Below the pieces are notes generated by a model, which was not told the origin of the DNA, searched no databases, and saw only the letters and a list, made by a program, of their open reading frames with translations. A stretch of DNA of 64,000 bases from Fangia hongkongensis FSC776 = DSM 21703 (lineage in GTDB: Bacteria; Pseudomonadota; Gammaproteobacteria; Francisellales; Francisellaceae). The DNA is taken from contig NZ_KB902245.1 of the NCBI RefSeq assembly GCF_000379445.1, positions 1-64,000 of the forward strand, in the 5' to 3' direction. The translations under genes and the position numbers were made by a program. Numbering within the stretch: position 1 is the stretch's first letter; each line of letters starts with the position of its first letter. This document shows positions 1 to 64,000 of this stretch, piece by piece.

Positions 1-140
1 CCTGCCGCTAAAACTTCTGTAACTGTTTCTAAAAATGCATCTACAACTTTCTTGGAATCTGATTTTGTTAAGCTTATTTTTTCAGCAACTTTTGCTTCAA
101 ACTCAGTTTTTGTATGTGTTTTTGCTTCTTTCTTAGACAT
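1..140 (-). CDS. HU-family DNA-binding protein, N-terminal part (cut by window edge)
   Basis: The minus-strand frame starting at the ATG at 138-140 runs off the left edge, giving 46 residues. After a short basic N-terminus (MSKKEAKTHTK) it has the pattern FEAKVAEKISLTKSDSKKVV followed by DAFLETVTEVLAAG. This matches the helical dimerisation half of HU/IHF proteins, where A-x-K-V-A-x-K-x-x-L-[ST]-K and D-A-F-L-E-x-[IV]-T are typical. The N-terminus is about eight residues longer than in E. coli HU. A GGGA ribosome binding site lies just upstream. Such proteins bend DNA and often assist tyrosine recombinases, two of which are encoded next door; that link is inference. Confidence 0.8.
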   Translation of the reverse strand, partial: MSKKEAKTHTKTEFEAKVAEKISLTKSDSKKVVDAFLETVTEVLAA

Positions 141-195
141 GTTCCCTACCTTGTATTTTATGTTGATGAACTTTCAAAATATACTGTAATACCAA

Positions 196-957
196 TCAAT
201 ACAAGCTGAGGAAGCCTAAAAAATTAAATCTATACAAAAAGATGTAATAACATAGCCAACCAAACGATAGCCCAATCCCAAATGGGATGAAATTTGTACC
301 TCTTTTCAGCGCTTTCAATATCACACCAAACAATATCCCTGTTATGGATGCAAACAACAATACATATGGAATTGAAGCAATGCCAAACCAAGCCCCAATA
401 GCAGCCAATAATTTAAAGTCACCAAAACCCATTCCCTCCTTACCGGTGAGAAGCTTAAAAAGATAGTAAATAAGCCACAGGACTAAATAACCAACCACAG
501 CTCCTAATACAGCACTTTTTAGCGGTATAATCAAACCATTCGTATTAATTAACAGCCCAAGCCATAATAATGGCAAAGTCGCTATGTCCGGTAAGATATA
601 GTGCTTTAGATCAATAACACTTAACAATATCAACACTACACCAAGCATTGAAATACAGGCAGAAAACCAGCTAATCCCAACATCTAGATAGACATAGTAC
701 AGATACCCTAAAATCACCAAAAAAATGCTAAGTGATTGGTAGTTTGGTTTTGCTGAAAACAAGCCAGATATCGGTGATACTATTTTAAATACAGGCGCTT
801 TCGTGTCTGTTATTTCATCCGGCAATAATGCTCCTTCCATCTCTAGCTTGGCATTATACAAAACCTTTTCAGGGAGATACTCCACTAGTCCGTTGATTAT
901 CATGCTAGTAACAAGCGCTATGAAGATCAAAATAATAAACATCATGAAAATCACCAA
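196..957 (-). CDS. prepilin peptidase, A24 aspartic protease family
   Basis: Polytopic membrane protein of 253 residues that should cut the leader from type IV prepilins such as the PilS-like and PilV-like proteins at 40170-42306. The two catalytic aspartates are D116 (in IDLKHYILPD) and D180 in the GxGD motif (GMGFGD). Their 64-residue spacing equals that of TcpJ-type enzymes. Several hydrophobic segments run from about residue 75 to 250. The N-terminal region keeps one membrane helix but lacks the CxxC zinc pairs of PilD-type enzymes, so N-methylation may be weaker or absent. The start overlaps the end of the recombinase upstream by 7 bp, implying translational coupling, although the pilus operon itself lies about 40 kb away. 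Confidence 0.88.
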   Translation of the reverse strand: MVIFMMFIILIFIALVTSMIINGLVEYLPEKVLYNAKLEMEGALLPDEITDTKAPVFKIVSPISGLFSAKPNYQSLSIFLVILGYLYYVYLDVGISWFSACISMLGVVLILLSVIDLKHYILPDIATLPLLWLGLLINTNGLIIPLKSAVLGAVVGYLVLWLIYYLFKLLTGKEGMGFGDFKLLAAIGAWFGIASIPYVLLFASITGILFGVILKALKRGTNFIPFGIGLSFGWLCYYIFLYRFNFLGFLSLY

Positions 958-1826
958 CTCCCAATATAACTAGCTAAAATTTCCGGTCTTGAATGCCCAA
1001 GCTCCAAACTCACCACTTCCCTAGCATTTAAATCTATTCTCTTATTTTCATGATCCATTATAGGCTTTTCGCCTCCTTTAATTGGACTTAAAAAGCCACT
1101 TAACTCTGTATATCGCCTTTGCGCGTAAGCATGTCGCAACCCATGAAGATTCGACCAACCGTTTTGTGTGACAATGTGATCGTATAATTGCGTTTGTTCC
1201 TTATAGTTTTTATGAAGTGGGATAAGTGACTTATTGTATCCTGCAACCTTTCTTGATCTATCAAGCCAATATCTTTGCTCTTTTGTTAAAATTGGTATAT
1301 ATCTTTCGCGACCTCCCTTCGTCCAGCTACCTTGCAGCCATATTCGTTTTTCTTTATCGGCTCTACTGGGAATGATTTTAAGGCATTCTTCTTTTCTTAA
1401 CCCAAAGTGCTTTTGTAATTCGAAAGAGCACCGTAAATGCTCATATAAAACACCAGTAAAATCTATACTGTCAATTGCCCTATCATGCGTAGCAATATAT
1501 GAACGCTGTCCTATTCCATACGCTTGATTACTTTTAATAAGATGTTCCTTTTCCATTAAAGTAAATACAAACCGAAGATCACTCATTAAGTTTTTTATAC
1601 GCCCTACCGAAAGCTCTTTATCTTGCCAATACTCTAGCAGCTTATATATATGCTTTGGCTGAATCCGTCCTATGGTTCTCAATTTATAACCCATATCATG
1701 TAACTCACAAGCAATCAGCTTTAATCGACTCAGCCTTGCATACCTTGTGCTATAAGACATGGTCTTTTGCTCTCTCTCTAGTAACTTGTGTATACTATGA
1801 TTTAAATCGTTTAATGCGCGGCTCAT
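951..1826 (-). CDS. tyrosine recombinase (integrase family), catalytically complete
   Basis: 291-residue site-specific recombinase. All expected active-site residues can be placed: R144 (FGLRKEE), K170 (WTKGGRERYIP), H228-x-x-R231 (NLHGLRHAY), H278 (LELGHSRPE) and nucleophile Y287 (LASYIGSW) near the C-terminus. The N-terminal 110 residues look like a helical core-binding domain. It overlaps its upstream paralogue by 4 bp (ATGA) and the prepilin peptidase downstream by 7 bp, so the three form one operon. Possible jobs are plasmid dimer resolution, integration, or inversion of a DNA segment as Rci does for shufflons. No target repeats are recognised with certainty (see the inverted repeat at 2708-2728). 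Confidence 0.85.
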   Translation of the reverse strand: MSRALNDLNHSIHKLLEREQKTMSYSTRYARLSRLKLIACELHDMGYKLRTIGRIQPKHIYKLLEYWQDKELSVGRIKNLMSDLRFVFTLMEKEHLIKSNQAYGIGQRSYIATHDRAIDSIDFTGVLYEHLRCSFELQKHFGLRKEECLKIIPSRADKEKRIWLQGSWTKGGRERYIPILTKEQRYWLDRSRKVAGYNKSLIPLHKNYKEQTQLYDHIVTQNGWSNLHGLRHAYAQRRYTELSGFLSPIKGGEKPIMDHENKRIDLNAREVVSLELGHSRPEILASYIGSW

Positions 1827-2626
1827 AGAAGCCCCTTCTGTAACTTATCGTAACTAGTATAACCAAGCTCTTCAATCAGCATCCGTTTAGCTATCGTTTG
1901 GCTTTTATGTTTTACCAATTGCGCCAAACGCTCCATCGCATAGATTCGCCTAAATGGTGCATTGATCTCATACCCACAATCATATATCTCTGCATTAACA
2001 AGCTGAACAAGCATGTTCTCAGGGATTCTATCTGTTAATGTCCTGTATGACCCTAGTATGTCATTACGATAGTCTATTACAGATAGTTGTGTCTTCGTTA
2101 AAATTGGAATAAATCGAGTTTTTTTGTTGGTGGCTAAATCAGAGTGAATCATTAAATCATCAGACATAATAGCTGTAGTTAAGTTGATTTTAATCGACTC
2201 CCTTTTCGTTAATCCAAAGTAAATCTGAAAAGCGAGTACACTCTTACTAAGTGGGTTATGAACAAGCTCTAATACGTCTTTACTGACTTTAAGCTGTGAC
2301 TGCTTAGAAAATGTAATACTGGTAAAATTAAATTCTTTATTTCTGGGAATATCAATGTCATACATATCTGACATCATTTTACGAAGAATACTGATACGAC
2401 CTTGCATGGTCTGAGATAAGATCCCTTTATTTCTCCATAATTCAACGAGCTTGAAGATGTAATCATTTTTTAACTGTGATAATTTTTGAGGCAAAAGCCC
2501 TAAATGTAATAAATCATCGATCATCGCATAAAGCACTACTTTGCGCTTATAACGTGATCGCTCTGCACCTGTTGCAATACTATTTATATAGTAATTTACA
2601 TCCTTGATGCATGTTTGTTTTCTCAT
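1823..2626 (-). CDS. degenerate tyrosine recombinase paralogue
   Basis: 267 residues that align along their length with the downstream recombinase: shared patterns include FGL-x-K-x-E-x-x-K-I, the K-x-x-R-[FY]-IPILTK strand and E-x-x-LG-x-[ST] near the end. Most catalytic positions are changed: the first arginine is T140, the box-II histidine is A223 (the following R226 is kept), the late histidine is Y256, and the nucleophile position falls on a glycine. It therefore cannot be expected to cut DNA by the normal mechanism. It might be a DNA-binding partner, a regulator of the active enzyme, or a decaying duplicate. An uninterrupted frame and tight 4-bp coupling argue for a retained function. 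Confidence 0.75.
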   Translation of the reverse strand: MRKQTCIKDVNYYINSIATGAERSRYKRKVVLYAMIDDLLHLGLLPQKLSQLKNDYIFKLVELWRNKGILSQTMQGRISILRKMMSDMYDIDIPRNKEFNFTSITFSKQSQLKVSKDVLELVHNPLSKSVLAFQIYFGLTKRESIKINLTTAIMSDDLMIHSDLATNKKTRFIPILTKTQLSVIDYRNDILGSYRTLTDRIPENMLVQLVNAEIYDCGYEINAPFRRIYAMERLAQLVKHKSQTIAKRMLIEELGYTSYDKLQKGLL

Positions 2627-2707
2627 TCCAAGACACCTTTAACTCGTTTAGTGATTGATGCCCCATCTGTGTAAACAGTATGGTTATTAAAGTAGTGGCA
2701 TATTACC

Positions 2708-2728
2708 TCAATAGTAAAAATCTATTGA
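2708..2728. repeat. inverted repeat with 7-bp arms and 7-bp centre
   Basis: TCAATAG at 2708-2714 and CTATTGA at 2722-2728 are perfect inverted arms around TAAAAAT. The element lies between the end of the 99-residue gene (2745) and the start of the recombinase pair (2626). The size and layout fit a tyrosine-recombinase core site, an operator or a short hairpin. There is no run of T after it on the minus strand, so it is a poor terminator. Confidence 0.45.
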
Positions 2729-2744
2729 TATAGAGTGTTCTTTG

Positions 2745-3044
2745 TTATTTGTATTTTTCAATCATCTCTTTCGTCACAGCTTCTAAAATTTCAGCATTCA
2801 GCGCTGCATTTAGAATCTTCATTTTTGAAGGTGAGACTCCAGATTCTCTTAAGACATTAGTTTGAACTTGACGAATTAACTTAATGTTCTCATTTGTTAA
2901 TGCTCGCTCTACTAGGCTTTCATGATTGTTTCTTTGATTATTTTTTGCAGCTTTTGCATTCTTTGTTGGTTTTACCTGTGCTTTTGGCTTGACCGGTGCA
3001 ACGGGTTTCGTTTCAACAATTGCAACTGCTTCATTATTACTCAT
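2745..3044 (-). CDS. hypothetical basic protein with Lys/Pro-rich N-terminus
   Basis: 99 residues, unrecognised. Residues about 10-40 are rich in Lys, Pro, Ala and Asn and look disordered (VKPKAQVKPTKNAKAAKNNQ). The remainder is predicted helical, with the stretch ESGVSPSKMKILNAALNAEI. The composition suggests a cytoplasmic nucleic-acid-binding protein, but no family can be named. The ATG at 3042-3044 is preceded by a good AGGAG. Unlike the genes farther upstream, it lacks the GGGAG/CTCCC structured leader; the 150 bp in front of it (3045-3193) hold nothing recognisable. Confidence 0.6.
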   Translation of the reverse strand: MSNNEAVAIVETKPVAPVKPKAQVKPTKNAKAAKNNQRNNHESLVERALTNENIKLIRQVQTNVLRESGVSPSKMKILNAALNAEILEAVTKEMIEKYK

Positions 3045-3193
3045 CTCTTTTCTCCTGTGATTAAGAAGCCATATATGACTGCTTTAAGGTTTCCAGTTTT
3101 CAATACATAAGCAAGATAGAGTCTGAAGTTGCCTTCAATTTCTTTCTTACTTATGACTGATCGCTTTTAAGGTCATTTATAGAAATTTGATTG

Positions 3194-3436
3194 TTACTTG
3201 AAGCAATTTTTTCTATATGTGACACTAACAACCTTATTGGTTGATGTTTTCTTCTTAACATAACTGTCATTTGTCATTGAATGAGTAAGAGTGAAAAAAT
3301 TGATGTGTCCTAATAAGCGCTTAATGACAGAGTTGTCAGTAATATCTACGCTATTAAGTTCATCTGATATTTTCTCAATTATCACTAATGCCTCTTGAAG
3401 CTGATTTACAATGCTAAGTGTTTTGTGCTTATTCAT
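3194..3436 (-). CDS. hypothetical 80-residue protein (leader array gene 8)
   Basis: Small soluble protein, MNKHKTLSIVNQLQEALVII at the start, mostly helical in the first 70 residues, then a basic tail ending in RKNCFK. No family recognised. The ATG is preceded by AGAGGAG. This is the last gene in transcription order of the block whose members carry the repeated structured leader. Confidence 0.6.
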   Translation of the reverse strand: MNKHKTLSIVNQLQEALVIIEKISDELNSVDITDNSVIKRLLGHINFFTLTHSMTNDSYVKKKTSTNKVVSVTYRKNCFK

Positions 3437-3515
3437 CGTTGCACTCCTCTTTTATATTACTTAAAGGGAATAACAACACCCGAATCAGGAGCATAGCTAC
3501 TCCCGACTGGGGGTG
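3434..3515 (-). promoter_or_regulatory. structured leader A (before 3194-3436)
   Basis: Read on the minus strand: outer stem CACCC/GGGTG (3511-3515 with 3477-3481), inner stem GGGAG/CTCCT around an 8-nt loop, then the tail GTTGTTATTCCC (3466-3477) that can pair with the ribosome binding site region GGAGTGCAACG. In this copy the tail pairing is weak, two 4-bp runs with an internal loop. It is the least regular of the eight copies. Confidence 0.6.
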
Positions 3516-3532
3516 ATGAATTTTCTAGGAAA

Positions 3533-3712
3533 CTATATACATAGACGTTTCAAATACGGTGTAATTGAAAAAACTTCAGAGCTATTCTCTGTAGTCTTTG
3601 CCTCTTTGTTTATAGCTTTACTAACGTTGTATCGCATTTCTTGATGGTCTATTGCTAGAACATTTTGAAGTCGTAGTGCTAGTAATTTACCTAGTTGTTG
3701 ATGTTCTCTCAT
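3533..3712 (-). CDS. hypothetical 59-residue protein (leader array gene 7)
   Basis: Short open frame from the ATG at 3710-3712 to TAG at 3533-3535. It starts MREHQQLGKLLALRLQNVLA and ends TPYLKRLCI, with a helical N-terminal half and no membrane segment or known motif. Support comes from a strong ribosome binding site (CGGAGAGTAACAATG) and from its place in the array: it has the same structured leader as its neighbours and the same spacing to it. Confidence 0.6.
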   Translation of the reverse strand: MREHQQLGKLLALRLQNVLAIDHQEMRYNVSKAINKEAKTTENSSEVFSITPYLKRLCI

Positions 3713-3795
3713 TGTTACTCTCCGTTTTTAGTTTTAAAGTTAAAAAAGGGAATAACAATGCCCCTGTTGGGAGTAAAGTTACTCCCTGGTCGGGG
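3710..3795 (-). promoter_or_regulatory. structured leader B (before 3533-3712)
   Basis: Outer stem CCCC/GGGG (3792-3795 with 3761-3764). The inner hairpin is the perfect palindrome GGGAGTAAAGTTACTCCC at 3769-3786. Third stem: CATTGTTATTC (complement of 3750-3760) pairs over 11 bp, with one G-U, with the start region GAGTAACAATG at 3710-3720. The ribosome binding site and start codon would therefore be closed in mRNA. Confidence 0.75.
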
Positions 3796-3803
3796 TTTAT
3801 TTA

Positions 3804-4136
3804 TTAAGCAGCATCATTAATGAAAAAATGCTCTCTATTTTGATAATATCTTGTCACATTACCATCCATATCAATACCAGACATAGAAGGATACTCTTTA
3901 TAAAACTTACACAGCTTTTTGATTTCATTATTATATTCTTCAGTATTTTCACACTGCATAATAGTTTCATCACCTTCTGCATAAGTGACAATAGTCTTCG
4001 TCTTCTTATTAACCCATACTCCGAAATAGTAAGCATCTTGATCTGTATCAAATTGCTCATATCCACCGCCAAAGCACAGATCATAATCATAATAATAACG
4101 ATCTCTATCTACGACAAAATTTTCAGTTATCTTCAT
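3804..4136 (-). CDS. hypothetical Tyr/Asp-rich protein (leader array gene 6)
   Basis: 110 residues, acidic and rich in Tyr and Asp (DRDRYYYDYD near the N-terminus, then GGGYEQFDTDQDAYYFGVWV). The pattern of alternating strands followed by a helix (EEYNNEIKKLCKFYKEY) suggests a small alpha/beta fold. No family recognised. The start is supported by CGGAGATATAACAATG and by the structured leader directly upstream. Confidence 0.65.
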   Translation of the reverse strand: MKITENFVVDRDRYYYDYDLCFGGGYEQFDTDQDAYYFGVWVNKKTKTIVTYAEGDETIMQCENTEEYNNEIKKLCKFYKEYPSMSGIDMDGNVTRYYQNREHFFINDAA

Positions 4137-4219
4137 TGTTATATCTCCGTTTTTAATTTAGTTAAAAGGGAGATAAACAAAGCCCCTAGTGGGAGATATT
4201 TAGTCTCCCAGTTATCGGG
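4134..4219 (-). promoter_or_regulatory. structured leader C (before 3804-4136)
   Basis: Inner stem GGGAGA/TCTCCC (4204-4209 with 4191-4196), outer CCC/GGG (4217-4219 with 4184-4186). Third stem: TTGTTTATCTCC (complement of 4169-4180) pairs with GGAGATATAACAA of the start region with a single bulged base. Here both the tail and the start region read ATCTCC/GGAGAT instead of the ATTCTCC/GGAGAGT of leader F, so the two sides have changed together. Confidence 0.72.
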
Positions 4220-4226
4220 TTATTTT

Positions 4227-4499
4227 TTAAACTTCGGTATATTCTGTCACATCATAACCATGACTATAAAAATCACCTAAGCCTCCAGCATTAATTCTAA
4301 ATGTTTGGACTCCATTGGTAACAATAACCATAGTTCCATCATGTAATTTTATATTTTCTTCTTTGAAACCAACGGCATCTAAGAACAAATCCATGCTGAA
4401 TAGGTTATCTCCAACTTCATCTGCATCAATTATTGAATATGACGTTATGCCATTCTCGAAAAATTGATCTACATTTTCTGGGATATCATATATTTGCAT
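4227..4499 (-). CDS. hypothetical 90-residue protein (leader array gene 5)
   Basis: Starts MQIYDIPENVDQFFENGITS and ends GYDVTEYTEV. Acidic, predicted alpha/beta, no known motif. A longer frame begins at 4652, but it would read through the structured leader and has no ribosome binding site. The ATG at 4497-4499, with AGGAGATAACCAA in front, is clearly the better start. Confidence 0.65.
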   Translation of the reverse strand: MQIYDIPENVDQFFENGITSYSIIDADEVGDNLFSMDLFLDAVGFKEENIKLHDGTMVIVTNGVQTFRINAGGLGDFYSHGYDVTEYTEV

Positions 4500-4577
4500 T
4501 TGGTTATCTCCTATTAGTTCGATTAAAGGGAGATAAACATGCCTCACTAGGAGACGTTTTAATCTCCCAGTGGGTGG
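4497..4577 (-). promoter_or_regulatory. structured leader D (before 4227-4499)
   Basis: The hairpin has 10-bp arms, CACTGGGAGA (complement of 4563-4572) with TCTCCTAGTG (complement of 4545-4554), including one G-U. Third stem: TTATCTCC (complement of 4529-4536) pairs perfectly with GGAGATAA of the ribosome binding site (4504-4511). The weaker part towards the start codon (ACCAAATG) is open in this copy. Confidence 0.72.
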
Positions 4578-4606
4578 TTTACAAGATTTATTTAGTTGAC
4601 TGCTAT

Positions 4607-4930
4607 TTAATGAAAAGTAGCAATGAGAATGGACGCTGCAATTGCAGTGCATCCTAGAAGAATAGAAATAATCGTATTACGATTATCTTTTTGCATGCGT
4701 TTTTCCATACTCTGAGAGAACTGGTCAAACTCACGCCGACTTTCTGCAATAAGTGATTTTTGTGATTCCGTCATTTTTGAGGAAATATCACGCTGTACAT
4801 CTGTCATCATATCTTCTAACTCCTCTCGAACACCTGTTGCAACCTCCGCAGCTTTACGAGCATTAGTGTTATCTAGCCCAAGTAATTCGAATTGATCTAC
4901 TAAATAAAGTCTATCATATTTTTGCTTCAT
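4607..4930 (-). CDS. coiled-coil protein with C-terminal membrane anchor, DUF1640-like
   Basis: 107 residues. After a short head (DQFELLGLDNTNARKAAEVA) there is a long charged coiled coil (residues about 30-80), then a C-terminal membrane helix (TIISILLGCTAIAASILIAT). This head-coil-anchor layout is that of the DUF1640/CCDC90 family, whose molecular role is not settled. The likely start at 4928-4930 overlaps the stop of the upstream gene as ATGA and has GGGGGA at good spacing. Another ATG lies two codons earlier at 4936. It shares leader E with the upstream gene. Confidence 0.6.
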   Translation of the reverse strand: MKQKYDRLYLVDQFELLGLDNTNARKAAEVATGVREELEDMMTDVQRDISSKMTESQKSLIAESRREFDQFSQSMEKRMQKDNRNTIISILLGCTAIAASILIATFH

Positions 4931-5454
4931 TGCCATTCCCCCTTGATCTGGTCAAGGATAACAGCATGCGCTTGACTAACACTATTCCTACTCTTATCAG
5001 AGACATATGATCTATGAAGTATGCAAGTATTTACTACATGACTTGAGATAAACTCATACATGTGCATATTTTTGCTAAATATAGAATCAAAGGCATCTGA
5101 AAATTTGACCTCACCACATAAATAACTACTTGATACATTTTTCAATGCATCATTTATGTATTTATGCAGTATTGCCGATAAAGTATCTACTGCCAGCAAT
5201 ACGTTTTCGGTATTAAAAATAGTCTTTCTAGTATCCGAATAAAAATCATAATCAAATACGGTACTTAGGATAAGATCACCTAGTTCTTCTACCTTTTTGT
5301 AGTCACTAATCCACTTACAATAGCTATGAAATATCTCAGCTGAACCTTTCATAGAATTATTTAAGAACATATGGTTGATTCCATTTTCTAATTTACCTGT
5401 AAGCGCTTCGATAGTAAACTCCACCCTCTTTGAATCATATTTTACATGTTGCAT
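4927..5454 (-). CDS. hypothetical 175-residue protein (leader array gene 4)
   Basis: Starts MQHVKYDSKRVEFTIEALTG. Predicted all-helical and soluble, with Cys residues scattered and no clear motif; the end is HAVILDQIKGEWQ. No family recognised. It is the first gene of a two-gene unit with the membrane-anchored coiled-coil protein (4-bp overlap), so the two may act together. The start is supported by AGGAGAGATGACATG and by leader E. Confidence 0.62.
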   Translation of the reverse strand: MQHVKYDSKRVEFTIEALTGKLENGINHMFLNNSMKGSAEIFHSYCKWISDYKKVEELGDLILSTVFDYDFYSDTRKTIFNTENVLLAVDTLSAILHKYINDALKNVSSSYLCGEVKFSDAFDSIFSKNMHMYEFISSHVVNTCILHRSYVSDKSRNSVSQAHAVILDQIKGEWQ

Positions 5455-5530
5455 GTCATCTCTCCTATCTTGTCATGTTTGGGGAGATAACATGCCCCAT
5501 CTGGGAGACAGTTAATCTCCCATTTAGGTT
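5452..5530 (-). promoter_or_regulatory. structured leader E (before 4927-5454)
   Basis: Inner stem TGGGAGA/TCTCCCA around a short AT-rich loop (5503-5521). Third stem: CATGTTATCTCCCC (complement of 5481-5494) pairs at 13 of 14 positions with GGAGAGATGACATG (5452-5465), closing both the ribosome binding site and the ATG. The start region is GATGACATG here rather than GTAACAATG, and the tail has changed to match. Confidence 0.78.
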
Positions 5531-5539
5531 GTTATAAAC

Positions 5540-5848
5540 TCAATCGTTCGTTAGCAGTAATGAACCAATTTCAATACCATCTAACTTTTTATTGAGCGAT
5601 TCAAGAATTAAATTGATATGATCTTCGTAATTTAAATGCATATCCTCCTCACCTAAATAGATAGTAAAGTGTTGACCTGTTACCACTTGACTAAAACCAC
5701 CATCGTATATATCAATACGATAGCTTTTAGTATGAGGTGCATAACTAAAAAAAGCATGATCATTGGTGTATTTTGAAATCAAAAGACACACATCAAGCAT
5801 TTTTCTTTCGTTATATAAGTCATTTGCATTTAGTTTTTCTACTTTCAT
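5540..5848 (-). CDS. hypothetical 102-residue protein (leader array gene 3)
   Basis: Starts MKVEKLNANDLYNERKMLDV. Alpha/beta, soluble and acidic towards the end (EEDMHLNYEDHINLILESLN). No family recognised. The start has AGGAGAGTAACAATG, identical over 14 bases to that of the 59-residue gene and to that of the lipoprotein gene at 51629, and lies inside leader F. Confidence 0.62.
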   Translation of the reverse strand: MKVEKLNANDLYNERKMLDVCLLISKYTNDHAFFSYAPHTKSYRIDIYDGGFSQVVTGQHFTIYLGEEDMHLNYEDHINLILESLNKKLDGIEIGSLLLTND

Positions 5849-5926
5849 TGTTACTCTCCTATTAATTAGTTTTAAAGGGAGAATAACAATGCCCCTGCTG
5901 GGAGATTATTAGCCTCCCATATGGGT
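5846..5926 (-). promoter_or_regulatory. structured leader F (before 5540-5848)
   Basis: Inner stem GGGAG/CTCCC (5914-5918 with 5900-5904), outer CCC/GGG (5923-5925 with 5893-5895). Third stem is the best of the set: CATTGTTATTCTCC (complement of 5878-5891) pairs over 14 bp, one of them G-U, with GGAGAGTAACAATG (5846-5859), including the whole start codon. Confidence 0.8.
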
Positions 5927-5949
5927 CATAGTATCTTAATCACTCTTAA

Positions 5950-6396
5950 CTAGCTTGCTCTCATAGAAGCACCCCAGCCTTGAATAACTTTAAATTTTTG
6001 TTTTTTATCTTGCGCTTGCTTATCACCTTGTAAAGTTATATCAACTTTATCAGCGATCTCATCAGCTAGAGCTAATTTTTCATTTTCAGGAAAATCAGCA
6101 CTATTCAATTTACTGACAAGTTCATCTAACTCGTTAATTTTCACTTGTAACTTAAATGATTTCACCTGATCTTTAAGTGATATAAGTGATTTGACTTGCT
6201 CATCACTTAACTCACTATTGACCGGATGATCAAACGCATGTTTATCATTGTTATTTTCTATCTCATTTGTATCTGGTTCGTTCTGCTTGTCAGATACATC
6301 TTTAGATGCATCTGGCAGTCTACTTACCAAAAAAGTAATACAAAAGATTAAGGTTATTAGTACAATTGCAATAGATAATGTAATTACAGTTGTCAT
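5950..6396 (-). CDS. membrane-anchored hypothetical protein (leader array gene 2)
   Basis: 148 residues: an N-terminal membrane helix (TLSIAIVLITLIFCITFLVS), then an acidic linker and a helical, charged segment (about 75-130) that looks like a coiled coil, ending QGWGASMRAS. No family recognised. The frame extends upstream to 6423, but AGGAGTGAATACCATG fixes the start at 6394-6396, and only this start fits the pairing in leader G. Confidence 0.62.
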   Translation of the reverse strand: MTTVITLSIAIVLITLIFCITFLVSRLPDASKDVSDKQNEPDTNEIENNNDKHAFDHPVNSELSDEQVKSLISLKDQVKSFKLQVKINELDELVSKLNSADFPENEKLALADEIADKVDITLQGDKQAQDKKQKFKVIQGWGASMRAS

Positions 6397-6485
6397 GGTA
6401 TTCACTCCTATTATTTGATTCATTTGATGATTACAGGAAGAAAACCATACCCCCTGAAGGAGATAAAATTCTCTCCCTATGGGGG
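6394..6485 (-). promoter_or_regulatory. structured leader G (before 5950-6396)
   Basis: Outer stem CCCCC/GGGGG (6481-6485 with 6450-6454), inner stem AGGGAGA/TCTCCT (6472-6478 with 6458-6463). Third stem: TATGGTTTTCTTCC (complement of 6436-6449) pairs with the start region, where TATGGT matches this gene's unusual ACCATG; an A-bulge and one mismatch separate it from the ribosome binding site pairing. Confidence 0.72.
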
Positions 6486-6507
6486 TTAATAAACACTTAA
6501 TTCATAT

Positions 6508-7098
6508 TCAAACTTTACAAGCATCATGGAACGCCTTTGATACTTCTAATTGATCAATTAAAGGCAACAATCCAAGGTTATCCATTGATACATTTATCTC
6601 AAAAGTTAAATATTGCATATGCATTAACATATCCAATATTGTCCCCTCTAAAACAGAATGCCTATAAAGATGCTCTTGCAACTTTGAAATTAGAAAATTA
6701 TTACTAATTTTATGTAATATTTTTTGGTTAAATTTAATCGCCTTAAGTAATAATGCCTGATTGAAAAAATCAGACTTATCAGCTTTAATAAACCAATCAA
6801 TATTTTTTGACTCTAGATAACGTGTTAAAACTTCGTCATTCACATGTCTATTATTGAAATATGAAATGCTATCAAAGTTAAAAACAATGTTCATGTTTAT
6901 ACCGGTAATGTATTTGATAATATCTTCAAATGACTTACCTTCTAAAGCACCAACAAATGAAATTAGAGTCTGCTTAATTTTAAGCACTGTTATCTCATCT
7001 TCAAATTGTAAAAGATCGTTTAGTTGTTGAGATTTAAGATCAACAACATAACTGATCATCGCTATATTTTTCGATGATAGTTGTACTCTAGTTTTCAT
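6508..7098 (-). CDS. hypothetical 196-residue protein (leader array gene 1)
   Basis: Starts MKTRVQLSSKNIAMISYVVD. Helix-rich, soluble, no membrane segment and no known motif. It is first in transcription order and has the strongest ribosome binding site of the block (AGGAGGAAATATG). The leader in front of it is the eighth copy of the repeated element, so expression probably starts from a promoter within 7179-7774. Confidence 0.65.
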   Translation of the reverse strand: MKTRVQLSSKNIAMISYVVDLKSQQLNDLLQFEDEITVLKIKQTLISFVGALEGKSFEDIIKYITGINMNIVFNFDSISYFNNRHVNDEVLTRYLESKNIDWFIKADKSDFFNQALLLKAIKFNQKILHKISNNFLISKLQEHLYRHSVLEGTILDMLMHMQYLTFEINVSMDNLGLLPLIDQLEVSKAFHDACKV

Positions 7099-7178
7099 AT
7101 TTCCTCCTAAAGATAGCTAATCGATAAGGGAAATATAACTCACCCATTTCTGGGAAAATAAAATTTCCCCAATGGGTG
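7096..7178 (-). promoter_or_regulatory. structured leader H (before 6508-7098)
   Basis: Outer stem CACCCATT/AATGGGTG (7171-7178 with 7141-7148) and inner stem GGGAAA/TTTCCC (7152-7169). Third stem: ATATTTCC (complement of 7129-7136) pairs perfectly with GGAAATAT of the start region (7097-7104). The inner stem is GGGAAA here instead of GGGAGA, and both the tail and the ribosome binding site are also changed in step. Confidence 0.75.
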
Positions 7179-7774
7179 ATTAAGTTTAAAACTTAAACTG
7201 AGTGTATTTATCAAAAAGCAGACTAAACCACAAAAGATGCTTTTTCGTTTCCTACAATTTAAAGCAAGTTGTTATGCTATAGCTAGTGACTCCTTTTAAG
7301 TTGTTATAAAAGAAGATGTAGTGAAACTAGCGCTGACATTCCAATTAGATTGGGCGGTTCTTAAATATATACGCATCGCACATATTTGACCTTTTATCAT
7401 CAGTTGTTATCAGACAAAAGGCATTTATTTTTGCTTATGTTTCATTGCTGAGATGAACTTCACATTGTCGGAAGTAATAAGCACATCATTTTGTGGAACA
7501 ACCCTACGTTGTTGAGGGATCTACGTTGTTGAGATTGCCTTTCATAAATACGATAATCACTGTCAGTATGATTAGCTTAATTTATGTCGTCCACATGGCT
7601 ACACACTTTTAGCCTTTCCTTGATATTAACATCAAGAAATATCTAGGCTTATGTATGATATTAACTCTGAAAAAACTAAAATCAATACGGTCTAGCAATA
7701 TTTAAATTCCATCTTTTTTACGGATAAGAAAAAATCATGTTATAGATACGATTAGCTTACATTTATATAATGCG
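7179..7774. other. non-coding region with inverted and direct repeats
   Basis: Almost 600 bp without a convincing gene, upstream of the small-gene array. It holds the near-perfect palindrome TTAAGTTT-A-AAACTTAA at about 7180-7197. The direct repeat CTACGTTGTTGAG occurs at 7504-7516 and 7521-7533, the first copy also forming an inverted repeat AACAAC/GTTGTT with the bases before it. CTTGAT/ATCAAG arms sit near 7619-7636. A promoter for the array is expected here, but no clear -35/-10 pair stands out. No nic-like YATCCTG is present. Confidence 0.5.
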
Positions 7775-10700
7775 TCACCTCAGTGTTTTATTATCAGACG
7801 CTTCCAACTCAACCACATTAAATTTCTCTTTGTATGTCCGGATCATAACATCAAGATTATCACTAGATAAATTTGATCTCATCCGCTGCATATTTCCATA
7901 CTTTATACACGTTACCCAAAAGGATTTATTACTCTCAATATGACGCAACTTCTTTTTGCCTGTGATAAATACGGATATAGATGGAATCAATAAATCTACA
8001 TTATCTAGATTTAATATTTTTTCTGAAAACTCGCGCAAAAATTTAAAACTGAGACATACCTCAAATCTATCAATATCAATTAAAATATCTCTGTCATATT
8101 TTCCTGAATTGACCATTTCAATAATATGTTCTTGCAATGCATTTAATTCATTATTGGTATATATTTCTCCATTTGATTTTAATGTATTTTTTGATTCAAT
8201 ATCAACGCACTTACTTTGGTCAACTTTATCCAATATATCATTTTCAATACTCATATTTTCTCCTTTGATATCTAAATTATTATTTATGGCTACATCCTCA
8301 AAATTAATGCTTTTTTCATCTAAATCATTTGTTACATGTTCGTCTATATTTTCATCCCAATCATCCCAGTCACCAAATCCATCATCACTAGAATCATCAT
8401 CAATTTCATTTATCATATTATCTTGCAATACGATTAAATCCTCTGTATCGCTATTTTCATCACTCTCACTGAGTGAATATGAAATTTTCTTATTGCTACT
8501 CTTGTTACTTTCTTCCGATTTAGTATTATCATTTTTCTCATCAATATTATTGATTTTTTCCACTATGACCTGATCATCATTGCAGTACTTATCTGCTTCT
8601 TCTTTTGATATTTTTACATCGTTAACCTGTGACATGATGAATCTGATATTATCCTGACCTTGTTTAGTGTTCTTATCTTTATATATATCACCACTTAAAA
8701 CATATTCTGCATAAGAATCTATATCAGAAACCACCCTAGGAAATGCGACTTTATATGCTACATTTTGTGCATTAATATACATAGCATTTCCGTTAGGAAG
8801 TGACGTTAGCATCTCATCAGTTATAAGTGTTGTTTCTACTGTCTTGACACTATCTCTATTTGATGTCCTAAAGTCATGTATACTCTTATCTATCACACCT
8901 GAATCTGCTTCAATCCCTTTGACGCTAACCTTATCAAACATATTGATAATCATTTCACTTAAATCCTTATCCTTTAACCTGAAAATGATCTTAAATCCTT
9001 GCGAGTTTGCTAACACCTGATTTGCTTTTTCCTTTTTTCCATTAAAGGCATCCACTAAGTCACTAACGGTTTGTGTTGCCCATACCACTCTAATCCCTGT
9101 TCCTCGCGATTTATTCAACAGTTGAATAGCTGATTCCGTTGCTACTTCTGCCATTTCATCAATAAATATATAAGCCCCTTTTCCATCCTTCCCAGCTTGC
9201 CTTCCATTATCATTTAACACGCCTGCACAATTTGTTAAATCTTGTAAGAATGCGCGTACCATTGTTTTAGATAGTGTTTTGTTAGATAACGAACTAATTC
9301 CTACATATATGATTTTATTTCTTTGTGGGTTATCCAGTATTTCATTAACGTTGTACTCTTGGCGTTTATAACAATTGCCATCTTCATCTTGGTAATAGCT
9401 ACCATCATCATTTTTCTTTATAAGATCACTGTTGTAATACGAAAACATACTTGATTGTTTTGTATTATTTATTTTGCTGAGTAACGGAAATACGCTACTA
9501 ATCATTTTTCTACGATGTTTTTCATCATTTTTACTTATTTCATACAAATCAAAATCAATGCGATTTGACATGCCAATATGATCAATTTTCACGCCCGATG
9601 TTTCATCATTCAACTCATCTTGTTTCAATTGAACATATTTAAGTATCGCCATATTGCGTGCTTGCATTTTACTGAGTTCTTGCTTTTCTTTTTTAGCTGT
9701 ATTGATGTAATCCTTGGTGAATTTTTCTACTTTTGAATGAAAATCAGGATATAAAGGGGGGTATATTTTTTCACAGTAACGTCTTAATAGCTCTACAGGT
9801 CTTGAAACGTAAAATCGTAGTGAGGCAGAATCAATTTTTATGCCTATCTCATGAAGTGCATGCGCTACTTGACTAATTGCCATCCATGCTTCTTCAGTAA
9901 AATTTTGTCCTGACCCACCTTGGGATAAACTGGATGTCATCCTATCAGCAACTTGACTTACGTCACTAAAATTAGAAAAGAAATTTGCCTTCGCAGATAA
10001 CTCTGGTTGTCCGGCGTGAATGACCATAAAATCATCGACTCGACCTGCATCAATAGCAGCACAATACATGTTAACCAATGTATCTAAATCACCTTTTGGA
10101 TCTAAATAGATAACTAAACGACCTTTTCTAATATCCTGCGCCATTAGCGTATTAAAGCATACCGTTTTACCAGAGCCGGTTGTTCCAATAATACAACCAT
10201 GCCCCGCTCTTTCAGACTCTGTAACCCATATATCATAGTTTTCAAATTGCTCTAACCCATGATAAAGCGCTTTTCCTGCTAAGTCGGGAATCAGTGGAAA
10301 CCCTACTGATTTTAAACAACTATCTAGTAATTGAGATTTTTTTCTTAAATCAGATAAGCTCTTGCTATGTGTTCGCCAGCGTAAAGGGTTAAAGCTCGTT
10401 GGCACCCTGAAATTGTCAATATAAGCACGGTGCTTTCCATCATAAATCAAGTTAACCCATTTGTTTTTTACCTTACTCCTCTCTGACTGTAAAGTGTATA
10501 AAAGCTGACGATGCTTTACCGTCCAATCATACCCAGTTCCAACATATAAATCTGGCTTCTTGGGATGATTGGCTAAACTGTCAGTCGATAATGGGATTTG
10601 TTGATTTCTTAATACTTCAGGCGCAATAAAGCTTAATCGATGTTGATAACGCCAGTCTAAATATGCTGAACGTAGAAAACAGACACCCCATGTCAGCATA

Positions 10701-10966
10701 ATAATATTATGCATTAGCGACTCATAATATGTAAACGGCAAACTGAAAAACCCTAACATATACAAAATCATATAAAGCATTAATAAGCTACCGCACAACA
10801 AGTGCCAAATAAATAGATTTGTGAAAGGATTCTCAATCTGTTTTTGTATATCCCATTCACAAACCCCTTTCATCAAACTATTTAATCGATCTATGCACTT
10901 GATATAAGTACACCACATCAGTTTCAAAGGGTAAAATAGCCCACTGATCCATTGATTTTTGACCAT
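7775..10966 (-). CDS. type IV coupling protein, TraD/TrbC/DotL-type ATPase
   Basis: 1063-residue inner-membrane ATPase that should recruit the relaxosome or substrates to the transfer channel. Two membrane segments lie at about residues 50-75 and 84-100. Walker A is GTTGSGKT (261-268) and Walker B is YIFIDEMAE (about 599-607). The N-terminal phrase VGTGYDWTVKHRQLLY resembles TraD proteins of integrative elements and IncI TrbC. From about residue 780 there is a long acidic low-complexity extension (for example DDDSSDDGFGDWDDWDENID), followed by a helical end, making it some 280 residues longer than usual. Position downstream of the DUF4400-like gene repeats the order seen in SXT/IncA/C-type elements. 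Confidence 0.88.
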   Translation of the reverse strand: MVKNQWISGLFYPLKLMWCTYIKCIDRLNSLMKGVCEWDIQKQIENPFTNLFIWHLLCGSLLMLYMILYMLGFFSLPFTYYESLMHNIIMLTWGVCFLRSAYLDWRYQHRLSFIAPEVLRNQQIPLSTDSLANHPKKPDLYVGTGYDWTVKHRQLLYTLQSERSKVKNKWVNLIYDGKHRAYIDNFRVPTSFNPLRWRTHSKSLSDLRKKSQLLDSCLKSVGFPLIPDLAGKALYHGLEQFENYDIWVTESERAGHGCIIGTTGSGKTVCFNTLMAQDIRKGRLVIYLDPKGDLDTLVNMYCAAIDAGRVDDFMVIHAGQPELSAKANFFSNFSDVSQVADRMTSSLSQGGSGQNFTEEAWMAISQVAHALHEIGIKIDSASLRFYVSRPVELLRRYCEKIYPPLYPDFHSKVEKFTKDYINTAKKEKQELSKMQARNMAILKYVQLKQDELNDETSGVKIDHIGMSNRIDFDLYEISKNDEKHRRKMISSVFPLLSKINNTKQSSMFSYYNSDLIKKNDDGSYYQDEDGNCYKRQEYNVNEILDNPQRNKIIYVGISSLSNKTLSKTMVRAFLQDLTNCAGVLNDNGRQAGKDGKGAYIFIDEMAEVATESAIQLLNKSRGTGIRVVWATQTVSDLVDAFNGKKEKANQVLANSQGFKIIFRLKDKDLSEMIINMFDKVSVKGIEADSGVIDKSIHDFRTSNRDSVKTVETTLITDEMLTSLPNGNAMYINAQNVAYKVAFPRVVSDIDSYAEYVLSGDIYKDKNTKQGQDNIRFIMSQVNDVKISKEEADKYCNDDQVIVEKINNIDEKNDNTKSEESNKSSNKKISYSLSESDENSDTEDLIVLQDNMINEIDDDSSDDGFGDWDDWDENIDEHVTNDLDEKSINFEDVAINNNLDIKGENMSIENDILDKVDQSKCVDIESKNTLKSNGEIYTNNELNALQEHIIEMVNSGKYDRDILIDIDRFEVCLSFKFLREFSEKILNLDNVDLLIPSISVFITGKKKLRHIESNKSFWVTCIKYGNMQRMRSNLSSDNLDVMIRTYKEKFNVVELEASDNKTLR

Positions 10967-10982
10967 TACAAAATCCCCCGTA

Positions 10983-11753
10983 TTATAAATACTTTCTAAA
11001 CGTTGATACCATCATGTAAAACAGCATTACACTAATCATGCCAACCAGTAAAAACACCAGAAGTGGGCTAAAGTTAAATGGCAGCACAAGATATAAAACA
11101 ATGACACACAATGGTAGATAGCCGCCAATGTACTTAACTATTTTATGCTTAGCGCCTGATTCTCTATCGATGACGATACGTCTGTATAATCGCTTACGGT
11201 TACCCGTTAAAATGCCTAACACTATTGCAAGCACATAAATAGTGATTAAAGAAAGTGAGGTTATCAGCTTCATGAGTGAAATTAATATTGCCATTGAAAT
11301 AATACTGATGGCACGTATTAAAAACACCGCCCCGTATGATAAAATCGATTGTCCAGAACCATCTAACCCAATAGGTTGGTAAGACGTCAAAATATTATCC
11401 ATGCCTTTAATCATATTGTCACTGTGTGCAGCACCGCCTAGATACTCGATGAGTTTCAGGCTTGTTACTTGAACTAAATGTGCTGCACTATGAAAAGTAT
11501 TTATAAATAATAAATCACTGTTTTGTTGATTTACACGGATAGCTAAATAATCATAATTCTTCTGCAAGAGAGCATAAGTGTAGTCATAACCACTAGATGA
11601 CCAGAGTATAAAATATACTACAAGGTATATACTTAGCACCCATAGCATTAATTTCACAATCCCTATTATAATCTTAAAAGGAAATGTGACTAATGCAGTT
11701 TTCTTATGAACTTTTTTTGTTGCTTTTGAAATATGATCTTCTTGTTCCGACAT
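10983..11753 (-). CDS. integral membrane protein, DUF4400-like, TraD-associated
   Basis: 256 residues with about four membrane segments (near 26-50, 142-160, 165-182 and 212-250). The pattern RKRLYRRIVIDRESGAKH between the membrane parts resembles the R-D-x-x-x-x-G-x-x-RES-x-x-x-H motif of DUF4400 proteins. These sit beside TraD in SXT-like and PFGI-type conjugation modules. Their role in transfer is not known in detail; association with the coupling protein is inferred from conserved position. The start has GAGGT at suitable spacing. Assignment rests on one motif and gene order. Confidence 0.55.
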   Translation of the reverse strand: MSEQEDHISKATKKVHKKTALVTFPFKIIIGIVKLMLWVLSIYLVVYFILWSSSGYDYTYALLQKNYDYLAIRVNQQNSDLLFINTFHSAAHLVQVTSLKLIEYLGGAAHSDNMIKGMDNILTSYQPIGLDGSGQSILSYGAVFLIRAISIISMAILISLMKLITSLSLITIYVLAIVLGILTGNRKRLYRRIVIDRESGAKHKIVKYIGGYLPLCVIVLYLVLPFNFSPLLVFLLVGMISVMLFYMMVSTFRKYL

Positions 11754-11761
11754 ATTTACCT

Positions 11762-13036
11762 CTAATACACAAGGTTATATCCAACGAGTGTGCAAAAATA
11801 TTCTGCAAGTCCGACTCTAAAACCACTTCCTCCCTGTGTAGCATTAAAGTAGCCATCCCCTTTTTTTTGCATAACGCGGCATCGATCCCAATGCACGGCA
11901 TTTTTGGCATAATCTAAAGCGGCTAAAATCTTTGCACAACGATTCAGTTCTTCTAAAATCTCACTGTCTGTTTTGACAACCTCATTTTTATAAATAATGG
12001 TATAACCGACCAATCCAATTGCTTGTATAATCATTGATCCAGTTTGATACCCTGTTTTATCACGGTAAAATCGATTGCCTTGATAAGTAGCCCATTTTTC
12101 AAAAAAATAGGATCCAAACTGTTTCTTTGTTTCAAATTCGTATCCTGAGAGTTCCCTACCATCCTTCAACGTAAGTGAGGCTGTGGTTTTTCGCTGTAAA
12201 TAGTCACCACCTAAAAAGCCTCGGCAATAGCGAGCCATTATGCTTAAAGTTGTGATGTGTGGTGATTTTTTACTGACTACGTTTTTGCTTTCATTCATGC
12301 CGCCATGATGTTTAATCACTGGCATTTTTGATATTTCTCTTGCCCAGTTAATAATAGGGTCTGTTGAGTTTAAGCGCATGGCGTGTCTTGCCTGAACCTT
12401 CGTCTGAGTGAAGTTAATATCACTGAATATTTGACCAATATCAGCTTTTGTTAAATCTCGCTCATTTCCAAATATAATTTTCACTGAAATCTCTAAGTTC
12501 GATAGTAATGAGCGTAATAGCTTTCTACGCTCAAGACGGCTTTGATTTGGTTTACTTACACCTCTTATTGTAGGCTCATAGCCGCCTATCGTTCGCATAA
12601 ATGTATTCAACCGCCCTAGTCCATCACTTGCAAAGGCACTTTTTGGCTCAAACTCAATCATATCTAAACGATCATCAAACTGTTTTATCACCGGACGTTT
12701 ATTTAACGCAATGGTAATCGTTGGGATACACCCTGCTACTTCCACTTTATTGAGTAGGTGGTTTGAATAGTAATCTTCAAAGGCATCACAACGACTGACC
12801 GTAGTCACTCTTTGCACATCCTTGTAAAGCAAGGCTAAATCCTCTGGCAAAGCACGCATCGATAAGCTATTCAATAATGATTCGACTCGCATTTGTGTCA
12901 CCATGTTGCGTGTAACGCCGAAGGATTTTCGTGAGATCATTCCACTTACTTTAGTCGTTAAGCTTGACTCTCTACGTGTTGCAGTTCCTGTCTTATTTTC
13001 GCTCACAGCATCCATATTTTCTAAGATCTCTGTCAT
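11762..13036 (-). CDS. DGQHR/DndB-like domain protein inside the tra operon
   Basis: 424 residues, soluble. The centre of the N-terminal half reads ASDGLGRLNTFMRTI (about 136-150), resembling the DGQHR signature of DndB-type proteins, with Q and H replaced. The flanking segments (IPTITIALN before it; strand-rich and helix-rich parts after it) fit that fold. DndB represses phosphorothioation genes; relatives without Dnd partners are common on mobile elements and of unknown role. No dnd genes are visible here. It lies 8 bp upstream of the DUF4400-like gene and is clearly part of the transfer operon. A link to transfer or plasmid defence is inference. Confidence 0.5.
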   Translation of the reverse strand: MTEILENMDAVSENKTGTATRRESSLTTKVSGMISRKSFGVTRNMVTQMRVESLLNSLSMRALPEDLALLYKDVQRVTTVSRCDAFEDYYSNHLLNKVEVAGCIPTITIALNKRPVIKQFDDRLDMIEFEPKSAFASDGLGRLNTFMRTIGGYEPTIRGVSKPNQSRLERRKLLRSLLSNLEISVKIIFGNERDLTKADIGQIFSDINFTQTKVQARHAMRLNSTDPIINWAREISKMPVIKHHGGMNESKNVVSKKSPHITTLSIMARYCRGFLGGDYLQRKTTASLTLKDGRELSGYEFETKKQFGSYFFEKWATYQGNRFYRDKTGYQTGSMIIQAIGLVGYTIIYKNEVVKTDSEILEELNRCAKILAALDYAKNAVHWDRCRVMQKKGDGYFNATQGGSGFRVGLAEYFCTLVGYNLVY

Positions 13037-13058
13037 AGCTTTCCCTTTTCTCCCTTGA

Positions 13059-13871
13059 TTATTTTTTTAGTGTCTTATTTTGGTTATTCACTTGTTGTAA
13101 TAATTCCATTGCCATAGAAAGTTCATTCTGCAACTGATGTTTGTATGCCAACATATCCGCATAGTTGTTTTGTGCTAACATTATCGCCATCTTGCGATAA
13201 AGTTGTGATTGACTATAACTCTCTTGAATCTTTTTAATTTCATCTGTTCCAAAGTCATTATTTGCTTGGTTTGATAATGTGTTATATAAATTTTCTTGAT
13301 CTAATTTAATTGAGGTTGTTAAGGTATTTACAGTCGATTTGTATGCCTGCTCTTGTAGCCTATCGCTCTGCGTTTCAACATCATCATTTTTATTCACGGC
13401 AGGTAATGTGGTGACACTAATTGTGTTTATATCATTTATTTTGTGACTATCTGCATCTTTCGCCACTTTTTCATGATTTTGGCTAATTTGAATAAATTGG
13501 CTACTGCTATTTCCAAGCGTTGAAAGACTATCACAGACGAAATCATTCAATGCAGTTGATAAAGAATATACCTCACATATATCCATTGGCTCACTGGATA
13601 GTTTTAAATGTTGATTTGCGCTATCAATCCTTGCTTGATTATTCCGAATAACCTCATTAGCAAAACCATTGTTAAACGCATCTGCGATATTACTTGAGCT
13701 TTGAATTTGGACTGTATATTTATCAATATATTTTGTTTTTAACTCATTAAATGATTCTGCTTTTTTTGCGATAGAGGTTGTACGCTCAATTGCTTTAGCC
13801 ACATCTACTGTAGGCACTGAAAATGCTGATTTAATACATAGCACTAATAACAAAATACCTAGCTTTTTCAT
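13059..13871 (-). CDS. secreted protein, paralogue of 16308-17393
   Basis: 270 residues with a signal peptide (MKKLGILLLVLCIKSAFS). It shares two blocks with the larger secreted protein encoded at 16308-17393: NNGFANEVIRNNQ, and C-x-x-YS-x-S-x-ALND-x-x-CD, which holds two cysteines that may form a disulfide. The rest is helical and Asn/Gln-rich. This layout and position recall periplasmic VirB5/TraE-like proteins, but the family is not recognised. Its start overlaps the stop of the upstream gene (TGATG). Confidence 0.6.
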   Translation of the reverse strand: MKKLGILLLVLCIKSAFSVPTVDVAKAIERTTSIAKKAESFNELKTKYIDKYTVQIQSSSNIADAFNNGFANEVIRNNQARIDSANQHLKLSSEPMDICEVYSLSTALNDFVCDSLSTLGNSSSQFIQISQNHEKVAKDADSHKINDINTISVTTLPAVNKNDDVETQSDRLQEQAYKSTVNTLTTSIKLDQENLYNTLSNQANNDFGTDEIKKIQESYSQSQLYRKMAIMLAQNNYADMLAYKHQLQNELSMAMELLQQVNNQNKTLKK

Positions 13872-14188
13872 CAGCCAATCATATCCTTAATACTCTGTGA
13901 AATATCATCACCTGTGAGATACTTTAAATATTTACAGGCATCGCCATTGCTAAAATTTGGTAAAGCATCTTTCAAACTGAAATCGGGTAGTCCTGACAAC
14001 TGAAAATTTAACCCACATAAGCCATTACCATTTTTCAGAAAAAAAGGATTATCCTCGGCTTTATTGTCCAAATTTAGTGTCTGACATACATCTGTTTTAA
14101 TATTGGGCGTATTGAAATGGCATGATGCCCCAAACCCTGCATTTATCATTAATAGTGCTGTTATAATAAGTAGTTTTCCTACTCTCAT
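13871..14188 (-). CDS. small secreted cysteine protein of the tra operon
   Basis: 105 residues with a signal peptide (MRVGKLLIITALLMINAGFG). The mature part has four cysteines (SCHFN, DVCQT, GLCGL, DACKY), suggesting one or two disulfides, which would fit the DsbC-like protein encoded elsewhere in the tra region. No family recognised. It is translationally coupled to the next secreted protein through TGATG. Confidence 0.6.
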   Translation of the reverse strand: MRVGKLLIITALLMINAGFGASCHFNTPNIKTDVCQTLNLDNKAEDNPFFLKNGNGLCGLNFQLSGLPDFSLKDALPNFSNGDACKYLKYLTGDDISQSIKDMIG

Positions 14189-14210
14189 TTTTCCCCTCCC
14201 TTTGTCTTTT

Positions 14211-14504
14211 CTAGTCAGAGCTTGTATTTGATTTTTGGAAATTAACTGGGCAACTTGAACGTACTATTTTTGCATGCTTAAACTTACGCCTAAAAAGCCT
14301 TCTGAACTCTGCATAGCGCATCCCTTTGATACTCAGCACAATAGCGAAAATTGCAGCGAAAATAACAATTGTTCTGACGATTGCAGAGGGAACCATCACA
14401 AAAACTGGAATCAATATAAAAGTTAATGGATGGATCCCCAGCACTTTTGCTTGTTCATTTAAGCGGTTTCCTTTGAATGAACGCATATCTTCTTCATGCG
14501 ACAT
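14211..14504 (-). CDS. small inner-membrane protein, possible IcmT/TraK or VirB3-like
   Basis: 97 residues: a polar N-terminus, then one or two closely spaced membrane helices (about 27-62) with a conserved-looking IHPLTFILIPVF turn, then a strongly basic tail (RRLFRRKFKHAKIVR). Length and topology suit IcmT/TraK or VirB3 proteins, which are short two-helix parts of the channel, but no diagnostic motif is seen. Context is a run of small membrane proteins between known T4BSS genes. A GGAG lies before the ATG. Confidence 0.5.
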   Translation of the reverse strand: MSHEEDMRSFKGNRLNEQAKVLGIHPLTFILIPVFVMVPSAIVRTIVIFAAIFAIVLSIKGMRYAEFRRLFRRKFKHAKIVRSSCPVNFQKSNTSSD

Positions 14505-14524
14505 AATAGGCTCCTGTCAGAAAA

Positions 14525-14959
14525 TTAATTGAACCCAGAGTAATCATTGCTAGTAGCATTAGTGACTGCATCGGTTGCACCTAAAGAGTTTGCAAACACA
14601 CCAAAAATAAGTGATCCCCCTGCGGCTAGAATACCAATGAGCATAATGATAACTGCTTTACCATTGGTCATCTTCCCTCGATAGTCTGCTTTTAGGTTGA
14701 TATTTACCAATGCCACAAAACCGTAGATAAAGGCAGCTACCCCTATCAGTGCCAATCCTGACCAAAAAAACTTTTTAATGGTACCAAAATACCCTTGCCA
14801 CTTTTCGGTCATTGAATTCAAATCTTCCCCATCAGCCAGTGATAATGCCGGTGATGTTAATAACAGCAATATGGCGACAGATACCTTTCGTGGCAAATAA
14901 GCCATCACATGCGAGAATGAGGCTTGAATACGCTTAATGGTTTGAATACTATTTTTCAT
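14525..14959 (-). CDS. small membrane protein, possible IcmD/DotP/TraR-like
   Basis: 144 residues from the ATG at 14957-14959, which has CAGGAG in front; an earlier ATG at 15007 lacks a ribosome binding site. A signal-like segment (KVSAILLLLTSPALSLADG region) is followed by two membrane helices (about 60-80 and 100-125) separated by a short basic loop. This pattern is shared by IcmD/DotP/TraR and by VirB2-type pilins. Gene position next to IcmC-like and DotB-like genes favours IcmD/TraR. No sequence motif decides it. Confidence 0.5.
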   Translation of the reverse strand: MKNSIQTIKRIQASFSHVMAYLPRKVSVAILLLLTSPALSLADGEDLNSMTEKWQGYFGTIKKFFWSGLALIGVAAFIYGFVALVNINLKADYRGKMTNGKAVIIMLIGILAAGGSLIFGVFANSLGATDAVTNATSNDYSGFN

Positions 14960-14978
14960 TTTTACTTGCTCCTGTTGA

Positions 14979-15332
14979 TTATTGGTTGTGGTAAATATTG
15001 TAATCATTTGATGACGATTGATTTGTGCTTGAATGGTTACTCACTCGGTCAATAAGACCCCTGATAGCCCTTGCTAAATCGATCAATAAAACAATAAAAA
15101 CATTTGCGCTACAAAGCGTCCTGAATACTTCAAACGAGATTGTTTGATGTAAATTATCGGTAGCGTAAAACACAAGAAACGCCACACCCATTTCTACAAA
15201 TAGTAATATTCCAGCGTATACAAAAACTGTGAATATATATAAAAATGTAATTCCTAAGACTTTAAGGTAACTTTCCATATCAAATGTCTTGATAAACCTC
15301 TTGAAATCTAAATCGCCGATAAAACTTTTCAT
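14979..15332 (-). CDS. two-helix membrane protein of the tra operon
   Basis: 117 residues. Two hydrophobic segments (about 25-52 and 68-88) with a short N-terminal cytoplasmic part (MKSFIGDLDFKRFIKTFDME) and a Ser/Asn-rich tail. No family recognised. Its end overlaps the upstream region of the IcmD-like gene; its start lies 10 bp from the DotF-like gene, so it belongs to the same transcript. Confidence 0.55.
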   Translation of the reverse strand: MKSFIGDLDFKRFIKTFDMESYLKVLGITFLYIFTVFVYAGILLFVEMGVAFLVFYATDNLHQTISFEVFRTLCSANVFIVLLIDLARAIRGLIDRVSNHSSTNQSSSNDYNIYHNQ

Positions 15333-15342
15333 ACCTTCCCTT

Positions 15343-16293
15343 TTATTTATTTTTTAAAATCTTTTTCCCACCAATGACAATTGAATCGTCATTTAAAAAA
15401 CTTACCTTGCCGTATGGTGTCGTTTGTCCTGCATTAACCGTGATATAGTTTGCTTCGATTTTCTCTCCTTTGTTCGCTTGAATTGTTTTATCTATAACTT
15501 TAAGAATTGCGCCATTGGGTGAATTGCCGACATATTCGATCTTATAATCGTTTCCTTGATTTTTTTGTGAGGTCTCATTACTCACGCCCCTCTGTTGAAA
15601 TACCGTGTTATCAGTGATCCTACTTGTTTGGCTTTTAATTTGATTTAGGCTCATTTGCAAATTGCTTATTGAGGCGTTTAATTGAGAAATATCCGGTAGC
15701 TTCTGATTACTTATTTCACTGGTAATGTTTGTTTGTACCTGTGTCATGTTCTTATTGAGCTGGTTGATATTATCACTGACCTGCACCAGTGCCTTTTTAA
15801 CATCATTCATTGATTGAATAAAATTTTCAGATAATGTTTTATTACTGTCTAAAACTTCTTGTTTAAGTGCCATTGATCGCTCTTTACTGTTGGTATTGAG
15901 AAATTTAACCCCTTGTTGAAAATAGGCGGTAGTGAGACCACTTGGGGCAAATAGATTCACTAGAGAAAACGTCATTGCTCCAAAAGAAAATATCAGTGCG
16001 AGCATTATCAGCCAGATACTTAAATCACGTTTAGGTGCTGATTCAACACTCTCTTTTTGGTGCATTTTTTTGTGTATATTATTAATTGTTTTCTCAGTCA
16101 TATTCTCTGCCTGAGATAGTTCAACATCATCGTGGCCTATGGTGTCATTATCTACCCTGTCGTCTAACTCTAATGTTTTGGTTACCTCATCATTTTTCTG
16201 ATCTACAATCTCATTGTTATTTTTATCTGGTGCGCTTTTTTTATCATCGTTTGGCTTTTTGCCACTCTGGTTAAATTTGTCTTTTAGATCCAC
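15343..16293 (-). CDS. single-pass coiled-coil protein, DotF/IcmG/TraP-like
   Basis: 316 residues in the order acidic cytoplasmic N-terminus (about 1-93), one membrane helix (IWLIMLALIFSFGAMTFSLV), a long periplasmic coiled coil (about 125-225) and a C-terminal beta domain (about 250-316). This is the architecture of DotF/IcmG and IncI TraP, an inner-membrane part of the type IVB core. The C-terminal domain also resembles that of the PilP-like protein at 45294-45881 (short strands with GG-x-K). It is located between a secreted protein and small membrane proteins. Confidence 0.6.
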   Translation of the reverse strand: MDLKDKFNQSGKKPNDDKKSAPDKNNNEIVDQKNDEVTKTLELDDRVDNDTIGHDDVELSQAENMTEKTINNIHKKMHQKESVESAPKRDLSIWLIMLALIFSFGAMTFSLVNLFAPSGLTTAYFQQGVKFLNTNSKERSMALKQEVLDSNKTLSENFIQSMNDVKKALVQVSDNINQLNKNMTQVQTNITSEISNQKLPDISQLNASISNLQMSLNQIKSQTSRITDNTVFQQRGVSNETSQKNQGNDYKIEYVGNSPNGAILKVIDKTIQANKGEKIEANYITVNAGQTTPYGKVSFLNDDSIVIGGKKILKNK

Positions 16294-16307
16294 TTGAACT
16301 ACCTCTC

Positions 16308-17393
16308 TTAGTTACCATAAACTTCTTTATTTTTTAATGTTAAAAGCGCCGCTTGTATTGTTTCCATTCGAAGCTCAGAGCGATAACGCATCATATTGAG
16401 TGAATTGGAATAGGCTTGCATCTGTGCAATAGAGCGTAATACGGCAGAATCAGACATAAAATCATCTGCACTTTTTTGTGTATTGGTGACCTTTTTGAGC
16501 CATTCATCTCCCTCGGGGGTACCAAAGTGATCATCCGCGAATTTCTGCATAAGCTGCATCACAGAAGGACTATCTATTTTTCCATCTTCACCTTTTTGAC
16601 CGACTCTTAGCGCCCGAATGGTATCGAGTGAATTGGCTGCAATTGCGCGTATTGCTGTTGGTCGTAAATAATTATCGACATAATTTAATCCATCGCCTTG
16701 GTTTTTATTTGGTGGAGGGGTTACAACTTTTGCCCCTACAACAATATTGTTAAAGGTTTTTGTTGATTGCGTTGTGAGCGCATCATACGTATCGCCTTGA
16801 GAACCAAGTAATATATCTGCTCTTACCACCAGATCACTGGGCTTTTGTGGATCCCCTGACTCCCCTGTCGCTTCTTTTTGGATTTTATAAGCAGCGTCCA
16901 GAATGTTTTTGGCATTGTTTTGACTGGCAATTTGAGGTTTGTAGGTTGTGTCTTGATTTAAGAAATTACTTACTCTCGTTTGACTCGCATCAGCCACACT
17001 TGAAATAAAATCACACATGGCATCGTTTAGCGCATTTGAAACTGAATAGGTTGAGCAAGCGTCACTTGAGGGCTGCATTTGCATTTTTAGCTCATTATTA
17101 AACACATCATTTAATGCTTGGTTCTGTCTAACAATTGAATTAGCAAAACCGTTATTTAATGCATCCACTTCTGCTGAAGTTCCAGCAATATCTGCATTAA
17201 GTTGCTTTGTCCACTCTTTAACAGACTGCCGAAACTGATCTACCGCTTGTTCTGTTTGCTGAAGTAACCCTAACGCTGCGGTTAAATCCGCCACAGGATA
17301 CCCTGTTGCATTGGCATTAATACAGGCACTAAAAAATAGTGATGCCATTAAGCCTAGTTTGGTAAGTTTTTTGCTTTTTTGTCTTAACCTCAT
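16308..17393 (-). CDS. large secreted protein with paired cysteines, paralogue of 13059-13871
   Basis: 361 residues. The signal region ends LFFSACINANA and could be cut by signal peptidase I; the FSAC also resembles a weak lipobox. Shared with its paralogue are NNGFANSIVRQNQ and ACSTYSVSNALNDAMCDFIS. The middle adds about 90 residues not present in the paralogue, including VGQKGEDGK. Predicted mainly helical, periplasmic or surface. VirB5-like function is possible but not shown by sequence. It lies 24 bp downstream of the DotE-like gene. Confidence 0.6.
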   Translation of the reverse strand: MRLRQKSKKLTKLGLMASLFFSACINANATGYPVADLTAALGLLQQTEQAVDQFRQSVKEWTKQLNADIAGTSAEVDALNNGFANSIVRQNQALNDVFNNELKMQMQPSSDACSTYSVSNALNDAMCDFISSVADASQTRVSNFLNQDTTYKPQIASQNNAKNILDAAYKIQKEATGESGDPQKPSDLVVRADILLGSQGDTYDALTTQSTKTFNNIVVGAKVVTPPPNKNQGDGLNYVDNYLRPTAIRAIAANSLDTIRALRVGQKGEDGKIDSPSVMQLMQKFADDHFGTPEGDEWLKKVTNTQKSADDFMSDSAVLRSIAQMQAYSNSLNMMRYRSELRMETIQAALLTLKNKEVYGN

Positions 17394-17417
17394 ACGCCCC
17401 TCTTCATGTGATCAGTT

Positions 17418-17957
17418 TTAGATCGTAATTTCATAGTTAAACGTGTTAGCAACTAGTTGAATCACTACACCGAAGTTCCAAAACACAAAGGATAATAAGT
17501 AAAAAATCACGATCATTGAGGCACTTGTATTCGAGGTTCCTTGCACAGACTCATACCATTTTGCTGTGATCCAAACAAACAATGCCAATCCAAGTAATTT
17601 CATACCCATCATAAAATAGCTCCAGAGCCTTGCCGCCGTATCAACATCTTCACCGACAAGGTGCATTTGAGATAAGATGTTGGCAAGATTACTCTGATTT
17701 AACCAAGGATCAGCAGCTGCAACGGTAAATGCATTACCTTGAAATAACGTGACACTGCCGACATCCATGAAGTTGACCAGCGAAACCAAAACCATCGATA
17801 TAAAAAACATCCATGCTATTTGTCCTTTTGAATAGACTTTTGCACTAGATCCACTTTCGGTTCCAATTAACCTGATACAGGTAACAACAAACAAAATAAC
17901 ACCCAGCATCGCGGAAAATGCTAGCGTGAAATTTCTGAGTGTTAAAAAGTTATCCAT
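17418..17957 (-). CDS. polytopic membrane protein, possible DotE/IcmC/TraQ-like
   Basis: 179 residues with four hydrophobic segments (about 8-28, 48-66, 115-133 and 148-172). A periplasmic-looking loop between the second and third carries DPWLNQSNLANILSQM. Size and topology fit DotE/IcmC and IncI TraQ. It overlaps the DotB-like ATPase gene by 8 bp, in keeping with the compact T4BSS operon. No diagnostic motif was identified, so the name rests on size and place. Confidence 0.5.
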   Translation of the reverse strand: MDNFLTLRNFTLAFSAMLGVILFVVTCIRLIGTESGSSAKVYSKGQIAWMFFISMVLVSLVNFMDVGSVTLFQGNAFTVAAADPWLNQSNLANILSQMHLVGEDVDTAARLWSYFMMGMKLLGLALFVWITAKWYESVQGTSNTSASMIVIFYLLSFVFWNFGVVIQLVANTFNYEITI

Positions 17958-19116
17958 CGATCACACCTTGTTTGATTAACTCTGCTCTATGCTGCTCGTA
18001 ACTTCTGCCATAACGTTCAACGCAGTATTGAACGGCTTGGGTAAAATTATTATCGATATGTTGAATGAGATACGCCTGCACCTCTGGGGTAAATATCAGG
18101 TATTCACGAAGCGCAACTCGACCACCTTTATTGCTTGATTCATCTCTGACTTTGCGTTTGACTAGCTTTTGGAAAACGGCAACCCCTATTGACTCAAGAA
18201 CGCGTTTAATTTCACCTGACTCACGTAATGCTGATGGGATGAGATCAATCATTCTTGTGACAATCTGTGCCACTGAATTGGCATGGATCGTAGTAATAGC
18301 GGCATGACCTGTATTAGAGGCTTGTAAAATGGCTTCTAAGGTTTCATAGTCTCGAGTTTCGCCAATGTTGATTACATCGGGTGACTTACGCATAAACCCT
18401 CTTACTGCATCATAAAAGCTCTCATAGCATTTGCCTATTTCAAACTGCCGCATCACTGAACGCTCAGCATCAATTTCATCATAAGAGTACTCAACTGGAG
18501 CCTCCGCCGTGTAAATAACGAGTCCATCATTTTTTAGGCGTGATTCTTCAATAAGGTAGCGAATAAGGGCAGCAATTGAGGTGGTTTTGCCTGAACCTGT
18601 TTCTCCGGCAATAACAAATACCTTTCCCATTCCATGATTATTACCACCATCACAAATACTTGTCATACTCTCAACAAGCACACCTTCCATTCCAATCTCA
18701 GATAACTTTGGGGGGATTGGCTCTAATGGGCGCAACTGAATAAAAACCCCTTGAATATCTTTTGCCATTGAGACACGATAGCGATAGAGCTTATCCTGTG
18801 CTTTAAACTGGTATGAACAATCTAAATCTTTACCTACCAAGCGCGAGGAAACACCAGAGGCGCCATAGATTAACTCTGCCAACTGATTAACATAACCGCG
18901 TGTTAAATCAAAGTGGGTAAAATATTCTAACACCCCATGCAAACGACACTTTATCTGACGTTTTACCTCGATATAGATATCAGATACGCCTAGATCAGAA
19001 GCCCTCTTTAAGAGAGAATTAAAAAACTTTGCTTGTACAATTTGATGTTGTTCAATATCCAACACATAGGGAGTGTTATTGTGTATTTGACTTATATCGA
19101 TTGCTTCACTTAGCAT
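17950..19116 (-). CDS. T4BSS secretion ATPase, DotB/TraJ-like
   Basis: 388-residue cytoplasmic ATPase of the PilT/VirB11 class that powers substrate transfer. The N-terminal domain (to about 140) carries SDIYIE and the R-x-R-V strand. Walker A is GETGSGKT (171-178), the Asp box holds EAPVEY, Walker B is DVINIGETRD (about 247-256), and the His box is TGHAAITTIHANS. The length is close to DotB (377). It overlaps the DotC-like gene upstream by 11 bp and the DotE-like gene downstream by 8 bp. Confidence in the family is high; the symbol is left blank because plasmid naming differs. Confidence 0.92.
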   Translation of the reverse strand: MLSEAIDISQIHNNTPYVLDIEQHQIVQAKFFNSLLKRASDLGVSDIYIEVKRQIKCRLHGVLEYFTHFDLTRGYVNQLAELIYGASGVSSRLVGKDLDCSYQFKAQDKLYRYRVSMAKDIQGVFIQLRPLEPIPPKLSEIGMEGVLVESMTSICDGGNNHGMGKVFVIAGETGSGKTTSIAALIRYLIEESRLKNDGLVIYTAEAPVEYSYDEIDAERSVMRQFEIGKCYESFYDAVRGFMRKSPDVINIGETRDYETLEAILQASNTGHAAITTIHANSVAQIVTRMIDLIPSALRESGEIKRVLESIGVAVFQKLVKRKVRDESSNKGGRVALREYLIFTPEVQAYLIQHIDNNFTQAVQYCVERYGRSYEQHRAELIKQGVIDG

Positions 19117-20026
19117 TATTTACCTCCGCTAATGTCTTTTGTGGGGTAAATTTCCATTGATTTGGATTGGTCACTAATGTGGACTGTGCTGTTAATCGGT
19201 AAATCTGCTGGTTGACTGACATCGAATCATTATCTCCAACCACAGATTGCTTCATATAGGCAACATCTGGAGCATTAACTTTGCCTTGTTTGTAAAGTTT
19301 TAAGTATAAAATCATGCCATTGTAATCACGGCTTAACTGATTAATTCGATACTCCATTTCTTGGTTTGCTTGTTGGATCCCTAGCTTCCAGCCAAGCTTA
19401 AGGTTACTTTGCCACGCTAAAGATTCATTTGCATCTTTCGGTAAAATACGATCAGACACCACTTCCGGAGCAGGAATTTCTTTTATGAGATAATCCCTCC
19501 AACTTGGGACAGTCGTAACAAATCGCGCATTACTGTAAATGCTGTAGTGAACATCAGAAATTGAGATGGTATCAATCCCTCTTTGATTGCTTTGATCAAT
19601 ATAACGATTTGCCTTGAGTATCACTGGGGGCAAAATATTAATAGCAGGACGGTTATAATTGGCATAGCTTAAAATAAAGTTGAAATTGAATATTTGGTCT
19701 AAGCTGGCTGATTTATTGTTAATTTGATGCTGTAAATGTTCAAGCTGTTTGGCATAGCCGTATTGTTGCCCCACTCGAAGTGCAATAGATTTAAGCATCA
19801 TTAAGCGCTGTGTGATATGATTGCGCTCACTTGAGCTTTCCTCTGCCATTGCATAGCTTAAGGTATTAAAGGCGTTATTACTGACGTTGATCTGACCTTG
19901 AGTATAATCCACTGTCTGTCTAGTTATATTACTAGAGTCTGCATAAGTATTTGTCGCTACAACCAACCCACTAACACATAGTGCACCGGTCAAAAATTGT
20001 CTGATTTTTTGTCTTCTTAGCCGCAT
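19106..20026 (-). CDS. DotC/TraI-like outer-membrane-associated core protein
   Basis: 306 residues. A signal peptide ends near TNTYA. The core phrase NILPPVILKANRYIDQ, the later tract SWRDYLIKEI and the WKLGIQQANQE block match the DotC domain; the length equals that of known DotC (about 300). DotC normally is a lipoprotein that with DotD places DotH in the outer membrane. Here the only cysteine in the signal region is in GALCVS, which is not a valid lipobox, so this protein may be soluble or peripheral. It lies between DotD-like and DotB-like genes, as in other T4BSSs. Confidence 0.85.
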   Translation of the reverse strand: MRLRRQKIRQFLTGALCVSGLVVATNTYADSSNITRQTVDYTQGQINVSNNAFNTLSYAMAEESSSERNHITQRLMMLKSIALRVGQQYGYAKQLEHLQHQINNKSASLDQIFNFNFILSYANYNRPAINILPPVILKANRYIDQSNQRGIDTISISDVHYSIYSNARFVTTVPSWRDYLIKEIPAPEVVSDRILPKDANESLAWQSNLKLGWKLGIQQANQEMEYRINQLSRDYNGMILYLKLYKQGKVNAPDVAYMKQSVVGDNDSMSVNQQIYRLTAQSTLVTNPNQWKFTPQKTLAEVNNAK

Positions 20027-20034
20027 AACAACGC

Positions 20035-20562
20035 CTACCCTATTTGCCTAAATGTCAGTGTGACCAGCTTTGATTTCGGTGAAATCATTACATTTGCTTT
20101 GTGGTTGATCTGGGCATTGATATCTCTTAAAGAATCAATCAACATTTGATTTTTGGATTGAATCGACACCATTAATGGCTCTGCTGGAGGGGAACCTACA
20201 ACATGAAAACTATACCCTGCTAAATCGGCAATGCCTTTCACCCCATCTTCTGCTGTTCCGACAAAGTTAAACGTCTCTTTTTTAGAAAGTGCTACCGGTA
20301 CTGTCTGTAGATTGAACATAAAGCTTCGCCACTCTTGCTCGGAACTCTCACTAGCTAAAGCTGCGGTTTGTATCTCAGATAGCTCTCTGATATTGGATGC
20401 AGTCTCTATCGCAACAGTATCAAGTGCATACAAGGGGGCGCTAGAAGCACTAGGCGCTTTGAGCGGCGCTTTTGTTGCACAACCTGACAATGTTATTGCC
20501 GTGATTAATAGTAAAACGGCGCCTACTGGGTTTCCCTTCTTAAATTTCAATTTCTTAAACAT
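20035..20562 (-). CDS. DotD/TraH-like lipoprotein
   Basis: 175 residues. Lipobox LSGC near residue 28, an Ala/Ser-rich linker, then a small alpha/beta domain (about 90-175) with LSKKETFNFVGTAEDGVKG and DLAGYSFHVVG, which matches the secretin N0-like fold of DotD. Works with the DotC- and DotH-like proteins to form the outer-membrane part of the channel. Its start overlaps the end of the DotO-like gene by 8 bp. Confidence 0.82.
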   Translation of the reverse strand: MFKKLKFKKGNPVGAVLLLITAITLSGCATKAPLKAPSASSAPLYALDTVAIETASNIRELSEIQTAALASESSEQEWRSFMFNLQTVPVALSKKETFNFVGTAEDGVKGIADLAGYSFHVVGSPPAEPLMVSIQSKNQMLIDSLRDINAQINHKANVMISPKSKLVTLTFRQIG

Positions 20563-23500
20563 TTACTTTCTCCTCTAAAACAATCTGTAGACATTCGTTT
20601 AATAGCTCTTGTGTGATGGCTTGAATGCTTTTATTTGGATGCTGAAGTTTTCTTGATTTGAGTGCTGATTCAATATTCCCTTTTGGGAATTTTTCGACTA
20701 GCACTTCTCTTGCGATTAATACGGGGTTTTCCACCCCTGCTTGTGATAACTTTTCCTCTAAAGTGCTTCTAAAGTTATGGTCTCTTGCGTTTGTTGTTAG
20801 CGCCCATAACTTGGTGGCACTTGCAGTATGATATAACGGCACAAGCATTCTCTCACCACTACCATCAACATCCTGAATAAACAGTAAAAATGGTTGCCCA
20901 TATTTGGTATGACGACCCACTAAATGTCTTTTAGCTAATTCAAAATCTGCATCTTTAAAACCAAATTGCTCACGGTAGTACTTATGCTCAACATCAGAGA
21001 TGGAAAAAATAAAGAAATTCGGGATGTTACTAATCAAAGTAGGATCCCAATCGGTCATCTGCTGGGATGCCCCTGAAAACTCAGCACCATACTTACCCAT
21101 TTCACGAATAATACGATCAACATTCGTTTGCAAACTTTTTGCCTTAGCTGCACGGTGAAATTCATCAATATCGAAAATTACAGGAATTCCCTTTTCATCT
21201 TCAATTATATTGAAATGGTAATCATTGTATTTCTCATCCACCTGCGTATCAGATAAAAAATCGTCCTTGTTCTGAGCAATAGCAAATTTACTTGTCAAAA
21301 ACATAAAATATAACAGGTACATAATCGCAGATTGACGATCTTGGGCATTTTCAGGCTGATCTTCTTTGGAACCTTTAGGACAGACACTTTCTAAATCAAG
21401 TGCAATGACTCTTGCTGACTCTATGTTGTAACGTGTAACACCGGTTAGGTTCGGATATTTACTTTGTAAATTAATAATACGCCGCTTGAAAATATCAAAT
21501 AACCGATTACTGTTTTCTTTCAGCTCCTTGGCATCTTCCAACAAAGATTGCTTCTCACTCATCACATGCACTAAATCACTGATTGATGGCATAGCTTGTA
21601 GTTGGCAGCGATAGGCAAGACGCGTCTCTCCCTTATCATGAAAATAATCAAAGGCACGCCACCATGTCCATGTATTCAAGGTGTTTCTTTGAATGCCATG
21701 CTGCAAAAAATAAGCGTCTATCTCATGATCCGCACCGGTCGTAAACTCCTTAGCAAAATCACTGCTATCATCATAATAGCGATATGCTTCTTCAACACAC
21801 TCAGCAATTAAGCTTTCGAAATCCTCAGAGACACCAACGGCATCTTTTTCAGCGAAACACAGCCCTAAAAACCCCGAAATAATGCTTATTTGTGTTGTTT
21901 TTGCTCGTCTTGCGCCATATTCCGTATCAAATACATTGACACAATACTCACTGGTGAGTTTAGGTTTGTCATATATCACTAAATGCTGCTGATCTTTAGG
22001 CAGCGATTGTTGAATTGTCTGCACAAAAAGCTTGGCATCATAGCCAATCGTACACATCGCTAAGATAGGTATTTTATGATACGGCTGCTTAAATAGCGTG
22101 TTGAGTAATAACGTGTTCTTTGTAAAGGATTTTCCCTTTCTAGTTGCCCCCGAATACAATGACCTTGAGTAGTCACCTTGCCCTCTGCCTAAATACACCG
22201 GATACATCGTTAAATCTAAAGCCGACAGAAAATAATTTGTGCCCACATCCCAAGGTGAACTCACCCGATCAAATGGCATCTGTAAAATGGCTTCCTCGAC
22301 CAGACAAGGCGTAGCCCGTGCAATGGTTGGCTTTGCCATTACCGGCACAGTTTCAATTATCGCTTGCACCGGATCATACTTTTCAGATTTAACCAACTGT
22401 TCAGCTCCCCATTGAGATATACGAGAGCGAAGTGTATTGGCTCTACGAATACACCCCTTATTTCCTTCATCCGTTTCTGCCCATGTTAAAAACGTTAAGC
22501 GGTACATCGCCATCGGTTTACCACTGTCTTTGCGATAAAACTTCAACATATCAGCCGCCTTTTTAACGTCCTTAGCGCTTTGCCCAAACGGTAAAAATCC
22601 AAACATCCCAACCAGCGTGCCCATTGAAATTGCCTGATCTATCTTCCTTTCATTCGCCTCAAGATACCAACTCATCAAAAATGGAATATCTTTGACGGTC
22701 TTGATAAACGCTGAAAACATCGCTAATTGCTTTTGTGGAATTTCAACATACATCGCCTTATAACTTTGACCATTTAAACTCACCACGCCATCTTCATAAA
22801 TCAACGCATCATCGCCGATAATTTGCGTCACCAATGGCGGCAACAACTTATCCGACAAATCCTCATTTTTACCAGCATAAGGCGAGCTATCAGCAATTCG
22901 CATAAAACGCATATAATCCGCTTCAATTTCTTGCTCTGTTTGCGGAGTGGTGATTGGCTGCCAATTTAGCGGTGTAAAGGCATCAAAAATCCGCTTCATG
23001 AAACGAACGGCATATTTGCTAGGTAACACCTCATATTTTGATTTTGTGACTCTCAGGGCGTTTAAAATGCTATCAACTGTATCTTGATGTTGATGGAATA
23101 CCCCAACATTCATGTGAAGTGGGTTTTGACCATACTGCTTCATCTTCTTCTTGCTGTTATAACGATCCTTAAATCCAAGCGCTTGAAAATACTCATCCAC
23201 CACAGGCGCCTTCTCAGATTCATAACGATCATACTCAACTGCGTTAATACTTCCTTTACCCGTCTCAACGGTCAGTAAAAATCGATTCGTTGTCGTCAAG
23301 CTTGATAATTTTTTTAATTCCTCTCGGTGAATGTCCTTAATGTTTAACCCAACCGTGTCACAATACTCATCAAACAGCTTGCTCATCTCAAAAGCAAAAT
23401 CATTATCCTCGGGGTTGTTGTAGTACGTTGCAATTAAACGCTTATCCTTCGATTTAAAAAATCCACTTAAACTATCTGCAAGATAACGCGCATTATTCGA

Positions 23501-23680
23501 TATATCAGATACTGTTAATGGTGATCCATGCCCCTGTATCTCAATGACAGTAGATAACTCACCATCGTCACATAAAATGGCTTCATGCTCATCATCCGCC
23601 CCATAAATGGTACACTGCATCTTTGTACTGTCTAACAGCGTGATGTCTCTGCCAAAAAAAGCCTTTAAGTAACTGATCAT
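20555..23680 (-). CDS. T4BSS ATPase, DotO/IcmB/TraU-like
   Basis: 1041-residue VirB4-class ATPase of the inner-membrane base. Walker A is GATRKGKS (511-518), in the context YLGRGQGDYSRSLYSGATRK; Walker B is PVIFDIDEFHRA about 320 residues later, and a Q-Q-x-T-DW motif follows (ASQQMTDWD). The size matches DotO (1009) and TraU. It is the first gene of a long minus-strand operon that continues to at least 7775, and faces the plus-strand pair at 23915-24857 across a divergent promoter region. The ribosome binding site (AGGAAAG) is somewhat far from the ATG. Confidence 0.9.
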   Translation of the reverse strand: MISYLKAFFGRDITLLDSTKMQCTIYGADDEHEAILCDDGELSTVIEIQGHGSPLTVSDISNNARYLADSLSGFFKSKDKRLIATYYNNPEDNDFAFEMSKLFDEYCDTVGLNIKDIHREELKKLSSLTTTNRFLLTVETGKGSINAVEYDRYESEKAPVVDEYFQALGFKDRYNSKKKMKQYGQNPLHMNVGVFHQHQDTVDSILNALRVTKSKYEVLPSKYAVRFMKRIFDAFTPLNWQPITTPQTEQEIEADYMRFMRIADSSPYAGKNEDLSDKLLPPLVTQIIGDDALIYEDGVVSLNGQSYKAMYVEIPQKQLAMFSAFIKTVKDIPFLMSWYLEANERKIDQAISMGTLVGMFGFLPFGQSAKDVKKAADMLKFYRKDSGKPMAMYRLTFLTWAETDEGNKGCIRRANTLRSRISQWGAEQLVKSEKYDPVQAIIETVPVMAKPTIARATPCLVEEAILQMPFDRVSSPWDVGTNYFLSALDLTMYPVYLGRGQGDYSRSLYSGATRKGKSFTKNTLLLNTLFKQPYHKIPILAMCTIGYDAKLFVQTIQQSLPKDQQHLVIYDKPKLTSEYCVNVFDTEYGARRAKTTQISIISGFLGLCFAEKDAVGVSEDFESLIAECVEEAYRYYDDSSDFAKEFTTGADHEIDAYFLQHGIQRNTLNTWTWWRAFDYFHDKGETRLAYRCQLQAMPSISDLVHVMSEKQSLLEDAKELKENSNRLFDIFKRRIINLQSKYPNLTGVTRYNIESARVIALDLESVCPKGSKEDQPENAQDRQSAIMYLLYFMFLTSKFAIAQNKDDFLSDTQVDEKYNDYHFNIIEDEKGIPVIFDIDEFHRAAKAKSLQTNVDRIIREMGKYGAEFSGASQQMTDWDPTLISNIPNFFIFSISDVEHKYYREQFGFKDADFELAKRHLVGRHTKYGQPFLLFIQDVDGSGERMLVPLYHTASATKLWALTTNARDHNFRSTLEEKLSQAGVENPVLIAREVLVEKFPKGNIESALKSRKLQHPNKSIQAITQELLNECLQIVLEEKVNV

Positions 23681-23914
23681 ACAAAATCAAAATTCTTTCC
23701 TCTTAAAACTCATCATCCGGATTTTTACTTTCACATTCGAATGAAAAAATATTTTTTTAACTTTTTTTTGTTTTTTTCTTTTTGCGTCTTCTAATCCGCT
23801 ATTTTCAACGCATTCACAAGATCACAAAATTTCATTTTATGTTCGAATGTGAATCTAGAAATCGCTATAGATAGAAAATATAAGCGAAATTATTAAGATC
23901 AATTTGGAGCTAAT
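23681..23914. promoter_or_regulatory. divergent promoter region with inverted 12-bp operator-like pair
   Basis: TTCACATTCGAA at 23730-23741 and its exact reverse complement TTCGAATGTGAA at 23842-23853 flank 100 bp of very AT-rich DNA between the dotO-like gene and the plus-strand gene at 23915. The first copy extends into the palindrome CATTCGAATG (23734-23743). The spacing would allow a regulator to bind both ends and control both directions. Confidence 0.55.
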
Positions 23915-24103
23915 ATGCTGAAACGGAAAAATAAAAAGTTACAAGGTATCGCTGCCACCCTAACAGTGATATTTGCCCTATTGACCATTACAACCCTGTT
24001 TTTTCGCTCTGAGGATTCTAAAAAAGCTAATTACATTGGCATCAAGCCAAACGGTCAAATGGTATCACTTGCACTGAAAGGTAATCAAAATGCATCGCTT
24101 TAG
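23915..24103 (+). CDS. small single-pass membrane protein
   Basis: 62 residues: basic N-terminus (MLKRKNKKL), one membrane helix (AATLTVIFALLTITTLFF), then a polar tail (SEDSKKANYIGIKPNGQMVS). No family recognised. GGAG lies 6 bp before the ATG. Its end overlaps the start of the next gene by 14 bp, so the two are likely translated together. Position opposite the dotO-like gene suggests a transfer-related or exclusion role, which is inference. Confidence 0.6.
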   Translation: MLKRKNKKLQGIAATLTVIFALLTITTLFFRSEDSKKANYIGIKPNGQMVSLALKGNQNASL

Positions 24104-24857
24104 ACAATTAATTATCCTTTTACTCTTATCGGTTGCGCTCATCAATGCCGCTTTTAGTTGGGGGTGTGATGGTGATGTACCGTGGGATCCATGTGGCGTT
24201 TTAACCTCTGATAGCGTACCGGACAATGAGGCTGACGCTAAAATCTATTTTGATAATGTGCCTGAAACAGCAAAAAAAATACATAGCAGCCCCTTAACAA
24301 TCAACAGTATTGATCAAATGGGATTACTTGGTGATTACACAGAAAAAAGCAAAAATGGCGCGGCATTAGAGCTTTTAATGTGGGAGTCTGGCTTTCACCT
24401 CCCTACACGACAAATCACCTACACAGAGCCATATAAATCTAGTGATTTCTACAGTGGAAAGTACGGAAATAATTTTGAGATGTTTGTTTTGCCGTTTGAT
24501 TATGCCAAAGGATGGGGGCGATGCCAGTTTCTAAAATTTACGCCTACTGAAGCACAAACTAGCAAAGCAAATAAAATCCTATCTGCCTTCGATAATTTCA
24601 TTAAAGTGATCACCACTCCCTACGAAAACAAATCAGCGGATAAAGAAACTCCCCAAGAACTCATTGATCGACAAACTCAATTCAATACTCGGTTAAAAGA
24701 TGCTGTAACTAATTTTCATTATGACGAGTACATGAGTTATGCCCGTGCAGAATTAGATAGATATCTTCAAGCGCAACTCGCTACTTACTATGTCGGTAAA
24801 GGCTACGCCAATTGGGGGTGCAAAAAAGAAGTGGTTGGGAAAACGTTGGTTTACTGA
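24090..24857 (+). CDS. secreted cysteine-containing protein of unknown function
   Basis: 255 residues with a signal peptide (RQLIILLLLSVALINAAFS). The mature part begins WGCDGDVPWDPCG and has further cysteines in WGRCQF and NWGCKK, so disulfides are likely. A stretch MWESGFHLPTRQITYTEPYK is followed by mixed helix. Signature is reminiscent of TraW/TraU-like or lysozyme-like periplasmic proteins of conjugation systems, but it cannot be assigned. Tightly coupled to the small membrane protein upstream. Confidence 0.55.
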   Translation: MHRFRQLIILLLLSVALINAAFSWGCDGDVPWDPCGVLTSDSVPDNEADAKIYFDNVPETAKKIHSSPLTINSIDQMGLLGDYTEKSKNGAALELLMWESGFHLPTRQITYTEPYKSSDFYSGKYGNNFEMFVLPFDYAKGWGRCQFLKFTPTEAQTSKANKILSAFDNFIKVITTPYENKSADKETPQELIDRQTQFNTRLKDAVTNFHYDEYMSYARAELDRYLQAQLATYYVGKGYANWGCKKEVVGKTLVY

Positions 24858-25060
24858 AGGCATTAAGAGAGGGATGTATGTATCTACAAAAAAATAACAA
24901 AAAGAACAACAACGACAACAAAATTAGATCACATATGGTCAATTATATTTTTCTGATTCCTCGTGCGCGTATTAGTTGTTGTTACTTCTTGTTATATTCT
25001 TGTTATATCTTGTTACCGAGAAAAAAAGTCAATAATAATAAGGGTTTGATTGCGATTAGC

Positions 25061-25257
25061 GCATACACTTATGTTCATGTTTGCATACACTTATGTTCAT
25101 TAATGCATACGTCTATGTTCATCAATGCATACACTTATGTTCTCTTATGCATACAGTTATGTTCAAAAATGCATACACTTATGTTCTTGCGTATAAATAA
25201 AGGCTTTCAATTATGCAAAAATAGCTGGATTATCCATAAATGCATACAGTTATGTTC
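25061..25257 (+). other. replication origin: seven iterons and a DnaA-box-like site
   Basis: The 18-bp unit GCATACACTTATGTTCAT and close variants start at 25061, 25083, 25105, 25127, 25149 and 25171, an exact 22-bp period equal to two helical turns. A seventh copy is at 25242. TTATCCATA at 25230-25238 differs from a DnaA box by one base and lies between the sixth and seventh copies. AT-rich DNA lies on both sides; upstream (24980-25015) CTTGTTATAT-like words recur. The rep gene follows 140 bp downstream, as in iteron-regulated plasmids. Confidence 0.9.
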
Positions 25258-25394
25258 TATTTTTTATCACTACTGTATGAAAATAATATATATTTTATGC
25301 GTTTATAGTGATTCAGCTTGTAAAACCCTGATTAATTGCATAATGTATCTAGTGATATTATGCAAAATTAGCTTTAATGAGAAGGTTAAAAGCT

Positions 25395-26780
25395 ATGGTT
25401 CAAATTAAAAAAGTAGCTGTTTTGCCATTGGAACTTATCAAAGGCAAGATGGGTTCAAAAGTTAAAAATACCGATGCAGTCGATTACGACCCTTGGAATA
25501 TTAACGAGTTTAGATTCATGCTAGGTGTTATTGCTAAGATAAACCCTAATGATGGCAATTTAGTTAGAAAGGCACATCAAGTCTCATCAATTTGCAGTGA
25601 TATTAGAGAATTATACAAAAATAAAAATAACTTAAGTATAAGTGATAAATCAGAAGCTATAAGATCGAAGAAAAATGAAATTATAAATATACCTAAAGAG
25701 CCTATAGTTATTGGTAAAGAAGATTATTTGGATATGATCAAGGCTACCAAGTCAAATCAAAAAAAATCGACATTGCGTGAGTTAGCGATAGCCATGAATT
25801 CAAAAGTTATTGACATCGATGCACAGATAAAAGGGTATGAAGATGAAGGATTTACCCTAACTCAAATATTTCATGACACATCATATGATCCAAGTACAGA
25901 AGAATTAACAGTTTATATCTCTAATTTTATGTATCCATATATTGTTGATTTGAAAAGGTATGCTTCATTAGAAATTGAAAAAATAAAAACAATCAACAAT
26001 GTTAAGACAGCTAGATTATATGCACTATGTCGTATTTATTTTTATAATCTAGATATTAATGGAAAAACAGATTTTAATGTATATTTAAGTGAGTTAAGAG
26101 AAATATTATGTGAACCAAACACATATGAGGAATATAGGTCATTTAATCAATTTGTACTTAGCCGGACAATTAAAGCGATAAATAAGAACTCAAATTTGGA
26201 ATTTACAGTTGAAACGAAGGGTGTTCGAGATGGTTCAAGGAAAGTTAATGTAATTAACTTTACACTGACATTACGAGTCAATACTACTAAACAAAAGGCT
26301 AAAAAATTGGAATTCCCCAGTGAAAAAGATTTAGAACAGTTTTACCAAGATGATGAGTTAAAACAAAAGTTAATTAAAACCTTTAATTTTAAGGAAAATG
26401 AAATTGACAAACTCATTGAAAAATATGGAGTTGAGCCACTGTGGGAAAAATACGATTATTATCATTATGTAAAGCTCAAAAAAGGTAATGATATAAAAAA
26501 TCCTGTCGCGTGGTATATCAATGCAATTATTAACAACTACAGCACTGCTGAAATGACAGAAAACACTGACAGTAAAAGCAATATACTTAATCAAAAAACT
26601 AATGAGCTTAAAGAGAAATTGCACAAATTGAAACTTGAGCATGATAGCTTAAAAAAAGATATTAAGTCTCCAGTATGTGAATATAATTCAGCTCTTAAAG
26701 AGCAGTATGAAAATGAGCTTAAAAATATACAAACTATGATTAAAAAAGTTAAAAAACAAATGGATGAGACTCAAGTTTAA
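25395..26780 (+). CDS. plasmid replication initiator, Rep_3 family
   Basis: 461 residues from the ATG at 25395, which has GAAGG nine bases upstream; an in-frame ATG at 25377 has none. Two winged-helix regions are expected. The second contains MYPYIVDLKRYASLEIEKI, then TARLYALCRIYFY and a YLSELREIL block, the typical Rep_3 series of helices that read the iteron. The C-terminal 120 residues are Lys-rich and coiled. It should bind the iterons just upstream, start replication, and limit copy number. About 100-150 residues longer than common RepE/RepA proteins. Confidence 0.88.
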   Translation: MVQIKKVAVLPLELIKGKMGSKVKNTDAVDYDPWNINEFRFMLGVIAKINPNDGNLVRKAHQVSSICSDIRELYKNKNNLSISDKSEAIRSKKNEIINIPKEPIVIGKEDYLDMIKATKSNQKKSTLRELAIAMNSKVIDIDAQIKGYEDEGFTLTQIFHDTSYDPSTEELTVYISNFMYPYIVDLKRYASLEIEKIKTINNVKTARLYALCRIYFYNLDINGKTDFNVYLSELREILCEPNTYEEYRSFNQFVLSRTIKAINKNSNLEFTVETKGVRDGSRKVNVINFTLTLRVNTTKQKAKKLEFPSEKDLEQFYQDDELKQKLIKTFNFKENEIDKLIEKYGVEPLWEKYDYYHYVKLKKGNDIKNPVAWYINAIINNYSTAEMTENTDSKSNILNQKTNELKEKLHKLKLEHDSLKKDIKSPVCEYNSALKEQYENELKNIQTMIKKVKKQMDETQV

Positions 26781-26803
26781 TGTATTTATAAAATATGATG
26801 CTT

Positions 26804-27040
26804 TTAATCGCCCAAAAGCTCTTTAACTGTCTTAATTTTTTCATTATCCGCCTTTTCAGCCAATTCAACTAAAAACGCCATTTGATCATCATTGAGGGTT
26901 GATAGTTTTTTGTCTAAAACAACCCGTTTTTTATGAGCAATTTGGTCTTTTTTTTCTTTAATTTTAACGTTGATTATCTTGCGCTTATTTTCAAGGTCTT
27001 GTAGTTCTTCTTCAAGTTTAGATAGAGTTTTAGTTGCCAT
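26804..27040 (-). CDS. small coiled-coil protein
   Basis: 78 residues, highly charged, with a continuous coiled coil (MATKTLSKLEEELQDLENKR through about residue 45), then a helical end with LVELAEKADNEKIKTVKELL. Unrecognised; small proteins of this kind often accompany plasmid replication genes. The first 30 residues are repeated in a truncated copy at 27411-27503. Convergent with rep; the 23 bp between their ends show no clear terminator. Confidence 0.6.
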   Translation of the reverse strand: MATKTLSKLEEELQDLENKRKIINVKIKEKKDQIAHKKRVVLDKKLSTLNDDQMAFLVELAEKADNEKIKTVKELLGD

Positions 27041-27097
27041 TATTTTTCCTTTTACACATTGGTTAATTTATATATATTTGAAGTATCGTTGATCATT

Positions 27098-27367
27098 TCA
27101 ATTTGGTATTGGGCAAGATAGAATATATTTATAATCTGCATCAAGCTGAGTGTCTGAAAAAATCAAATCATGCACTGCAAAATCACATGTAGTTTGATGA
27201 ATAGTTGTTGTAATAGATTTAGCACCTTCTATTAATGCTGGCACATCTATATATGGATTTGTTGGATTGATTTTATACATAAATTCTATGGCACCTAAAA
27301 AGACAAAAATACATATTACCAACATTCCAAGTGTTTCTGCCGTATTAAATTGATTATTTTCTCTCAT
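27098..27367 (-). CDS. hypothetical single-pass membrane protein
   Basis: 89 residues with one membrane helix (LGMLVICIFVFLGAIEFMY, about 13-31) and an extracytoplasmic tail that has two cysteines (QTTCDFAV, ILSCPIP). No family recognised. An AAGGAAA lies upstream of the ATG at a rather long distance, so the evidence is moderate. Confidence 0.5.
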   Translation of the reverse strand: MRENNQFNTAETLGMLVICIFVFLGAIEFMYKINPTNPYIDVPALIEGAKSITTTIHQTTCDFAVHDLIFSDTQLDADYKYILSCPIPN

Positions 27368-27410
27368 TTAATGTTTTTTCCTTTCCCTTGCGCTTAAGCT
27401 ACTTGCTTAT

Positions 27411-27503
27411 TTATTTAATTTTCATTTTAACATTAAGTGATTTACGTTTTTTCTCTAAATCCTCTAATTCTATTTCGAGCTTAATTAAGGTTTTTGTTGC
27501 CAT
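27411..27503 (-). pseudogene. truncated copy of the coiled-coil gene at 26804-27040
   Basis: The minus-strand frame from 27503 encodes 30 residues starting MATKTLIKLEIELEDLEKKR and ending in a stop after NVKMKIK. It matches the first 30 residues of the gene at 26804-27040 at about 20 positions. The reading stops just where the longer protein continues. It begins 20 bp after the yoeB stop, so it may still be translated as a peptide. Most simply, it is the remains of a local duplication. Confidence 0.6.
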
Positions 27504-27522
27504 TTTAATGTTGCCTTTTTCG

Positions 27523-27777
27523 TCAATAATGAAATCTACATTGTGCTATTAAAATATTATCACCATCTACTTTATAAACCAAACGATTTACTGAATCAAT
27601 ACGCCTTGACCACCATCCTTGCCATTGATGTTTTAAAGGCTCAGGTTTACCAATTCCAGTAAATGGTTCTCGCATAATTTCTTTTATAAGTTTATTAATG
27701 TTTTTAGCGGTTTTTTTGTTGGTATCTTGCCAATATAAATACTGAGACCAAGCTTTTTCATGCCAACATAAAATCAC
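27523..27777 (-). CDS. yoeB: YoeB toxin, ribosome-dependent mRNA endonuclease
   Basis: 84 residues, the same length as E. coli YoeB. Conserved blocks are WSQYLYWQDT, GIGKPEPLKH, WSRRIDSVNRLVYKV and the catalytic end CRFHY. YoeB enters the ribosomal A site and cuts mRNA when its antitoxin is degraded. It overlaps the antitoxin gene by 4 bp, in the usual antitoxin-toxin order. Together they act as a plasmid addiction module. All key residues appear intact. Confidence 0.95.
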   Translation of the reverse strand: MILCWHEKAWSQYLYWQDTNKKTAKNINKLIKEIMREPFTGIGKPEPLKHQWQGWWSRRIDSVNRLVYKVDGDNILIAQCRFHY

Positions 27778-28028
27778 TCGATAATGTCCTTTTTAACAAT
27801 GTTTTTCATATTATCTAAATCATTGATTGCCATTGATAACTCCGCTGCATTATTTGCTGAACTCATTAAATAGGCAGTTTCAGCGTAAGCATTAAAATCA
27901 GATAATGACATTAAAACTGCGTCTTCTCCACGTTCACGAGTAATTAGTAATGGCGCATGATCTTCACTTACTTTATTCAACATGCGTGTGAATTTTTGTC
28001 GACATTCAGAATAGGTTATTTTTTGCAT
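27774..28028 (-). CDS. yefM: YefM antitoxin, Phd/YefM family
   Basis: 84 residues from the ATG at 28026-28028 (MQKITYSECRQKFTRMLNKV). Conserved blocks are EDHAPLLITR, AVLMSLSDFNAY, ETAYLMSS and the end KKDIIE. The frame is open to 28109, but family comparison places the start here. The N-terminal half binds its own promoter; the C-terminal half wraps YoeB. The promoter region (28029-28171) is shared with the divergent gene at 28172. Confidence 0.93.
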   Translation of the reverse strand: MQKITYSECRQKFTRMLNKVSEDHAPLLITRERGEDAVLMSLSDFNAYAETAYLMSSANNAAELSMAINDLDNMKNIVKKDIIE

Positions 28029-28171
28029 TACTTTTAACCTCTTTTTTAAATTATTAATTTCAATTTGATTGTACAATGTATTGACTTTAATGTCAAATTG
28101 TGATTTCATTTAATATGAAGTAAAGTAAGTGCTAAACTGGCAACAAAACTTACCATTAGGGAGTGAGAATA

Positions 28172-28795
28172 ATGGAACAGTTCGACTTAAATAAGCTGTA
28201 CTATGACAAAAATGGCGTCAAACTCTATGGTCATGATATGTTGCGTCTGGCGATTAATAAGTTATTTTTTAGGCAAAGGACTTTGGCGTTGAAAGTATTT
28301 ACTTGGGTTTTCATTATATCTTCCTTTGTATTTTACCAATATGCTTTTCTTGAAACATATCAATATACGGATAACCTTCCATTTGTAGTAACAGTGCTGG
28401 TTGATATTATTTCATTTATATGTGCTCCTTTAGCAGCAATATATGCTGTATTTTTTTTATTAATTCATGGAATAAGTTATTTAATTTTTACTGGTACCGA
28501 TGAATTTAGAAAAAGATCAAATGGACTATCTACTTACAAAAAATCTTTTCGTAAAATGACGCCATATGAAAGAGATAGTTTAATTAATATAGCGAAAGAA
28601 ACTATTATGAATACGCCTAGTATTCGCAAAGATTTTCAGCGCCAGTTTAATAAGCTCTCTGCTCTTAATAACTCACTCAACCAGTCGGCTCATAACGTTT
28701 CACAAACAACCACATATATGGCGTACACCGGACAACAACAAGTGTATACTGGTTTTGATACCATTAACTGCTCTAACAATAATAATAAGCGCTAA
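28172..28795 (+). CDS. two-pass membrane protein of unknown function
   Basis: 207 residues from the ATG at 28172, with AGGGAG eight bases upstream. Two membrane helices (about 38-58 and 75-108) are preceded by an N-terminal domain beginning MEQFDLNKLYYDKNGVKLYG and followed by a cytoplasmic, Asn/Gln/Ser-rich tail. No family recognised. It stands alone on the plus strand between the toxin-antitoxin pair and the dotA operon; exclusion or immunity is possible but not shown. Confidence 0.55.
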   Translation: MEQFDLNKLYYDKNGVKLYGHDMLRLAINKLFFRQRTLALKVFTWVFIISSFVFYQYAFLETYQYTDNLPFVVTVLVDIISFICAPLAAIYAVFFLLIHGISYLIFTGTDEFRKRSNGLSTYKKSFRKMTPYERDSLINIAKETIMNTPSIRKDFQRQFNKLSALNNSLNQSAHNVSQTTTYMAYTGQQQVYTGFDTINCSNNNNKR

Positions 28796-28841
28796 TTCCT
28801 TCATATCACATTTGATATATTGGTAAAGATTCTCATATTAG

Positions 28842-29558
28842 TTACCTAAAAATATATTTCCCATTTAACAGTCCTTTAGGTGCTAAATTAATAGCATTTA
28901 ACGCTTCATATTTTTTTGATTGACCTAGTTTGATCAATCTGTAGCTACTATTCATATTAATGCTTTTGAATACCTCATTTAAAATCTTATTCATGATTGT
29001 TAAATGATGCTCATGAGCTTGATATGAAAATATTTCAATCTCTTGCATTAAATGAATAGACTTTTTCCACAAATCAAGCGCATTGTCTAGTGAGTCTCCT
29101 ACAACTTCAAGCTCACCGCCATATTTGATCACCTCTGCTAGATTATCCATAATTACAAATATCAATCGCCATAATTCTTGATACGCAACATCGATACTTT
29201 GATCAATTTTTTTTGTGATCACCTCGCTGCTACTACATTCTAGACGTTTTGTGTAATTTGATCTCCAAAATAAGTCATCTTGACCCGCAGTAATTACATC
29301 ATACAATGTCTCAATGTTTTCAAGCTGCATATTATTTTCATATCTAATATCATCACTTGTCACCAAAGACCTCTTAACTGTCTCTTTTTCATAAAAATGA
29401 AATTCTCCAGATTCCCAAATCAACCTTACTGTTGCGGGAAAATTATAAGCTGTTTCTTTATCTTTGAAGTATCCAAATATGATTTTAAAAGCATTTCCCT
29501 CATCATCATTCCAAATGCTTTGTGATTGATAAAATGTATTATCATCTAATTTATTCAT
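28842..29558 (-). CDS. hypothetical cytoplasmic protein downstream of dotA
   Basis: 238 residues, no signal or membrane segment. The first 70 residues are strand-rich (SIWNDDEGNAFKIIFGYFKD), the rest is helical (LWRLIFVIMDNLAEVIKYGG). AAGGGGT precedes the ATG. It is last in the minus-strand tra block, separated from dotA by 93 bp. No family recognised. Confidence 0.55.
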   Translation of the reverse strand: MNKLDDNTFYQSQSIWNDDEGNAFKIIFGYFKDKETAYNFPATVRLIWESGEFHFYEKETVKRSLVTSDDIRYENNMQLENIETLYDVITAGQDDLFWRSNYTKRLECSSSEVITKKIDQSIDVAYQELWRLIFVIMDNLAEVIKYGGELEVVGDSLDNALDLWKKSIHLMQEIEIFSYQAHEHHLTIMNKILNEVFKSINMNSSYRLIKLGQSKKYEALNAINLAPKGLLNGKYIFR

Positions 29559-29651
29559 GTCAAACTACCCCTTAAAATATTGATTAATTCCTGACATTCA
29601 TATCTAGCTAAAATAAACTACTATTGGCTATGAATACCTATAGTGATTTCT

Positions 29652-32210
29652 TTAAAAGTTATAAGAATCTCCCGATTTTACATTTGCGTTTTTGATCACC
29701 GCATTAGTTAAGTCACTTTGTGACTGCCCATTTACTTTTACATTAGCATTACTGCCGTAAGAAGTAGGTGTGTTTGCTTTAGCTTCTTCTTTTTTATCTG
29801 ACCATGCTTTTGCAGCATTATGTGCCCCACGACTAAATGTACCAGTAAACCCAACACCACCACCTGAGCCACCCATACCCATTCCTCCGCCACCGGACAT
29901 TGAGGTAAAATCAGCAGGAGAGCCAAAGGCAGATACATCCCCAAATCCAGATCCCATCCATTGCAAAATCTTATCCGGAATAATAAAGGCGACATTGTAA
30001 GTGATCATTGTAAACTTTAAGAGTCCAGCAGTGTAAATCCCTATTAAAAATAATGAGGTTAAAAAAGTAGAAGTCGTCAACAAACTACTCCCCCAAAAAA
30101 ACAGAATATTCCATATCATGAGCGCTATAGGTGATAATACAAAAGCTGCAACCAATCCCACAATAAATAAAAATGGTCGCAAGAATAAAGCTGATATCAT
30201 CATAATAGTGCGGATTAATCGCCCTGATATAAAGGTTTGATCTTCAACCACCCATAAAGCCGTACTCAATGGAATCGCAATATACGCTTCTATCAGCATA
30301 ATAAAATACGATAATAACAATACACCCCAGATAATTAATGGCATAAACGGCAGCATTATTAATAAGCTACAAGCTAACGCCCACAGCATATAAGCTCCAT
30401 TTAGTAGATAATTTGATATCAGATGTAGCAAGCCAGCAGTGCCTTGAGTGACCATTGCACTTCCAATAAATCCAGCAATTGTTTTACCAGCACCGTCTAA
30501 TACTGATGCAACCATTTCAATAGTAAACCCTAAACCAAAAAAGGTTGAACTATATGCAAATAATGAAGACCCAAGTCTAGAGGCAGTGTCAAAGATGGAT
30601 TGTTGGCTGGTATACTGAACAATATTATTAAGTTGCTTATCTCCTATTCCCTGCTGGTATAACTGTGAATTTGTAGCCTCTGATAGTTTATTCTTAAGTA
30701 TTTTTCCTAACCAATTATCAACCGTATCAAATGAGCACCCAGAAGCACTGCATATTGAACTAAACTCTGCTGACGCATCTTGCTGCAAACCACCACTTGC
30801 AGATGATTGAACTGCCAATTGTGCATTAATATTATCACTCATCACCTTTAAGTTACGCGCCATCGTATCGTAATAACTTTGAGGCACACAGTACTTATCC
30901 CCAAAGAAATAATTTAACAGCGCAAAGCTTGATTTATCTGAGCATACAGGAATGGTTTTAGCAGACATTGAATTATTAAAGGCGCTCGAGTTTTGAATAA
31001 AAGAGGACTGCGTATCTGCAAGTAACTTCCACCATAGTACAGCCAATCCCCATCCGGACTCATCAATAAATGCCTTCATTTTGCTGTCACTTACCACATT
31101 CACATTGATATCATTTGGAATAGATTTGACTTCATTGATATAATTTTGAACTGCATTCAAATATCGATCTCTTATCTCTGCAATAGCATCTTGTGCTGTA
31201 GTGTCATCATTACTTTCCATATTAATATTATTTTCACTGACAACCTGCATAAGCTGCGCTGCCGGTGCAAGGTTGTTCACTAAATTAATAATTGCTCTTT
31301 TTAAGTCATCACTTTGTCTTTGTGATATTTGATCAAATACAGTTGTGCCTGACTTTTCCTCTGGGAATATCAGTGTGCCACACACATCAGAAGTTGCTTG
31401 AGAGAATCCCTGCCCAATAAAGTTTGTATTAACTTTAGGGGAGAACATCACCTTACTTAATCGTGAATAATCAGAGACATTTAAACTCATCTGTGTGGTT
31501 TTATATAATATTTCGTTGGTATCGCTTAGCCCATAAGCAATATCCAAGTTTGACTTAACTGGTACAATTTTACCGTCTTTGTAGACATCGGCTAATTGCT
31601 GATTATTTTCTTCTGAGTGTGCTTGCACACCAAAAGAGCAAACTTCTGCACTAAATATCTGTGATGCGATCTTACTGGCATTGACATCAGTATTGGCAAG
31701 CTCAGGCGGTTTGAGCATTTCACTGATTGTACTTTTATAAACCATATTACCAAACGCATCACCCCATAAAGGCACTTTAATACCGCCTACATTCTGCATC
31801 AATGAACCACTGGGTGAAGCTGGAAATAATATCATAATGACAACACCCAGCATTAAAAACATGGTGAGTTGGCTTTTCCCTTGCATACTTGGATCTTCTG
31901 CAACGCGATAAAAGTTAAGCGCCTTAATCACAACAATAATGACAGCAAGGATCATCCCAGCCCAACACGCCCACCACCCTAGATGTGTGATGATATTGTA
32001 CATTTCGGCGGCGTTATCACTTCCGCCACCATAATAAGTGATGAAATTACCAAAAATCAGCTTAATCACATCATAAACAAATCCATGATTTTCAAATAAC
32101 TGTGACCAATCAGGTGTCTCAGCATAGGCGCCACTAAAACTGAAAACCATCAATATGAAAGTGGTAGTAGTAACCCATATCAAACGTCTTATTTTTCCAA
32201 ATAATTTCAT
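29652..32210 (-). CDS. DotA/TraY-like polytopic inner-membrane protein
   Basis: 852 residues. A signal peptide (LIWVTTTTFILMVFSFSGAYA) is followed by two membrane segments with HLGWWACWAGMILAVIIVV and the block LFPASPSGSLMQN, then a large periplasmic domain (about 150-540). A cluster of five or six membrane segments follows, and a Gly-rich tail (SGGGGMGMGGSGGGVG). This is the plan of DotA/TraY, required for channel function. It is followed only by one unknown gene and is preceded by the Mrr-like nuclease gene. Confidence 0.87.
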   Translation of the reverse strand: MKLFGKIRRLIWVTTTTFILMVFSFSGAYAETPDWSQLFENHGFVYDVIKLIFGNFITYYGGGSDNAAEMYNIITHLGWWACWAGMILAVIIVVIKALNFYRVAEDPSMQGKSQLTMFLMLGVVIMILFPASPSGSLMQNVGGIKVPLWGDAFGNMVYKSTISEMLKPPELANTDVNASKIASQIFSAEVCSFGVQAHSEENNQQLADVYKDGKIVPVKSNLDIAYGLSDTNEILYKTTQMSLNVSDYSRLSKVMFSPKVNTNFIGQGFSQATSDVCGTLIFPEEKSGTTVFDQISQRQSDDLKRAIINLVNNLAPAAQLMQVVSENNINMESNDDTTAQDAIAEIRDRYLNAVQNYINEVKSIPNDINVNVVSDSKMKAFIDESGWGLAVLWWKLLADTQSSFIQNSSAFNNSMSAKTIPVCSDKSSFALLNYFFGDKYCVPQSYYDTMARNLKVMSDNINAQLAVQSSASGGLQQDASAEFSSICSASGCSFDTVDNWLGKILKNKLSEATNSQLYQQGIGDKQLNNIVQYTSQQSIFDTASRLGSSLFAYSSTFFGLGFTIEMVASVLDGAGKTIAGFIGSAMVTQGTAGLLHLISNYLLNGAYMLWALACSLLIMLPFMPLIIWGVLLLSYFIMLIEAYIAIPLSTALWVVEDQTFISGRLIRTIMMISALFLRPFLFIVGLVAAFVLSPIALMIWNILFFWGSSLLTTSTFLTSLFLIGIYTAGLLKFTMITYNVAFIIPDKILQWMGSGFGDVSAFGSPADFTSMSGGGGMGMGGSGGGVGFTGTFSRGAHNAAKAWSDKKEEAKANTPTSYGSNANVKVNGQSQSDLTNAVIKNANVKSGDSYNF

Positions 32211-32223
32211 TTCCCCTCCCCCT

Positions 32224-32820
32224 TTACTTTACCAATGCATAGCAAATTAACTGGTGCAATTTTTCCCCACTGATCAATTGCAACTTGTGTTTGTATTGCC
32301 CTAAATGCAAATAAGATTTTCCGCCTGTTTTTCCGGTATGAATAAAGAGACCTCCAGCACAATTCATTTGAGACATCACGCGCTTAAAATCATTGATGTG
32401 TTCGGGGTTGATATGACTCTGATAGCGTTTTGCTTGAATAAGCCACCATTTACCACCATTATAGACATTTGTATTTTCTCCAAGTGCTACCATCCCATCA
32501 ACCCCACCATCTCCGGTGTATCTATTATTTCGTTTTATCTTGAATCCTCGCACGGCAAAACAGTACAGTAGCAACTCTTCAAAGACTAAAGGATCAACTT
32601 TGCGAATGTAATTATAAAATTGAGGCATAGAGGCTCTAAATTCTTCTTTGTTTAATAGGCACATAATTTTTCGCGCTTGTCGTATATTTGTGCTGTGAGT
32701 GCTTTTTCTTACCACAAAATTCAACCATGCATTTTCAACAGCCTTTGCAATAAATCGTTTGAGAGAATGGGTAGATGGAGATGATGGTTTTTTTGTTAGT
32801 ATTTCATCAATCGCAATCAT
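32224..32820 (-). CDS. Mrr-type restriction endonuclease-fold protein in the tra operon
   Basis: 198 residues from the ATG at 32818-32820, which has TGGAGG eight bases upstream and overlaps the previous stop (TGATG). The C-terminal half has the Mrr-cat pattern: GFKIKRNNRYTGDGGVDGMV with D108, then WWLIQAKRYQ with Q129-x-K131, plus EELLLYCFAVRGF before it. Such enzymes cut DNA, often modified DNA. The N-terminal 70 residues are helical and unfamiliar. No methyltransferase lies nearby. Its place between dotA and a membrane protein gene suggests a role in transfer or in competition after entry, which is inference. Confidence 0.75.
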   Translation of the reverse strand: MIAIDEILTKKPSSPSTHSLKRFIAKAVENAWLNFVVRKSTHSTNIRQARKIMCLLNKEEFRASMPQFYNYIRKVDPLVFEELLLYCFAVRGFKIKRNNRYTGDGGVDGMVALGENTNVYNGGKWWLIQAKRYQSHINPEHINDFKRVMSQMNCAGGLFIHTGKTGGKSYLHLGQYKHKLQLISGEKLHQLICYALVK

Positions 32821-33617
32821 CACATAAACCTCCAAGTCATAAGCTTCCATACAAACTCAAACACTTTTGTACGCTTTTTGTATTTGGCTTCATATCTTGC
32901 GCGTAAAGCGATCAAGGCAATAAAATACATAATGCCAATAAAGATATACCCCATGCTTTGACCATAAAGATTGAAATACCAAAGATAGGGATATGGGATG
33001 AAAAGAAACAATGCCGTAAGCCAAGTGTACATGCGCGTGAGCTTTTGTGATTGCTCATCCGTAAATCGATCTAAAAAAGCTTGATCTTTTTTGTAATCGG
33101 GTAAGCTAAATAATGGCTTAACCGATTTCATATCTTTGGCAACATGAGAAGAGATACTTGTGGGTTTATAGGCGACTCTTGCGACCTTTTTACTGATAGA
33201 TTTAATATCTTTAAATAGATAGAGTGTCGATAAATTTAAAGCCGTTGCTAGTTTGCTTTTTTTCTTTTTGCTTTGCTGTAAATCATCTGTCTTTTGGTTA
33301 CTACATTGATGTTTTTTAATTAACCTTGTAGCAATCGTATAATAACAATCCCCTGTATTGCTATTGAAATAACCGTGTAAAATAACTCTCGGCTTATCTT
33401 CCAAAATAACTGGATAAAAACTACTGATATAATGCGGAATATTCAGTGTCTTTTTATCTTCATTTTTTCTCTGATATGTGACCTGAATACTTTGCCCTTT
33501 TTCAGGCGCGTCAATATATCGTATCGTTTCAATGGTAATATTGGCAACACAGTCAAAAGACACAGGATTTTCGTAAATATTCCACTTAATTTCAGTGAGA
33601 TGATCAGACATAAACAA
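32820..33617 (-). CDS. two-pass membrane protein of the tra operon
   Basis: 265 residues. A strand-rich N-terminal domain (about 1-100) comes first, then a basic segment (QSKKKKSKLATALNL), a helical linker, and two membrane helices near the end (about 193-210 and 218-240). No family recognised; its position within the T4BSS genes suggests a structural or accessory role. It is coupled to the nuclease gene downstream through TGATG. Confidence 0.55.
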   Translation of the reverse strand: MFMSDHLTEIKWNIYENPVSFDCVANITIETIRYIDAPEKGQSIQVTYQRKNEDKKTLNIPHYISSFYPVILEDKPRVILHGYFNSNTGDCYYTIATRLIKKHQCSNQKTDDLQQSKKKKSKLATALNLSTLYLFKDIKSISKKVARVAYKPTSISSHVAKDMKSVKPLFSLPDYKKDQAFLDRFTDEQSQKLTRMYTWLTALFLFIPYPYLWYFNLYGQSMGYIFIGIMYFIALIALRARYEAKYKKRTKVFEFVWKLMTWRFM

Positions 33618-33620
33618 CCC

Positions 33621-34823
33621 TTATTTTTTCGACTGAATCGCTTTGGCATTTTCTTGATTTTTTAGACTAGTAATTGCCATTTTTAATAGCTCACCAACGG
33701 CATTAATCTGATCTTTTGAACTGAGAATAACCCCTTTATAAATATGATTTTCTGAGAGCTTAATATTAAGCACTGATACCGGCACATCTGATAAGTCAAA
33801 ATCAATATGTTCTTTCTTGCCCCACTTCGTGAATATCTCTTTTACGCTATCACCTTTAAAGGCATAAAAGACCTTATCATTCGTGAGTAGTTGGGCATTT
33901 TCTGTTGTTTTAGCAATAGCGGTTTTATGGGTCTTTGTATTCTGATAGACATGCAGCTCTTTATTGTCTAGCTCAGCAATAAAGGCATTAATAAATTCAC
34001 TGTCTTTAATTTTCTCATCTTCAACCAGATTTTTATTTTTCGTATAGATTGACTCAATATGTTTTTTCTCTGTTTCTGGTATAAATGGAGAAACAACCAA
34101 CAGGTTATCAATAATGCGTGGAGCCACTTTACTCTCTTGTTGCTTCACAGGCTTAATTAGAGGCGCACTATCCATGTCTTTAAGGTGCTTAGGTAGCTTA
34201 TTTTGCGTAAGCTGCCACTTATTAAGAACGTGTTTAATCTTCGCCGTATCTTCTTTTGATAGCTCACCATTTTGTAGTAGCTTTTTCAGTTCATTATCAA
34301 GGTCATCACCTGATTGAGATAGTGCTTGTAAATGCTGATATAGCACCGTATTTTCATTCGCAAGATGATCATAATTTTTTGTTTTTTGTTGATAATCTAA
34401 TGCTAGGTCAGCTCTTTCTTTATTAAGTGCCTTTAAGCCTTCTTGATATGATTGATAACTAACATTATTGCTCGGTGTCACTGAAATAGTGTGCGTGGTG
34501 TTATTAAGATCAAATGAGATTTGATAAGTTTTAGATAAATAACCCAAAATAGATGGGGCATTATTCGCCACTTTATCTGAAGCTTGAATAGAGATTGGCA
34601 TATTGTTCATTTGGTCAAACTTGACAGAGTACCCTGAATAAATACTTTTGAGATAGATATCGAGTGGCATATTAGATACTGTTGCCATTTCATTTCCATT
34701 TGGCGCATCTGATAGTTGAACTTTCTCTGGCTGATAGTCACTGATTGATAAACTAGCATAGCCTGTTGATGCAAGGGCGATGCACATTGCTGTTTTTACT
34801 GTTGTATTAATAATTTTTTGCAT
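33621..34823 (-). CDS. periplasmic protein with secretin-N0-like and TcpQ-like domains
   Basis: 400 residues. The signal peptide ends near STGYA. Residues about 45-115 (MPLDIYLKSIYSGYSVKFDQ onwards) look like a secretin N0/STN fold. A coiled coil fills about 130-190. The C-terminal part (VFYAFKGDSVKEIFTKWGKK, about 320-395) resembles TcpQ, and is similar to the PilL/TcpQ-like protein at 48940-49605. TcpQ helps a secretin assemble; here the gene lies in the T4BSS operon beside dotG/dotH, so it may serve the conjugation core. Confidence 0.6.
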   Translation of the reverse strand: MQKIINTTVKTAMCIALASTGYASLSISDYQPEKVQLSDAPNGNEMATVSNMPLDIYLKSIYSGYSVKFDQMNNMPISIQASDKVANNAPSILGYLSKTYQISFDLNNTTHTISVTPSNNVSYQSYQEGLKALNKERADLALDYQQKTKNYDHLANENTVLYQHLQALSQSGDDLDNELKKLLQNGELSKEDTAKIKHVLNKWQLTQNKLPKHLKDMDSAPLIKPVKQQESKVAPRIIDNLLVVSPFIPETEKKHIESIYTKNKNLVEDEKIKDSEFINAFIAELDNKELHVYQNTKTHKTAIAKTTENAQLLTNDKVFYAFKGDSVKEIFTKWGKKEHIDFDLSDVPVSVLNIKLSENHIYKGVILSSKDQINAVGELLKMAITSLKNQENAKAIQSKK

Positions 34824-34825
34824 GA

Positions 34826-35926
34826 CTATGCCCCCTTTTGAACCTTTGTTAATCCCAATTGATTTAATAATCCAAATGTCGTTGAGAAGCCGGAGGTCAT
34901 ATATCCATTAGAGGCGACAATGGTAGGTGTTCCTGTAACACTGAAACCTTCAGCAAAGGACAAATTATCTTTTATCTTAACCTGACAGTTATCTCTTTCT
35001 TTTAAATCACTTGGTAAGCGATGGTATTGATACAAATACTCAGTCGTCTTTGTTGGGTTCACGGCACATAGTGCCTGCTGCATATTTTTGACAACTTCTT
35101 CCTTTCTTGGATCTCGTGGCATCAATATATAATTGACGTTATAGCCTTCATTTAATAGCGATTTTAGGTGCTTATGAAAGTCTTGACAGTGCGCACAGCT
35201 ATAATCAGTAAATACTGTCAAAGTTGCGATTGGATCCGCTTTTTCTGTTTTAAAATAAATAAGGTTATTCGGGTAATTTTTATCAATGTACTTTAATACC
35301 GCTTTTCTGCCAGCTCTTTTTTTAGCTTGTAATTGCTCTTGGTTTACTACCGGAGAAGGCGACTTTGTTGTCTGTACTTGGCTGTTACTATTAATATGTG
35401 ATTTAATTTCAGCTAACTGTGTAGTTGTTACAAAAGCGCCCATCAAGGCATAAGGCGTATCAAGAACATTTTTATTTGTCACGATGGTGATATCCCCTGC
35501 TTTAAAATAATACATGCCACCATCTTGGTTATACGCGGTGACAGTGTAACCGGTGCTTTCATGTATTACTTTTTTCAACATCTCGATGTTAGTGAGGTCA
35601 CTATGATCATAATTAATTAACATGACTTTTTTAGCGCCCATTAACACGTTTCCTTTTCCATCTACAAATAGCGTTCCGGCATTACTTTCAACCTCCTTGT
35701 AATCGCCTATCTGTGAGTTGTGAATATCAAACACGACTAAATTTGGTATAGCGTCTTTAATCGGTGAAAGTAGCTGAGCATCATTGATGCTATTGGTAAT
35801 TTTCTTGGTGTTAGATGCGCTTTTTATAATTTCATTTTGTGATGGCGCTGGATACCCTGTTGCAAAAGCGCCTATTGCAAATGTTGATAGTATGAGTGTT
35901 GATAGTATTTTTTTTGTGTTGATCAT
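34826..35926 (-). CDS. periplasmic disulfide isomerase, DsbC/TrbB-like
   Basis: 366 residues from the ATG at 35924-35926 (MINTKKILSTLILSTFAIGA), preceded by GGAGAG. After the signal peptide a first domain runs to about 220. The thioredoxin domain then holds FTDYSCAHCQDFHKHL with the CAHC active site and, later, TGTPTIVASNGY with the cis-proline. DsbC/DsbG and IncI TrbB use this arrangement to form or reshuffle disulfides. The many paired-cysteine proteins of the tra operons are likely clients. It starts 18 bp after the dotG-like gene. Confidence 0.85.
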   Translation of the reverse strand: MINTKKILSTLILSTFAIGAFATGYPAPSQNEIIKSASNTKKITNSINDAQLLSPIKDAIPNLVVFDIHNSQIGDYKEVESNAGTLFVDGKGNVLMGAKKVMLINYDHSDLTNIEMLKKVIHESTGYTVTAYNQDGGMYYFKAGDITIVTNKNVLDTPYALMGAFVTTTQLAEIKSHINSNSQVQTTKSPSPVVNQEQLQAKKRAGRKAVLKYIDKNYPNNLIYFKTEKADPIATLTVFTDYSCAHCQDFHKHLKSLLNEGYNVNYILMPRDPRKEEVVKNMQQALCAVNPTKTTEYLYQYHRLPSDLKERDNCQVKIKDNLSFAEGFSVTGTPTIVASNGYMTSGFSTTFGLLNQLGLTKVQKGA

Positions 35927-35943
35927 GTAGCTCTCCATATTGA

Positions 35944-37152
35944 TTAATTGCTATGTGTTTGTCTGTTAGATGAATGGGTAAATTCGACTGTATTTGTGAA
36001 CAATACCCCTATTGCATGACCTGCATTAACGGTCACGGTTGATGGGCGATTCCACATCGCTTTAAAGGTGGGTTCCAGTTGACTGGATAGATCCCCTGCT
36101 GCACCACCTGCAAAGCCAATTGCTAGTTGCTTGCTATCAGGTTTAGATCCATACTGTGTTGATCCTCCCCCTTCTGTAAGAATGACGTTTTGATTGGTGC
36201 CTTCGTATTGTTTTGCTAAGCCTTTGACACCGCCTAAGAATGAACCAACAATACTGCCGCCAATACGTTGAAACCAGTGGTTATCAATATCATCATATAG
36301 GTTCGGTTGATAATCGGCATTGGTAGCAATTGCACTAATAGCGTACTCCTGAGATTTATATATCATTTTGTTAAATGTAATAGATATACCCTTTGCCCAC
36401 TCATTATCCGTTGCAAATTGACCTAGTAGATATGCCCCTCGATACATGCCAATCTCTATCTTAGCGACAACTGGTGTATTCTTAAAATCAGAGTTAACAG
36501 TGTTAACGATGAGTGCATATAATGTCGTGCCAGCAAGAATTTTTTGTATAGGGGTGTTCTCTACAGGTGGCTTTATGATTGCTTTCATTGACGTGCTGTA
36601 ATAGTCCGCTGTGGTGACTGTAATAGGCTGTGTCTTTTGCTGATCTAGAGTTTGTTTATCTTCACTAGAGATGTTTTTTAACGCATCTTTAAATGCTTTG
36701 GATAACTCAACCGTGCCATCACCATCCTCTTTTTTCTGAACATCATTACTCATATGATTATGTTGCTTTTGTTGTTGATTTCTTTGCTTTAGCCGCTCGC
36801 TAAAACTTTCAGGTTTTTTGTACGCATCCATCACACGGGGCGGTTGTTTTTTTGTCGGTTCAATAGCATTAATTGAACCAATCACAATATGTGATCTACC
36901 CTCTTTTGCTGCCATAGCTGCTTGTTTTTGTTCAAACTCTTCACGATTGTTTTTAACATACGCTGAATTAACATAGTCACTTTGCGATTGCTGCGCACGG
37001 GAGTTAATGGTTGTAAAATCCCCTATGTTTTTATCGGATGAAAAATACATATAGGCAAAAACAGCAAGAATAATCATCAAAACCGCCAAAATAAATGACA
37101 GAGTAAACTGCCAGTTTCGTGCTTTGACTCTCTGATTGTGCTTTGACTTCAT
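35944..37152 (-). CDS. DotG/IcmE/TraO-like core protein
   Basis: 402 residues. One N-terminal membrane helix (FTLSFILAVLMIILAVFAYM), a long polar linker rich in Gln and Lys (about 60-190), then a VirB10-like C-terminal domain with GTTLYALIVNTVNSD, KIEIGMYRGAYLLGQF and GGSIVGSFLGGVKG. DotG spans both membranes and links the inner ATPases to the outer ring. The usual pentapeptide repeats of long DotG proteins are absent, as in plasmid TraO. Overlaps the dotH-like gene by 4 bp. Confidence 0.87.
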   Translation of the reverse strand: MKSKHNQRVKARNWQFTLSFILAVLMIILAVFAYMYFSSDKNIGDFTTINSRAQQSQSDYVNSAYVKNNREEFEQKQAAMAAKEGRSHIVIGSINAIEPTKKQPPRVMDAYKKPESFSERLKQRNQQQKQHNHMSNDVQKKEDGDGTVELSKAFKDALKNISSEDKQTLDQQKTQPITVTTADYYSTSMKAIIKPPVENTPIQKILAGTTLYALIVNTVNSDFKNTPVVAKIEIGMYRGAYLLGQFATDNEWAKGISITFNKMIYKSQEYAISAIATNADYQPNLYDDIDNHWFQRIGGSIVGSFLGGVKGLAKQYEGTNQNVILTEGGGSTQYGSKPDSKQLAIGFAGGAAGDLSSQLEPTFKAMWNRPSTVTVNAGHAIGVLFTNTVEFTHSSNRQTHSN

Positions 37153-38276
37153 TCCATGCCCCCTTGCCCATTCATAGTATTTTCTCCGTATTGGTGTTGA
37201 ATTTCTGCATTAGTTAAGATTTTGATTGGTTCTTCAATAGCGGCGCTTAATAATCTCCCATGCTCAGATACATTGATAATATGAGAGGTGGCAAGGATTT
37301 TATACACACTGAAACCAGTTGAAGTTTTAGCTCGGGTAATATACGCCGGTGACATCAATTCAGCTTTGGTTCTAAGATAAAAATAACGCCCTAACTTCCA
37401 TACCTCAGAATTAGATAAACTGATATTAAAGCGTAAAGCCCCTTTAGGTGGCGTGCCATTTAAGAACATCATAATCTCATTGCTGGGTCTATCATAACTC
37501 ACCCCTGTGATAGAGGTTTGTGCCAAAGATGCAGCTGTTAACCCGTCCACGGTGATATCCGATTGATAGTTATATTCTTTTGCACTGCTCTCAAGTACTA
37601 AATAGATTGGGTTTGCTTTACCAATGAGGTACACAACCACACTTCCATTAGCAAAATCTGCTTGCCCTCTTATGGTTAATGAATTCAGCATATACGCCGG
37701 TATAGCGTTTTCTTTTTCCGTTTTTTCTGTGTTGGGCACATTGCTTTTATCCTGAGTAAATTGCGTGTATTTACTACTTTGGTTACTTGATCTATTTAAA
37801 CTACCCTTTGCTCTTTGAGAGACGTTAAATGCTTGAGGGTCACTGACCTCATAACTTTGAATCGGGTAAGGATTCCCAGCACGATCAACAAAGCTAATGG
37901 TAGATAACTGACTTTTGCCTATATAGATCGTTGGGGGGTTATCTTCACTGTAAATAAGTGTTTGGCGTACTCTTTTAAGTGGTTTTGTTTGAAATTTAGC
38001 AGCTTCAATTTGATACTTTAGCGTTTTTAATGCTTTGATTTGAGTAGGGGTTAATTGATCTTTATCTTTTAACCCTGATATCAAATAGGCATAATATCTT
38101 TCATCTTCATTTTTTTTAAATTCCTCATATTTTTCGCGATACGAATTTGATGACTTAGCCGTATCATCGTGTGGTTGAGTGTCACTTGAGGCGTTATCTT
38201 CCATAGCATAACTAAAGCTATACGCGACAATAAGAAAGATTAACAACAGTGAGCCAATTATATTTCTAATAACCAT
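37149..38276 (-). CDS. DotH/IcmK/TraN-like outer-membrane core protein
   Basis: 375 residues. A signal peptide (LLLIFLIVAYSFSYA) is followed by a charged helix, then the DotH pattern TIYIGKSQLSTISFVDRAGN, PYPIQSYEV, then LTIRGQADFANGSVVVYLIG and a C-terminal domain with LLSAAIEEP near the end. DotH forms the outer-membrane pore ring with the DotC- and DotD-like proteins. The order dotI-dotH-dotG is conserved in T4BSSs and present here. Overlaps the dotI-like gene upstream by 11 bp. Confidence 0.87.
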   Translation of the reverse strand: MVIRNIIGSLLLIFLIVAYSFSYAMEDNASSDTQPHDDTAKSSNSYREKYEEFKKNEDERYYAYLISGLKDKDQLTPTQIKALKTLKYQIEAAKFQTKPLKRVRQTLIYSEDNPPTIYIGKSQLSTISFVDRAGNPYPIQSYEVSDPQAFNVSQRAKGSLNRSSNQSSKYTQFTQDKSNVPNTEKTEKENAIPAYMLNSLTIRGQADFANGSVVVYLIGKANPIYLVLESSAKEYNYQSDITVDGLTAASLAQTSITGVSYDRPSNEIMMFLNGTPPKGALRFNISLSNSEVWKLGRYFYLRTKAELMSPAYITRAKTSTGFSVYKILATSHIINVSEHGRLLSAAIEEPIKILTNAEIQHQYGENTMNGQGGME

Positions 38277-38961
38277 ATTTGCTCCCCACGTCTTTAAAGT
38301 TCCCTAAAAAGACAGAAATGACAGACAACTCATTCGGGGCGCCCATAAATGGTGTTTTGACAATTCTGATTTGTAAATCTCCGGATGTCTTACTTTCAGA
38401 GCTTGAATTACGCCCATATAAAGTAAACCCTGTGAAGGTAATCTGCCACGCGTAGACTTTTTGTCCATTATCAGTAATGAGCGCCGTTTTAACGACCGGC
38501 GTACCAAGCTTTTCAACACTATACATCCAGCCTGATTTTAAATTCTCAAGAATACCGGATTGATCCAATGTGTCTTTGACATCGCGAATGTGGTCACGAT
38601 AATGAAAATCTAAACTAAAAAGCTCTTTATACTGATGTTTATACGTATTCGGTGTAACTGAAAACATTTGATATACCACGTCCGTTGCATAATCAATAAT
38701 TTCATCTTGTGTAAAGGGCTGTGGTACTGTCAGTGGGTTAACTTGTTCAAACTGACCTTGTTTGTTCAGCGAGAAGTAATAGACCCAGTTATTGCTTTGT
38801 CTTAAGGATCCATTTAGCCATAGCATATATAAAATGCTAACAATCATGACAACAATATAACGCTTTAGAAATACCCCTTTTCGGTGTTCTAATGCACATC
38901 GTTGCATAACAAGGTTATGCTGTTTAGCTTTGTGCTTTTTGTTGAATAAAAATCTCAGCAT
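38266..38961 (-). CDS. DotI/DotJ-like inner-membrane protein (second copy)
   Basis: 231 residues from the ATG at 38959-38961 (GGGG at good spacing). One membrane helix (VVMIVSILYMLWLNGSL, about 37-53), then a periplasmic DotI-type domain with VPQPFTQDEIIDYATD and a central SGWMYSVEKLG. Its order and fold match the upstream protein, with low identity. DotI and DotJ make an inner-membrane complex in Legionella, and this pair may be the plasmid counterpart. Confidence 0.7.
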   Translation of the reverse strand: MLRFLFNKKHKAKQHNLVMQRCALEHRKGVFLKRYIVVMIVSILYMLWLNGSLRQSNNWVYYFSLNKQGQFEQVNPLTVPQPFTQDEIIDYATDVVYQMFSVTPNTYKHQYKELFSLDFHYRDHIRDVKDTLDQSGILENLKSGWMYSVEKLGTPVVKTALITDNGQKVYAWQITFTGFTLYGRNSSSESKTSGDLQIRIVKTPFMGAPNELSVISVFLGNFKDVGSKYGY

Positions 38962-38962
38962 A

Positions 38963-39706
38963 TCAACCCCGATCATTGTTTATTTTGATCCACGAGATTT
39001 GTAGACCGTAATTATTGCGTGTGGTATTGGTTCTGGTGATACCCATTTGCAGCTTGATATTGGCATTTTTTGTTGTGCGTCCGTTATTAATACTCAATAT
39101 CGCTGGTACTTGAATTTGCCATTCATTAGTCTTTTTGCCGTATCTCATCCCATTTTCAATGATAAAAGAGGACTCAACTGAGATATTTAAAAACTGCTTT
39201 TGCGAGACAAGATTGGGCAAGTATTCTTTTTTTAGAATTTCACGTATATCACTTGCTGCATTTGAGGTGAAATAGCGCGGTAACTCCTTATTCAACACAT
39301 ATTGATAATTATTAAAATCAAAGGTGAAAACGGTAGGGATGGCAGTCGTGATAAATTGCTGAATCGATGCGTTAGATAAAACATTAGCATCATTACCGAT
39401 GTTATGAATTTGTGTCACTTGTCCATTAGCGTCAGTTGCGAAAAACTTTACATCCGGTCGAGAAGTGGCAAGGGTGACCACCACATAAGACAGCACAAGA
39501 ATTATGGCAATAAATATCCATGTCAGCGTTTCAAAAAATAGAAAATAGCTCTTATCAGCGATAATATCCGCGCTATTATATTCCTTTTGGTAGGTGGCTT
39601 TATTACGAGCCAGCTCTTCACGAGTAACCTCTTTAAATGAGGTTGATTCACTTTCGCCTGTATCTTGTTTTTTCTTGTTTCTCAACTGTCTTATTTTTGC
39701 AAACAT
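38963..39706 (-). CDS. DotI/IcmL/TraM-like inner-membrane protein
   Basis: 247 residues: a charged cytoplasmic N-terminus (KEVTREELARNKATYQKEYN), one membrane helix (WIFIAIILVLSYVVVTLA, about 69-86), and a periplasmic domain with IQQFITTAIPTVFTFDFNNY and a C-terminal LQISWIKIN. This agrees with DotI/IcmL/TraM. First of the dotI-dotH-dotG run; preceded by the helix-turn-helix gene at 39716-40015 by 9 bp. Confidence 0.85.
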   Translation of the reverse strand: MFAKIRQLRNKKKQDTGESESTSFKEVTREELARNKATYQKEYNSADIIADKSYFLFFETLTWIFIAIILVLSYVVVTLATSRPDVKFFATDANGQVTQIHNIGNDANVLSNASIQQFITTAIPTVFTFDFNNYQYVLNKELPRYFTSNAASDIREILKKEYLPNLVSQKQFLNISVESSFIIENGMRYGKKTNEWQIQVPAILSINNGRTTKNANIKLQMGITRTNTTRNNYGLQISWIKINNDRG

Positions 39707-39715
39707 TGTAACCTC

Positions 39716-40015
39716 TTACCACCTGCGACTGAGTACATTAAATAAATTGATCTTCTTTGCTTTAAATAGTTCAATGAAATGGTGTTCTTTTTTTGGAGCT
39801 GTATTAGATTTTGGATGGAATCTTTGACCACCATGCATTGTTATTGCATATTTAGCGCACCAGTATCTGACCGTTGAGTAATGAAAGCCAGTTGACTCAG
39901 AAATCTCGCGAATACTCATTTTTTGATTCCTAAAATCAATCAATATATCCAATAAATGCTTTTGATATTTTTTCTCCAATTGCTCCTTAAAAGGAATCTC
40001 ATATCGATTTGCCAT
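39716..40015 (-). CDS. helix-turn-helix protein, paralogue of 52216-52527
   Basis: 99 residues. A helix-turn-helix is plain in MSIREISESTGFHYSTVRYW (about 33-52). The C-terminus KAKKINLFNVLSRRW is almost the same as KAKAINLGNCLSRKWG in the paralogue, and both begin MAN-x-Y. No family name is certain; the pattern resembles small resolvase/transposase-type HTH regulators. It stands between pilV and the dotI-like gene, so it may set expression at the boundary of the pilus and transfer genes. A strong GAGGGGG precedes the ATG. Confidence 0.7.
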   Translation of the reverse strand: MANRYEIPFKEQLEKKYQKHLLDILIDFRNQKMSIREISESTGFHYSTVRYWCAKYAITMHGGQRFHPKSNTAPKKEHHFIELFKAKKINLFNVLSRRW

Positions 40016-40169
40016 TACTTCCCCCTCCCCTCATCTTGTAATCATTTTTATGCCATTATTTTTTCTTTAGGCAATAAATACCCTACCCATTCCTACTGAG
40101 TTCTTTTAAATCTTCATGTCTGATATTCGTTTAGGGTTAACTTGTATTTATCTTCATTATTCCCCCTCC

Positions 40170-41708
40170 TTAAAATGGATAATATGACCAGCCAACATAT
40201 ATCATTCCTGGTTTATAACCTGGTGCGCCAGACGAGTAGATATTCACATCAAAGTTGGTATAGGTCGTATTGGGCGAACCAGTAAACTCATATTGATACA
40301 TCATATATCCTGTTATCATGAACTGAATACTTCTTAATATACTTCCATTAACGGATAAGCGCAGATAGTTTGCATAAATATACATTCCACTCGTGGATGA
40401 TCCATATACCGTAATCAAAGCATGCCCAGTCATCCCAGTGGTGACATTAAAATATAACTGTCTTGTAGGTGAGAGTGCAAAACCAGAATAATATGGCTTA
40501 TTTGCATTTTCTAATAATGTCGATAGTTTCTGATCCTGCATTGAATGAATCACCATATCATTTACAATGACATTTGCTGTTCCCTTTGTGCCAGATTGAT
40601 TCCCCAAATACACAGTACCTTTATCTTTATTGATATTGGTTGTATTAGAATTAATATTCGTTGTCGCTGAATTGAGATTAGTTGTTGTCACATTATTGGT
40701 AAAAGTTGTTCCAGTAAAAACAATCTGACTTGGGTCTATTGTCACTTGTTGAGAACCGCTTGCCACAACACTTTGTGCGTTCCCGACTAGTTTGGCGACA
40801 TTACCACCCACATAGGCTTGATTCGTTGCAGTTGCCTCAAAGTTATTGCTTGCACTATTTAAAATATTGCTGGCAATGCTCTGCATTTGCGCATTACTTT
40901 GAATTTGAAGATTATTCGCATTGCTAATGACAGCGGTACCACTGTTATTCATTTTGATATTCGATACATCCTGAATTTCACGCGCATTCACGGGCTTGGT
41001 ATTATCAAAAGCTAGGTTCGCTTCCATTTTATTACACCCATCAATACAAAGCCATTTGCTGTTCGTACCCGTTACGCTGACATCAACTGTAATTGATGCG
41101 TTATCTTTGTCATAGTGATAGACACTAACGCCTTGATACAAAGCATTTTTATCACTGCCCATTCTCGCTTCAGCGGTATTAATGGCAACAGACCCTAAAT
41201 AAGGTGAATTAACAAAGTTATTACCTTCTTTATCGGTAATATGATTAATACGTATGGTGGCTGTTCGTTTATCTGAGGTCATATCTGTAATTTCAGTCAC
41301 AGGATCATTTCGCATTAATGTATTTTGAAAACGCATGAAACTAAACTCACAAGGCAAATAATCCCCGTTTGCAGTTCCTTGATTGCCTCCAGCACACGTT
41401 GTGTTTTTTAAGAATGCTAAACTCTGATAGGTGCCAACAGCCAGTGTGCTGTCATTTGACATACGGTCTTGTACGGCTGAAACATACTCAGCTATCTGAT
41501 TGCCAAGACGTTTTGCATTATCCGCCTTAGCATCCATATTTTGACGCCAATAATAGGTTACCGCAATGATTGATATCAAGGCTAAGGCAACCATCAAAGA
41601 CATGAGTATAAACCCTTGCTGTTTTTTGAGAGTTCTTGATGCATCAACACAGGGTTTATTCAGCGTATTTTTCTCACAAGAGTCAATTGTCAAATTTAAA
41701 CGACCCAT
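40170..41708 (-). CDS. PilV-like minor pilin (tip adhesin type)
   Basis: 512 residues. Prepilin-type N-terminus: basic leader ending KKQQG, then FILMSLMVALALISIIAVTY. Residue +5 is Ser/Met rather than the usual Glu. A long Asn/Thr/Ser-rich region follows (about 230-390, with an NINSNTTNIN repeat), then a C-terminal beta domain. In IncI plasmids PilV is the tip adhesin whose C-terminus is switched by a shufflon; no inverted sfx-like repeats or alternate C-termini are seen next to this gene. It is last in the pilus operon. Confidence 0.8.
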   Translation of the reverse strand: MGRLNLTIDSCEKNTLNKPCVDASRTLKKQQGFILMSLMVALALISIIAVTYYWRQNMDAKADNAKRLGNQIAEYVSAVQDRMSNDSTLAVGTYQSLAFLKNTTCAGGNQGTANGDYLPCEFSFMRFQNTLMRNDPVTEITDMTSDKRTATIRINHITDKEGNNFVNSPYLGSVAINTAEARMGSDKNALYQGVSVYHYDKDNASITVDVSVTGTNSKWLCIDGCNKMEANLAFDNTKPVNAREIQDVSNIKMNNSGTAVISNANNLQIQSNAQMQSIASNILNSASNNFEATATNQAYVGGNVAKLVGNAQSVVASGSQQVTIDPSQIVFTGTTFTNNVTTTNLNSATTNINSNTTNINKDKGTVYLGNQSGTKGTANVIVNDMVIHSMQDQKLSTLLENANKPYYSGFALSPTRQLYFNVTTGMTGHALITVYGSSTSGMYIYANYLRLSVNGSILRSIQFMITGYMMYQYEFTGSPNTTYTNFDVNIYSSGAPGYKPGMIYVGWSYYPF

Positions 41709-41724
41709 CTTTTTGCCCTTCCAA

Positions 41725-42306
41725 CTAATTAAATGTTAATGCAAGATTAGAGTTACCACCTGATCCACCATCACAAGCGGTGTTAAGTGCTGTCGCATTT
41801 TGAACGACATTACTATTTGCTGAGACAGCAGCAGCAACACCATTTAGAAATTGTGAACCTATCGTGCGACAGTTGTCATTCGGGATTTCATTCAACGTTA
41901 AGGTGAACTGAGTGTTATTTGTTCCTGTTGGTGCAACAGTAATGGTTGAGTTGTTATTACTGTTATACCAAGGGGTGCCGATAATACTATTGCCACCGTT
42001 ACTGTAGATCATATTCTTAGGGGCAAGTGTTACAATGTCATTATTAGCAATGGTTGAGTAATCACCACCACTATTGGCAAACATGGAATCCACGCCTTGA
42101 TAAATCATGTTGATTGCATCAACGGTTTTTGAACTTTTTACATCTGATCGTACAGTCATACTTTTTATGAAGATAAAAGCAACGATTCCAGCAATAATGC
42201 CAATCACAATCAGTAGCTCAACCATGGTTAATCCACGCTCAGACTTTAAGGGATCACATTTTTTTCCAGCTAGGCGCTTTATACTTGGTTTATTTAATTC
42301 ACTCAT
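41725..42306 (-). CDS. PilS-like major prepilin
   Basis: 193 residues. Leader ends KSERG, followed by LTMVELLIVIGIIAGIVAFI, with Glu at +5 as in type IV prepilins. The soluble part is Asn/Thr-rich with two cysteines (DNCRT, NTACDGG) that likely form the D-loop disulfide. It should be processed by the peptidase at 196-957 and assembled into the thin pilus used for mating in liquid. Located between pilR and pilV, as in R64. Confidence 0.88.
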   Translation of the reverse strand: MSELNKPSIKRLAGKKCDPLKSERGLTMVELLIVIGIIAGIVAFIFIKSMTVRSDVKSSKTVDAINMIYQGVDSMFANSGGDYSTIANNDIVTLAPKNMIYSNGGNSIIGTPWYNSNNNSTITVAPTGTNNTQFTLTLNEIPNDNCRTIGSQFLNGVAAAVSANSNVVQNATALNTACDGGSGGNSNLALTFN

Positions 42307-42334
42307 TTCTTTCTCCTTCTAAATAATGAAATGG

Positions 42335-43561
42335 TTATGGGTGGACGGCAAAGGCTTGATTCAGAGACAGCATTACATCAACATACCAGAGGATAAAGCC
42401 GCCAAGAATTGCCATAAATAGATAGTTCATTACTTTAAATGCCGCATCTATTTGACGAATTTGTGTTTCTAAATACTCATGACCTAGTGCGTGAATCCCT
42501 TTTTCTAGCTGATTTGAATAGCCATACATCTCAATAAGACTGACAAGGGACTTAGGAAAAAAGCCACTTTGTACTAAGGCAACACCAGAGGACACCCCAC
42601 GCGAGAATGACTCACGCATTTTTTGTATAAAGTGACGCGTATAGCGATTTGCATACTTTTCAATATTTTGAATTGCTTCAGGAATAGGTAACCCTGTTCT
42701 AGCTGCATGGTTACTTGAGTTTTCACTTGTTTCGTTTTTCTTTAACAGCAAAGAAAGTGAAATCAAAAACCGTACTGATAGTATCCTTTTATAGATAGAA
42801 AACGGGATGATGTAATCTAGTACATAAAGGCGAAACCCATTAACAACGCGCATCATCACAACCAAAATCATAACAAAGATAAATAGGCATCCAACAATAA
42901 CCCATTGATAGTTACCAACAAACCAGTGACTAAAGCCCATCAAAAACTGAGTGCTTTGTGGCATTTTATCCATATTCCCTGTTGAGAGAACCACAGGTCT
43001 TAAGCCCATATCAACTACCATGAGCATACCAAATGAGGCAACTAAATACACAAGAGGGGAAAGTAGCTGTTTTAGCAATTTAGATCGCATATCTGACAGC
43101 TTTGTTGTTACCGATTTTGTGTTGTTAAGGGTTTCCACTGAAACATGCGCATGACCTGATAACATCATTAACTCATTTTTTGGCAAATAAATACTTAATG
43201 CATCAACTGAATTCATCCCTAATTTTTGATGACGAAAGGCAACATCTTCAAGCATTTCAATGATAATTCTCTTTGACTCTAAAATTTCCTTCCCAAATAT
43301 CTGTCTAGCATTTTTTTCATACGTGCGGATCATTTGAGAAATAGCATTGTTAAAGCTTCCGACACCTAACAGCATTGAGAGTGTTTCGTATAACTCAATA
43401 CGCTTTTTGCTGCCAATTTGCATACGAATAAACAAGCGCTTCAAGGGTGAATATAGGCTTTTACGCTGATAAAAATCAGCGTGTCTTTTCCCGAACAAGA
43501 TCAAGAGTAGAGCGAGTAATCCGTTAGGCAGTATTTTTTTGAGGTTATGTTTGTTAAACAT
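42335..43561 (-). CDS. PilR/GspF-like inner-membrane pilus protein
   Basis: 408 residues with membrane segments at about 165-185, 215-240 and 380-400, separated by helical cytoplasmic domains, the plan of PilC/GspF/PilR proteins. These form the inner-membrane platform on which the PilQ ATPase works. It overlaps the pilQ gene upstream by 8 bp. Confidence 0.85.
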   Translation of the reverse strand: MFNKHNLKKILPNGLLALLLILFGKRHADFYQRKSLYSPLKRLFIRMQIGSKKRIELYETLSMLLGVGSFNNAISQMIRTYEKNARQIFGKEILESKRIIIEMLEDVAFRHQKLGMNSVDALSIYLPKNELMMLSGHAHVSVETLNNTKSVTTKLSDMRSKLLKQLLSPLVYLVASFGMLMVVDMGLRPVVLSTGNMDKMPQSTQFLMGFSHWFVGNYQWVIVGCLFIFVMILVVMMRVVNGFRLYVLDYIIPFSIYKRILSVRFLISLSLLLKKNETSENSSNHAARTGLPIPEAIQNIEKYANRYTRHFIQKMRESFSRGVSSGVALVQSGFFPKSLVSLIEMYGYSNQLEKGIHALGHEYLETQIRQIDAAFKVMNYLFMAILGGFILWYVDVMLSLNQAFAVHP

Positions 43562-45278
43562 GACGACCCTCTCTTGGTGCTTGTGTTGTTTTTACTTGCC
43601 CTAACTTGCTAATAGGGTGTTCTTGTAAGTAGTCATGCATGTTGCTTTTAATTTTGCTCATATCTACAAGATCATCTAATGTATTTTCATCAATCGCACC
43701 TAATTTCATTTCAAGGGAGCTAGCACATACTTCTCCTTTTACTACTTTTAAAATGCCATCTTCTTTTATATTAATCCCACCTCCCTCTCTCCAAGCTATG
43801 TAGGCTTTTAAGTGTTCTTTCTTAGCAAGCAGTGCAATTAATTGGCTACTAGGTTGAACGATTTCAGCCACAACTGTTTGACCAATAATGCCTTTTGAAC
43901 ATTTTGAACAACCTTGATGATTTCTAAAGTAAATTGATGACTTGTATTTGGGTTGGATTTGATAATGTTTAAGCACACTATCAAGGCGCTCTCTCAACCC
44001 TGAGAAGTCACTCATTGATGTCTGTTGATCAAATTCATCATAAGGAATTTTGCAACTAGGGCAAAGCTTCTGCAAAAGTGCTTGATGAATTAAAATTTTA
44101 ATAAAACTTGGTGAGCATAGAATATCTCTTTCAACACCCAAAGCCTCTAGTCGGTTAACAATATTAAGAGCGCTTTGTGCGTGGACTGTTGATAGAAATA
44201 AATGCCCTGATTGAACAATTAATTGTGAAAACTTGGCGGTATCTTCATTGCGAATCTCGTTTTGACAAACGATATTGATATCGCTTCTTAATGCGGCATT
44301 TTGAGAGATTTTATATAACTTTTGTAGTTCTGCTTCACTCTTATCTACAGAGGTGTGAACAGGATGCTGAGCAACTGTATCTGCATGAATAAAATTTTCT
44401 ACAGGTGACTCAATGGTTACGATATGCTTATGTGGGTAAAACTTTACCAAATACTCCATCATAGCTGTTAATGTAGTTGACTTACCTTCATTAACAGCAC
44501 CGGATATGATACCTAACCCGTGTGAAGCAATCATTGATCGCTCAATATCTTTAATTAAATCCTTTCGATAGCCAAGCTTTGAAAAATCTTTCATTGCAGG
44601 TCGGTCAATTGGCAAAATTCTTAATGTTGCCTTAAATGGGTTAACAAGTTTGTTGTTCATTCCAGCATCACTTGCAACAATAGGTATCGAGGCAAAACGG
44701 ATCCGATATTTTTTATGGTCTATGAAGCGCTCAATAACGGTTTCTTGAATTTTGTGAGGTGTAAACTCACTATCCTTGGAGCTTTCTTCTCCAAGATCGT
44801 TATAGATAGCTGAAAGCAATGCATTTATGTAGCCAAAATCATAGTCTTGATAGTGTCTTAGCTCACCATATTCTCTTAACATTACATACGCACGAAGTGG
44901 TTTGGCAAAGATATGAATATCACTAGCGTCTTTTTGAATTGCCATTGTTAGTAACTGGTCAAACTCACGACGAAGTTTCTCGTGATCTAACACTTTTCCA
45001 TCTGTCACTTTATTGCGCACTTCTGTTAGTACGCATGGTTTAACATAGTAGGTTTTAGTGTGGTGAAGCCCATATTCATCGCTAGCTTTAATACGTAACG
45101 ATTTAGCACAATTACTAATATCTTCATCATCTTTTTTATCCTGTGTGATGAGTGTGACAAATCGATCATTAGTGGATTCATAACAAGCTAAATAGGGCTT
45201 ATCTTTTACTGTAAGTGTATCTTCAAATAGCAGCTTATTGGGCTTTAACCTGACTTCAGATAATTGTGATATCAGCAT
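43554..45278 (-). CDS. PilQ-like assembly ATPase, GspE family
   Basis: 574 residues. N-terminal domain to about 100, then ASDIHIFAKPLRAYVMLREY, Walker A GAVNEGKST (260-268) in place of the usual GPTGSGKT, the Asp box IESPVENF, His box SGHLFLSTVHAQSA, and the four-cysteine zinc motif (LCPSCKIPY and GCSKCSKG). It powers pilus extension. The Walker A differs from the consensus but keeps Gly and Lys-Ser. Overlaps pilR by 8 bp. Confidence 0.88.
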   Translation of the reverse strand: MLISQLSEVRLKPNKLLFEDTLTVKDKPYLACYESTNDRFVTLITQDKKDDEDISNCAKSLRIKASDEYGLHHTKTYYVKPCVLTEVRNKVTDGKVLDHEKLRREFDQLLTMAIQKDASDIHIFAKPLRAYVMLREYGELRHYQDYDFGYINALLSAIYNDLGEESSKDSEFTPHKIQETVIERFIDHKKYRIRFASIPIVASDAGMNNKLVNPFKATLRILPIDRPAMKDFSKLGYRKDLIKDIERSMIASHGLGIISGAVNEGKSTTLTAMMEYLVKFYPHKHIVTIESPVENFIHADTVAQHPVHTSVDKSEAELQKLYKISQNAALRSDINIVCQNEIRNEDTAKFSQLIVQSGHLFLSTVHAQSALNIVNRLEALGVERDILCSPSFIKILIHQALLQKLCPSCKIPYDEFDQQTSMSDFSGLRERLDSVLKHYQIQPKYKSSIYFRNHQGCSKCSKGIIGQTVVAEIVQPSSQLIALLAKKEHLKAYIAWREGGGINIKEDGILKVVKGEVCASSLEMKLGAIDENTLDDLVDMSKIKSNMHDYLQEHPISKLGQVKTTQAPREGRHV

Positions 45279-45293
45279 AAAACTATATCTCCC

Positions 45294-45881
45294 CTATTGA
45301 TCACTGTTTATATTTTTAGATGAGTCTGCATATTTGTTATTGGTATTTTGACTCGCTAAATACAGTTGTTTTGTTTCATTAGATGTAGTGTTCACAATGA
45401 CCACTGAATTTGGGGATATTGATTTGACTGACCAGCTACCAACGAGCTTACCCCCCTTTTTTACTTCTGCAATTGTGCCATTAAAATAAATCCATGCGCT
45501 TGGATGGGATAATGCCCCTGTAATACGTTCTAATTGAAAGAAAGGTTCAGCTCTTTGCACTTGTAGTGAATTTGCATGTAGTATTTCAGGTTGATTTTGT
45601 CTCAATGGTGCGGTGATGGGAGTGTTTCTTTCTTCACCAATATTATTAATATCATAATGTAATTTAGCGGCTTTTAGTTTTTCCGCTAAGATCGCATTTT
45701 CTGCCTGTGTTAATTGTAAATCTCTCGTTAAAACATCCATCTTTTGTGTATAGATAGATGAATCCTTGTTTATATCGGAAGGATTATCTGATGGCGTCTT
45801 AGTGGGTGTTGCTCCATAGCTATTAATACTCAGTAAAGCACCAATAAGTAACATAGATGAGATATAAGTTTTTTTAGGCAT
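45294..45881 (-). CDS. PilP-like periplasmic pilus protein
   Basis: 195 residues. Signal peptide (MLLIGALLSINSYG), a coiled-coil segment (about 45-70), and a small beta domain (about 120-180: AWIYFNGTIAEVKKGGKLVG). This matches PilP of thin pilus operons, which bridges inner-membrane PilO and the PilN secretin. Overlaps pilO by 8 bp. Confidence 0.8.
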   Translation of the reverse strand: MPKKTYISSMLLIGALLSINSYGATPTKTPSDNPSDINKDSSIYTQKMDVLTRDLQLTQAENAILAEKLKAAKLHYDINNIGEERNTPITAPLRQNQPEILHANSLQVQRAEPFFQLERITGALSHPSAWIYFNGTIAEVKKGGKLVGSWSVKSISPNSVVIVNTTSNETKQLYLASQNTNNKYADSSKNINSDQ

Positions 45882-47310
45882 AAAGTACCCCTTTGAATGT
45901 AAAATGTTGAATGCGTGTCATTGTGTCTGGGCTGAACTGAATATTAATGCTATCAGCTGTCATAAAAGGATTCTCTCTTAAGGATTTCTGTAGCAATATT
46001 AACGATTGTAAGCTAGACCCACTTACCTCAATTTGTTGTATGGCGCTATTGAGTTTGCTTGATTGAACAAAGCTGAGAAAGCTGGTTTTATCTGATGTAT
46101 TCGACTTGGTAATGCTATATTTCAAACCCAGTTGTTGTAAATGAGCTATAAGGTTATTTTTTGACTCTAGGCGCTTTGCTGCATCCTTAAAGGTTGTCTC
46201 ATCCAAATCATTATGCTTAGTTGGCAACGCAAAATTGACACTGAAACGTCCGTCATTATTATCACCGCCGACTTCTAGCTGACTGGTTGCGTTTGAATGA
46301 GAATAAAGTGAGATTAGCCCCTTTATATCACCATAACCAAGACGTTTGTAGGTTAGCTTGATATTAGACATATCACTGCTATCAAAATTAATACTAACGA
46401 GTTGCCAGCCATGATATAAATAGGTGGACTCTGCAAGAATAGAGTCGAGTGATTTTATGACGCCACCGGCATTCAATGTATTAAGACGCAGAAAAAAGTT
46501 GTCGCGAATTGCAGTGAGCTTTTTCTTTTCAGCGATGAGTCGTTGGGCATGGAGTTTAGAAAGCCTCTCTTTTTTAAGGGTATCTTGACGCCCATTTTCA
46601 TAATGTTGGTAGCCAAAATAACTCACCACACAGATAACCAGAGCAATGAGGATAAGCTTAAAAGATACAATGCTTTTGATTGGTTTTATGAGTGATGCTT
46701 TTTGATCTTGAGCTGATAAATCATTTAGCTGCGTTAATAACGCTTGTGTTTCAATCCCTGTAATATTGAGTGTATTCAATTGATTTTTTAATGTGATACC
46801 GACATTACATTCCTCATCAGAAACGAGATAAAGCGTATCATCCTTATTTAAAATTTTATGGATCTCGCTGACTAACAGAGGGGTTAGAGATTGCAAATTA
46901 TCTTTGGATAAAAGCATATCAGAGGCGTAAGGCTGATCATCACCATCAGGCGCTGTATTGATTAATATTGATCCACTTGAAACTAGGTCTCCTTTTAATA
47001 CTAACCCAAGCCAGTATTCCTTATTGGTGCTATCAATATTTGCATTCGTATGCGTACATTGATTTGCAATAGATTGACTGAGAACCAACATGTTTTGCTG
47101 AGTTTTATCAATAGACCTACCATCAAGATATTTCAATAGCATGGCAATTAGCGAGTAATTCCCTTGGGCGCTTTTATTCCCTACTAAAGCAACTTGAATA
47201 TCTGACAAGTAGATGCCATATTTACCCTTGTTGGATCGAATATAGGCTCTTTTGCTACTTGAGGTTATTTTTAACCCAATAGCGTAATTATTCGCCCTTC
47301 CCTCTCGCAT
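45874..47310 (-). CDS. PilO-like inner-membrane pilus protein
   Basis: 478 residues from the ATG at 47308-47310; a TTG five codons earlier is the only other start, and GGGG lies well placed for the ATG. The cytoplasmic part (about 1-215) is alpha/beta, followed by one membrane helix (KLILIALVICVVSYFGYQHY) and a periplasmic half with a coiled coil. The size and topology equal those of IncI PilO, which aligns the pilus machine. Begins right after the pilN stop. Confidence 0.82.
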   Translation of the reverse strand: MREGRANNYAIGLKITSSSKRAYIRSNKGKYGIYLSDIQVALVGNKSAQGNYSLIAMLLKYLDGRSIDKTQQNMLVLSQSIANQCTHTNANIDSTNKEYWLGLVLKGDLVSSGSILINTAPDGDDQPYASDMLLSKDNLQSLTPLLVSEIHKILNKDDTLYLVSDEECNVGITLKNQLNTLNITGIETQALLTQLNDLSAQDQKASLIKPIKSIVSFKLILIALVICVVSYFGYQHYENGRQDTLKKERLSKLHAQRLIAEKKKLTAIRDNFFLRLNTLNAGGVIKSLDSILAESTYLYHGWQLVSINFDSSDMSNIKLTYKRLGYGDIKGLISLYSHSNATSQLEVGGDNNDGRFSVNFALPTKHNDLDETTFKDAAKRLESKNNLIAHLQQLGLKYSITKSNTSDKTSFLSFVQSSKLNSAIQQIEVSGSSLQSLILLQKSLRENPFMTADSINIQFSPDTMTRIQHFTFKGVLYA

Positions 47311-47311
47311 A

Positions 47312-48940
47312 TCAGTGATCCCCAATAATGTATGGGGTAACTACAACAACCGTCATTGAGCGTGACTTGGCAGTACCTTTTTTTCCTCCCAGCGCCCATG
47401 TATCTTCTCCACCAATTGAGTTTTGCTGCATATTGGCTGTATCGTCATTAAAAGCGGCAATAATCAAAGCTTGTCCGGAGTTCAATTTAGCAACATAAGC
47501 GAAAGTCTTAGAGGAAACAGATGGTAACTCCACATACCCCTCGGCATCTTTAGTACCAGTTTTTTCACGGCGCATACTATCCAAATTCCCCATGATCACA
47601 GCCATACGAAGCAGAATTTTATTATTAGGATTAATAAACGGCGTCATTTTCATATTAAAGCCAGTATTGATCGTGGCAGGGGTTATGCTTGTTTGGACAT
47701 AATCAGAACCTGAACCTGTCTGCACAGTCACATCACTTTTTTCAACATAAGCAGTTTGGGTACTCATATCGAGTTGAGTTGCCTGACCACTCATCGTATA
47801 TGCCATTTGTCTTTTATGTGAGGTAATCTTACCAATGCTTTGAAGTGCATTTAGTACGAGTTGACTCCCTGATAACGCACCACCAGTTAGTCCTGCTGAA
47901 ATAGTTGCAGTTTGCGTGGTAGAAGACAGAGGGTTAGACAACGCATCGGCAATGCCACGAGTATCCCAATTAAAGACACTTGAGCTTGCTTTCATCACTA
48001 AATTCCAGTCAAGCCCGTAATTACTGCTATTTGTTTGCTGAATATCATAAATATCAACTTGAACGGCAACGTTCTTTTCAGCGACTTTGTTTATTTGAGT
48101 AATAAGGGATTCGACACGATTCATAAGCTTTGGTGTGGTGGTGACAGAGACATAGCCAGCAGTAGGCAGTGCTGTTAAGCTGCCATTATCGCCAATAATA
48201 CGATTGATCCCTTCACTTAATACTTTCCACTCATCAACCTCGCCTGATTCAATACTTAATGAATTGACTTGCGGTGACAGCGAGCTGGTATCGCCATTTT
48301 TAATGACTGTTTTAGAGATAGCCTTGCCACTGACAATGCCGACTCTAAAAGTCTTGGTTTCAAACCTGAAAATTTCAATTTGATTGGACTCATGATCGTA
48401 GCGCCATGATAAGTTAAATTTAGAGGTAATTTGATCTAATAACTCTTTTAAGGTGCCAACATAATGTAAGTACATTGTTGGGATATTTGATTTTTGCAGT
48501 TTATCGGTATTAGCACTTATAGGTGGGAGGTTATTGTTTTGTGTAGTTGATTTTGCGTTTTTTTGATCACCATTAGTTAAATAATTAACTGCATCCTCAC
48601 TCATACGAATAGGCAAACCACTTTGAAGTGATATATCGTTATTAATAGCTGATAGCGTCATTGGCTTATTGCTATTAAACACAAACTTTTCATTAAACAC
48701 GGGTGGTAATGGTTCTTTTGCTGCCTTAACTTTAAATGCTTTATCAGATACAAAAATACTATTATCAAAGTGAACTAAGCTATCTTGAGGACGCGTAGTG
48801 GCTTGATCAACAATTTTAGTGGTATGTTGAATATTATGGTTTGCTTGATCCTCTGTTGCTTTCATATTAAGTGAGCAACCAGATAGCAATATACTTGCTA
48901 ATAAAATAGATCTGAAAGTATACTTCAATCTGTACTCCAT
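47312..48940 (-). CDS. PilN-like secretin lipoprotein
   Basis: 542 residues. Lipobox LSGC at residue 22, then N-domains (IPTMYLHYVGTLKELLDQIT around 175), and the C-terminal secretin domain with VQVDIYDIQQTN, GFNMKMTPFINPNNKILLRM and LPSVSSKTFAYVAKLNSGQA, the standard secretin series. It forms the outer-membrane pore through which the thin pilus leaves the cell. It overlaps the TcpQ/PilL gene upstream by 1 bp. Confidence 0.9.
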   Translation of the reverse strand: MEYRLKYTFRSILLASILLSGCSLNMKATEDQANHNIQHTTKIVDQATTRPQDSLVHFDNSIFVSDKAFKVKAAKEPLPPVFNEKFVFNSNKPMTLSAINNDISLQSGLPIRMSEDAVNYLTNGDQKNAKSTTQNNNLPPISANTDKLQKSNIPTMYLHYVGTLKELLDQITSKFNLSWRYDHESNQIEIFRFETKTFRVGIVSGKAISKTVIKNGDTSSLSPQVNSLSIESGEVDEWKVLSEGINRIIGDNGSLTALPTAGYVSVTTTPKLMNRVESLITQINKVAEKNVAVQVDIYDIQQTNSSNYGLDWNLVMKASSSVFNWDTRGIADALSNPLSSTTQTATISAGLTGGALSGSQLVLNALQSIGKITSHKRQMAYTMSGQATQLDMSTQTAYVEKSDVTVQTGSGSDYVQTSITPATINTGFNMKMTPFINPNNKILLRMAVIMGNLDSMRREKTGTKDAEGYVELPSVSSKTFAYVAKLNSGQALIIAAFNDDTANMQQNSIGGEDTWALGGKKGTAKSRSMTVVVVTPYIIGDH

Positions 48941-49605
48941 TAGTTATCACCTCTATTCGATGTTGGCATTAATAATCTGGTGTTGTACTCATCGGGCTGG
49001 ATTAATATCACATGATTGGATTTCACTGTTGCCTTTATAGGGTTGGATGTGTTTTTCAATGACCTAAGCAGTTGCTCTAGCGCGCCATTTGGAGATAAGA
49101 ACTTACCGTATATAGTTGTATCTTGCGCATTAATAAAATTTGCATCGGTTTGGTAAATGACTTTGTACTCATTAACAGCAGCCCAACGATTTATCGTTTG
49201 CCTGACACTTTCACCAGCAAACATATAATAGACTTCACGATCTTTTTCAGATAATGCTTTAGCTGACTTCTCATTTTCAGCTATCGCCATTATTGCTGAT
49301 TCAGGATTAAAACTAAAAGCAGGATTAAAAGTTGTATTTGGGCTTTTAAGTTCTAACTTAACTGATTCAGAAAAACGAACAGGTATCAGCACATCTGCAT
49401 ACGATAAGTTGGAGAGCGTAAAGCTAAAGGCTAAACAAGTGGCTAATATATAGCTCAACTTTCGAATAAAACCTCTTACCAGCGGCTGCTCAGATACAGG
49501 GAGAACTTCATTAAAAACCGTATCTGAATTAAACGGAGAAACAGCCATCTGATAAGAGGAGAACCTTTTTTGACTTCTGTATTTCTTTAAGATGATAAAA
49601 TGCAT
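48940..49605 (-). CDS. TcpQ/PilL-like secretin partner
   Basis: 221 residues with one membrane or signal segment near 50-70 (LSYILATCLAFSFTLSNLSY). The C-terminal TcpQ-like domain spans about 125-210 (VYYMFAGESVRQTINRWAAV). TcpQ binds the secretin TcpC in the toxin-coregulated pilus and stabilises it; PilL has the same role in IncI plasmids. Located directly before pilN. Confidence 0.75.
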   Translation of the reverse strand: MHFIILKKYRSQKRFSSYQMAVSPFNSDTVFNEVLPVSEQPLVRGFIRKLSYILATCLAFSFTLSNLSYADVLIPVRFSESVKLELKSPNTTFNPAFSFNPESAIMAIAENEKSAKALSEKDREVYYMFAGESVRQTINRWAAVNEYKVIYQTDANFINAQDTTIYGKFLSPNGALEQLLRSLKNTSNPIKATVKSNHVILIQPDEYNTRLLMPTSNRGDN

Positions 49606-49615
49606 AATTTAACCT

Positions 49616-50329
49616 TTAAAATGCTTGCTTGGTTGCGGCTGTAATAATGAGATATTTAGTCCAATCTTTAGCAGTACCTAATTTGTAAACAATGCTTTCA
49701 GTTGGACTGATTGATAGGCTATTGACATATCTAACGTTATGCACATTAGGCAATTCAGTGTAGTAATCTGTGCCAGCAATCCTATTCTTTTTAACATTGA
49801 TTAATTGCGAGTAATTCACGACAAGATTTAAGCGAATAGATGACGAATTACTGTTGTAAATAGAAGAAGTAACCGTAACGGAAAGTCCATAATCAACCTT
49901 ACCTTGCTCAAAGGTTGCCTTGTTATTTTCACTATTCAGTTGTATTGATTTAATATATGGAAAACTCGTGCTCACAGTCATGAAACTCTCTCGACCATTA
50001 ATAGTATATATACCTTGTCCCAATCCATTTCTAATCACACCTGATTGAATTGAGGATACAATCGATTTATTTAAGAATTGACTGTCAAATATTCTCATTT
50101 TGGATACGGTCTCTAAAAGACTATTTTTACTAGCAGCATTCGCTTTGTAGCTAATTTCTCTGAGTTTGATATAAACCCATTTGTTTTGTTCGCTTTGTAA
50201 AAGTTGAAAGTATTGTGGTGAAACATCTTCAATCAATGTCACTGGCTTAGATGCTGCCCATGAAATTGATGCACTACTGACTAACGCCGCAGCTACGATA
50301 AAGTGCTTTGAATATTTGATTAAATGCAT
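49616..50329 (-). CDS. secreted protein of the pilus operon, unknown
   Basis: 237 residues with a signal peptide (FIVAAALVSSASISWA). Strand-rich mature part with SLLETVSKMRIFDSQFLNKS and a C-terminal YLIITAATKQAF. It stands where pilM or an accessory periplasmic gene may be found in other operons, but the sequence is not recognised. Separated by 10 bp from the TcpQ-like gene. Confidence 0.6.
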   Translation of the reverse strand: MHLIKYSKHFIVAAALVSSASISWAASKPVTLIEDVSPQYFQLLQSEQNKWVYIKLREISYKANAASKNSLLETVSKMRIFDSQFLNKSIVSSIQSGVIRNGLGQGIYTINGRESFMTVSTSFPYIKSIQLNSENNKATFEQGKVDYGLSVTVTSSIYNSNSSSIRLNLVVNYSQLINVKKNRIAGTDYYTELPNVHNVRYVNSLSISPTESIVYKLGTAKDWTKYLIITAATKQAF

Positions 50330-50348
50330 GCTCTTCTCCTGAGTAGTC

Positions 50349-51629
50349 TTAACTATCTAAGGTCACAGTTAATTTTGATCCGTTTGATAAATGCGTAACA
50401 CGCGTTCCTGCTTCTGGGGCGACAAGAGGAAACCAGTTTGAACTTCCAGCCTCTTTTTTATTAACTTCTCCGTTATCTCCAATACCAGCATATACATTCC
50501 CCAAACTATCAGTTAACAATGAATAAACGCTTTTATTACCATCTTGAACAATACCGTCATCTGTCCATGAAGTTGTTGAAGTAGCATTGCTGTAGCAGCT
50601 ATTCTGATTATTCACCGTGACAGACACTGTGCCATTTGATGAAACATCAAAGCCATAAATATCGCTTGCCCCAGCATCAGGACTCCCAATATCAATCCAA
50701 CCGACACTCACTGGGTTAATATAAACCTTTGCTGATGAGGAATTTTGTGTTGCTGCAACCATTGTATTTGTGGAGCTAAAGCCAATTGATGTGATCGCTG
50801 TTGCGCTTGAATCAGGTGTTGTGTTGGCACTCCAAGCATTATTTGAATACTGGTAAACTTGATTAGATCCAACACCGCCTGCGTATAATACATTAGCGTT
50901 ATCAAACCCAATAGCTTTTAAACTAGTAATAGATGAGGCTACTGATCCTAAATCATCCCATTGAGGGTTGTTCATATTGTTGTATCGATAGACTTTATTG
51001 ACACCTCCAACATATGGAATGCCATTATGATCAACAGCAAAACCATTCACGGCTGTCTCACCTGAAGGTAATTCAAATCCAATTGACCAATTGGTATCTG
51101 TGTTTGTTTGATAATACATATTATTGCTATTAGTGACAGCATAGAGAATTCCTGTGTTTTCTAGTGAATAGGAATACGTCTTTGAATCAGCTAGATCCGT
51201 AATCACAACTGCATTTGTGATTTGTACTGGAGACTGTGCATAATTGACTGTATTAGTCGCATCGATATAAATTTTACAGCTAGCACCAGCTGCTAAAGTA
51301 GACATAGGCTGACAAACTTGAGGACATTTGCTTGTCGTGCACCATGAAGTGTCATCAGTACCATTGTAAAAATTAAAGTTACTGCTTGTCGGGGTTGTAA
51401 TACTGAGCGTTCCTGTCGCCTTATCTCCACTGTTTGTTAATGTAATGCTACTAACTGATAAATTAATTCTTGTTATTGATGCTTGAAGGTTTGCAGCACC
51501 CGTATCACTACTGCTTCCTCCGCCTCCACCGCCACATGCAGCGATAGTTACAGCTACTAGTGTAATAAGTGATGTTAATGCAGTTTTTTTCAGCCTTCGG
51601 TGCAATGTTTTTGTATTTTGAAGTTTCAT
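50349..51629 (-). CDS. large lipoprotein with repeated beta motifs, first in pilus operon
   Basis: 426 residues. The lipobox is IAAC followed by a Gly/Ser linker (CGGGGGGSSSDTG). Residues about 60-160 look like an Ig-like or beta-sandwich domain. After that, motifs of the kind VNGFAVDHNGIPYVGGVNKV, TSLKAIGFDNANVLYAGGVG and YSLLTDSLGNVYAGIGDNGE recur at about 45-residue spacing, the pattern of a beta-propeller. The protein is likely exposed outside and may bind a surface or partner. The start region CGGAGAGTAACAATG equals that of two array genes, but no paired tail was found here. Confidence 0.65.
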   Translation of the reverse strand: MKLQNTKTLHRRLKKTALTSLITLVAVTIAACGGGGGGSSSDTGAANLQASITRINLSVSSITLTNSGDKATGTLSITTPTSSNFNFYNGTDDTSWCTTSKCPQVCQPMSTLAAGASCKIYIDATNTVNYAQSPVQITNAVVITDLADSKTYSYSLENTGILYAVTNSNNMYYQTNTDTNWSIGFELPSGETAVNGFAVDHNGIPYVGGVNKVYRYNNMNNPQWDDLGSVASSITSLKAIGFDNANVLYAGGVGSNQVYQYSNNAWSANTTPDSSATAITSIGFSSTNTMVAATQNSSSAKVYINPVSVGWIDIGSPDAGASDIYGFDVSSNGTVSVTVNNQNSCYSNATSTTSWTDDGIVQDGNKSVYSLLTDSLGNVYAGIGDNGEVNKKEAGSSNWFPLVAPEAGTRVTHLSNGSKLTVTLDS

Positions 51630-51769
51630 TGTTACTCTCCGTTTTCATAATTTTTTGTTCATTCTGTGTTCTTTTTTTTAATGTTTTTGCCGAATTTTGG
51701 GTACAAAAACCCAACCCATCGACATAGGGCTAAAATTAAATAAGGTTAATTAGGAAATGCTATGCTTAA

Positions 51770-52168
51770 TTAACTTTCGTTTTTCTTTATAAATTTGACA
51801 ATTCTCACGACTTTAACCTCTTTACCATTAACCTCTTGATCTACGCGCTCAATTTCACATTTACCCACTTTGCCAATAAGATCACTTTCAGCTAGCTGAC
51901 CAGTTTTGTACTTTTCATAAATACCTATCGATTGACAAAAATAAGCCAAGTTGCGAATATATTCGTCATTTAAAATGAAATATTTCTTTAATAGTTTTGT
52001 ATTCCCTTTTTTGTCTTTAAGAACAACATGAGCCACCATCATTTGTTCACCAAAGTTATCCCCTTCAGATTTCACTGTATCTTGTTCAACTTTCATAACC
52101 TTAAATTGAACAACGCCAGTTTCGATGGGAATATCGGCTTCAACTGCGTTATAACTAAACATTGACAT
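51770..52168 (-). CDS. DUF669-like protein
   Basis: 132 residues. The pattern TGVVQFKVMKVEQDTVKSEG, then MMVAHVVLKDKKGNTKLLKK and AYFCQSIGIYEKY, resembles DUF669 proteins of phages and plasmids, which look like OB-fold single-strand DNA-binding proteins near replication or recombination genes. Acidic and basic patches alternate. It sits between the HTH paralogue and the pilus lipoprotein. The function is not known. Confidence 0.55.
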   Translation of the reverse strand: MSMFSYNAVEADIPIETGVVQFKVMKVEQDTVKSEGDNFGEQMMVAHVVLKDKKGNTKLLKKYFILNDEYIRNLAYFCQSIGIYEKYKTGQLAESDLIGKVGKCEIERVDQEVNGKEVKVVRIVKFIKKNES

Positions 52169-52215
52169 CTCTTTTTGCTCCTTTATTTTTTTACTAAATA
52201 GTTAGCTTATTGGCT

Positions 52216-52527
52216 TTAACCCCATTTTCGACTTAAACAATTCCCCAAGTTAATTGCCTTAGCTTGAAGGTGATCTTGCACCGTTTCGTCACAAGATTTA
52301 TCTTTACGAGGGCGCATTGTTTTAAATGTTATTTTGTCAGAAGTAGTCAGTGCAGCATTTGCACGTCTAATCCATTTACGAATTGTTCCAGCATCAAACC
52401 CTGTTGTTTTAGAGAGCCTATTAACCGTAAAGCCTTGTGATGAAAAATCTTGGAGTACTTCAATGTAAGACTTTTTGTATCTTTGCTCTAAAACACACTT
52501 AAAACTGTCATAATACTGATTTGCCAT
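52216..52527 (-). CDS. helix-turn-helix protein, paralogue of 39716-40015
   Basis: 103 residues from the ATG at 52525-52527 (an immediately preceding GTG gives one more codon). HTH: FTVNRLSKTTGFDAGTIRKW (about 33-52), and the shared C-terminus AKAINLGNCLSRKWG. It lies at the upstream end of the pilus operon, while its paralogue lies at the downstream end. The pair may control the operon from either side. Confidence 0.68.
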   Translation of the reverse strand: MANQYYDSFKCVLEQRYKKSYIEVLQDFSSQGFTVNRLSKTTGFDAGTIRKWIRRANAALTTSDKITFKTMRPRKDKSCDETVQDHLQAKAINLGNCLSRKWG

Positions 52528-52537
52528 CACTTAACCT

Positions 52538-52684
52538 CTACTTAGATTTTCTGCTGGTAGTAAGTCCATGCTCGGGACACGGAGCTTTTATTTTCAATGT
52601 TACCTTTGCATTACTTTTCAGTTTGCTATCTCGATAGAACCAAAAATTGACTGTTTTATTGAAACTGTGCTTTAAAATCTGCAT
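52538..52684 (-). CDS. small 48-residue protein
   Basis: ATG at 52682-52684 to TAG at 52538-52540. The protein starts MQILKHSFNKTVNFWFYRDS, is basic, and has one cysteine (KAPCPEHG). GAGGGAGAG lies before the start. The ATG is one base after the previous stop, and the HTH gene follows 10 bp later. Support comes from the ribosome binding site, the tight packing and the lack of any other use of this DNA. Confidence 0.5.
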   Translation of the reverse strand: MQILKHSFNKTVNFWFYRDSKLKSNAKVTLKIKAPCPEHGLTTSRKSK

Positions 52685-52685
52685 T

Positions 52686-52817
52686 TTAAGCTCTCCCTCT
52701 TGCAACTTGATTCACATACACTGAAAACAGAAAACCCAATGATTGATTATTATTTTTAGAATCAGTATATTTGTCTGACTCTTGTGGCTTAAATGGGTTT
52801 TGCGCTGATTCCAACAT
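52686..52817 (-). CDS. small 43-residue protein
   Basis: ATG at 52815-52817, TAA at 52686-52688. Starts MLESAQNPFKPQESDKYTDS and ends FLFSVYVNQVARGRA. AGG is placed eight bases upstream, and the gene begins 8 bp after the previous stop. Together with the next one it fills what would otherwise be a 300-bp gap. Unrecognised. Confidence 0.5.
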   Translation of the reverse strand: MLESAQNPFKPQESDKYTDSKNNNQSLGFLFSVYVNQVARGRA

Positions 52818-52825
52818 ATCTCGAC

Positions 52826-53026
52826 CTAAACAACAAATTCGTTTTCGCCAACAATAAGAACATATGGCTTGGTGGATTCGCCTATATATCTTTCTGAAAT
52901 GCTTTTTATTTCTTCTTGGATTTCACTGGATCCAAGCTGCATCTTTTCGCTTTGAAGGAATACATCTATATTACCAAATCGAGTCTTGAGAGCCTGTAGC
53001 TGATCTATTGCATCGTTGAGAGTCAT
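52826..53026 (-). CDS. hypothetical 66-residue protein
   Basis: Starts MTLNDAIDQLQALKTRFGNI. Acidic alpha/beta protein with NIDVFLQ and the end PYVLIVGENEFVV. The pattern L-x-x-L-K-x-x-F-G-x-x-D-V is shared by many small phage and plasmid proteins of unknown role. The start overlaps the end of the gene upstream by 4 bp. Confidence 0.58.
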   Translation of the reverse strand: MTLNDAIDQLQALKTRFGNIDVFLQSEKMQLGSSEIQEEIKSISERYIGESTKPYVLIVGENEFVV

Positions 53027-53259
53027 ACGTATTCCTCATTTATTAAATCGTGCGGTTTTTTGAAATTATCGAGCTTATATGAAGTAATAATTTCTTTGGC
53101 TACATCTTTTGGAAATTGACCATCGGTTATTAGCGCTCGCGATTCATCAGCCGATGTCTGGTAAGCCAAATAACCAAAAACCGAACTCAATTTCTGTGCG
53201 ATTAATTTCTCGATAACCTCTAAGCTTACTTTGATCTCAGCATTCTGTTGTTGTAACAA
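53023..53259 (-). CDS. hypothetical 78-residue protein with TTG start
   Basis: Begins with TTG at 53257-53259, eight bases after GGAGG. Helical (VSLEVIEKLIAQKLSSVFGY) and soluble. No family recognised. It is first in the minus-strand block that leads to the pilus operon; its promoter should lie in 53260-53340. Confidence 0.55.
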   Translation of the reverse strand: MLQQQNAEIKVSLEVIEKLIAQKLSSVFGYLAYQTSADESRALITDGQFPKDVAKEIITSYKLDNFKKPHDLINEEYV

Positions 53260-53610
53260 ACCTCAATCCTCCCTCTCTTTAGCAGAGCCTACACCGTCAC
53301 GCTAAAAATACCCCGCACATGACAGCATAGGATGCATTGCCCCTGCAAATGGAGGCATCTTTAAACTTTTTTCGGACACCGCCGCCAACCGAAATCAGCG
53401 GCAATGTCGCCCCCGTCCTACTTTACACCCCAAAATTAGGTGATATTTTAAATTGCGATTTTTATGTAATGTTATATTTGGGGATTTCTAACCTCCCAGT
53501 AAGCCAACAACATGTAGAGTCGGAGTGCACCTTATTTGGTCAACACATTCATAAAATATCTATAATAAAAGCATTGTTAGATAGCAATCCAGCATCTATC
53601 ATTAGACTCA
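53260..53610. other. intergenic region with GC-rich patch, possible IS remnant
   Basis: Between two divergent genes. The part 53350-53430 is visibly richer in G and C than the flanks, with GCCGC/GCGGC arms near 53380-53400 (CCGCCGCCAACCGAAATCAG). The composition resembles an insertion-sequence end. A plus-strand frame crosses it but looks unlike a protein. The rest is AT-rich with no clear element apart from the expected promoters. Confidence 0.35.
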
Positions 53611-53615
53611 TGTGG

Positions 53616-53683
53616 GGTATTATAATACCTGTAAGTGGTATTGTAAACATTAAATTGAAAATAAATACCTATTATTGGTATTT
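53616..53683. promoter_or_regulatory. two palindromic operators before the S24-type regulator
   Basis: O1 is the perfect palindrome GGTATTATAATACC at 53616-53629. O2 is AAATACC-TATTATT-GGTATTT (53663-53683), just before the gene. A half-site GGTATTG lies between. The arm sequence GGTAT/ATACC recurs at 55375-55385. Autoregulation by the regulator encoded at 53696-54316 is the simplest reading. Confidence 0.65.
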
Positions 53684-53695
53684 TTATGGTGAGAT

Positions 53696-54316
53696 ATGGA
53701 AAAAAAATCAGGTGAACGTGTAAAACAAATAAGAATGATGTGTGGTTTGTCTAGAGAGGATTTTTCCTTAAAGGTTGGTATCAGTAAACATACGATACAA
53801 TCATGGGAGCAAAATAAAACATCTCTTTCTTCAAAAGGGGCTGAAAAGCTTGTTTCTGGAGTAGAAACGTTTGGAGTCATATGCTCTGAGCAATGGTTAC
53901 TTTTTTCTTTGGGTGCACCCCCAAGATATATCCACGATTCTAAATCAATAGAGAGTTTTCCCGAAAAGTTGGTTAAAGTCTCAGACACACTATATGAGGA
54001 AATATCAGTATTTGAAAAGATGAAAGACAGCTATATATCGATAATATCTGATGATTCTATGTTTCCATACTATAATATTGGGGATTATGTTGGTGGATTA
54101 AAGGTTTCAATAAATAAGTCAATCATCCGTGACTATAATTTTATAATCAAACTAGATAATAAAACTGTTGTTAGAAAAATAGCTATACGTGATGATGATA
54201 TAGTTTTATATCCCGTGAATCCAATGTCAACTGCGGAAGAACCCTATATGGTTAACCCAAATATAAATCTAACCTATGCTATAATTTGGCATAGAAAACT
54301 TGCAATGAAAGTGTGA
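53696..54316 (+). CDS. HTH-S24 regulator, probably not self-cleaving
   Basis: 206 residues. N-terminal XRE helix-turn-helix (LSREDFSLKVGISKHTIQSW), C-terminal S24-type domain with DDSMFPYYNIGDYVGG and VVRKIAIRDD. The serine is present. The lysine position seems to be Arg (VRK), and no Ala-Gly or Cys-Gly cleavage site is seen in the linker, so RecA-driven self-cleavage is unlikely. The gene is preceded by two palindromes and stands first in the accessory module. It may repress the module until a ligand or another signal releases it. Confidence 0.78.
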   Translation: MEKKSGERVKQIRMMCGLSREDFSLKVGISKHTIQSWEQNKTSLSSKGAEKLVSGVETFGVICSEQWLLFSLGAPPRYIHDSKSIESFPEKLVKVSDTLYEEISVFEKMKDSYISIISDDSMFPYYNIGDYVGGLKVSINKSIIRDYNFIIKLDNKTVVRKIAIRDDDIVLYPVNPMSTAEEPYMVNPNINLTYAIIWHRKLAMKV

Positions 54317-54318
54317 AA

Positions 54319-55017
54319 ATGGCTCAAAAATTCGCAATTGTAACAGGTGCAAGTCGCGGTATAGGTTTAGCTGTAGCGCATTATCTTGCGAGCAAAAATT
54401 ATAATCTTATTCTTATATCTAGAAGCTCTGTGAATTTAATAGCAGCAAAACATGAGATAGTTCATAACTACCCAGATATAGATATTCATGAGTATGCGTT
54501 TGATATATCGGATGTTTGTAAAGTTGCCAAATTTATAAAAAATATTACTATGGGACTGAAGATAGATGTTCTTTTTAATAATGCAGGAGTATTGCATGAG
54601 GGAACAGTATTTATAAAGACATCTGATCTACAGAATCTCATGAATGTAAATTTGATTGCTTCTTATGAGATAGCTAAGACAGTTGCTGAAATTATGATGA
54701 AAGAAAAATCTGGGTATATATTTAATTGCGCCTCCATGTCGGGAGTAAGAGCATTGGAAAACCTAGGTGGCTATGCTGCTTCAAAATTTGGTGTTATTGG
54801 GTACTCTCAAGCAATGGAAAAAGAGCTGTCAAAATATGGCGTTAAGGTAAGCGCTATATGCCCTGCTGTAGTGAATACTGATATGACTAAAAACAATACT
54901 TTAAAACAAAAACTACCAACGGATGATATTGTGCTTACTATAGACTATTTGTTAAATATTAGTAAATATGCAAAAGTATCAACCATCAGTATAGAAAATA
55001 TTGACCATGTTATATAG
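54319..55017 (+). CDS. short-chain dehydrogenase/reductase
   Basis: 232 residues. TGASRGIG (9-16) binds the cofactor; NNAG, the catalytic Ser, and YAASK (Tyr-x3-Lys) are all present. Arg after the glycine motif suggests NADP(H). The substrate is unknown; it lacks the longer C-terminal part of many SDRs. The start at 54319 lies 2 bp after the regulator stop; an in-frame GTG lies two codons earlier at 54313. Its end overlaps the opposite-strand gene at 55010 by 8 bp. Confidence 0.88.
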   Translation: MAQKFAIVTGASRGIGLAVAHYLASKNYNLILISRSSVNLIAAKHEIVHNYPDIDIHEYAFDISDVCKVAKFIKNITMGLKIDVLFNNAGVLHEGTVFIKTSDLQNLMNVNLIASYEIAKTVAEIMMKEKSGYIFNCASMSGVRALENLGGYAASKFGVIGYSQAMEKELSKYGVKVSAICPAVVNTDMTKNNTLKQKLPTDDIVLTIDYLLNISKYAKVSTISIENIDHVI

Positions 55018-55336
55018 TGGCTCGCTCTGAACATAATGCATCACTAGATACCAAGATTCTTCTAGATGCTGAAAATTTGTTACCAAATTTTGAAATGCCA
55101 TCATCTCTCATTGCTGCTGAGTGATGGTTTAAGTAAGTGTTTAAATTGTCCATTGTAGATACATCATATACTACAGTAACGTTATGCAGACCATATTGAT
55201 TATCAGTATCATGAAGTATCTTAAAGTTTTTAAATCCTTTAAAATTCAACATTTCATTAGCATGATACTCTAACCAATTCATGAAGGCTGAATATATCTC
55301 ATCTTTTATTCGTAAATTAACTTCATAAACTACCAC
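55010..55336 (-). CDS. DUF4286-like small protein
   Basis: 108 residues. MVVYEVNLRIKDEIYSAFMN and, at the end, HHSAAMRDDGISKFGNKFSA then SRRIL, agree with DUF4286, a ferredoxin-like fold related to antibiotic-biosynthesis-monooxygenase and NIPSNAP proteins. Its role is unknown. It is divergent from the gene at 55426, with the GGTATGATACC palindrome between them. Confidence 0.65.
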   Translation of the reverse strand: MVVYEVNLRIKDEIYSAFMNWLEYHANEMLNFKGFKNFKILHDTDNQYGLHNVTVVYDVSTMDNLNTYLNHHSAAMRDDGISKFGNKFSASRRILVSSDALCSERATI

Positions 55337-55374
55337 AATAAATACCTTTAATCGTTATTTACTTTATTTATGGT

Positions 55375-55385
55375 GGTATGATACC
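55375..55385. promoter_or_regulatory. operator-like palindrome in divergent promoter
   Basis: GGTATGATACC is a perfect 11-bp palindrome with a one-base centre. The arms equal those of the two operators before the S24-type regulator. It lies between the DUF4286-like gene (minus) and the gene at 55426 (plus), so one regulator could act on both. Confidence 0.6.
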
Positions 55386-55425
55386 ATTCGCTTATATGTT
55401 AATATACCCCTGACATAATAAAAAA

Positions 55426-55914
55426 ATGAACACATATCAAGTTGATGAGATCATTCCATTTAGCGAAGATATCCAGATGAGTTTTTATAAAATATTAAGG
55501 GCTCTTGGCAATATCAACTGTAATTACTTATCATACACTGTAGAAGATAGGGATTTAAAAAAAAGGACGAGCTTTTTTTCTCATTTAGAGTGGAATAAAC
55601 TGTTTAAAGACAACAATTTTCGTGACTCATGCCAATTGAGTGAGTTATGTCAAGATCAAGGCACTGCTACTATTATATGGAATGCCTTATCACATAACAC
55701 ACGTAGTAATAAAATGGTTATGGATGCGCGTTATGATCATGATATTGCTAATGGCATTACATTGTCTTATCAATATGAAAATTTATACGAAATGATTGCA
55801 TTTGGAAGTAGAACAAACAACCCAAAGTTTGTTAGTCACGATTTTCAAAGAAACATAGAGCTGATAAACCAGTCATTGTTAGACCTCCGAGCTTTATCTC
55901 GGCTAGTATTTTAG
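55426..55914 (+). CDS. orphan LuxR-type sensor-domain-like protein, tentative
   Basis: 162 residues. A helix, then alternating strands and helices. The stretch FRDSCQLSELCQDQGTATII, W in IIWNALSH, then DARYDHDIANGITLSYQYEN and EMIAFGSR resembles the autoinducer-binding domain of LuxR proteins (G-[IV]-x-x-G-[IV] followed by a strand). The DNA-binding C-terminal domain is absent, and the frame ends cleanly with LSRLVF. No good ribosome binding site is seen. If the reading is right, it may bind a small molecule and act on a partner regulator. Confidence 0.4.
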   Translation: MNTYQVDEIIPFSEDIQMSFYKILRALGNINCNYLSYTVEDRDLKKRTSFFSHLEWNKLFKDNNFRDSCQLSELCQDQGTATIIWNALSHNTRSNKMVMDARYDHDIANGITLSYQYENLYEMIAFGSRTNNPKFVSHDFQRNIELINQSLLDLRALSRLVF

Positions 55915-55946
55915 ATTTTTTATTCGTATATATTTAGGTGTATATC

Positions 55947-57209
55947 ATGACAAAACGACAAGTATCAATACTTTTATTCACTGCTATTGAGTGGTTCGAT
56001 TATATTATATTTTTAGGTCTATCTCCGCTTTTTGCTAAAATATTTTTTCCACAAGACATAAATTTTCACACATCATTGTTGCTAACAGTCTCTGTATTTT
56101 CAATTTCCTATGTATGTCGACCGCTAGGTGGTACCGTAATGGGTATCTTAGCTGATAAATATAATCGATATAATATTTTTAAATACTCAGTTGGAATAAT
56201 GGTTGTTAGTACAATATTAATGGCATGTGTTCCTACATACTCCAGTATAGGGATACTATGTCTATTTATACTATTATTTGTTCGGATGCTCCAATCATTT
56301 TCAATTGGTGCTGAGTATTCACTATCCTTCGTAATCATGTATGATCATGCCAGTTCAGATAAGAAATATTTTATCCCCTCTTTAATCAATGCAGCTTTAG
56401 CAATTGGTGTATTAGCTGCCACACTATTGATTTATTATTTAAGTTATATGGGTGTTATAACTCCTACATCGAATGCTTGGCGCTATATATTTTTATTCTC
56501 GGCGTGTATGTTTTTTGCTTCTTGGGTATTTAGAGTCAAAGCTTATGATAGAACACAAGTGACTAAGCATAATCCAAACATAAGTCTATTTAGAGTACTG
56601 CAAAGTGAAAAGTATACGGTTATAGCTACCGTTGCTTATATATCATTTTCAGCAGTAGGATTTTATATGTTTTCAGTAATGTCATCTACTACATTGAACT
56701 CTCTTGGGTACTCACCATTAAACTCACTAATGATCTCAAGTATCGGTGTTTTAGCAACGATAATATTCATTCCTTTTTGGGGAAAAATTCATGATTTAGG
56801 TAATCCATTTAAGCTACAACTATATGGAATTGTATTGCTGTTCGCATTTAGTTTTCTTCACACTTATTTGATGTATTTAAAAAATTACCCCTTAATATTT
56901 TTAGGTCAATTTATTTTTGGTGCCATCTTATCAATAAATATGGCAGCGCTGCCTAGCTATTTATCAAAGATTTTTGCAATAAACAATAGGTCGTACCTTT
57001 TAGGTTTTACATATAATATAGCCTTAGTAATCTTTGGCGCTACAACGCCCGTTGTTATAGTTGCACTAAGCGGATTATCTCAATATATGCACATCATATA
57101 TTTTGGTGTTATCTGCATCATATCGGCACTTGGGATTTGTAAATTAGAGGGTGGATTAGAGATAAAAGATATATCATCCAATAGGTCAAATCATATTCAA
57201 CCAATTTAA
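55947..57209 (+). CDS. MFS transporter, metabolite:H+ symporter (MHS) type
   Basis: 420 residues with 12 predicted membrane helices. Start at the ATG at 55947 (a GTG three codons earlier is open). Signature blocks: EWFDYIIFLGLSPL, VCRPLGGTVMGILADKYNR between helices 2 and 3, and FSIGAEYSLSF in helix 4-5, as in ProP/KgtP relatives. The substrate cannot be told; the family takes up dicarboxylates, betaines, aromatic acids and similar. Placed 32 bp after the sensor-like gene, probably in the same operon. Confidence 0.87.
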   Translation: MTKRQVSILLFTAIEWFDYIIFLGLSPLFAKIFFPQDINFHTSLLLTVSVFSISYVCRPLGGTVMGILADKYNRYNIFKYSVGIMVVSTILMACVPTYSSIGILCLFILLFVRMLQSFSIGAEYSLSFVIMYDHASSDKKYFIPSLINAALAIGVLAATLLIYYLSYMGVITPTSNAWRYIFLFSACMFFASWVFRVKAYDRTQVTKHNPNISLFRVLQSEKYTVIATVAYISFSAVGFYMFSVMSSTTLNSLGYSPLNSLMISSIGVLATIIFIPFWGKIHDLGNPFKLQLYGIVLLFAFSFLHTYLMYLKNYPLIFLGQFIFGAILSINMAALPSYLSKIFAINNRSYLLGFTYNIALVIFGATTPVVIVALSGLSQYMHIIYFGVICIISALGICKLEGGLEIKDISSNRSNHIQPI

Positions 57210-57251
57210 AAGAGCTATTAAGTATATTGGTTAAACATAGATGGAGATGTA

Positions 57252-57830
57252 ATGATAAAATTTTCAGGACTTAGTCATATTAATATTGTTGTTGATGATA
57301 CTGAACTTGCGTCACAATACTACAAAAAACTTTTTAATGCTGAGCCACTTCAAACGTTTCCACATTTTAAAAATGTTGGGTTTTCTAAATCTGCTGGTTT
57401 TATGGATAACCCAGAGAAGGTTGATGTAACAGTACGATTTTTACAAATCCCTGATACAAATTTAACACTTGAATTAATGCAGTATCACGCCCCCAAACCT
57501 ATTGATAAACGCGACTTGAATAAAAAAACACACCAAATTGGGAATGTGGGTCATATAGCACTTAAAGTTAACAATATTGAAGAGTCGTTTAATTATATCA
57601 AATCAAGTAGGTTAGCGACTCTTATTAGTTCCCGTCAGAACTATGATGCGTATCAGATAGATGCTATCACGACCAATGATTTTTATTTTCATGATGAAAA
57701 AATGGAATCTGACCTCAGTCAAAAAGATAGCGTATGTAATATAGTCGGCAACATAAAATATTTTTACTTTGTTGATAATTATGGTATTCAATGGGAGTTA
57801 GAACAGGGTCATGCTGATATTGGTGAGTAG
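57252..57830 (+). CDS. VOC-superfamily protein (glyoxalase/dioxygenase fold)
   Basis: 192 residues. Two halves: LSHINIVVDDTELASQYYKK with the first metal His, and GHIALKVNNIEESFNYI with the second; the C-terminus has FYFVDNYGIQWELEQG with the metal Glu. These are the marks of VOC enzymes, which include glyoxalase I, extradiol dioxygenases and fosfomycin-resistance proteins. It lies last in the accessory module, with GGAGATGTAATG at the start. Confidence 0.8.
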   Translation: MIKFSGLSHINIVVDDTELASQYYKKLFNAEPLQTFPHFKNVGFSKSAGFMDNPEKVDVTVRFLQIPDTNLTLELMQYHAPKPIDKRDLNKKTHQIGNVGHIALKVNNIEESFNYIKSSRLATLISSRQNYDAYQIDAITTNDFYFHDEKMESDLSQKDSVCNIVGNIKYFYFVDNYGIQWELEQGHADIGE

Positions 57831-57864
57831 TGTTTAGGTCTTTATTAACTGTTGATAGGACGGT

Positions 57865-58179
57865 TTAGATTTCCATACGAATAAGCTTAATTTCTTCAAT
57901 AATATCGTCATTACTTATTTTTTCAGATAGCCTAATTAAAGACCTAAGAATTAAAGTATCGGTTATCTTAATATTGCTACCTACCATTTCTGATACTGAT
58001 TCTGCTTTGTCTCTTAGCATATCAAGTTCATTATAACTAATACGGTATGACCTTGGTGATGGTACTTTCTTGTCAATAACTTTTTTCTTAGGCTTTCTTC
58101 CTAATGCTGTTTTTTTAGGTTGTTCTGTACTGTCATTATTAGGCAGCTTTATTCCAGATAGTGGGCTTTTCTTTGTCAT
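57865..58179 (-). CDS. small ParB/ParG-like partition partner
   Basis: 104 residues. A Lys/Pro-rich N-terminal part (KKTALGRKPKKKVIDKKVPS) is followed by a probable ribbon-helix-helix domain (SYRISYNELDMLRDKAESVS, then ITDTLILRSLIRLSE). This layout and the position after parA, with a 4-bp overlap, fit the small centromere-binding proteins of type Ib partition loci. It would bind the palindromes at 58968-59078. Confidence 0.75.
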   Translation of the reverse strand: MTKKSPLSGIKLPNNDSTEQPKKTALGRKPKKKVIDKKVPSPRSYRISYNELDMLRDKAESVSEMVGSNIKITDTLILRSLIRLSEKISNDDIIEEIKLIRMEI

Positions 58180-58949
58180 ATAATGTACTCCTTAGCTAAA
58201 TCATCATAGTCTTTTTTCACTGCTGATTTTGGCGCATGAATGGCTATTGGTTCTAAATCTATTCTAGATTGCTCTAAAACACTTGCTTTTCTTATTATGG
58301 TATTTACAAGATATTGATCTGGGAGATTGTTAGACAGTTCAGACTCAATGGTCGTTGTCATTTTTTTGTCTCTAATATCTCTTTTGTTTCGTATTACTTT
58401 AATTGAGTAGTCTGGCTGATCCTCTTTTACATCATGAATTTTATCAAAAAGCGTTTTAACGCCACGCAGAGCAAAGTTATCATAATTGATCGGGACTAAA
58501 ATATCATTTGAAGCAAAAATAGCATTTTGCGTGAGCGGACCGAGGTTGGGTGGGCAATCTATAATGACATAATCAAAATCATCAGCAACTTTATTAAGCT
58601 GTCTGTGTAATAGCTTTTCAAAACGAGTTCTTCCATATATTTCAACTTCAGTCAGTGATAATTGCAAGTCAGACGGAAGCACATATAAATTTTCAATGTC
58701 ATCACCTTGAGTTTGAGCCTGAACAATTGCGTTTTTTATACTATATGATCTGTCTCTAATGACATTTGATACGTTATTGTCTTCACTTACATCATCACAA
58801 AATACTATACATGAATGAGCTTGTGGGTCTAAATCAATTAAGAGGATTTTTTTTCCAAGCTCACTCAATGCATATGATAAATTTGTAGAGATGGCTGTTT
58901 TCCCAACCCCTCCTTTATGATTAATGATTGCTGTTATCTTCTTTGCCAT
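58176..58949 (-). CDS. parA: ParA-family partition ATPase
   Basis: 257 residues, no N-terminal helix-turn-helix. Walker A is KGGVGKTA (12-19), with LIDLDPQAH and VIIDCPPNLGPLT following. The size fits type Ib ParA proteins of plasmids. It moves plasmid copies apart by acting on the ParB-centromere complex. GGAGG precedes the ATG. The centromere-like repeats lie right upstream. Confidence 0.92.
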   Translation of the reverse strand: MAKKITAIINHKGGVGKTAISTNLSYALSELGKKILLIDLDPQAHSCIVFCDDVSEDNNVSNVIRDRSYSIKNAIVQAQTQGDDIENLYVLPSDLQLSLTEVEIYGRTRFEKLLHRQLNKVADDFDYVIIDCPPNLGPLTQNAIFASNDILVPINYDNFALRGVKTLFDKIHDVKEDQPDYSIKVIRNKRDIRDKKMTTTIESELSNNLPDQYLVNTIIRKASVLEQSRIDLEPIAIHAPKSAVKKDYDDLAKEYII

Positions 58950-58967
58950 TAGTTACCTCCTTTTTGT

Positions 58968-59078
58968 AGCACTTTTCAACTACATAATGTAGCACAGTTA
59001 TGCTACATTTGCAAATACCACGTTATTGTAGTCTGAATGTGCTACACAGTGTAGTAATAATATGCTACATAATGTAGT
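58968..59078. other. parS-like centromere / par operator repeats
   Basis: Three perfect 13-bp palindromes: CTACATAATGTAG at 58981-58993, CTACACAGTGTAG at 59043-59055, and CTACATAATGTAG at 59066-59078. Half sites occur near 58968 (GTAGCAC), 59004 (CTACAT) and 59029 (GTAGTC). They lie directly upstream of parA, as usual for type Ib loci where the same repeats serve as centromere and promoter operator. Confidence 0.85.
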
Positions 59079-59114
59079 AATTATAAAATATTATAACATA
59101 AGGGATGGAACACG

Positions 59115-59143
59115 TTGACATATTAAAAAAACGTGATTAATTT
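59115..59143 (+). promoter_or_regulatory. possible promoter of the winged-helix gene
   Basis: TTGACA at 59115-59120 is followed after 17 bases by TAATTT (59138-59143). The -35 is perfect and the -10 is weak. The leader peptide and hairpin lie downstream, before the gene at 59333. Confidence 0.4.
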
Positions 59144-59175
59144 ATAAATAGATATTTAATCTACGGGAGGATTGA

Positions 59176-59228
59176 ATGAAAAGTAAAAAATCGATTTTTA
59201 TGTTTGGCAGGTAAATAAACCTGCCAAA
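59176..59228 (+). promoter_or_regulatory. 12-residue leader peptide whose stop codon lies in a hairpin loop
   Basis: GGGAGG precedes a short frame at 59176-59214, MKSKKSIFMFGR. Its last codons form the left arm TTTGGCAGG (59203-59211) of a hairpin; CCTGCCAAA (59220-59228) is the right arm. The stop codon sits at the start of the 8-nt loop, so a ribosome finishing the peptide would melt the stem. A second pair, TAAGCTAG (59255-59262) and CTAGCTTA (59285-59292), lies farther on. The layout suggests translational attenuation of the gene at 59333. Confidence 0.55.
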
Positions 59229-59332
59229 ACGACGGTTAACTAAAATAGATTAACTAAGCTAGATAACCCTCAAGCAGTTAAATTCTAGCTTAATTGGTTG
59301 AAAATATCAACTTCAAGAGAAGGAGCTAGAAC

Positions 59333-60523
59333 GTGTCCACAATATTCCACGCAGGAAGAAAAATCTTAAGACAAAAAATTGGCAATCATAATTATGCTGA
59401 AATAGCTGATCTAATTTATTTTAGGGTGAGCGGAAGCAAATATTTTGATGAAAAAGGGAAACCTTTTTTCTTACTCCCCAATATCGATCATATCATTGAG
59501 CAAACAGGACTAGGTAAAACAGTCTGCAAAAAAGCTTTGGTTGAATTAGAAAAAAGTAACTGGATAAAGAGAATAAAGGTTCGTTGCTATGACGGTGCTG
59601 TCCGTCTTAAATTGTTCATTACAGAGAAGTTCAAAGACATCATGTCGCATATAGACTCTTTAGTTCAAAATAGCGCTAAAGAGGTAATCAAACCCAGTGT
59701 TTATGCTGATTTGCAGTTTTGCGACCAATCAGAAAATCAGGATTCCGACCAATCATATATAAAAGAAGAAAATAAAAAAGAACAAAATAACAATCTAGAG
59801 ATAATTCAAGAATTAGAGGGTGTTGAAAAGCCTGAATGTAAAGATGATTGTTACTCTTTAAAAACTGATTTCGATACTCAGCAAATAGTCAATGACATAG
59901 CTGAGCATACGGAAGTTGACTTTGAAGAAATTAACTTAGCAATGCTAGAGGTCACTGAAAACTATGACCTAGAGACAGAAAATGAATGCATTAATGCAGT
60001 TCTTCTTAAGCTTGAGTTGATCAATGATGATGAGTTTTACCGTCTTTGTGATAATGGTTTGAATGGTATTGCTCATTTCTTACGAGGGGGGGGTAGAGTA
60101 AAAGCGATAAGCAATACCAATACTGCAAGTGTAGCAACAATTAGCAAAACCGATAGTTTTGTCAGCAAAAATGATATTGAAATGCCATCTGTGAAAAAAG
60201 ATGATTTAAGAAAAGACCTCGTTGGAAGCGCAGATCAGAGCTTTCACAGCGGCGTACTGCCCTATTCCCAGTGCGTAGCTCTGGTTGCTATCATCGATTA
60301 TGTAAAACGACAAAATGTAGTTATCGGAAGCGACAAAGAAATGTACCAATGGCTTTATCACATGGCAAGCAATCAAGCCTACTACTACAGCAATGCAAAA
60401 AACTTTCGCCACTGGTGCAATATAGCTATGAGCCAGCTTAAACAAAGACGATTAAATCGTCCTGCTGGATTTGGTAAGTGGATGTCGATGGTAGAAAATA
60501 ATACTCTGGAGGTTGCGGCGTGA
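59333..60523 (+). CDS. winged-helix protein of unknown function
   Basis: 396 residues with a GTG start and AGAAGGAG in front. Residues about 1-110 look like a winged helix (DEKGKPFFLLPNIDHIIEQT, GLGKTVCKKALVELEKSNWI), as in replication or partition regulators. The middle is acidic and low in complexity (about 125-230). The C-terminal part ends SNAKNFRHWCNIAMSQLKQR. No relaxase or primase motif is seen. It overlaps the next gene by 1 bp. Confidence 0.6.
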   Translation: MSTIFHAGRKILRQKIGNHNYAEIADLIYFRVSGSKYFDEKGKPFFLLPNIDHIIEQTGLGKTVCKKALVELEKSNWIKRIKVRCYDGAVRLKLFITEKFKDIMSHIDSLVQNSAKEVIKPSVYADLQFCDQSENQDSDQSYIKEENKKEQNNNLEIIQELEGVEKPECKDDCYSLKTDFDTQQIVNDIAEHTEVDFEEINLAMLEVTENYDLETENECINAVLLKLELINDDEFYRLCDNGLNGIAHFLRGGGRVKAISNTNTASVATISKTDSFVSKNDIEMPSVKKDDLRKDLVGSADQSFHSGVLPYSQCVALVAIIDYVKRQNVVIGSDKEMYQWLYHMASNQAYYYSNAKNFRHWCNIAMSQLKQRRLNRPAGFGKWMSMVENNTLEVAA

Positions 60524-61005
60524 TGTTGAAGAAAAGAATAATACAAAATAAAAATGTGATGAATATAACTGCTTGTATTGCTGCTATGGCGCTAACTCTT
60601 GTCGTGTATGCGCTTTCATACGTTGCACAACACAGAATTATAACTGCTAATTACATTGCAATTAGCTCACTATCTTTGTTGTTGTTAGTGTTTATTAGAG
60701 CTACTTATCTGTATTTTGTAACAAAGTTGTTGTCTCTCCAAAATCACCGTAATGTTAATGCAGCGCTGAATATCAACAAATACACCGCGAGGCTCATTTT
60801 CATCAATGTGTTATTGATATTCTTATCGCTGACAAATCTCATGACTATTGAAGTTGTGTATTATATCTTTTGGCTGTTGCAGCTCTATCTTATCGTGATT
60901 ATCTTGCTAATGCAGCCAGCATTGACAGAGCTCATAAAGACGGTAATTCTGAGGCAGCAAAAAACTCAGATTGAGAAAGCTCATGCATATGTGGTTGAAA
61001 ATTGA
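60523..61005 (+). CDS. four-helix membrane protein
   Basis: 160 residues, with four hydrophobic segments (about 14-34, 42-62, 88-105 and 110-132). The start ATG at 60523 shares one base with the previous stop (TGATG); a GTG lies one codon earlier. No family recognised. Its end overlaps the polymerase gene by 4 bp, so three genes from 59333 form an operon. Confidence 0.6.
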   Translation: MLKKRIIQNKNVMNITACIAAMALTLVVYALSYVAQHRIITANYIAISSLSLLLLVFIRATYLYFVTKLLSLQNHRNVNAALNINKYTARLIFINVLLIFLSLTNLMTIEVVYYIFWLLQLYLIVIILLMQPALTELIKTVILRQQKTQIEKAHAYVVEN

Positions 61006-62261
61006 ATAACGATATTTTTTACTGTCCCGACACCCACAAACACTGGGATCGATGTGTCGCGTTGGTTGACATGGTCGCATTCTTTCCATCCTGTGAGCAA
61101 ATTGATTTTCCTGAGCTTAAAGGCAAGCCTGTGGTCGTTACAAATGGCGAGAAAGGTACTGCTATTATTTCATCCAGTTATGAAGCGCGTGAATTTGGAA
61201 TTAAAACAGGTATGCGAATTCATGATGCGTTAAAGATTTGTCCGCACCTAGTCAAACGCCCTTCTCGCCCAGATCGTTATGCTGAAATCTCAGCTAAAGT
61301 GATGAGTGCAATTATGAATTTGACGCCCGATGTTAGCGTCTACTCAATAGATGAGTGTTATATCAACTTAGAGCCAGTTTTGAGGCTCTATGGCTCAGTC
61401 AAAGTGATTGCTAATAAAATCAGAAAAGCCGTATTTGAGGCAAGTGGCGGTCTACGATGTTCAATTGGCATATCTGAAGGCATGTTAACGGCTAAATATT
61501 GCGCCAGAAACAAAGGCGAGACGACAATTGTCGCACCAGAGGACATGAAAGCCTATATTGCTGATGCGCCTATCGGCGATATCTGCGGCATTGGCAAAAA
61601 CATTGAGAAATATTTACAGCGCTTTGGAATCTATCACTGTAAAGATATCGAGAAATATCCGATGGCAATTTTAGCTGATCGATTTGGTGACATTGGGCGT
61701 CGGTTATATTTGACTTGTCTTGGCAATGATCCTATGCCAGTTGACACAACAGATAAAGATCATAAATCTATGGGTCACGGCAAAGTTACCGCTGGCGAGC
61801 ATGACAAATCCGTTATACGTGGGATTATGCGACAGCTCACTGAGCGACTAGCAAGACGCTTACGCCAGCATAAAATGATTTGTGATACTTTTTTTGTTGG
61901 ATTTAAGAATATGCGTGGCTGGGTCGGCTTTAAATACAAAACACACCCTGCAACAAATATCACTGAAGAAATCTGGAAGCTAGTAAGATCACACTTTAGG
62001 CATTGGCAACAAGAGCCGCTCTACCAAGTGCAAATCACTGCGCTATCACTGCAATCGTCTGAGATTAAGCAAATCGATTTGTTTGATGATTTACTGCCTG
62101 AATCTAAGCAATCAAAGATTGATGCAGTTAAAGACAAGATCAATCAAAAATTCGGTAAAGGCGCTGTGCGCTCCGCAACTGAAATTCTAGCTGAGAAAGC
62201 CAATATGGTGCCTGTGATTTCATTCAACTTTGATGCCACTGGTAAGAAAAATAGTCTGTAA
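61002..62261 (+). CDS. Y-family translesion DNA polymerase, DinB/UmuC-like
   Basis: 419 residues with a TTG start overlapping the previous stop. ALVDMVAFFPSCE holds the first catalytic Asp (D23), and VYSIDECYINLE the D117-E118 pair. GIGKNIEKYLQRFGI is the helix-hairpin-helix of the thumb, then a little-finger domain to the end. It copies damaged DNA. Followed 98 bp later by lexA and then SRAP, so it probably belongs to the same SOS-type response. Confidence 0.92.
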   Translation: MNNDIFYCPDTHKHWDRCVALVDMVAFFPSCEQIDFPELKGKPVVVTNGEKGTAIISSSYEAREFGIKTGMRIHDALKICPHLVKRPSRPDRYAEISAKVMSAIMNLTPDVSVYSIDECYINLEPVLRLYGSVKVIANKIRKAVFEASGGLRCSIGISEGMLTAKYCARNKGETTIVAPEDMKAYIADAPIGDICGIGKNIEKYLQRFGIYHCKDIEKYPMAILADRFGDIGRRLYLTCLGNDPMPVDTTDKDHKSMGHGKVTAGEHDKSVIRGIMRQLTERLARRLRQHKMICDTFFVGFKNMRGWVGFKYKTHPATNITEEIWKLVRSHFRHWQQEPLYQVQITALSLQSSEIKQIDLFDDLLPESKQSKIDAVKDKINQKFGKGAVRSATEILAEKANMVPVISFNFDATGKKNSL

Positions 62262-62359
62262 GCCAGATCACAACAAATAGAAGACTTTTTTGTGTTTTTA
62301 TCTTGAAATAAAACATAAATAGAACATAATAGGCAGTATAGCACTTAAAGTTGTATGTT

Positions 62360-62968
62360 ATGTTAACAAACAAAGAGAAACAGACTTTAGAGATTATTAA
62401 AGCATTTATTGAAAATGAAGGCTATTCACCTACATTTGAGCAGATCGCTGACAAATTGGGCGTAAAAGCTAAAAGCACTGTTTCTCATTATGTTCGTGCA
62501 CTCAAAGAAAAGAACTATATTCATATTCCTGAAGGCAAACGAAAGTGTATTGAATTAATTGAACAAGCTAATGATTACGCCCTTCCTCTTGTAGGAACTA
62601 TCGCGGCTGGTTCGCCACTTGAAGCCTATGAAGTGATTGAAAGCGTTGATTTAGGTGGCTTAATCAGCACTAAAGAGCATGATCGTTACTTATTGAAGAT
62701 ATCGGGTGAGTCAATGAAAGATATTGGTATCTTGGATGGCGATTTGGTCTTAATACAAAAGCAACAGGTTGCGAGAGACGGTCAAATTGTCGTTGCACTC
62801 ATTGATGATTCAGAAGCAACCTTAAAAGAGTTTAAAATGCAGAATAATAATACGGTTCTTTTAGTTGCACATAATAATGCAATTGCGCCTATGATTTACC
62901 CTGCTGATCGGGTGAAGATTCAAGGTGTATATCTTGGGCTTCGTTTTTCTAAAAATTATTTGGGTTGA
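62360..62968 (+). CDS. lexA: LexA repressor
   Basis: 202 residues from the ATG at 62360, the same length as E. coli LexA; a TTG three codons earlier is open. N-terminal winged helix (YSPTFEQIADKLGVKAKSTV), cleavage site A83-G84 in GTIAAGSPLE, catalytic S118 (SGESMKD) and K156 (ATLKEF). All needed for RecA-stimulated self-cleavage. No E. coli-like SOS box (CTGT-N8-ACAG) is visible before it, so its operator differs. A full LexA rather than a UmuD-type protein follows the polymerase. Confidence 0.93.
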   Translation: MLTNKEKQTLEIIKAFIENEGYSPTFEQIADKLGVKAKSTVSHYVRALKEKNYIHIPEGKRKCIELIEQANDYALPLVGTIAAGSPLEAYEVIESVDLGGLISTKEHDRYLLKISGESMKDIGILDGDLVLIQKQQVARDGQIVVALIDDSEATLKEFKMQNNNTVLLVAHNNAIAPMIYPADRVKIQGVYLGLRFSKNYLG

Positions 62969-62971
62969 TTT

Positions 62972-63388
62972 ATGTGTGGCGGTGCGATGTATATCAGGGA
63001 TGAAGAAATACACAAAGTTTACTTTCCAAACCCAAAGGCATTGCTGCCTGTTTTGAAGCGAGATGGGTCACTGGAGTATATGCCGTGGGGTAGACGCGAG
63101 AAACAATCTGGCGCCCTACCCCTTGGTGGCTGGGCACGGTTAGAGAGTTTAAAAAAAGGCATGTGGAATAAGTATTTTCCGAAGCATTGTAAGATTATTG
63201 TGAATGAGTTTATGGAGCGTGATAAGGCGACTGGACAGACAAACTGGTTTACAGTAACCAAAGGTCATTATATTCACGGAATTATTGCACAAGATAACGG
63301 TGAAATAAGGCTCTATGTTGTGACTATTGCAGCGCAAGATACCGATATCCATGACAGATACCCACGAATCATTGCAAATACGATATGA
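62972..63388 (+). CDS. compact SRAP-family protein (YedK/HMCES-like)
   Basis: 138 residues, starting MCGGAMY, so Cys2 can attach to abasic sites in single-stranded DNA after Met removal. YMPWGRRE, GGWARLESLKK, NEFMERD and the TIAAQDTDIHDRYPRI end match SRAP blocks, with the glutamate and the histidine of the active site present. The usual length is about 220, so this is a short form. It starts 3 bp after lexA. It likely shields damaged or incoming single-stranded DNA. Confidence 0.85.
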   Translation: MCGGAMYIRDEEIHKVYFPNPKALLPVLKRDGSLEYMPWGRREKQSGALPLGGWARLESLKKGMWNKYFPKHCKIIVNEFMERDKATGQTNWFTVTKGHYIHGIIAQDNGEIRLYVVTIAAQDTDIHDRYPRIIANTI

Positions 63389-63441
63389 GCCACGATTTTT
63401 GAAAATACAAGCAAAAAAATTAAGGATATTTGAACGGGTTT

Positions 63442-63509
63442 CAAAGCCTGATAATAGCAACACTGCGTATCACCCTTCCCCCTCCTAGCGCAGTGGTTAT
63501 CGGGCTTTG
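63442..63509. repeat. long hairpin with 13-bp and 7-bp arms
   Basis: CAAAGCCTGATAA (63442-63454) pairs with TTATCGGGCTTTG (63497-63509), one T-G pair included; inside it CACTGCG (63461-63467) pairs with CGCAGTG (63489-63495). The loop (63468-63488) is pyrimidine-rich. No T-run follows on either strand. It lies in the gap between SRAP and the next gene. It may be a single-strand initiation site or another ssDNA structure, or an RNA structure. Confidence 0.65.
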
Positions 63510-63583
63510 ATAAGGAAAAGAAGTGCAAAACTGAGTTATGCTAAACTAGAAACATGAGCAACATAATATCGAGAGAGTAAAAA

Positions 63584-63868
63584 ATGGATAGTCATAGAAT
63601 ATTGACATTTTTACATGCCAAAGAGCAGGCATTCTTTTGGCAAGTGAGTGAGTTTCAAGCAATTGACAGAGGCGTTGAAGCCAAGGCTGAAAAGAATCAT
63701 TATTTGCGTATATTATTTAATCCGCGTGAGGGCTTTAAAATCCTTTTGCTACATCAAGGACTGATGCGTAAAAAGATCGTAAAACGCTTATCTAAAGTGA
63801 GTCCTTTTGACTTACATGATGCTATCTCTAACGTGCTTGCATTGATCACAAAAAAGCAAGCGGCATAA
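63584..63868 (+). CDS. hypothetical 94-residue protein
   Basis: Starts MDSHRILTFLHAKEQAFFWQ. Soluble, basic, mainly helical, with FNPREGFKILLLHQGLMRKK in the middle. No family recognised. GAGAG lies upstream of the ATG, and a promoter is likely in 63510-63580. It lies in the right-hand plus-strand group after the hairpin. Confidence 0.6.
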   Translation: MDSHRILTFLHAKEQAFFWQVSEFQAIDRGVEAKAEKNHYLRILFNPREGFKILLLHQGLMRKKIVKRLSKVSPFDLHDAISNVLALITKKQAA

Positions 63869-63921
63869 GCGTTTCAAAGAAAATAACATAATAAAAATAA
63901 TAATTCTGGGAGGTGTTAGCA

Positions 63922-64000
63922 ATGCGATTTACATTCAATTTCGTCAAAATCAAAAAACACTACATATTGCGTAAAAATGTAGAAAATGAAATGATATTAG
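63922..64000 (+). CDS. hypothetical protein, N-terminal part (cut by window edge)
   Basis: ATG at 63922 with GGGAGG eight bases before. The 26 residues present start MRFTFNFVKIKKHYILRKNV, basic and without a recognised motif. The frame is open to the window edge. Confidence 0.55.
   Translation, partial: MRFTFNFVKIKKHYILRKNVENEMIL

Follow-up and report, generated by a model that had tools for sequence, protein, structure and literature searches.

Several described systems control the start of translation, or the expression of newly acquired genes, through competing or repeated secondary structures. In the maturation-gene leader of coliphage MS2 a transient structure allows translation before a stable structure closes the start (PMC6733600), whilst in the type I toxin mRNAs hok and aapA3 ordered, mutually exclusive co-transcriptional hairpins control access to the Shine-Dalgarno (SD) sequence and show covariation, with the transient folds blocking translation, or preparing for its blocking, and processing activating the mRNA (PMC6733600). 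Translational riboswitch expression platforms use competing sequester and antisequester helices around the ribosome-binding site (RBS), and multi-copy RNA thermometers such as ROSE elements exist. In conjugative elements, the EGeRS1 sequences of pLS20-family plasmids are repeated regulatory sequences of 400-600 bp, conserved in sequence and carrying inverted repeats, upstream of several establishment operons including ardC in Gram-positive hosts, by an unknown mechanism (PMC8708921), and the Frpo/ssi single-stranded DNA promoters are hairpins with -35/-10 sequences upstream of leading-region anti-defence genes (PMC11541004).

Here we describe eight leaders (A-H), each of about 80 nt, on the minus strand of a conjugative plasmid of Fangia hongkongensis, found in the first 64,000 nucleotides of contig NZ_KB902245.1 (hereafter the window). 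Compared with the MS2 leader, a single viral leader with a cloverleaf, these are short modular leaders on many genes of conjugative elements, each carrying a mimic of its own gene's SD region. Compared with hok and aapA3, the transient fold predicted here would keep the SD free, and the genes are not known toxins. Relative to EGeRS1 the leaders are far shorter and have little conserved sequence, and our structural scanner found none on three Bacillota plasmids. Relative to Frpo/ssi they lie over SD and start codon, with the base-pair preferences of sense-strand RNA in one of their helices. Relative to riboswitch platforms, no aptamer or conserved ligand-binding core was seen, and the first hairpin arm itself mimics the SD region of each gene; only CCC/GGG and GG/CC pairs were near-invariant and no conserved loop was seen, although loops were not assessed separately. 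A search of the window against all 4227 Rfam families returned no match at gathering score, and only chance-level matches were present in 3300-7300.

All eight leaders proposed in the earlier note are present, and its observation is confirmed. Covariance model hits were placed at 3434-3513 (A), 3710-3795 (B), 4134-4220 (C), 4498-4577 (D), 5452-5529 (E), 5846-5926 (F, 83.8 bits), 6394-6486 (G) and 7091-7177 (H, 38.1 bits). RNAfold predicts in every one a hairpin (hp1) followed by a second (hp2), in which a tail pairs with the gene's own SD/start region and sequesters SD and start codon (-27 to -39 kcal/mol). The array begins with leader H (7095-7179; hp1 arms 7164-7179 and 7140-7157, loop 7158-7163, tail 7120-7138, SD/start arm 7095-7114) and gene H (6508-7098, 196 aa), followed by leader G (6395-6486; arms 6472-6486 and 6449-6463, loop 6464-6471, tail 6433-6448, SD/start arm 6395-6411) and gene G (5950-6396, 148 aa), leader F (5846-5925; arms 5913-5925 and 5893-5905, loop 5906-5912, tail 5872-5891, SD/start arm 5846-5865) and gene F (5540-5848, 102 aa), and leader E (5451-5528; arms 5515-5528 and 5496-5509, loop 5510-5514, tail 5481-5495, SD/start arm 5451-5465) and gene E (4927-5454, 175 aa). 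A gene at 4607-4936, whose start overlaps the end of gene E, has no leader of its own here, yet its orthologue in a related plasmid (L058) has one at 4317-4393. The array continues with leader D (4496-4572; arms 4562-4572 and 4545-4555, loop 4556-4561, tail 4524-4542, SD/start arm 4496-4516) and gene D (4227-4499, 90 aa), leader C (4134-4219; arms 4204-4219 and 4184-4196, loop 4197-4203, tail 4162-4182, SD/start arm 4134-4156) and gene C (3804-4136, 110 aa), leader B (3710-3795; arms 3780-3795 and 3761-3775, loop 3776-3779, tail 3741-3760, SD/start arm 3710-3730) and gene B (3533-3712, 59 aa), and leader A (3437-3512; arms 3498-3512 and 3479-3493, loop 3494-3497, tail 3463-3478, SD/start arm 3437-3452) and gene A (3194-3436, 80 aa). 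All of these genes and leaders are on the minus strand. Genes C, D, F, G and H have no Pfam match, and gene E has a weak, below-cutoff match to AbiJ_NTD4. The long intergenic region upstream of gene H (7183-7770) is the likely site of the array's promoter, which is inferred, as promoter-like sites were no more numerous than in shuffled sequence; intergenic room elsewhere is nearly filled by the leaders.

The matches between tail and start region given in the earlier note are correct, although the outer stem it described as shared is weak in D and E (2-4 pairs), and its statement that the covered genes are small and unrelated holds in this array but not elsewhere. Covariation, the test which that note had proposed, is strong: 19 of 25 pairs were changed on both sides (0/500 shuffles). 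In 44 model hits 90.4% of cells were paired, against 74.5% when shuffled (0/500), 13 of 14 pairs of the SD/start helix were changed on both sides, and slid controls gave 45-59%. In 50 distinct rows from genomes outside the seed the values were 88.5% and 72.2% (0/500), with double changes in 12 of 14 pairs of that helix, and in both sets none of 500 shuffles reached the observed value on any of five measures. The helix that hides SD and start codon is therefore conserved. An independent scanner run over both strands of the whole window gave seven strict hits, all of them these leaders. Low-threshold scanner hits inside coding regions were treated as false positives unless hp1 opened with CC and carried GG.

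The earlier note missed a third helix. The upper 5' arm (arm1) plus the loop of hp1 mimics the gene's own start region and can pair with the same tail, and this helix (S2) excludes both hairpins, keeps the tail off the SD and is likewise conserved. Comparison of cognate with shuffled partners in 41 leaders found without any S2 criterion gave z of -17 for tail with SD, -16 for arm1 with arm2 and -13.3 for arm1 plus loop with tail (all 0/5000), whilst 49 leaders from new genomes gave z of -14.5 for S2 (0/5000); the alternative crossing pair, arm2 with SD, was weak (z -2.4 to -2.8). Of the hp1 loop bases, 78% lie in S2. In transcripts truncated at the tail, S2 was the minimum-energy fold in 90 of 127 leaders (41 of 49 out of sample), against 159 of 1270 with non-cognate tails, and all 90 contained a cap mini-hairpin (CC-N4-6-GG) of at least 2 bp, formed by arm2 when released. 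Of the 127, 37 were chosen partly by S2 score, hence only the sets of 41 and 49 are unbiased for S2. When transcripts were grown stepwise, the commonest path was hp1, then S2, then hp2 (90/127), an S2 stage of any kind appeared in 103 of 127 against 119 of 635 (19%) with non-cognate hp1, and the final fold hid the start in 126 of 127. In the window, the nascent fold is S2 in leaders B, C, E, F and G and stays hp1 in A, D and H, and 24 of the 127 leaders show no S2 stage. The mean gap from the closed fold to the best fold with an open SD core is 7.4 kcal/mol. G.U exceeds A.C in S2 beyond composition (98:7 cognate against 3626:933 non-cognate; p = 0.015 and 0.008 in two sets, 2e-4 pooled), which points to RNA of the sense strand; this is weaker than a count of 37:2 that ignores composition, and the same test for hp2 alone is not significant (p = 0.31). 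We also considered a pseudoknotted open state retaining the outer CCC/GGG, but S2 often starts directly after the outer CCC with no linker, and a nested fold with the cap mini-hairpin explains the same bases.

We suggest that each leader is a cis-acting translational RNA switch, a reading we hold as about as likely as not. In this view, as RNA polymerase moves along, hp1 would form, the emerging tail would then capture arm1 as S2, and the SD would emerge whilst its tail is occupied, such that a 30S subunit could initiate; otherwise the mRNA would relax by strand exchange into hp1 plus hp2 and fall silent. Genes behind such leaders would be translated mainly from newly made mRNA and shut off as it ages, so that expression is prompt but brief, which would suit establishment genes of conjugative elements. 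What the computation establishes is the three helices with their gene-specific matching, the order of minimum-energy folds and the breadth of the element, whereas the real folding kinetics, ribosome capture, any effect of switching on translation, the trigger, the purpose of brief expression and a role at entry into a new cell are inferred from sequence alone. Minimum-energy folds are not kinetics, and by energy the S2 stage ends about as the SD arm emerges, so an open window would need a kinetic barrier beyond these calculations. The strongest version, a previously uncatalogued class of folding timers giving anti-restriction, replication and recombination genes a short pulse of expression without any sensor or regulator, and defined by pairing logic rather than conserved sequence, is not excluded but is somewhat less likely than not. 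The interpretation in the earlier note is partly supported: selection on the pairing and sequestration of each gene's own RBS and start codon are supported, but the common signal or RNA-binding factor it inferred is not shown; no ligand pocket or strictly conserved single-stranded motif was seen, and S2 offers a built-in way to open the RBS without one. Its suggestion of use on entry into a new cell is plausible from the genes involved (ArdC, RadC, RecT and ICE replication proteins), with neither oriT nor relaxase located here, and in pKLC102 the leader cluster lies about 50 kb from mobH.

The main alternative, which is possible though tentative, keeps the three-helix switch but lets a trans-acting factor, such as an element-encoded or host RNA-binding protein, RNA chaperone, helicase or small RNA, stabilise S2 or hp1, in which case the leaders form a co-regulated regulon. 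At equilibrium all leaders are closed, which fits factor-driven opening equally well, and the outer CCC/GGG and inner GG/CC pairs are almost invariant across distant elements, as a shared binding site would be; pKLC102 encodes a cold-shock protein, and a Lys/Asn-rich protein of 99-121 aa without a leader follows the array in three related plasmids. However, the invariant CCC/GGG is also explained by the S2 cap and the hp1 base, no common factor gene is known across the hosts and no conserved loop sequence was seen.

The remaining readings are unlikely. Simple constitutive repression or an RNA thermometer, with S2 complementarity a by-product of arm1 having been copied from the SD region, which it resembles, sits poorly with gene-specific S2 pairing that persists in highly diverged leaders, and hp2 stems (mean -14.3 kcal/mol) look too stable for a thermometer. 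A single-stranded DNA element of the transferred strand, either an Frpo/ssi-type promoter or an attC-like recombination site, would account for palindromes upstream of likely establishment genes, and tyrosine recombinase genes lie next to the array, yet the hairpins cover SD and start codon and follow each gene's own start, G.U exceeds A.C on the sense strand in S2, and the scanner found none passing the strict filter in the R64 region carrying psiA and ardA and none in R388; promoter-like sites numbered 21 against 24.4 in shuffles, with none placed consistently in the leaders, in a scan that reads linear sequence rather than the folded strand. An action on transcription or RNA processing (attenuation, antitermination or RNase entry between cistrons) could draw on the position of the leaders between cistrons and on an excess of terminator-like stems in the region (13 against 1.8 in shuffles), but that excess includes plus-strand and coding-region hits and is raised by the palindromes themselves, no U-run follows the 3' arm of hp2, which runs into the gene, and the strongest signal is pairing with SD and start codon. 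A general role in translational coupling was dropped, since hp1 starts about 7-27 nt after the upstream stop codon in leaders A-G and gene H has no close upstream gene, and CsrA-type regulation was set aside as GGA sits in stems, not loops.

How conjugative elements express establishment genes quickly and briefly is an open question, the mechanism being called unknown for three of four clades of pLS20-family plasmids (PMC8708921), and the leader is a portable, testable candidate which could also point to unknown establishment or anti-defence genes. Literature searches, confined to open-licence papers, found no description of it, and as it is recognised by pairing logic rather than sequence, sequence-based discovery would tend to miss it, so more may exist. 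A DNA similarity search of the array in plasmids gave no match, and of two scans of genome contigs the first found nothing and the second one MAG. The same kind of leader was present in 29 of 369 sampled Gammaproteobacterial genomes, in the Pseudomonas element pKLC102, and on plasmids or ICE-like elements of Stutzerimonas, Enterobacter, Shewanella, Methylomonas and Tistrella. The genes behind it include ArdC, RadC, RecT and STY4534-family replication proteins along with many uncharacterised genes, and in pKLC102 a leader precedes a 749-aa helicase gene.

The window is bases 1-64000 of a 76,687-bp contig, which carries an I-type (Dot/Icm-like) transfer system with a DotB-like ATPase (related to that family but below its cut-off), type IV pilus genes and a Rep_3 initiator, and it is therefore a conjugative-type plasmid. 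At L014:11289-13112 (-), i.e. about 74.3-76.1 kb of contig C7, there is a 607-aa telomere resolvase (Pfam ResT-TelK_cat, E 1e-14), which suggests that this conjugative-type plasmid may be linear with hairpin ends. A 424-aa protein at window 11762-13036 (-), near the coupling-protein-like gene, has no Pfam match, and among those genes of the contig that were searched, which were not all of them, no relaxase was recognised. The eight genes with leaders lie on the minus strand at 3194-7098, with a 590-bp intergenic region upstream of gene H. As the room between genes is nearly filled by the leaders, we infer that one polycistronic transcript is likely, and a promoter scan showed no excess of promoter-like sites.

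RNAfold predicted a first hairpin (hp1) followed by a second, SD/start-sequestering hairpin (hp2) in all eight leaders. A covariance model built from them (R1) recovered these eight with strong scores in a search of the whole genome, the only other hits were weak and lie on the opposite strand of the same palindromes. Rfam has no counterpart, although the element class may already be described in literature beyond that searched. The seed alignment (A3) was padded with N and dropped a few bulged bases, so the model is a stepping-stone rather than an exact record, and model E-values are rough. R1 found further arrays on contigs of related genomes, where some orthologous genes keep a leader while its sequence changes (for example gene G and L058:7295, gene H and L058:7980, L058 being a region of a related plasmid), whilst more distant leaders, in AT-rich (30% GC) and GC-rich (60%) elements, keep the layout but little of the sequence. 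Searches of 274 sampled Gammaproteobacterial genomes with R1 and of 369 with a second model (R2) found hits in 11 and 29 genomes, respectively, and in 398 genomes drawn across the phylum 11 had hits, including two from another class. These counts use strict filters and are lower bounds for the model used.

Following the DUF6094 methyltransferase gene found behind one leader led to annotated plasmids. A scanner that asks only for hp1, an SD-covering hp2 and complementarity in a third helix (S2, see below) found leaders on pKLC102 of Pseudomonas aeruginosa, Stutzerimonas pZDHY95-VIM-2, an Enterobacter ludwigii plasmid, Shewanella pSBAL11702, a Methylomonas plasmid (about ten genes) and Tistrella pTM3, with a weaker single hit in Vibrio pLMG19642-1. 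On the whole of pKLC102, the CCC-type hits lie only at 40.9-48.7 kb, before the STY4534 replication gene, a DEAD/DEAH helicase gene and others, and not in the pilus or transfer operons. None were found on R388, and none passing the strict filter were found in 40 kb of R64 or on three Bacillota plasmids. The genes behind leaders include ArdC (region L063, with further ArdC-like proteins in L096, L116 and L123 by sequence resemblance), RadC, a toprim/primase-like protein, an STY4534-family ICE replication protein, RecT, a DUF1281-like MPNWC protein (L074, by sequence resemblance) and DUF6094 methyltransferases (L080 and L111, by annotation of relatives). Most genes in the window have no family, and gene E (window 4927-5454, minus strand) has only a weak, below-cutoff match to the abortive-infection domain AbiJ_NTD4. 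Judged by gene content alone, these are the kinds of genes found in leading regions and anti-defence islands (PMC11541004).

Reading the diverged leaders revealed the third helix, in which the upper part of the 5′ arm (arm1) of hp1 plus its loop copies the gene's own SD/start region and is complementary to the tail of hp2. For example, GGGGATAGTAAT pairs with ATTGCTATCTCC (12 of 12 with wobble pairs) in L060, and ACTGGGGAAACAC pairs with GTGTTTCTCCGGT (13 of 13 with wobble pairs) in L074. We tested this by pairing each arm with its own versus other leaders' partners. In 41 leaders found by R1, which has no such helix in it, arm1+loop:tail gave z = −13.3 (0/5000), close to hp1 (−16) and hp2 (−17), whilst the 3′ arm of hp1 (arm2) with the SD gave only −2.8. 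In 49 leaders from genomes found later, the third helix gave z = −14.5, a further 37 leaders were picked partly by this feature and are not used for this claim. Related leaders are not independent, although near-identical leaders make the cognate test conservative. Alignments A6 and A7 were fitted to their models and lean towards them, which the slid and shuffled controls address only partly. Because the match is specific to each gene, base pairing must maintain it, as a protein reading a fixed sequence could not. In this helix, G.T mismatches exceed A.C, and after correction for composition by non-cognate pairs the excess holds (p = 0.015 and 0.008 in two sets, 2e-4 pooled), as expected for RNA of the sense strand, whereas for hp2 alone the test is not significant.

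For transcripts ending at the tail, S2 is the predicted minimum-energy fold in 90 of 127 leaders and in 41 of 49 out-of-sample leaders, against 12.5% with foreign tails. Its cap is a mini-hairpin of the inner CC and outer GG of arm2, with a 4-6 nt loop in most cases, which gives a reason for the near-invariant CCC/GGG and their spacing. When the transcript was extended base by base, 90 of 127 leaders followed hp1, S2, hp2 exactly and 103 showed an S2 stage, against 119 of 635 with a foreign hp1, and 126 of 127 ended in the closed (OFF) fold. The best fold with the SD core open lies 7.4 kcal/mol above OFF on average, all energies being nearest-neighbour predictions. In the window, leaders B, C, E, F and G show S2 as the nascent fold, A, D and H do not.

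The most economical reading is a translational switch whose ON state is a folding intermediate, in which ribosomes can load on young mRNA, after which strand exchange closes it. Control of the MS2 maturation gene is the known precedent for a transient structure that allows translation (PMC6733600). The computations show the three helices, their mutual exclusion, their gene-specific conservation, the order of folds by energy and the breadth of occurrence, whereas the kinetics, ribosome loading, transience and a role in establishment are inferred from sequence alone, without transcript, probing or reporter data. The main rival, a factor that holds S2 or hp1, cannot be excluded. A Lys/Asn-rich protein of 99-121 aa, without a leader here and without a known family, follows the array in the window (2745-3044, minus strand) and in two related plasmids (L058:3091-3456 and L059:6692-7051), and is a candidate regulator or RNA-binding protein.

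Two adjacent tyrosine-recombinase-like genes (window 951-2626, minus strand) also follow the array here and in the same two related plasmids (L058, L059), and the gene content of the array varies between fixed flanks, as if leader-gene units were exchanged. Near-identical leader-gene modules occur on several contigs of related genomes (L061, L065, L066 and L068), where L061:6776 and L068:3273 share hp1 and tail but have different genes behind them, which looks like recombination through the leader.
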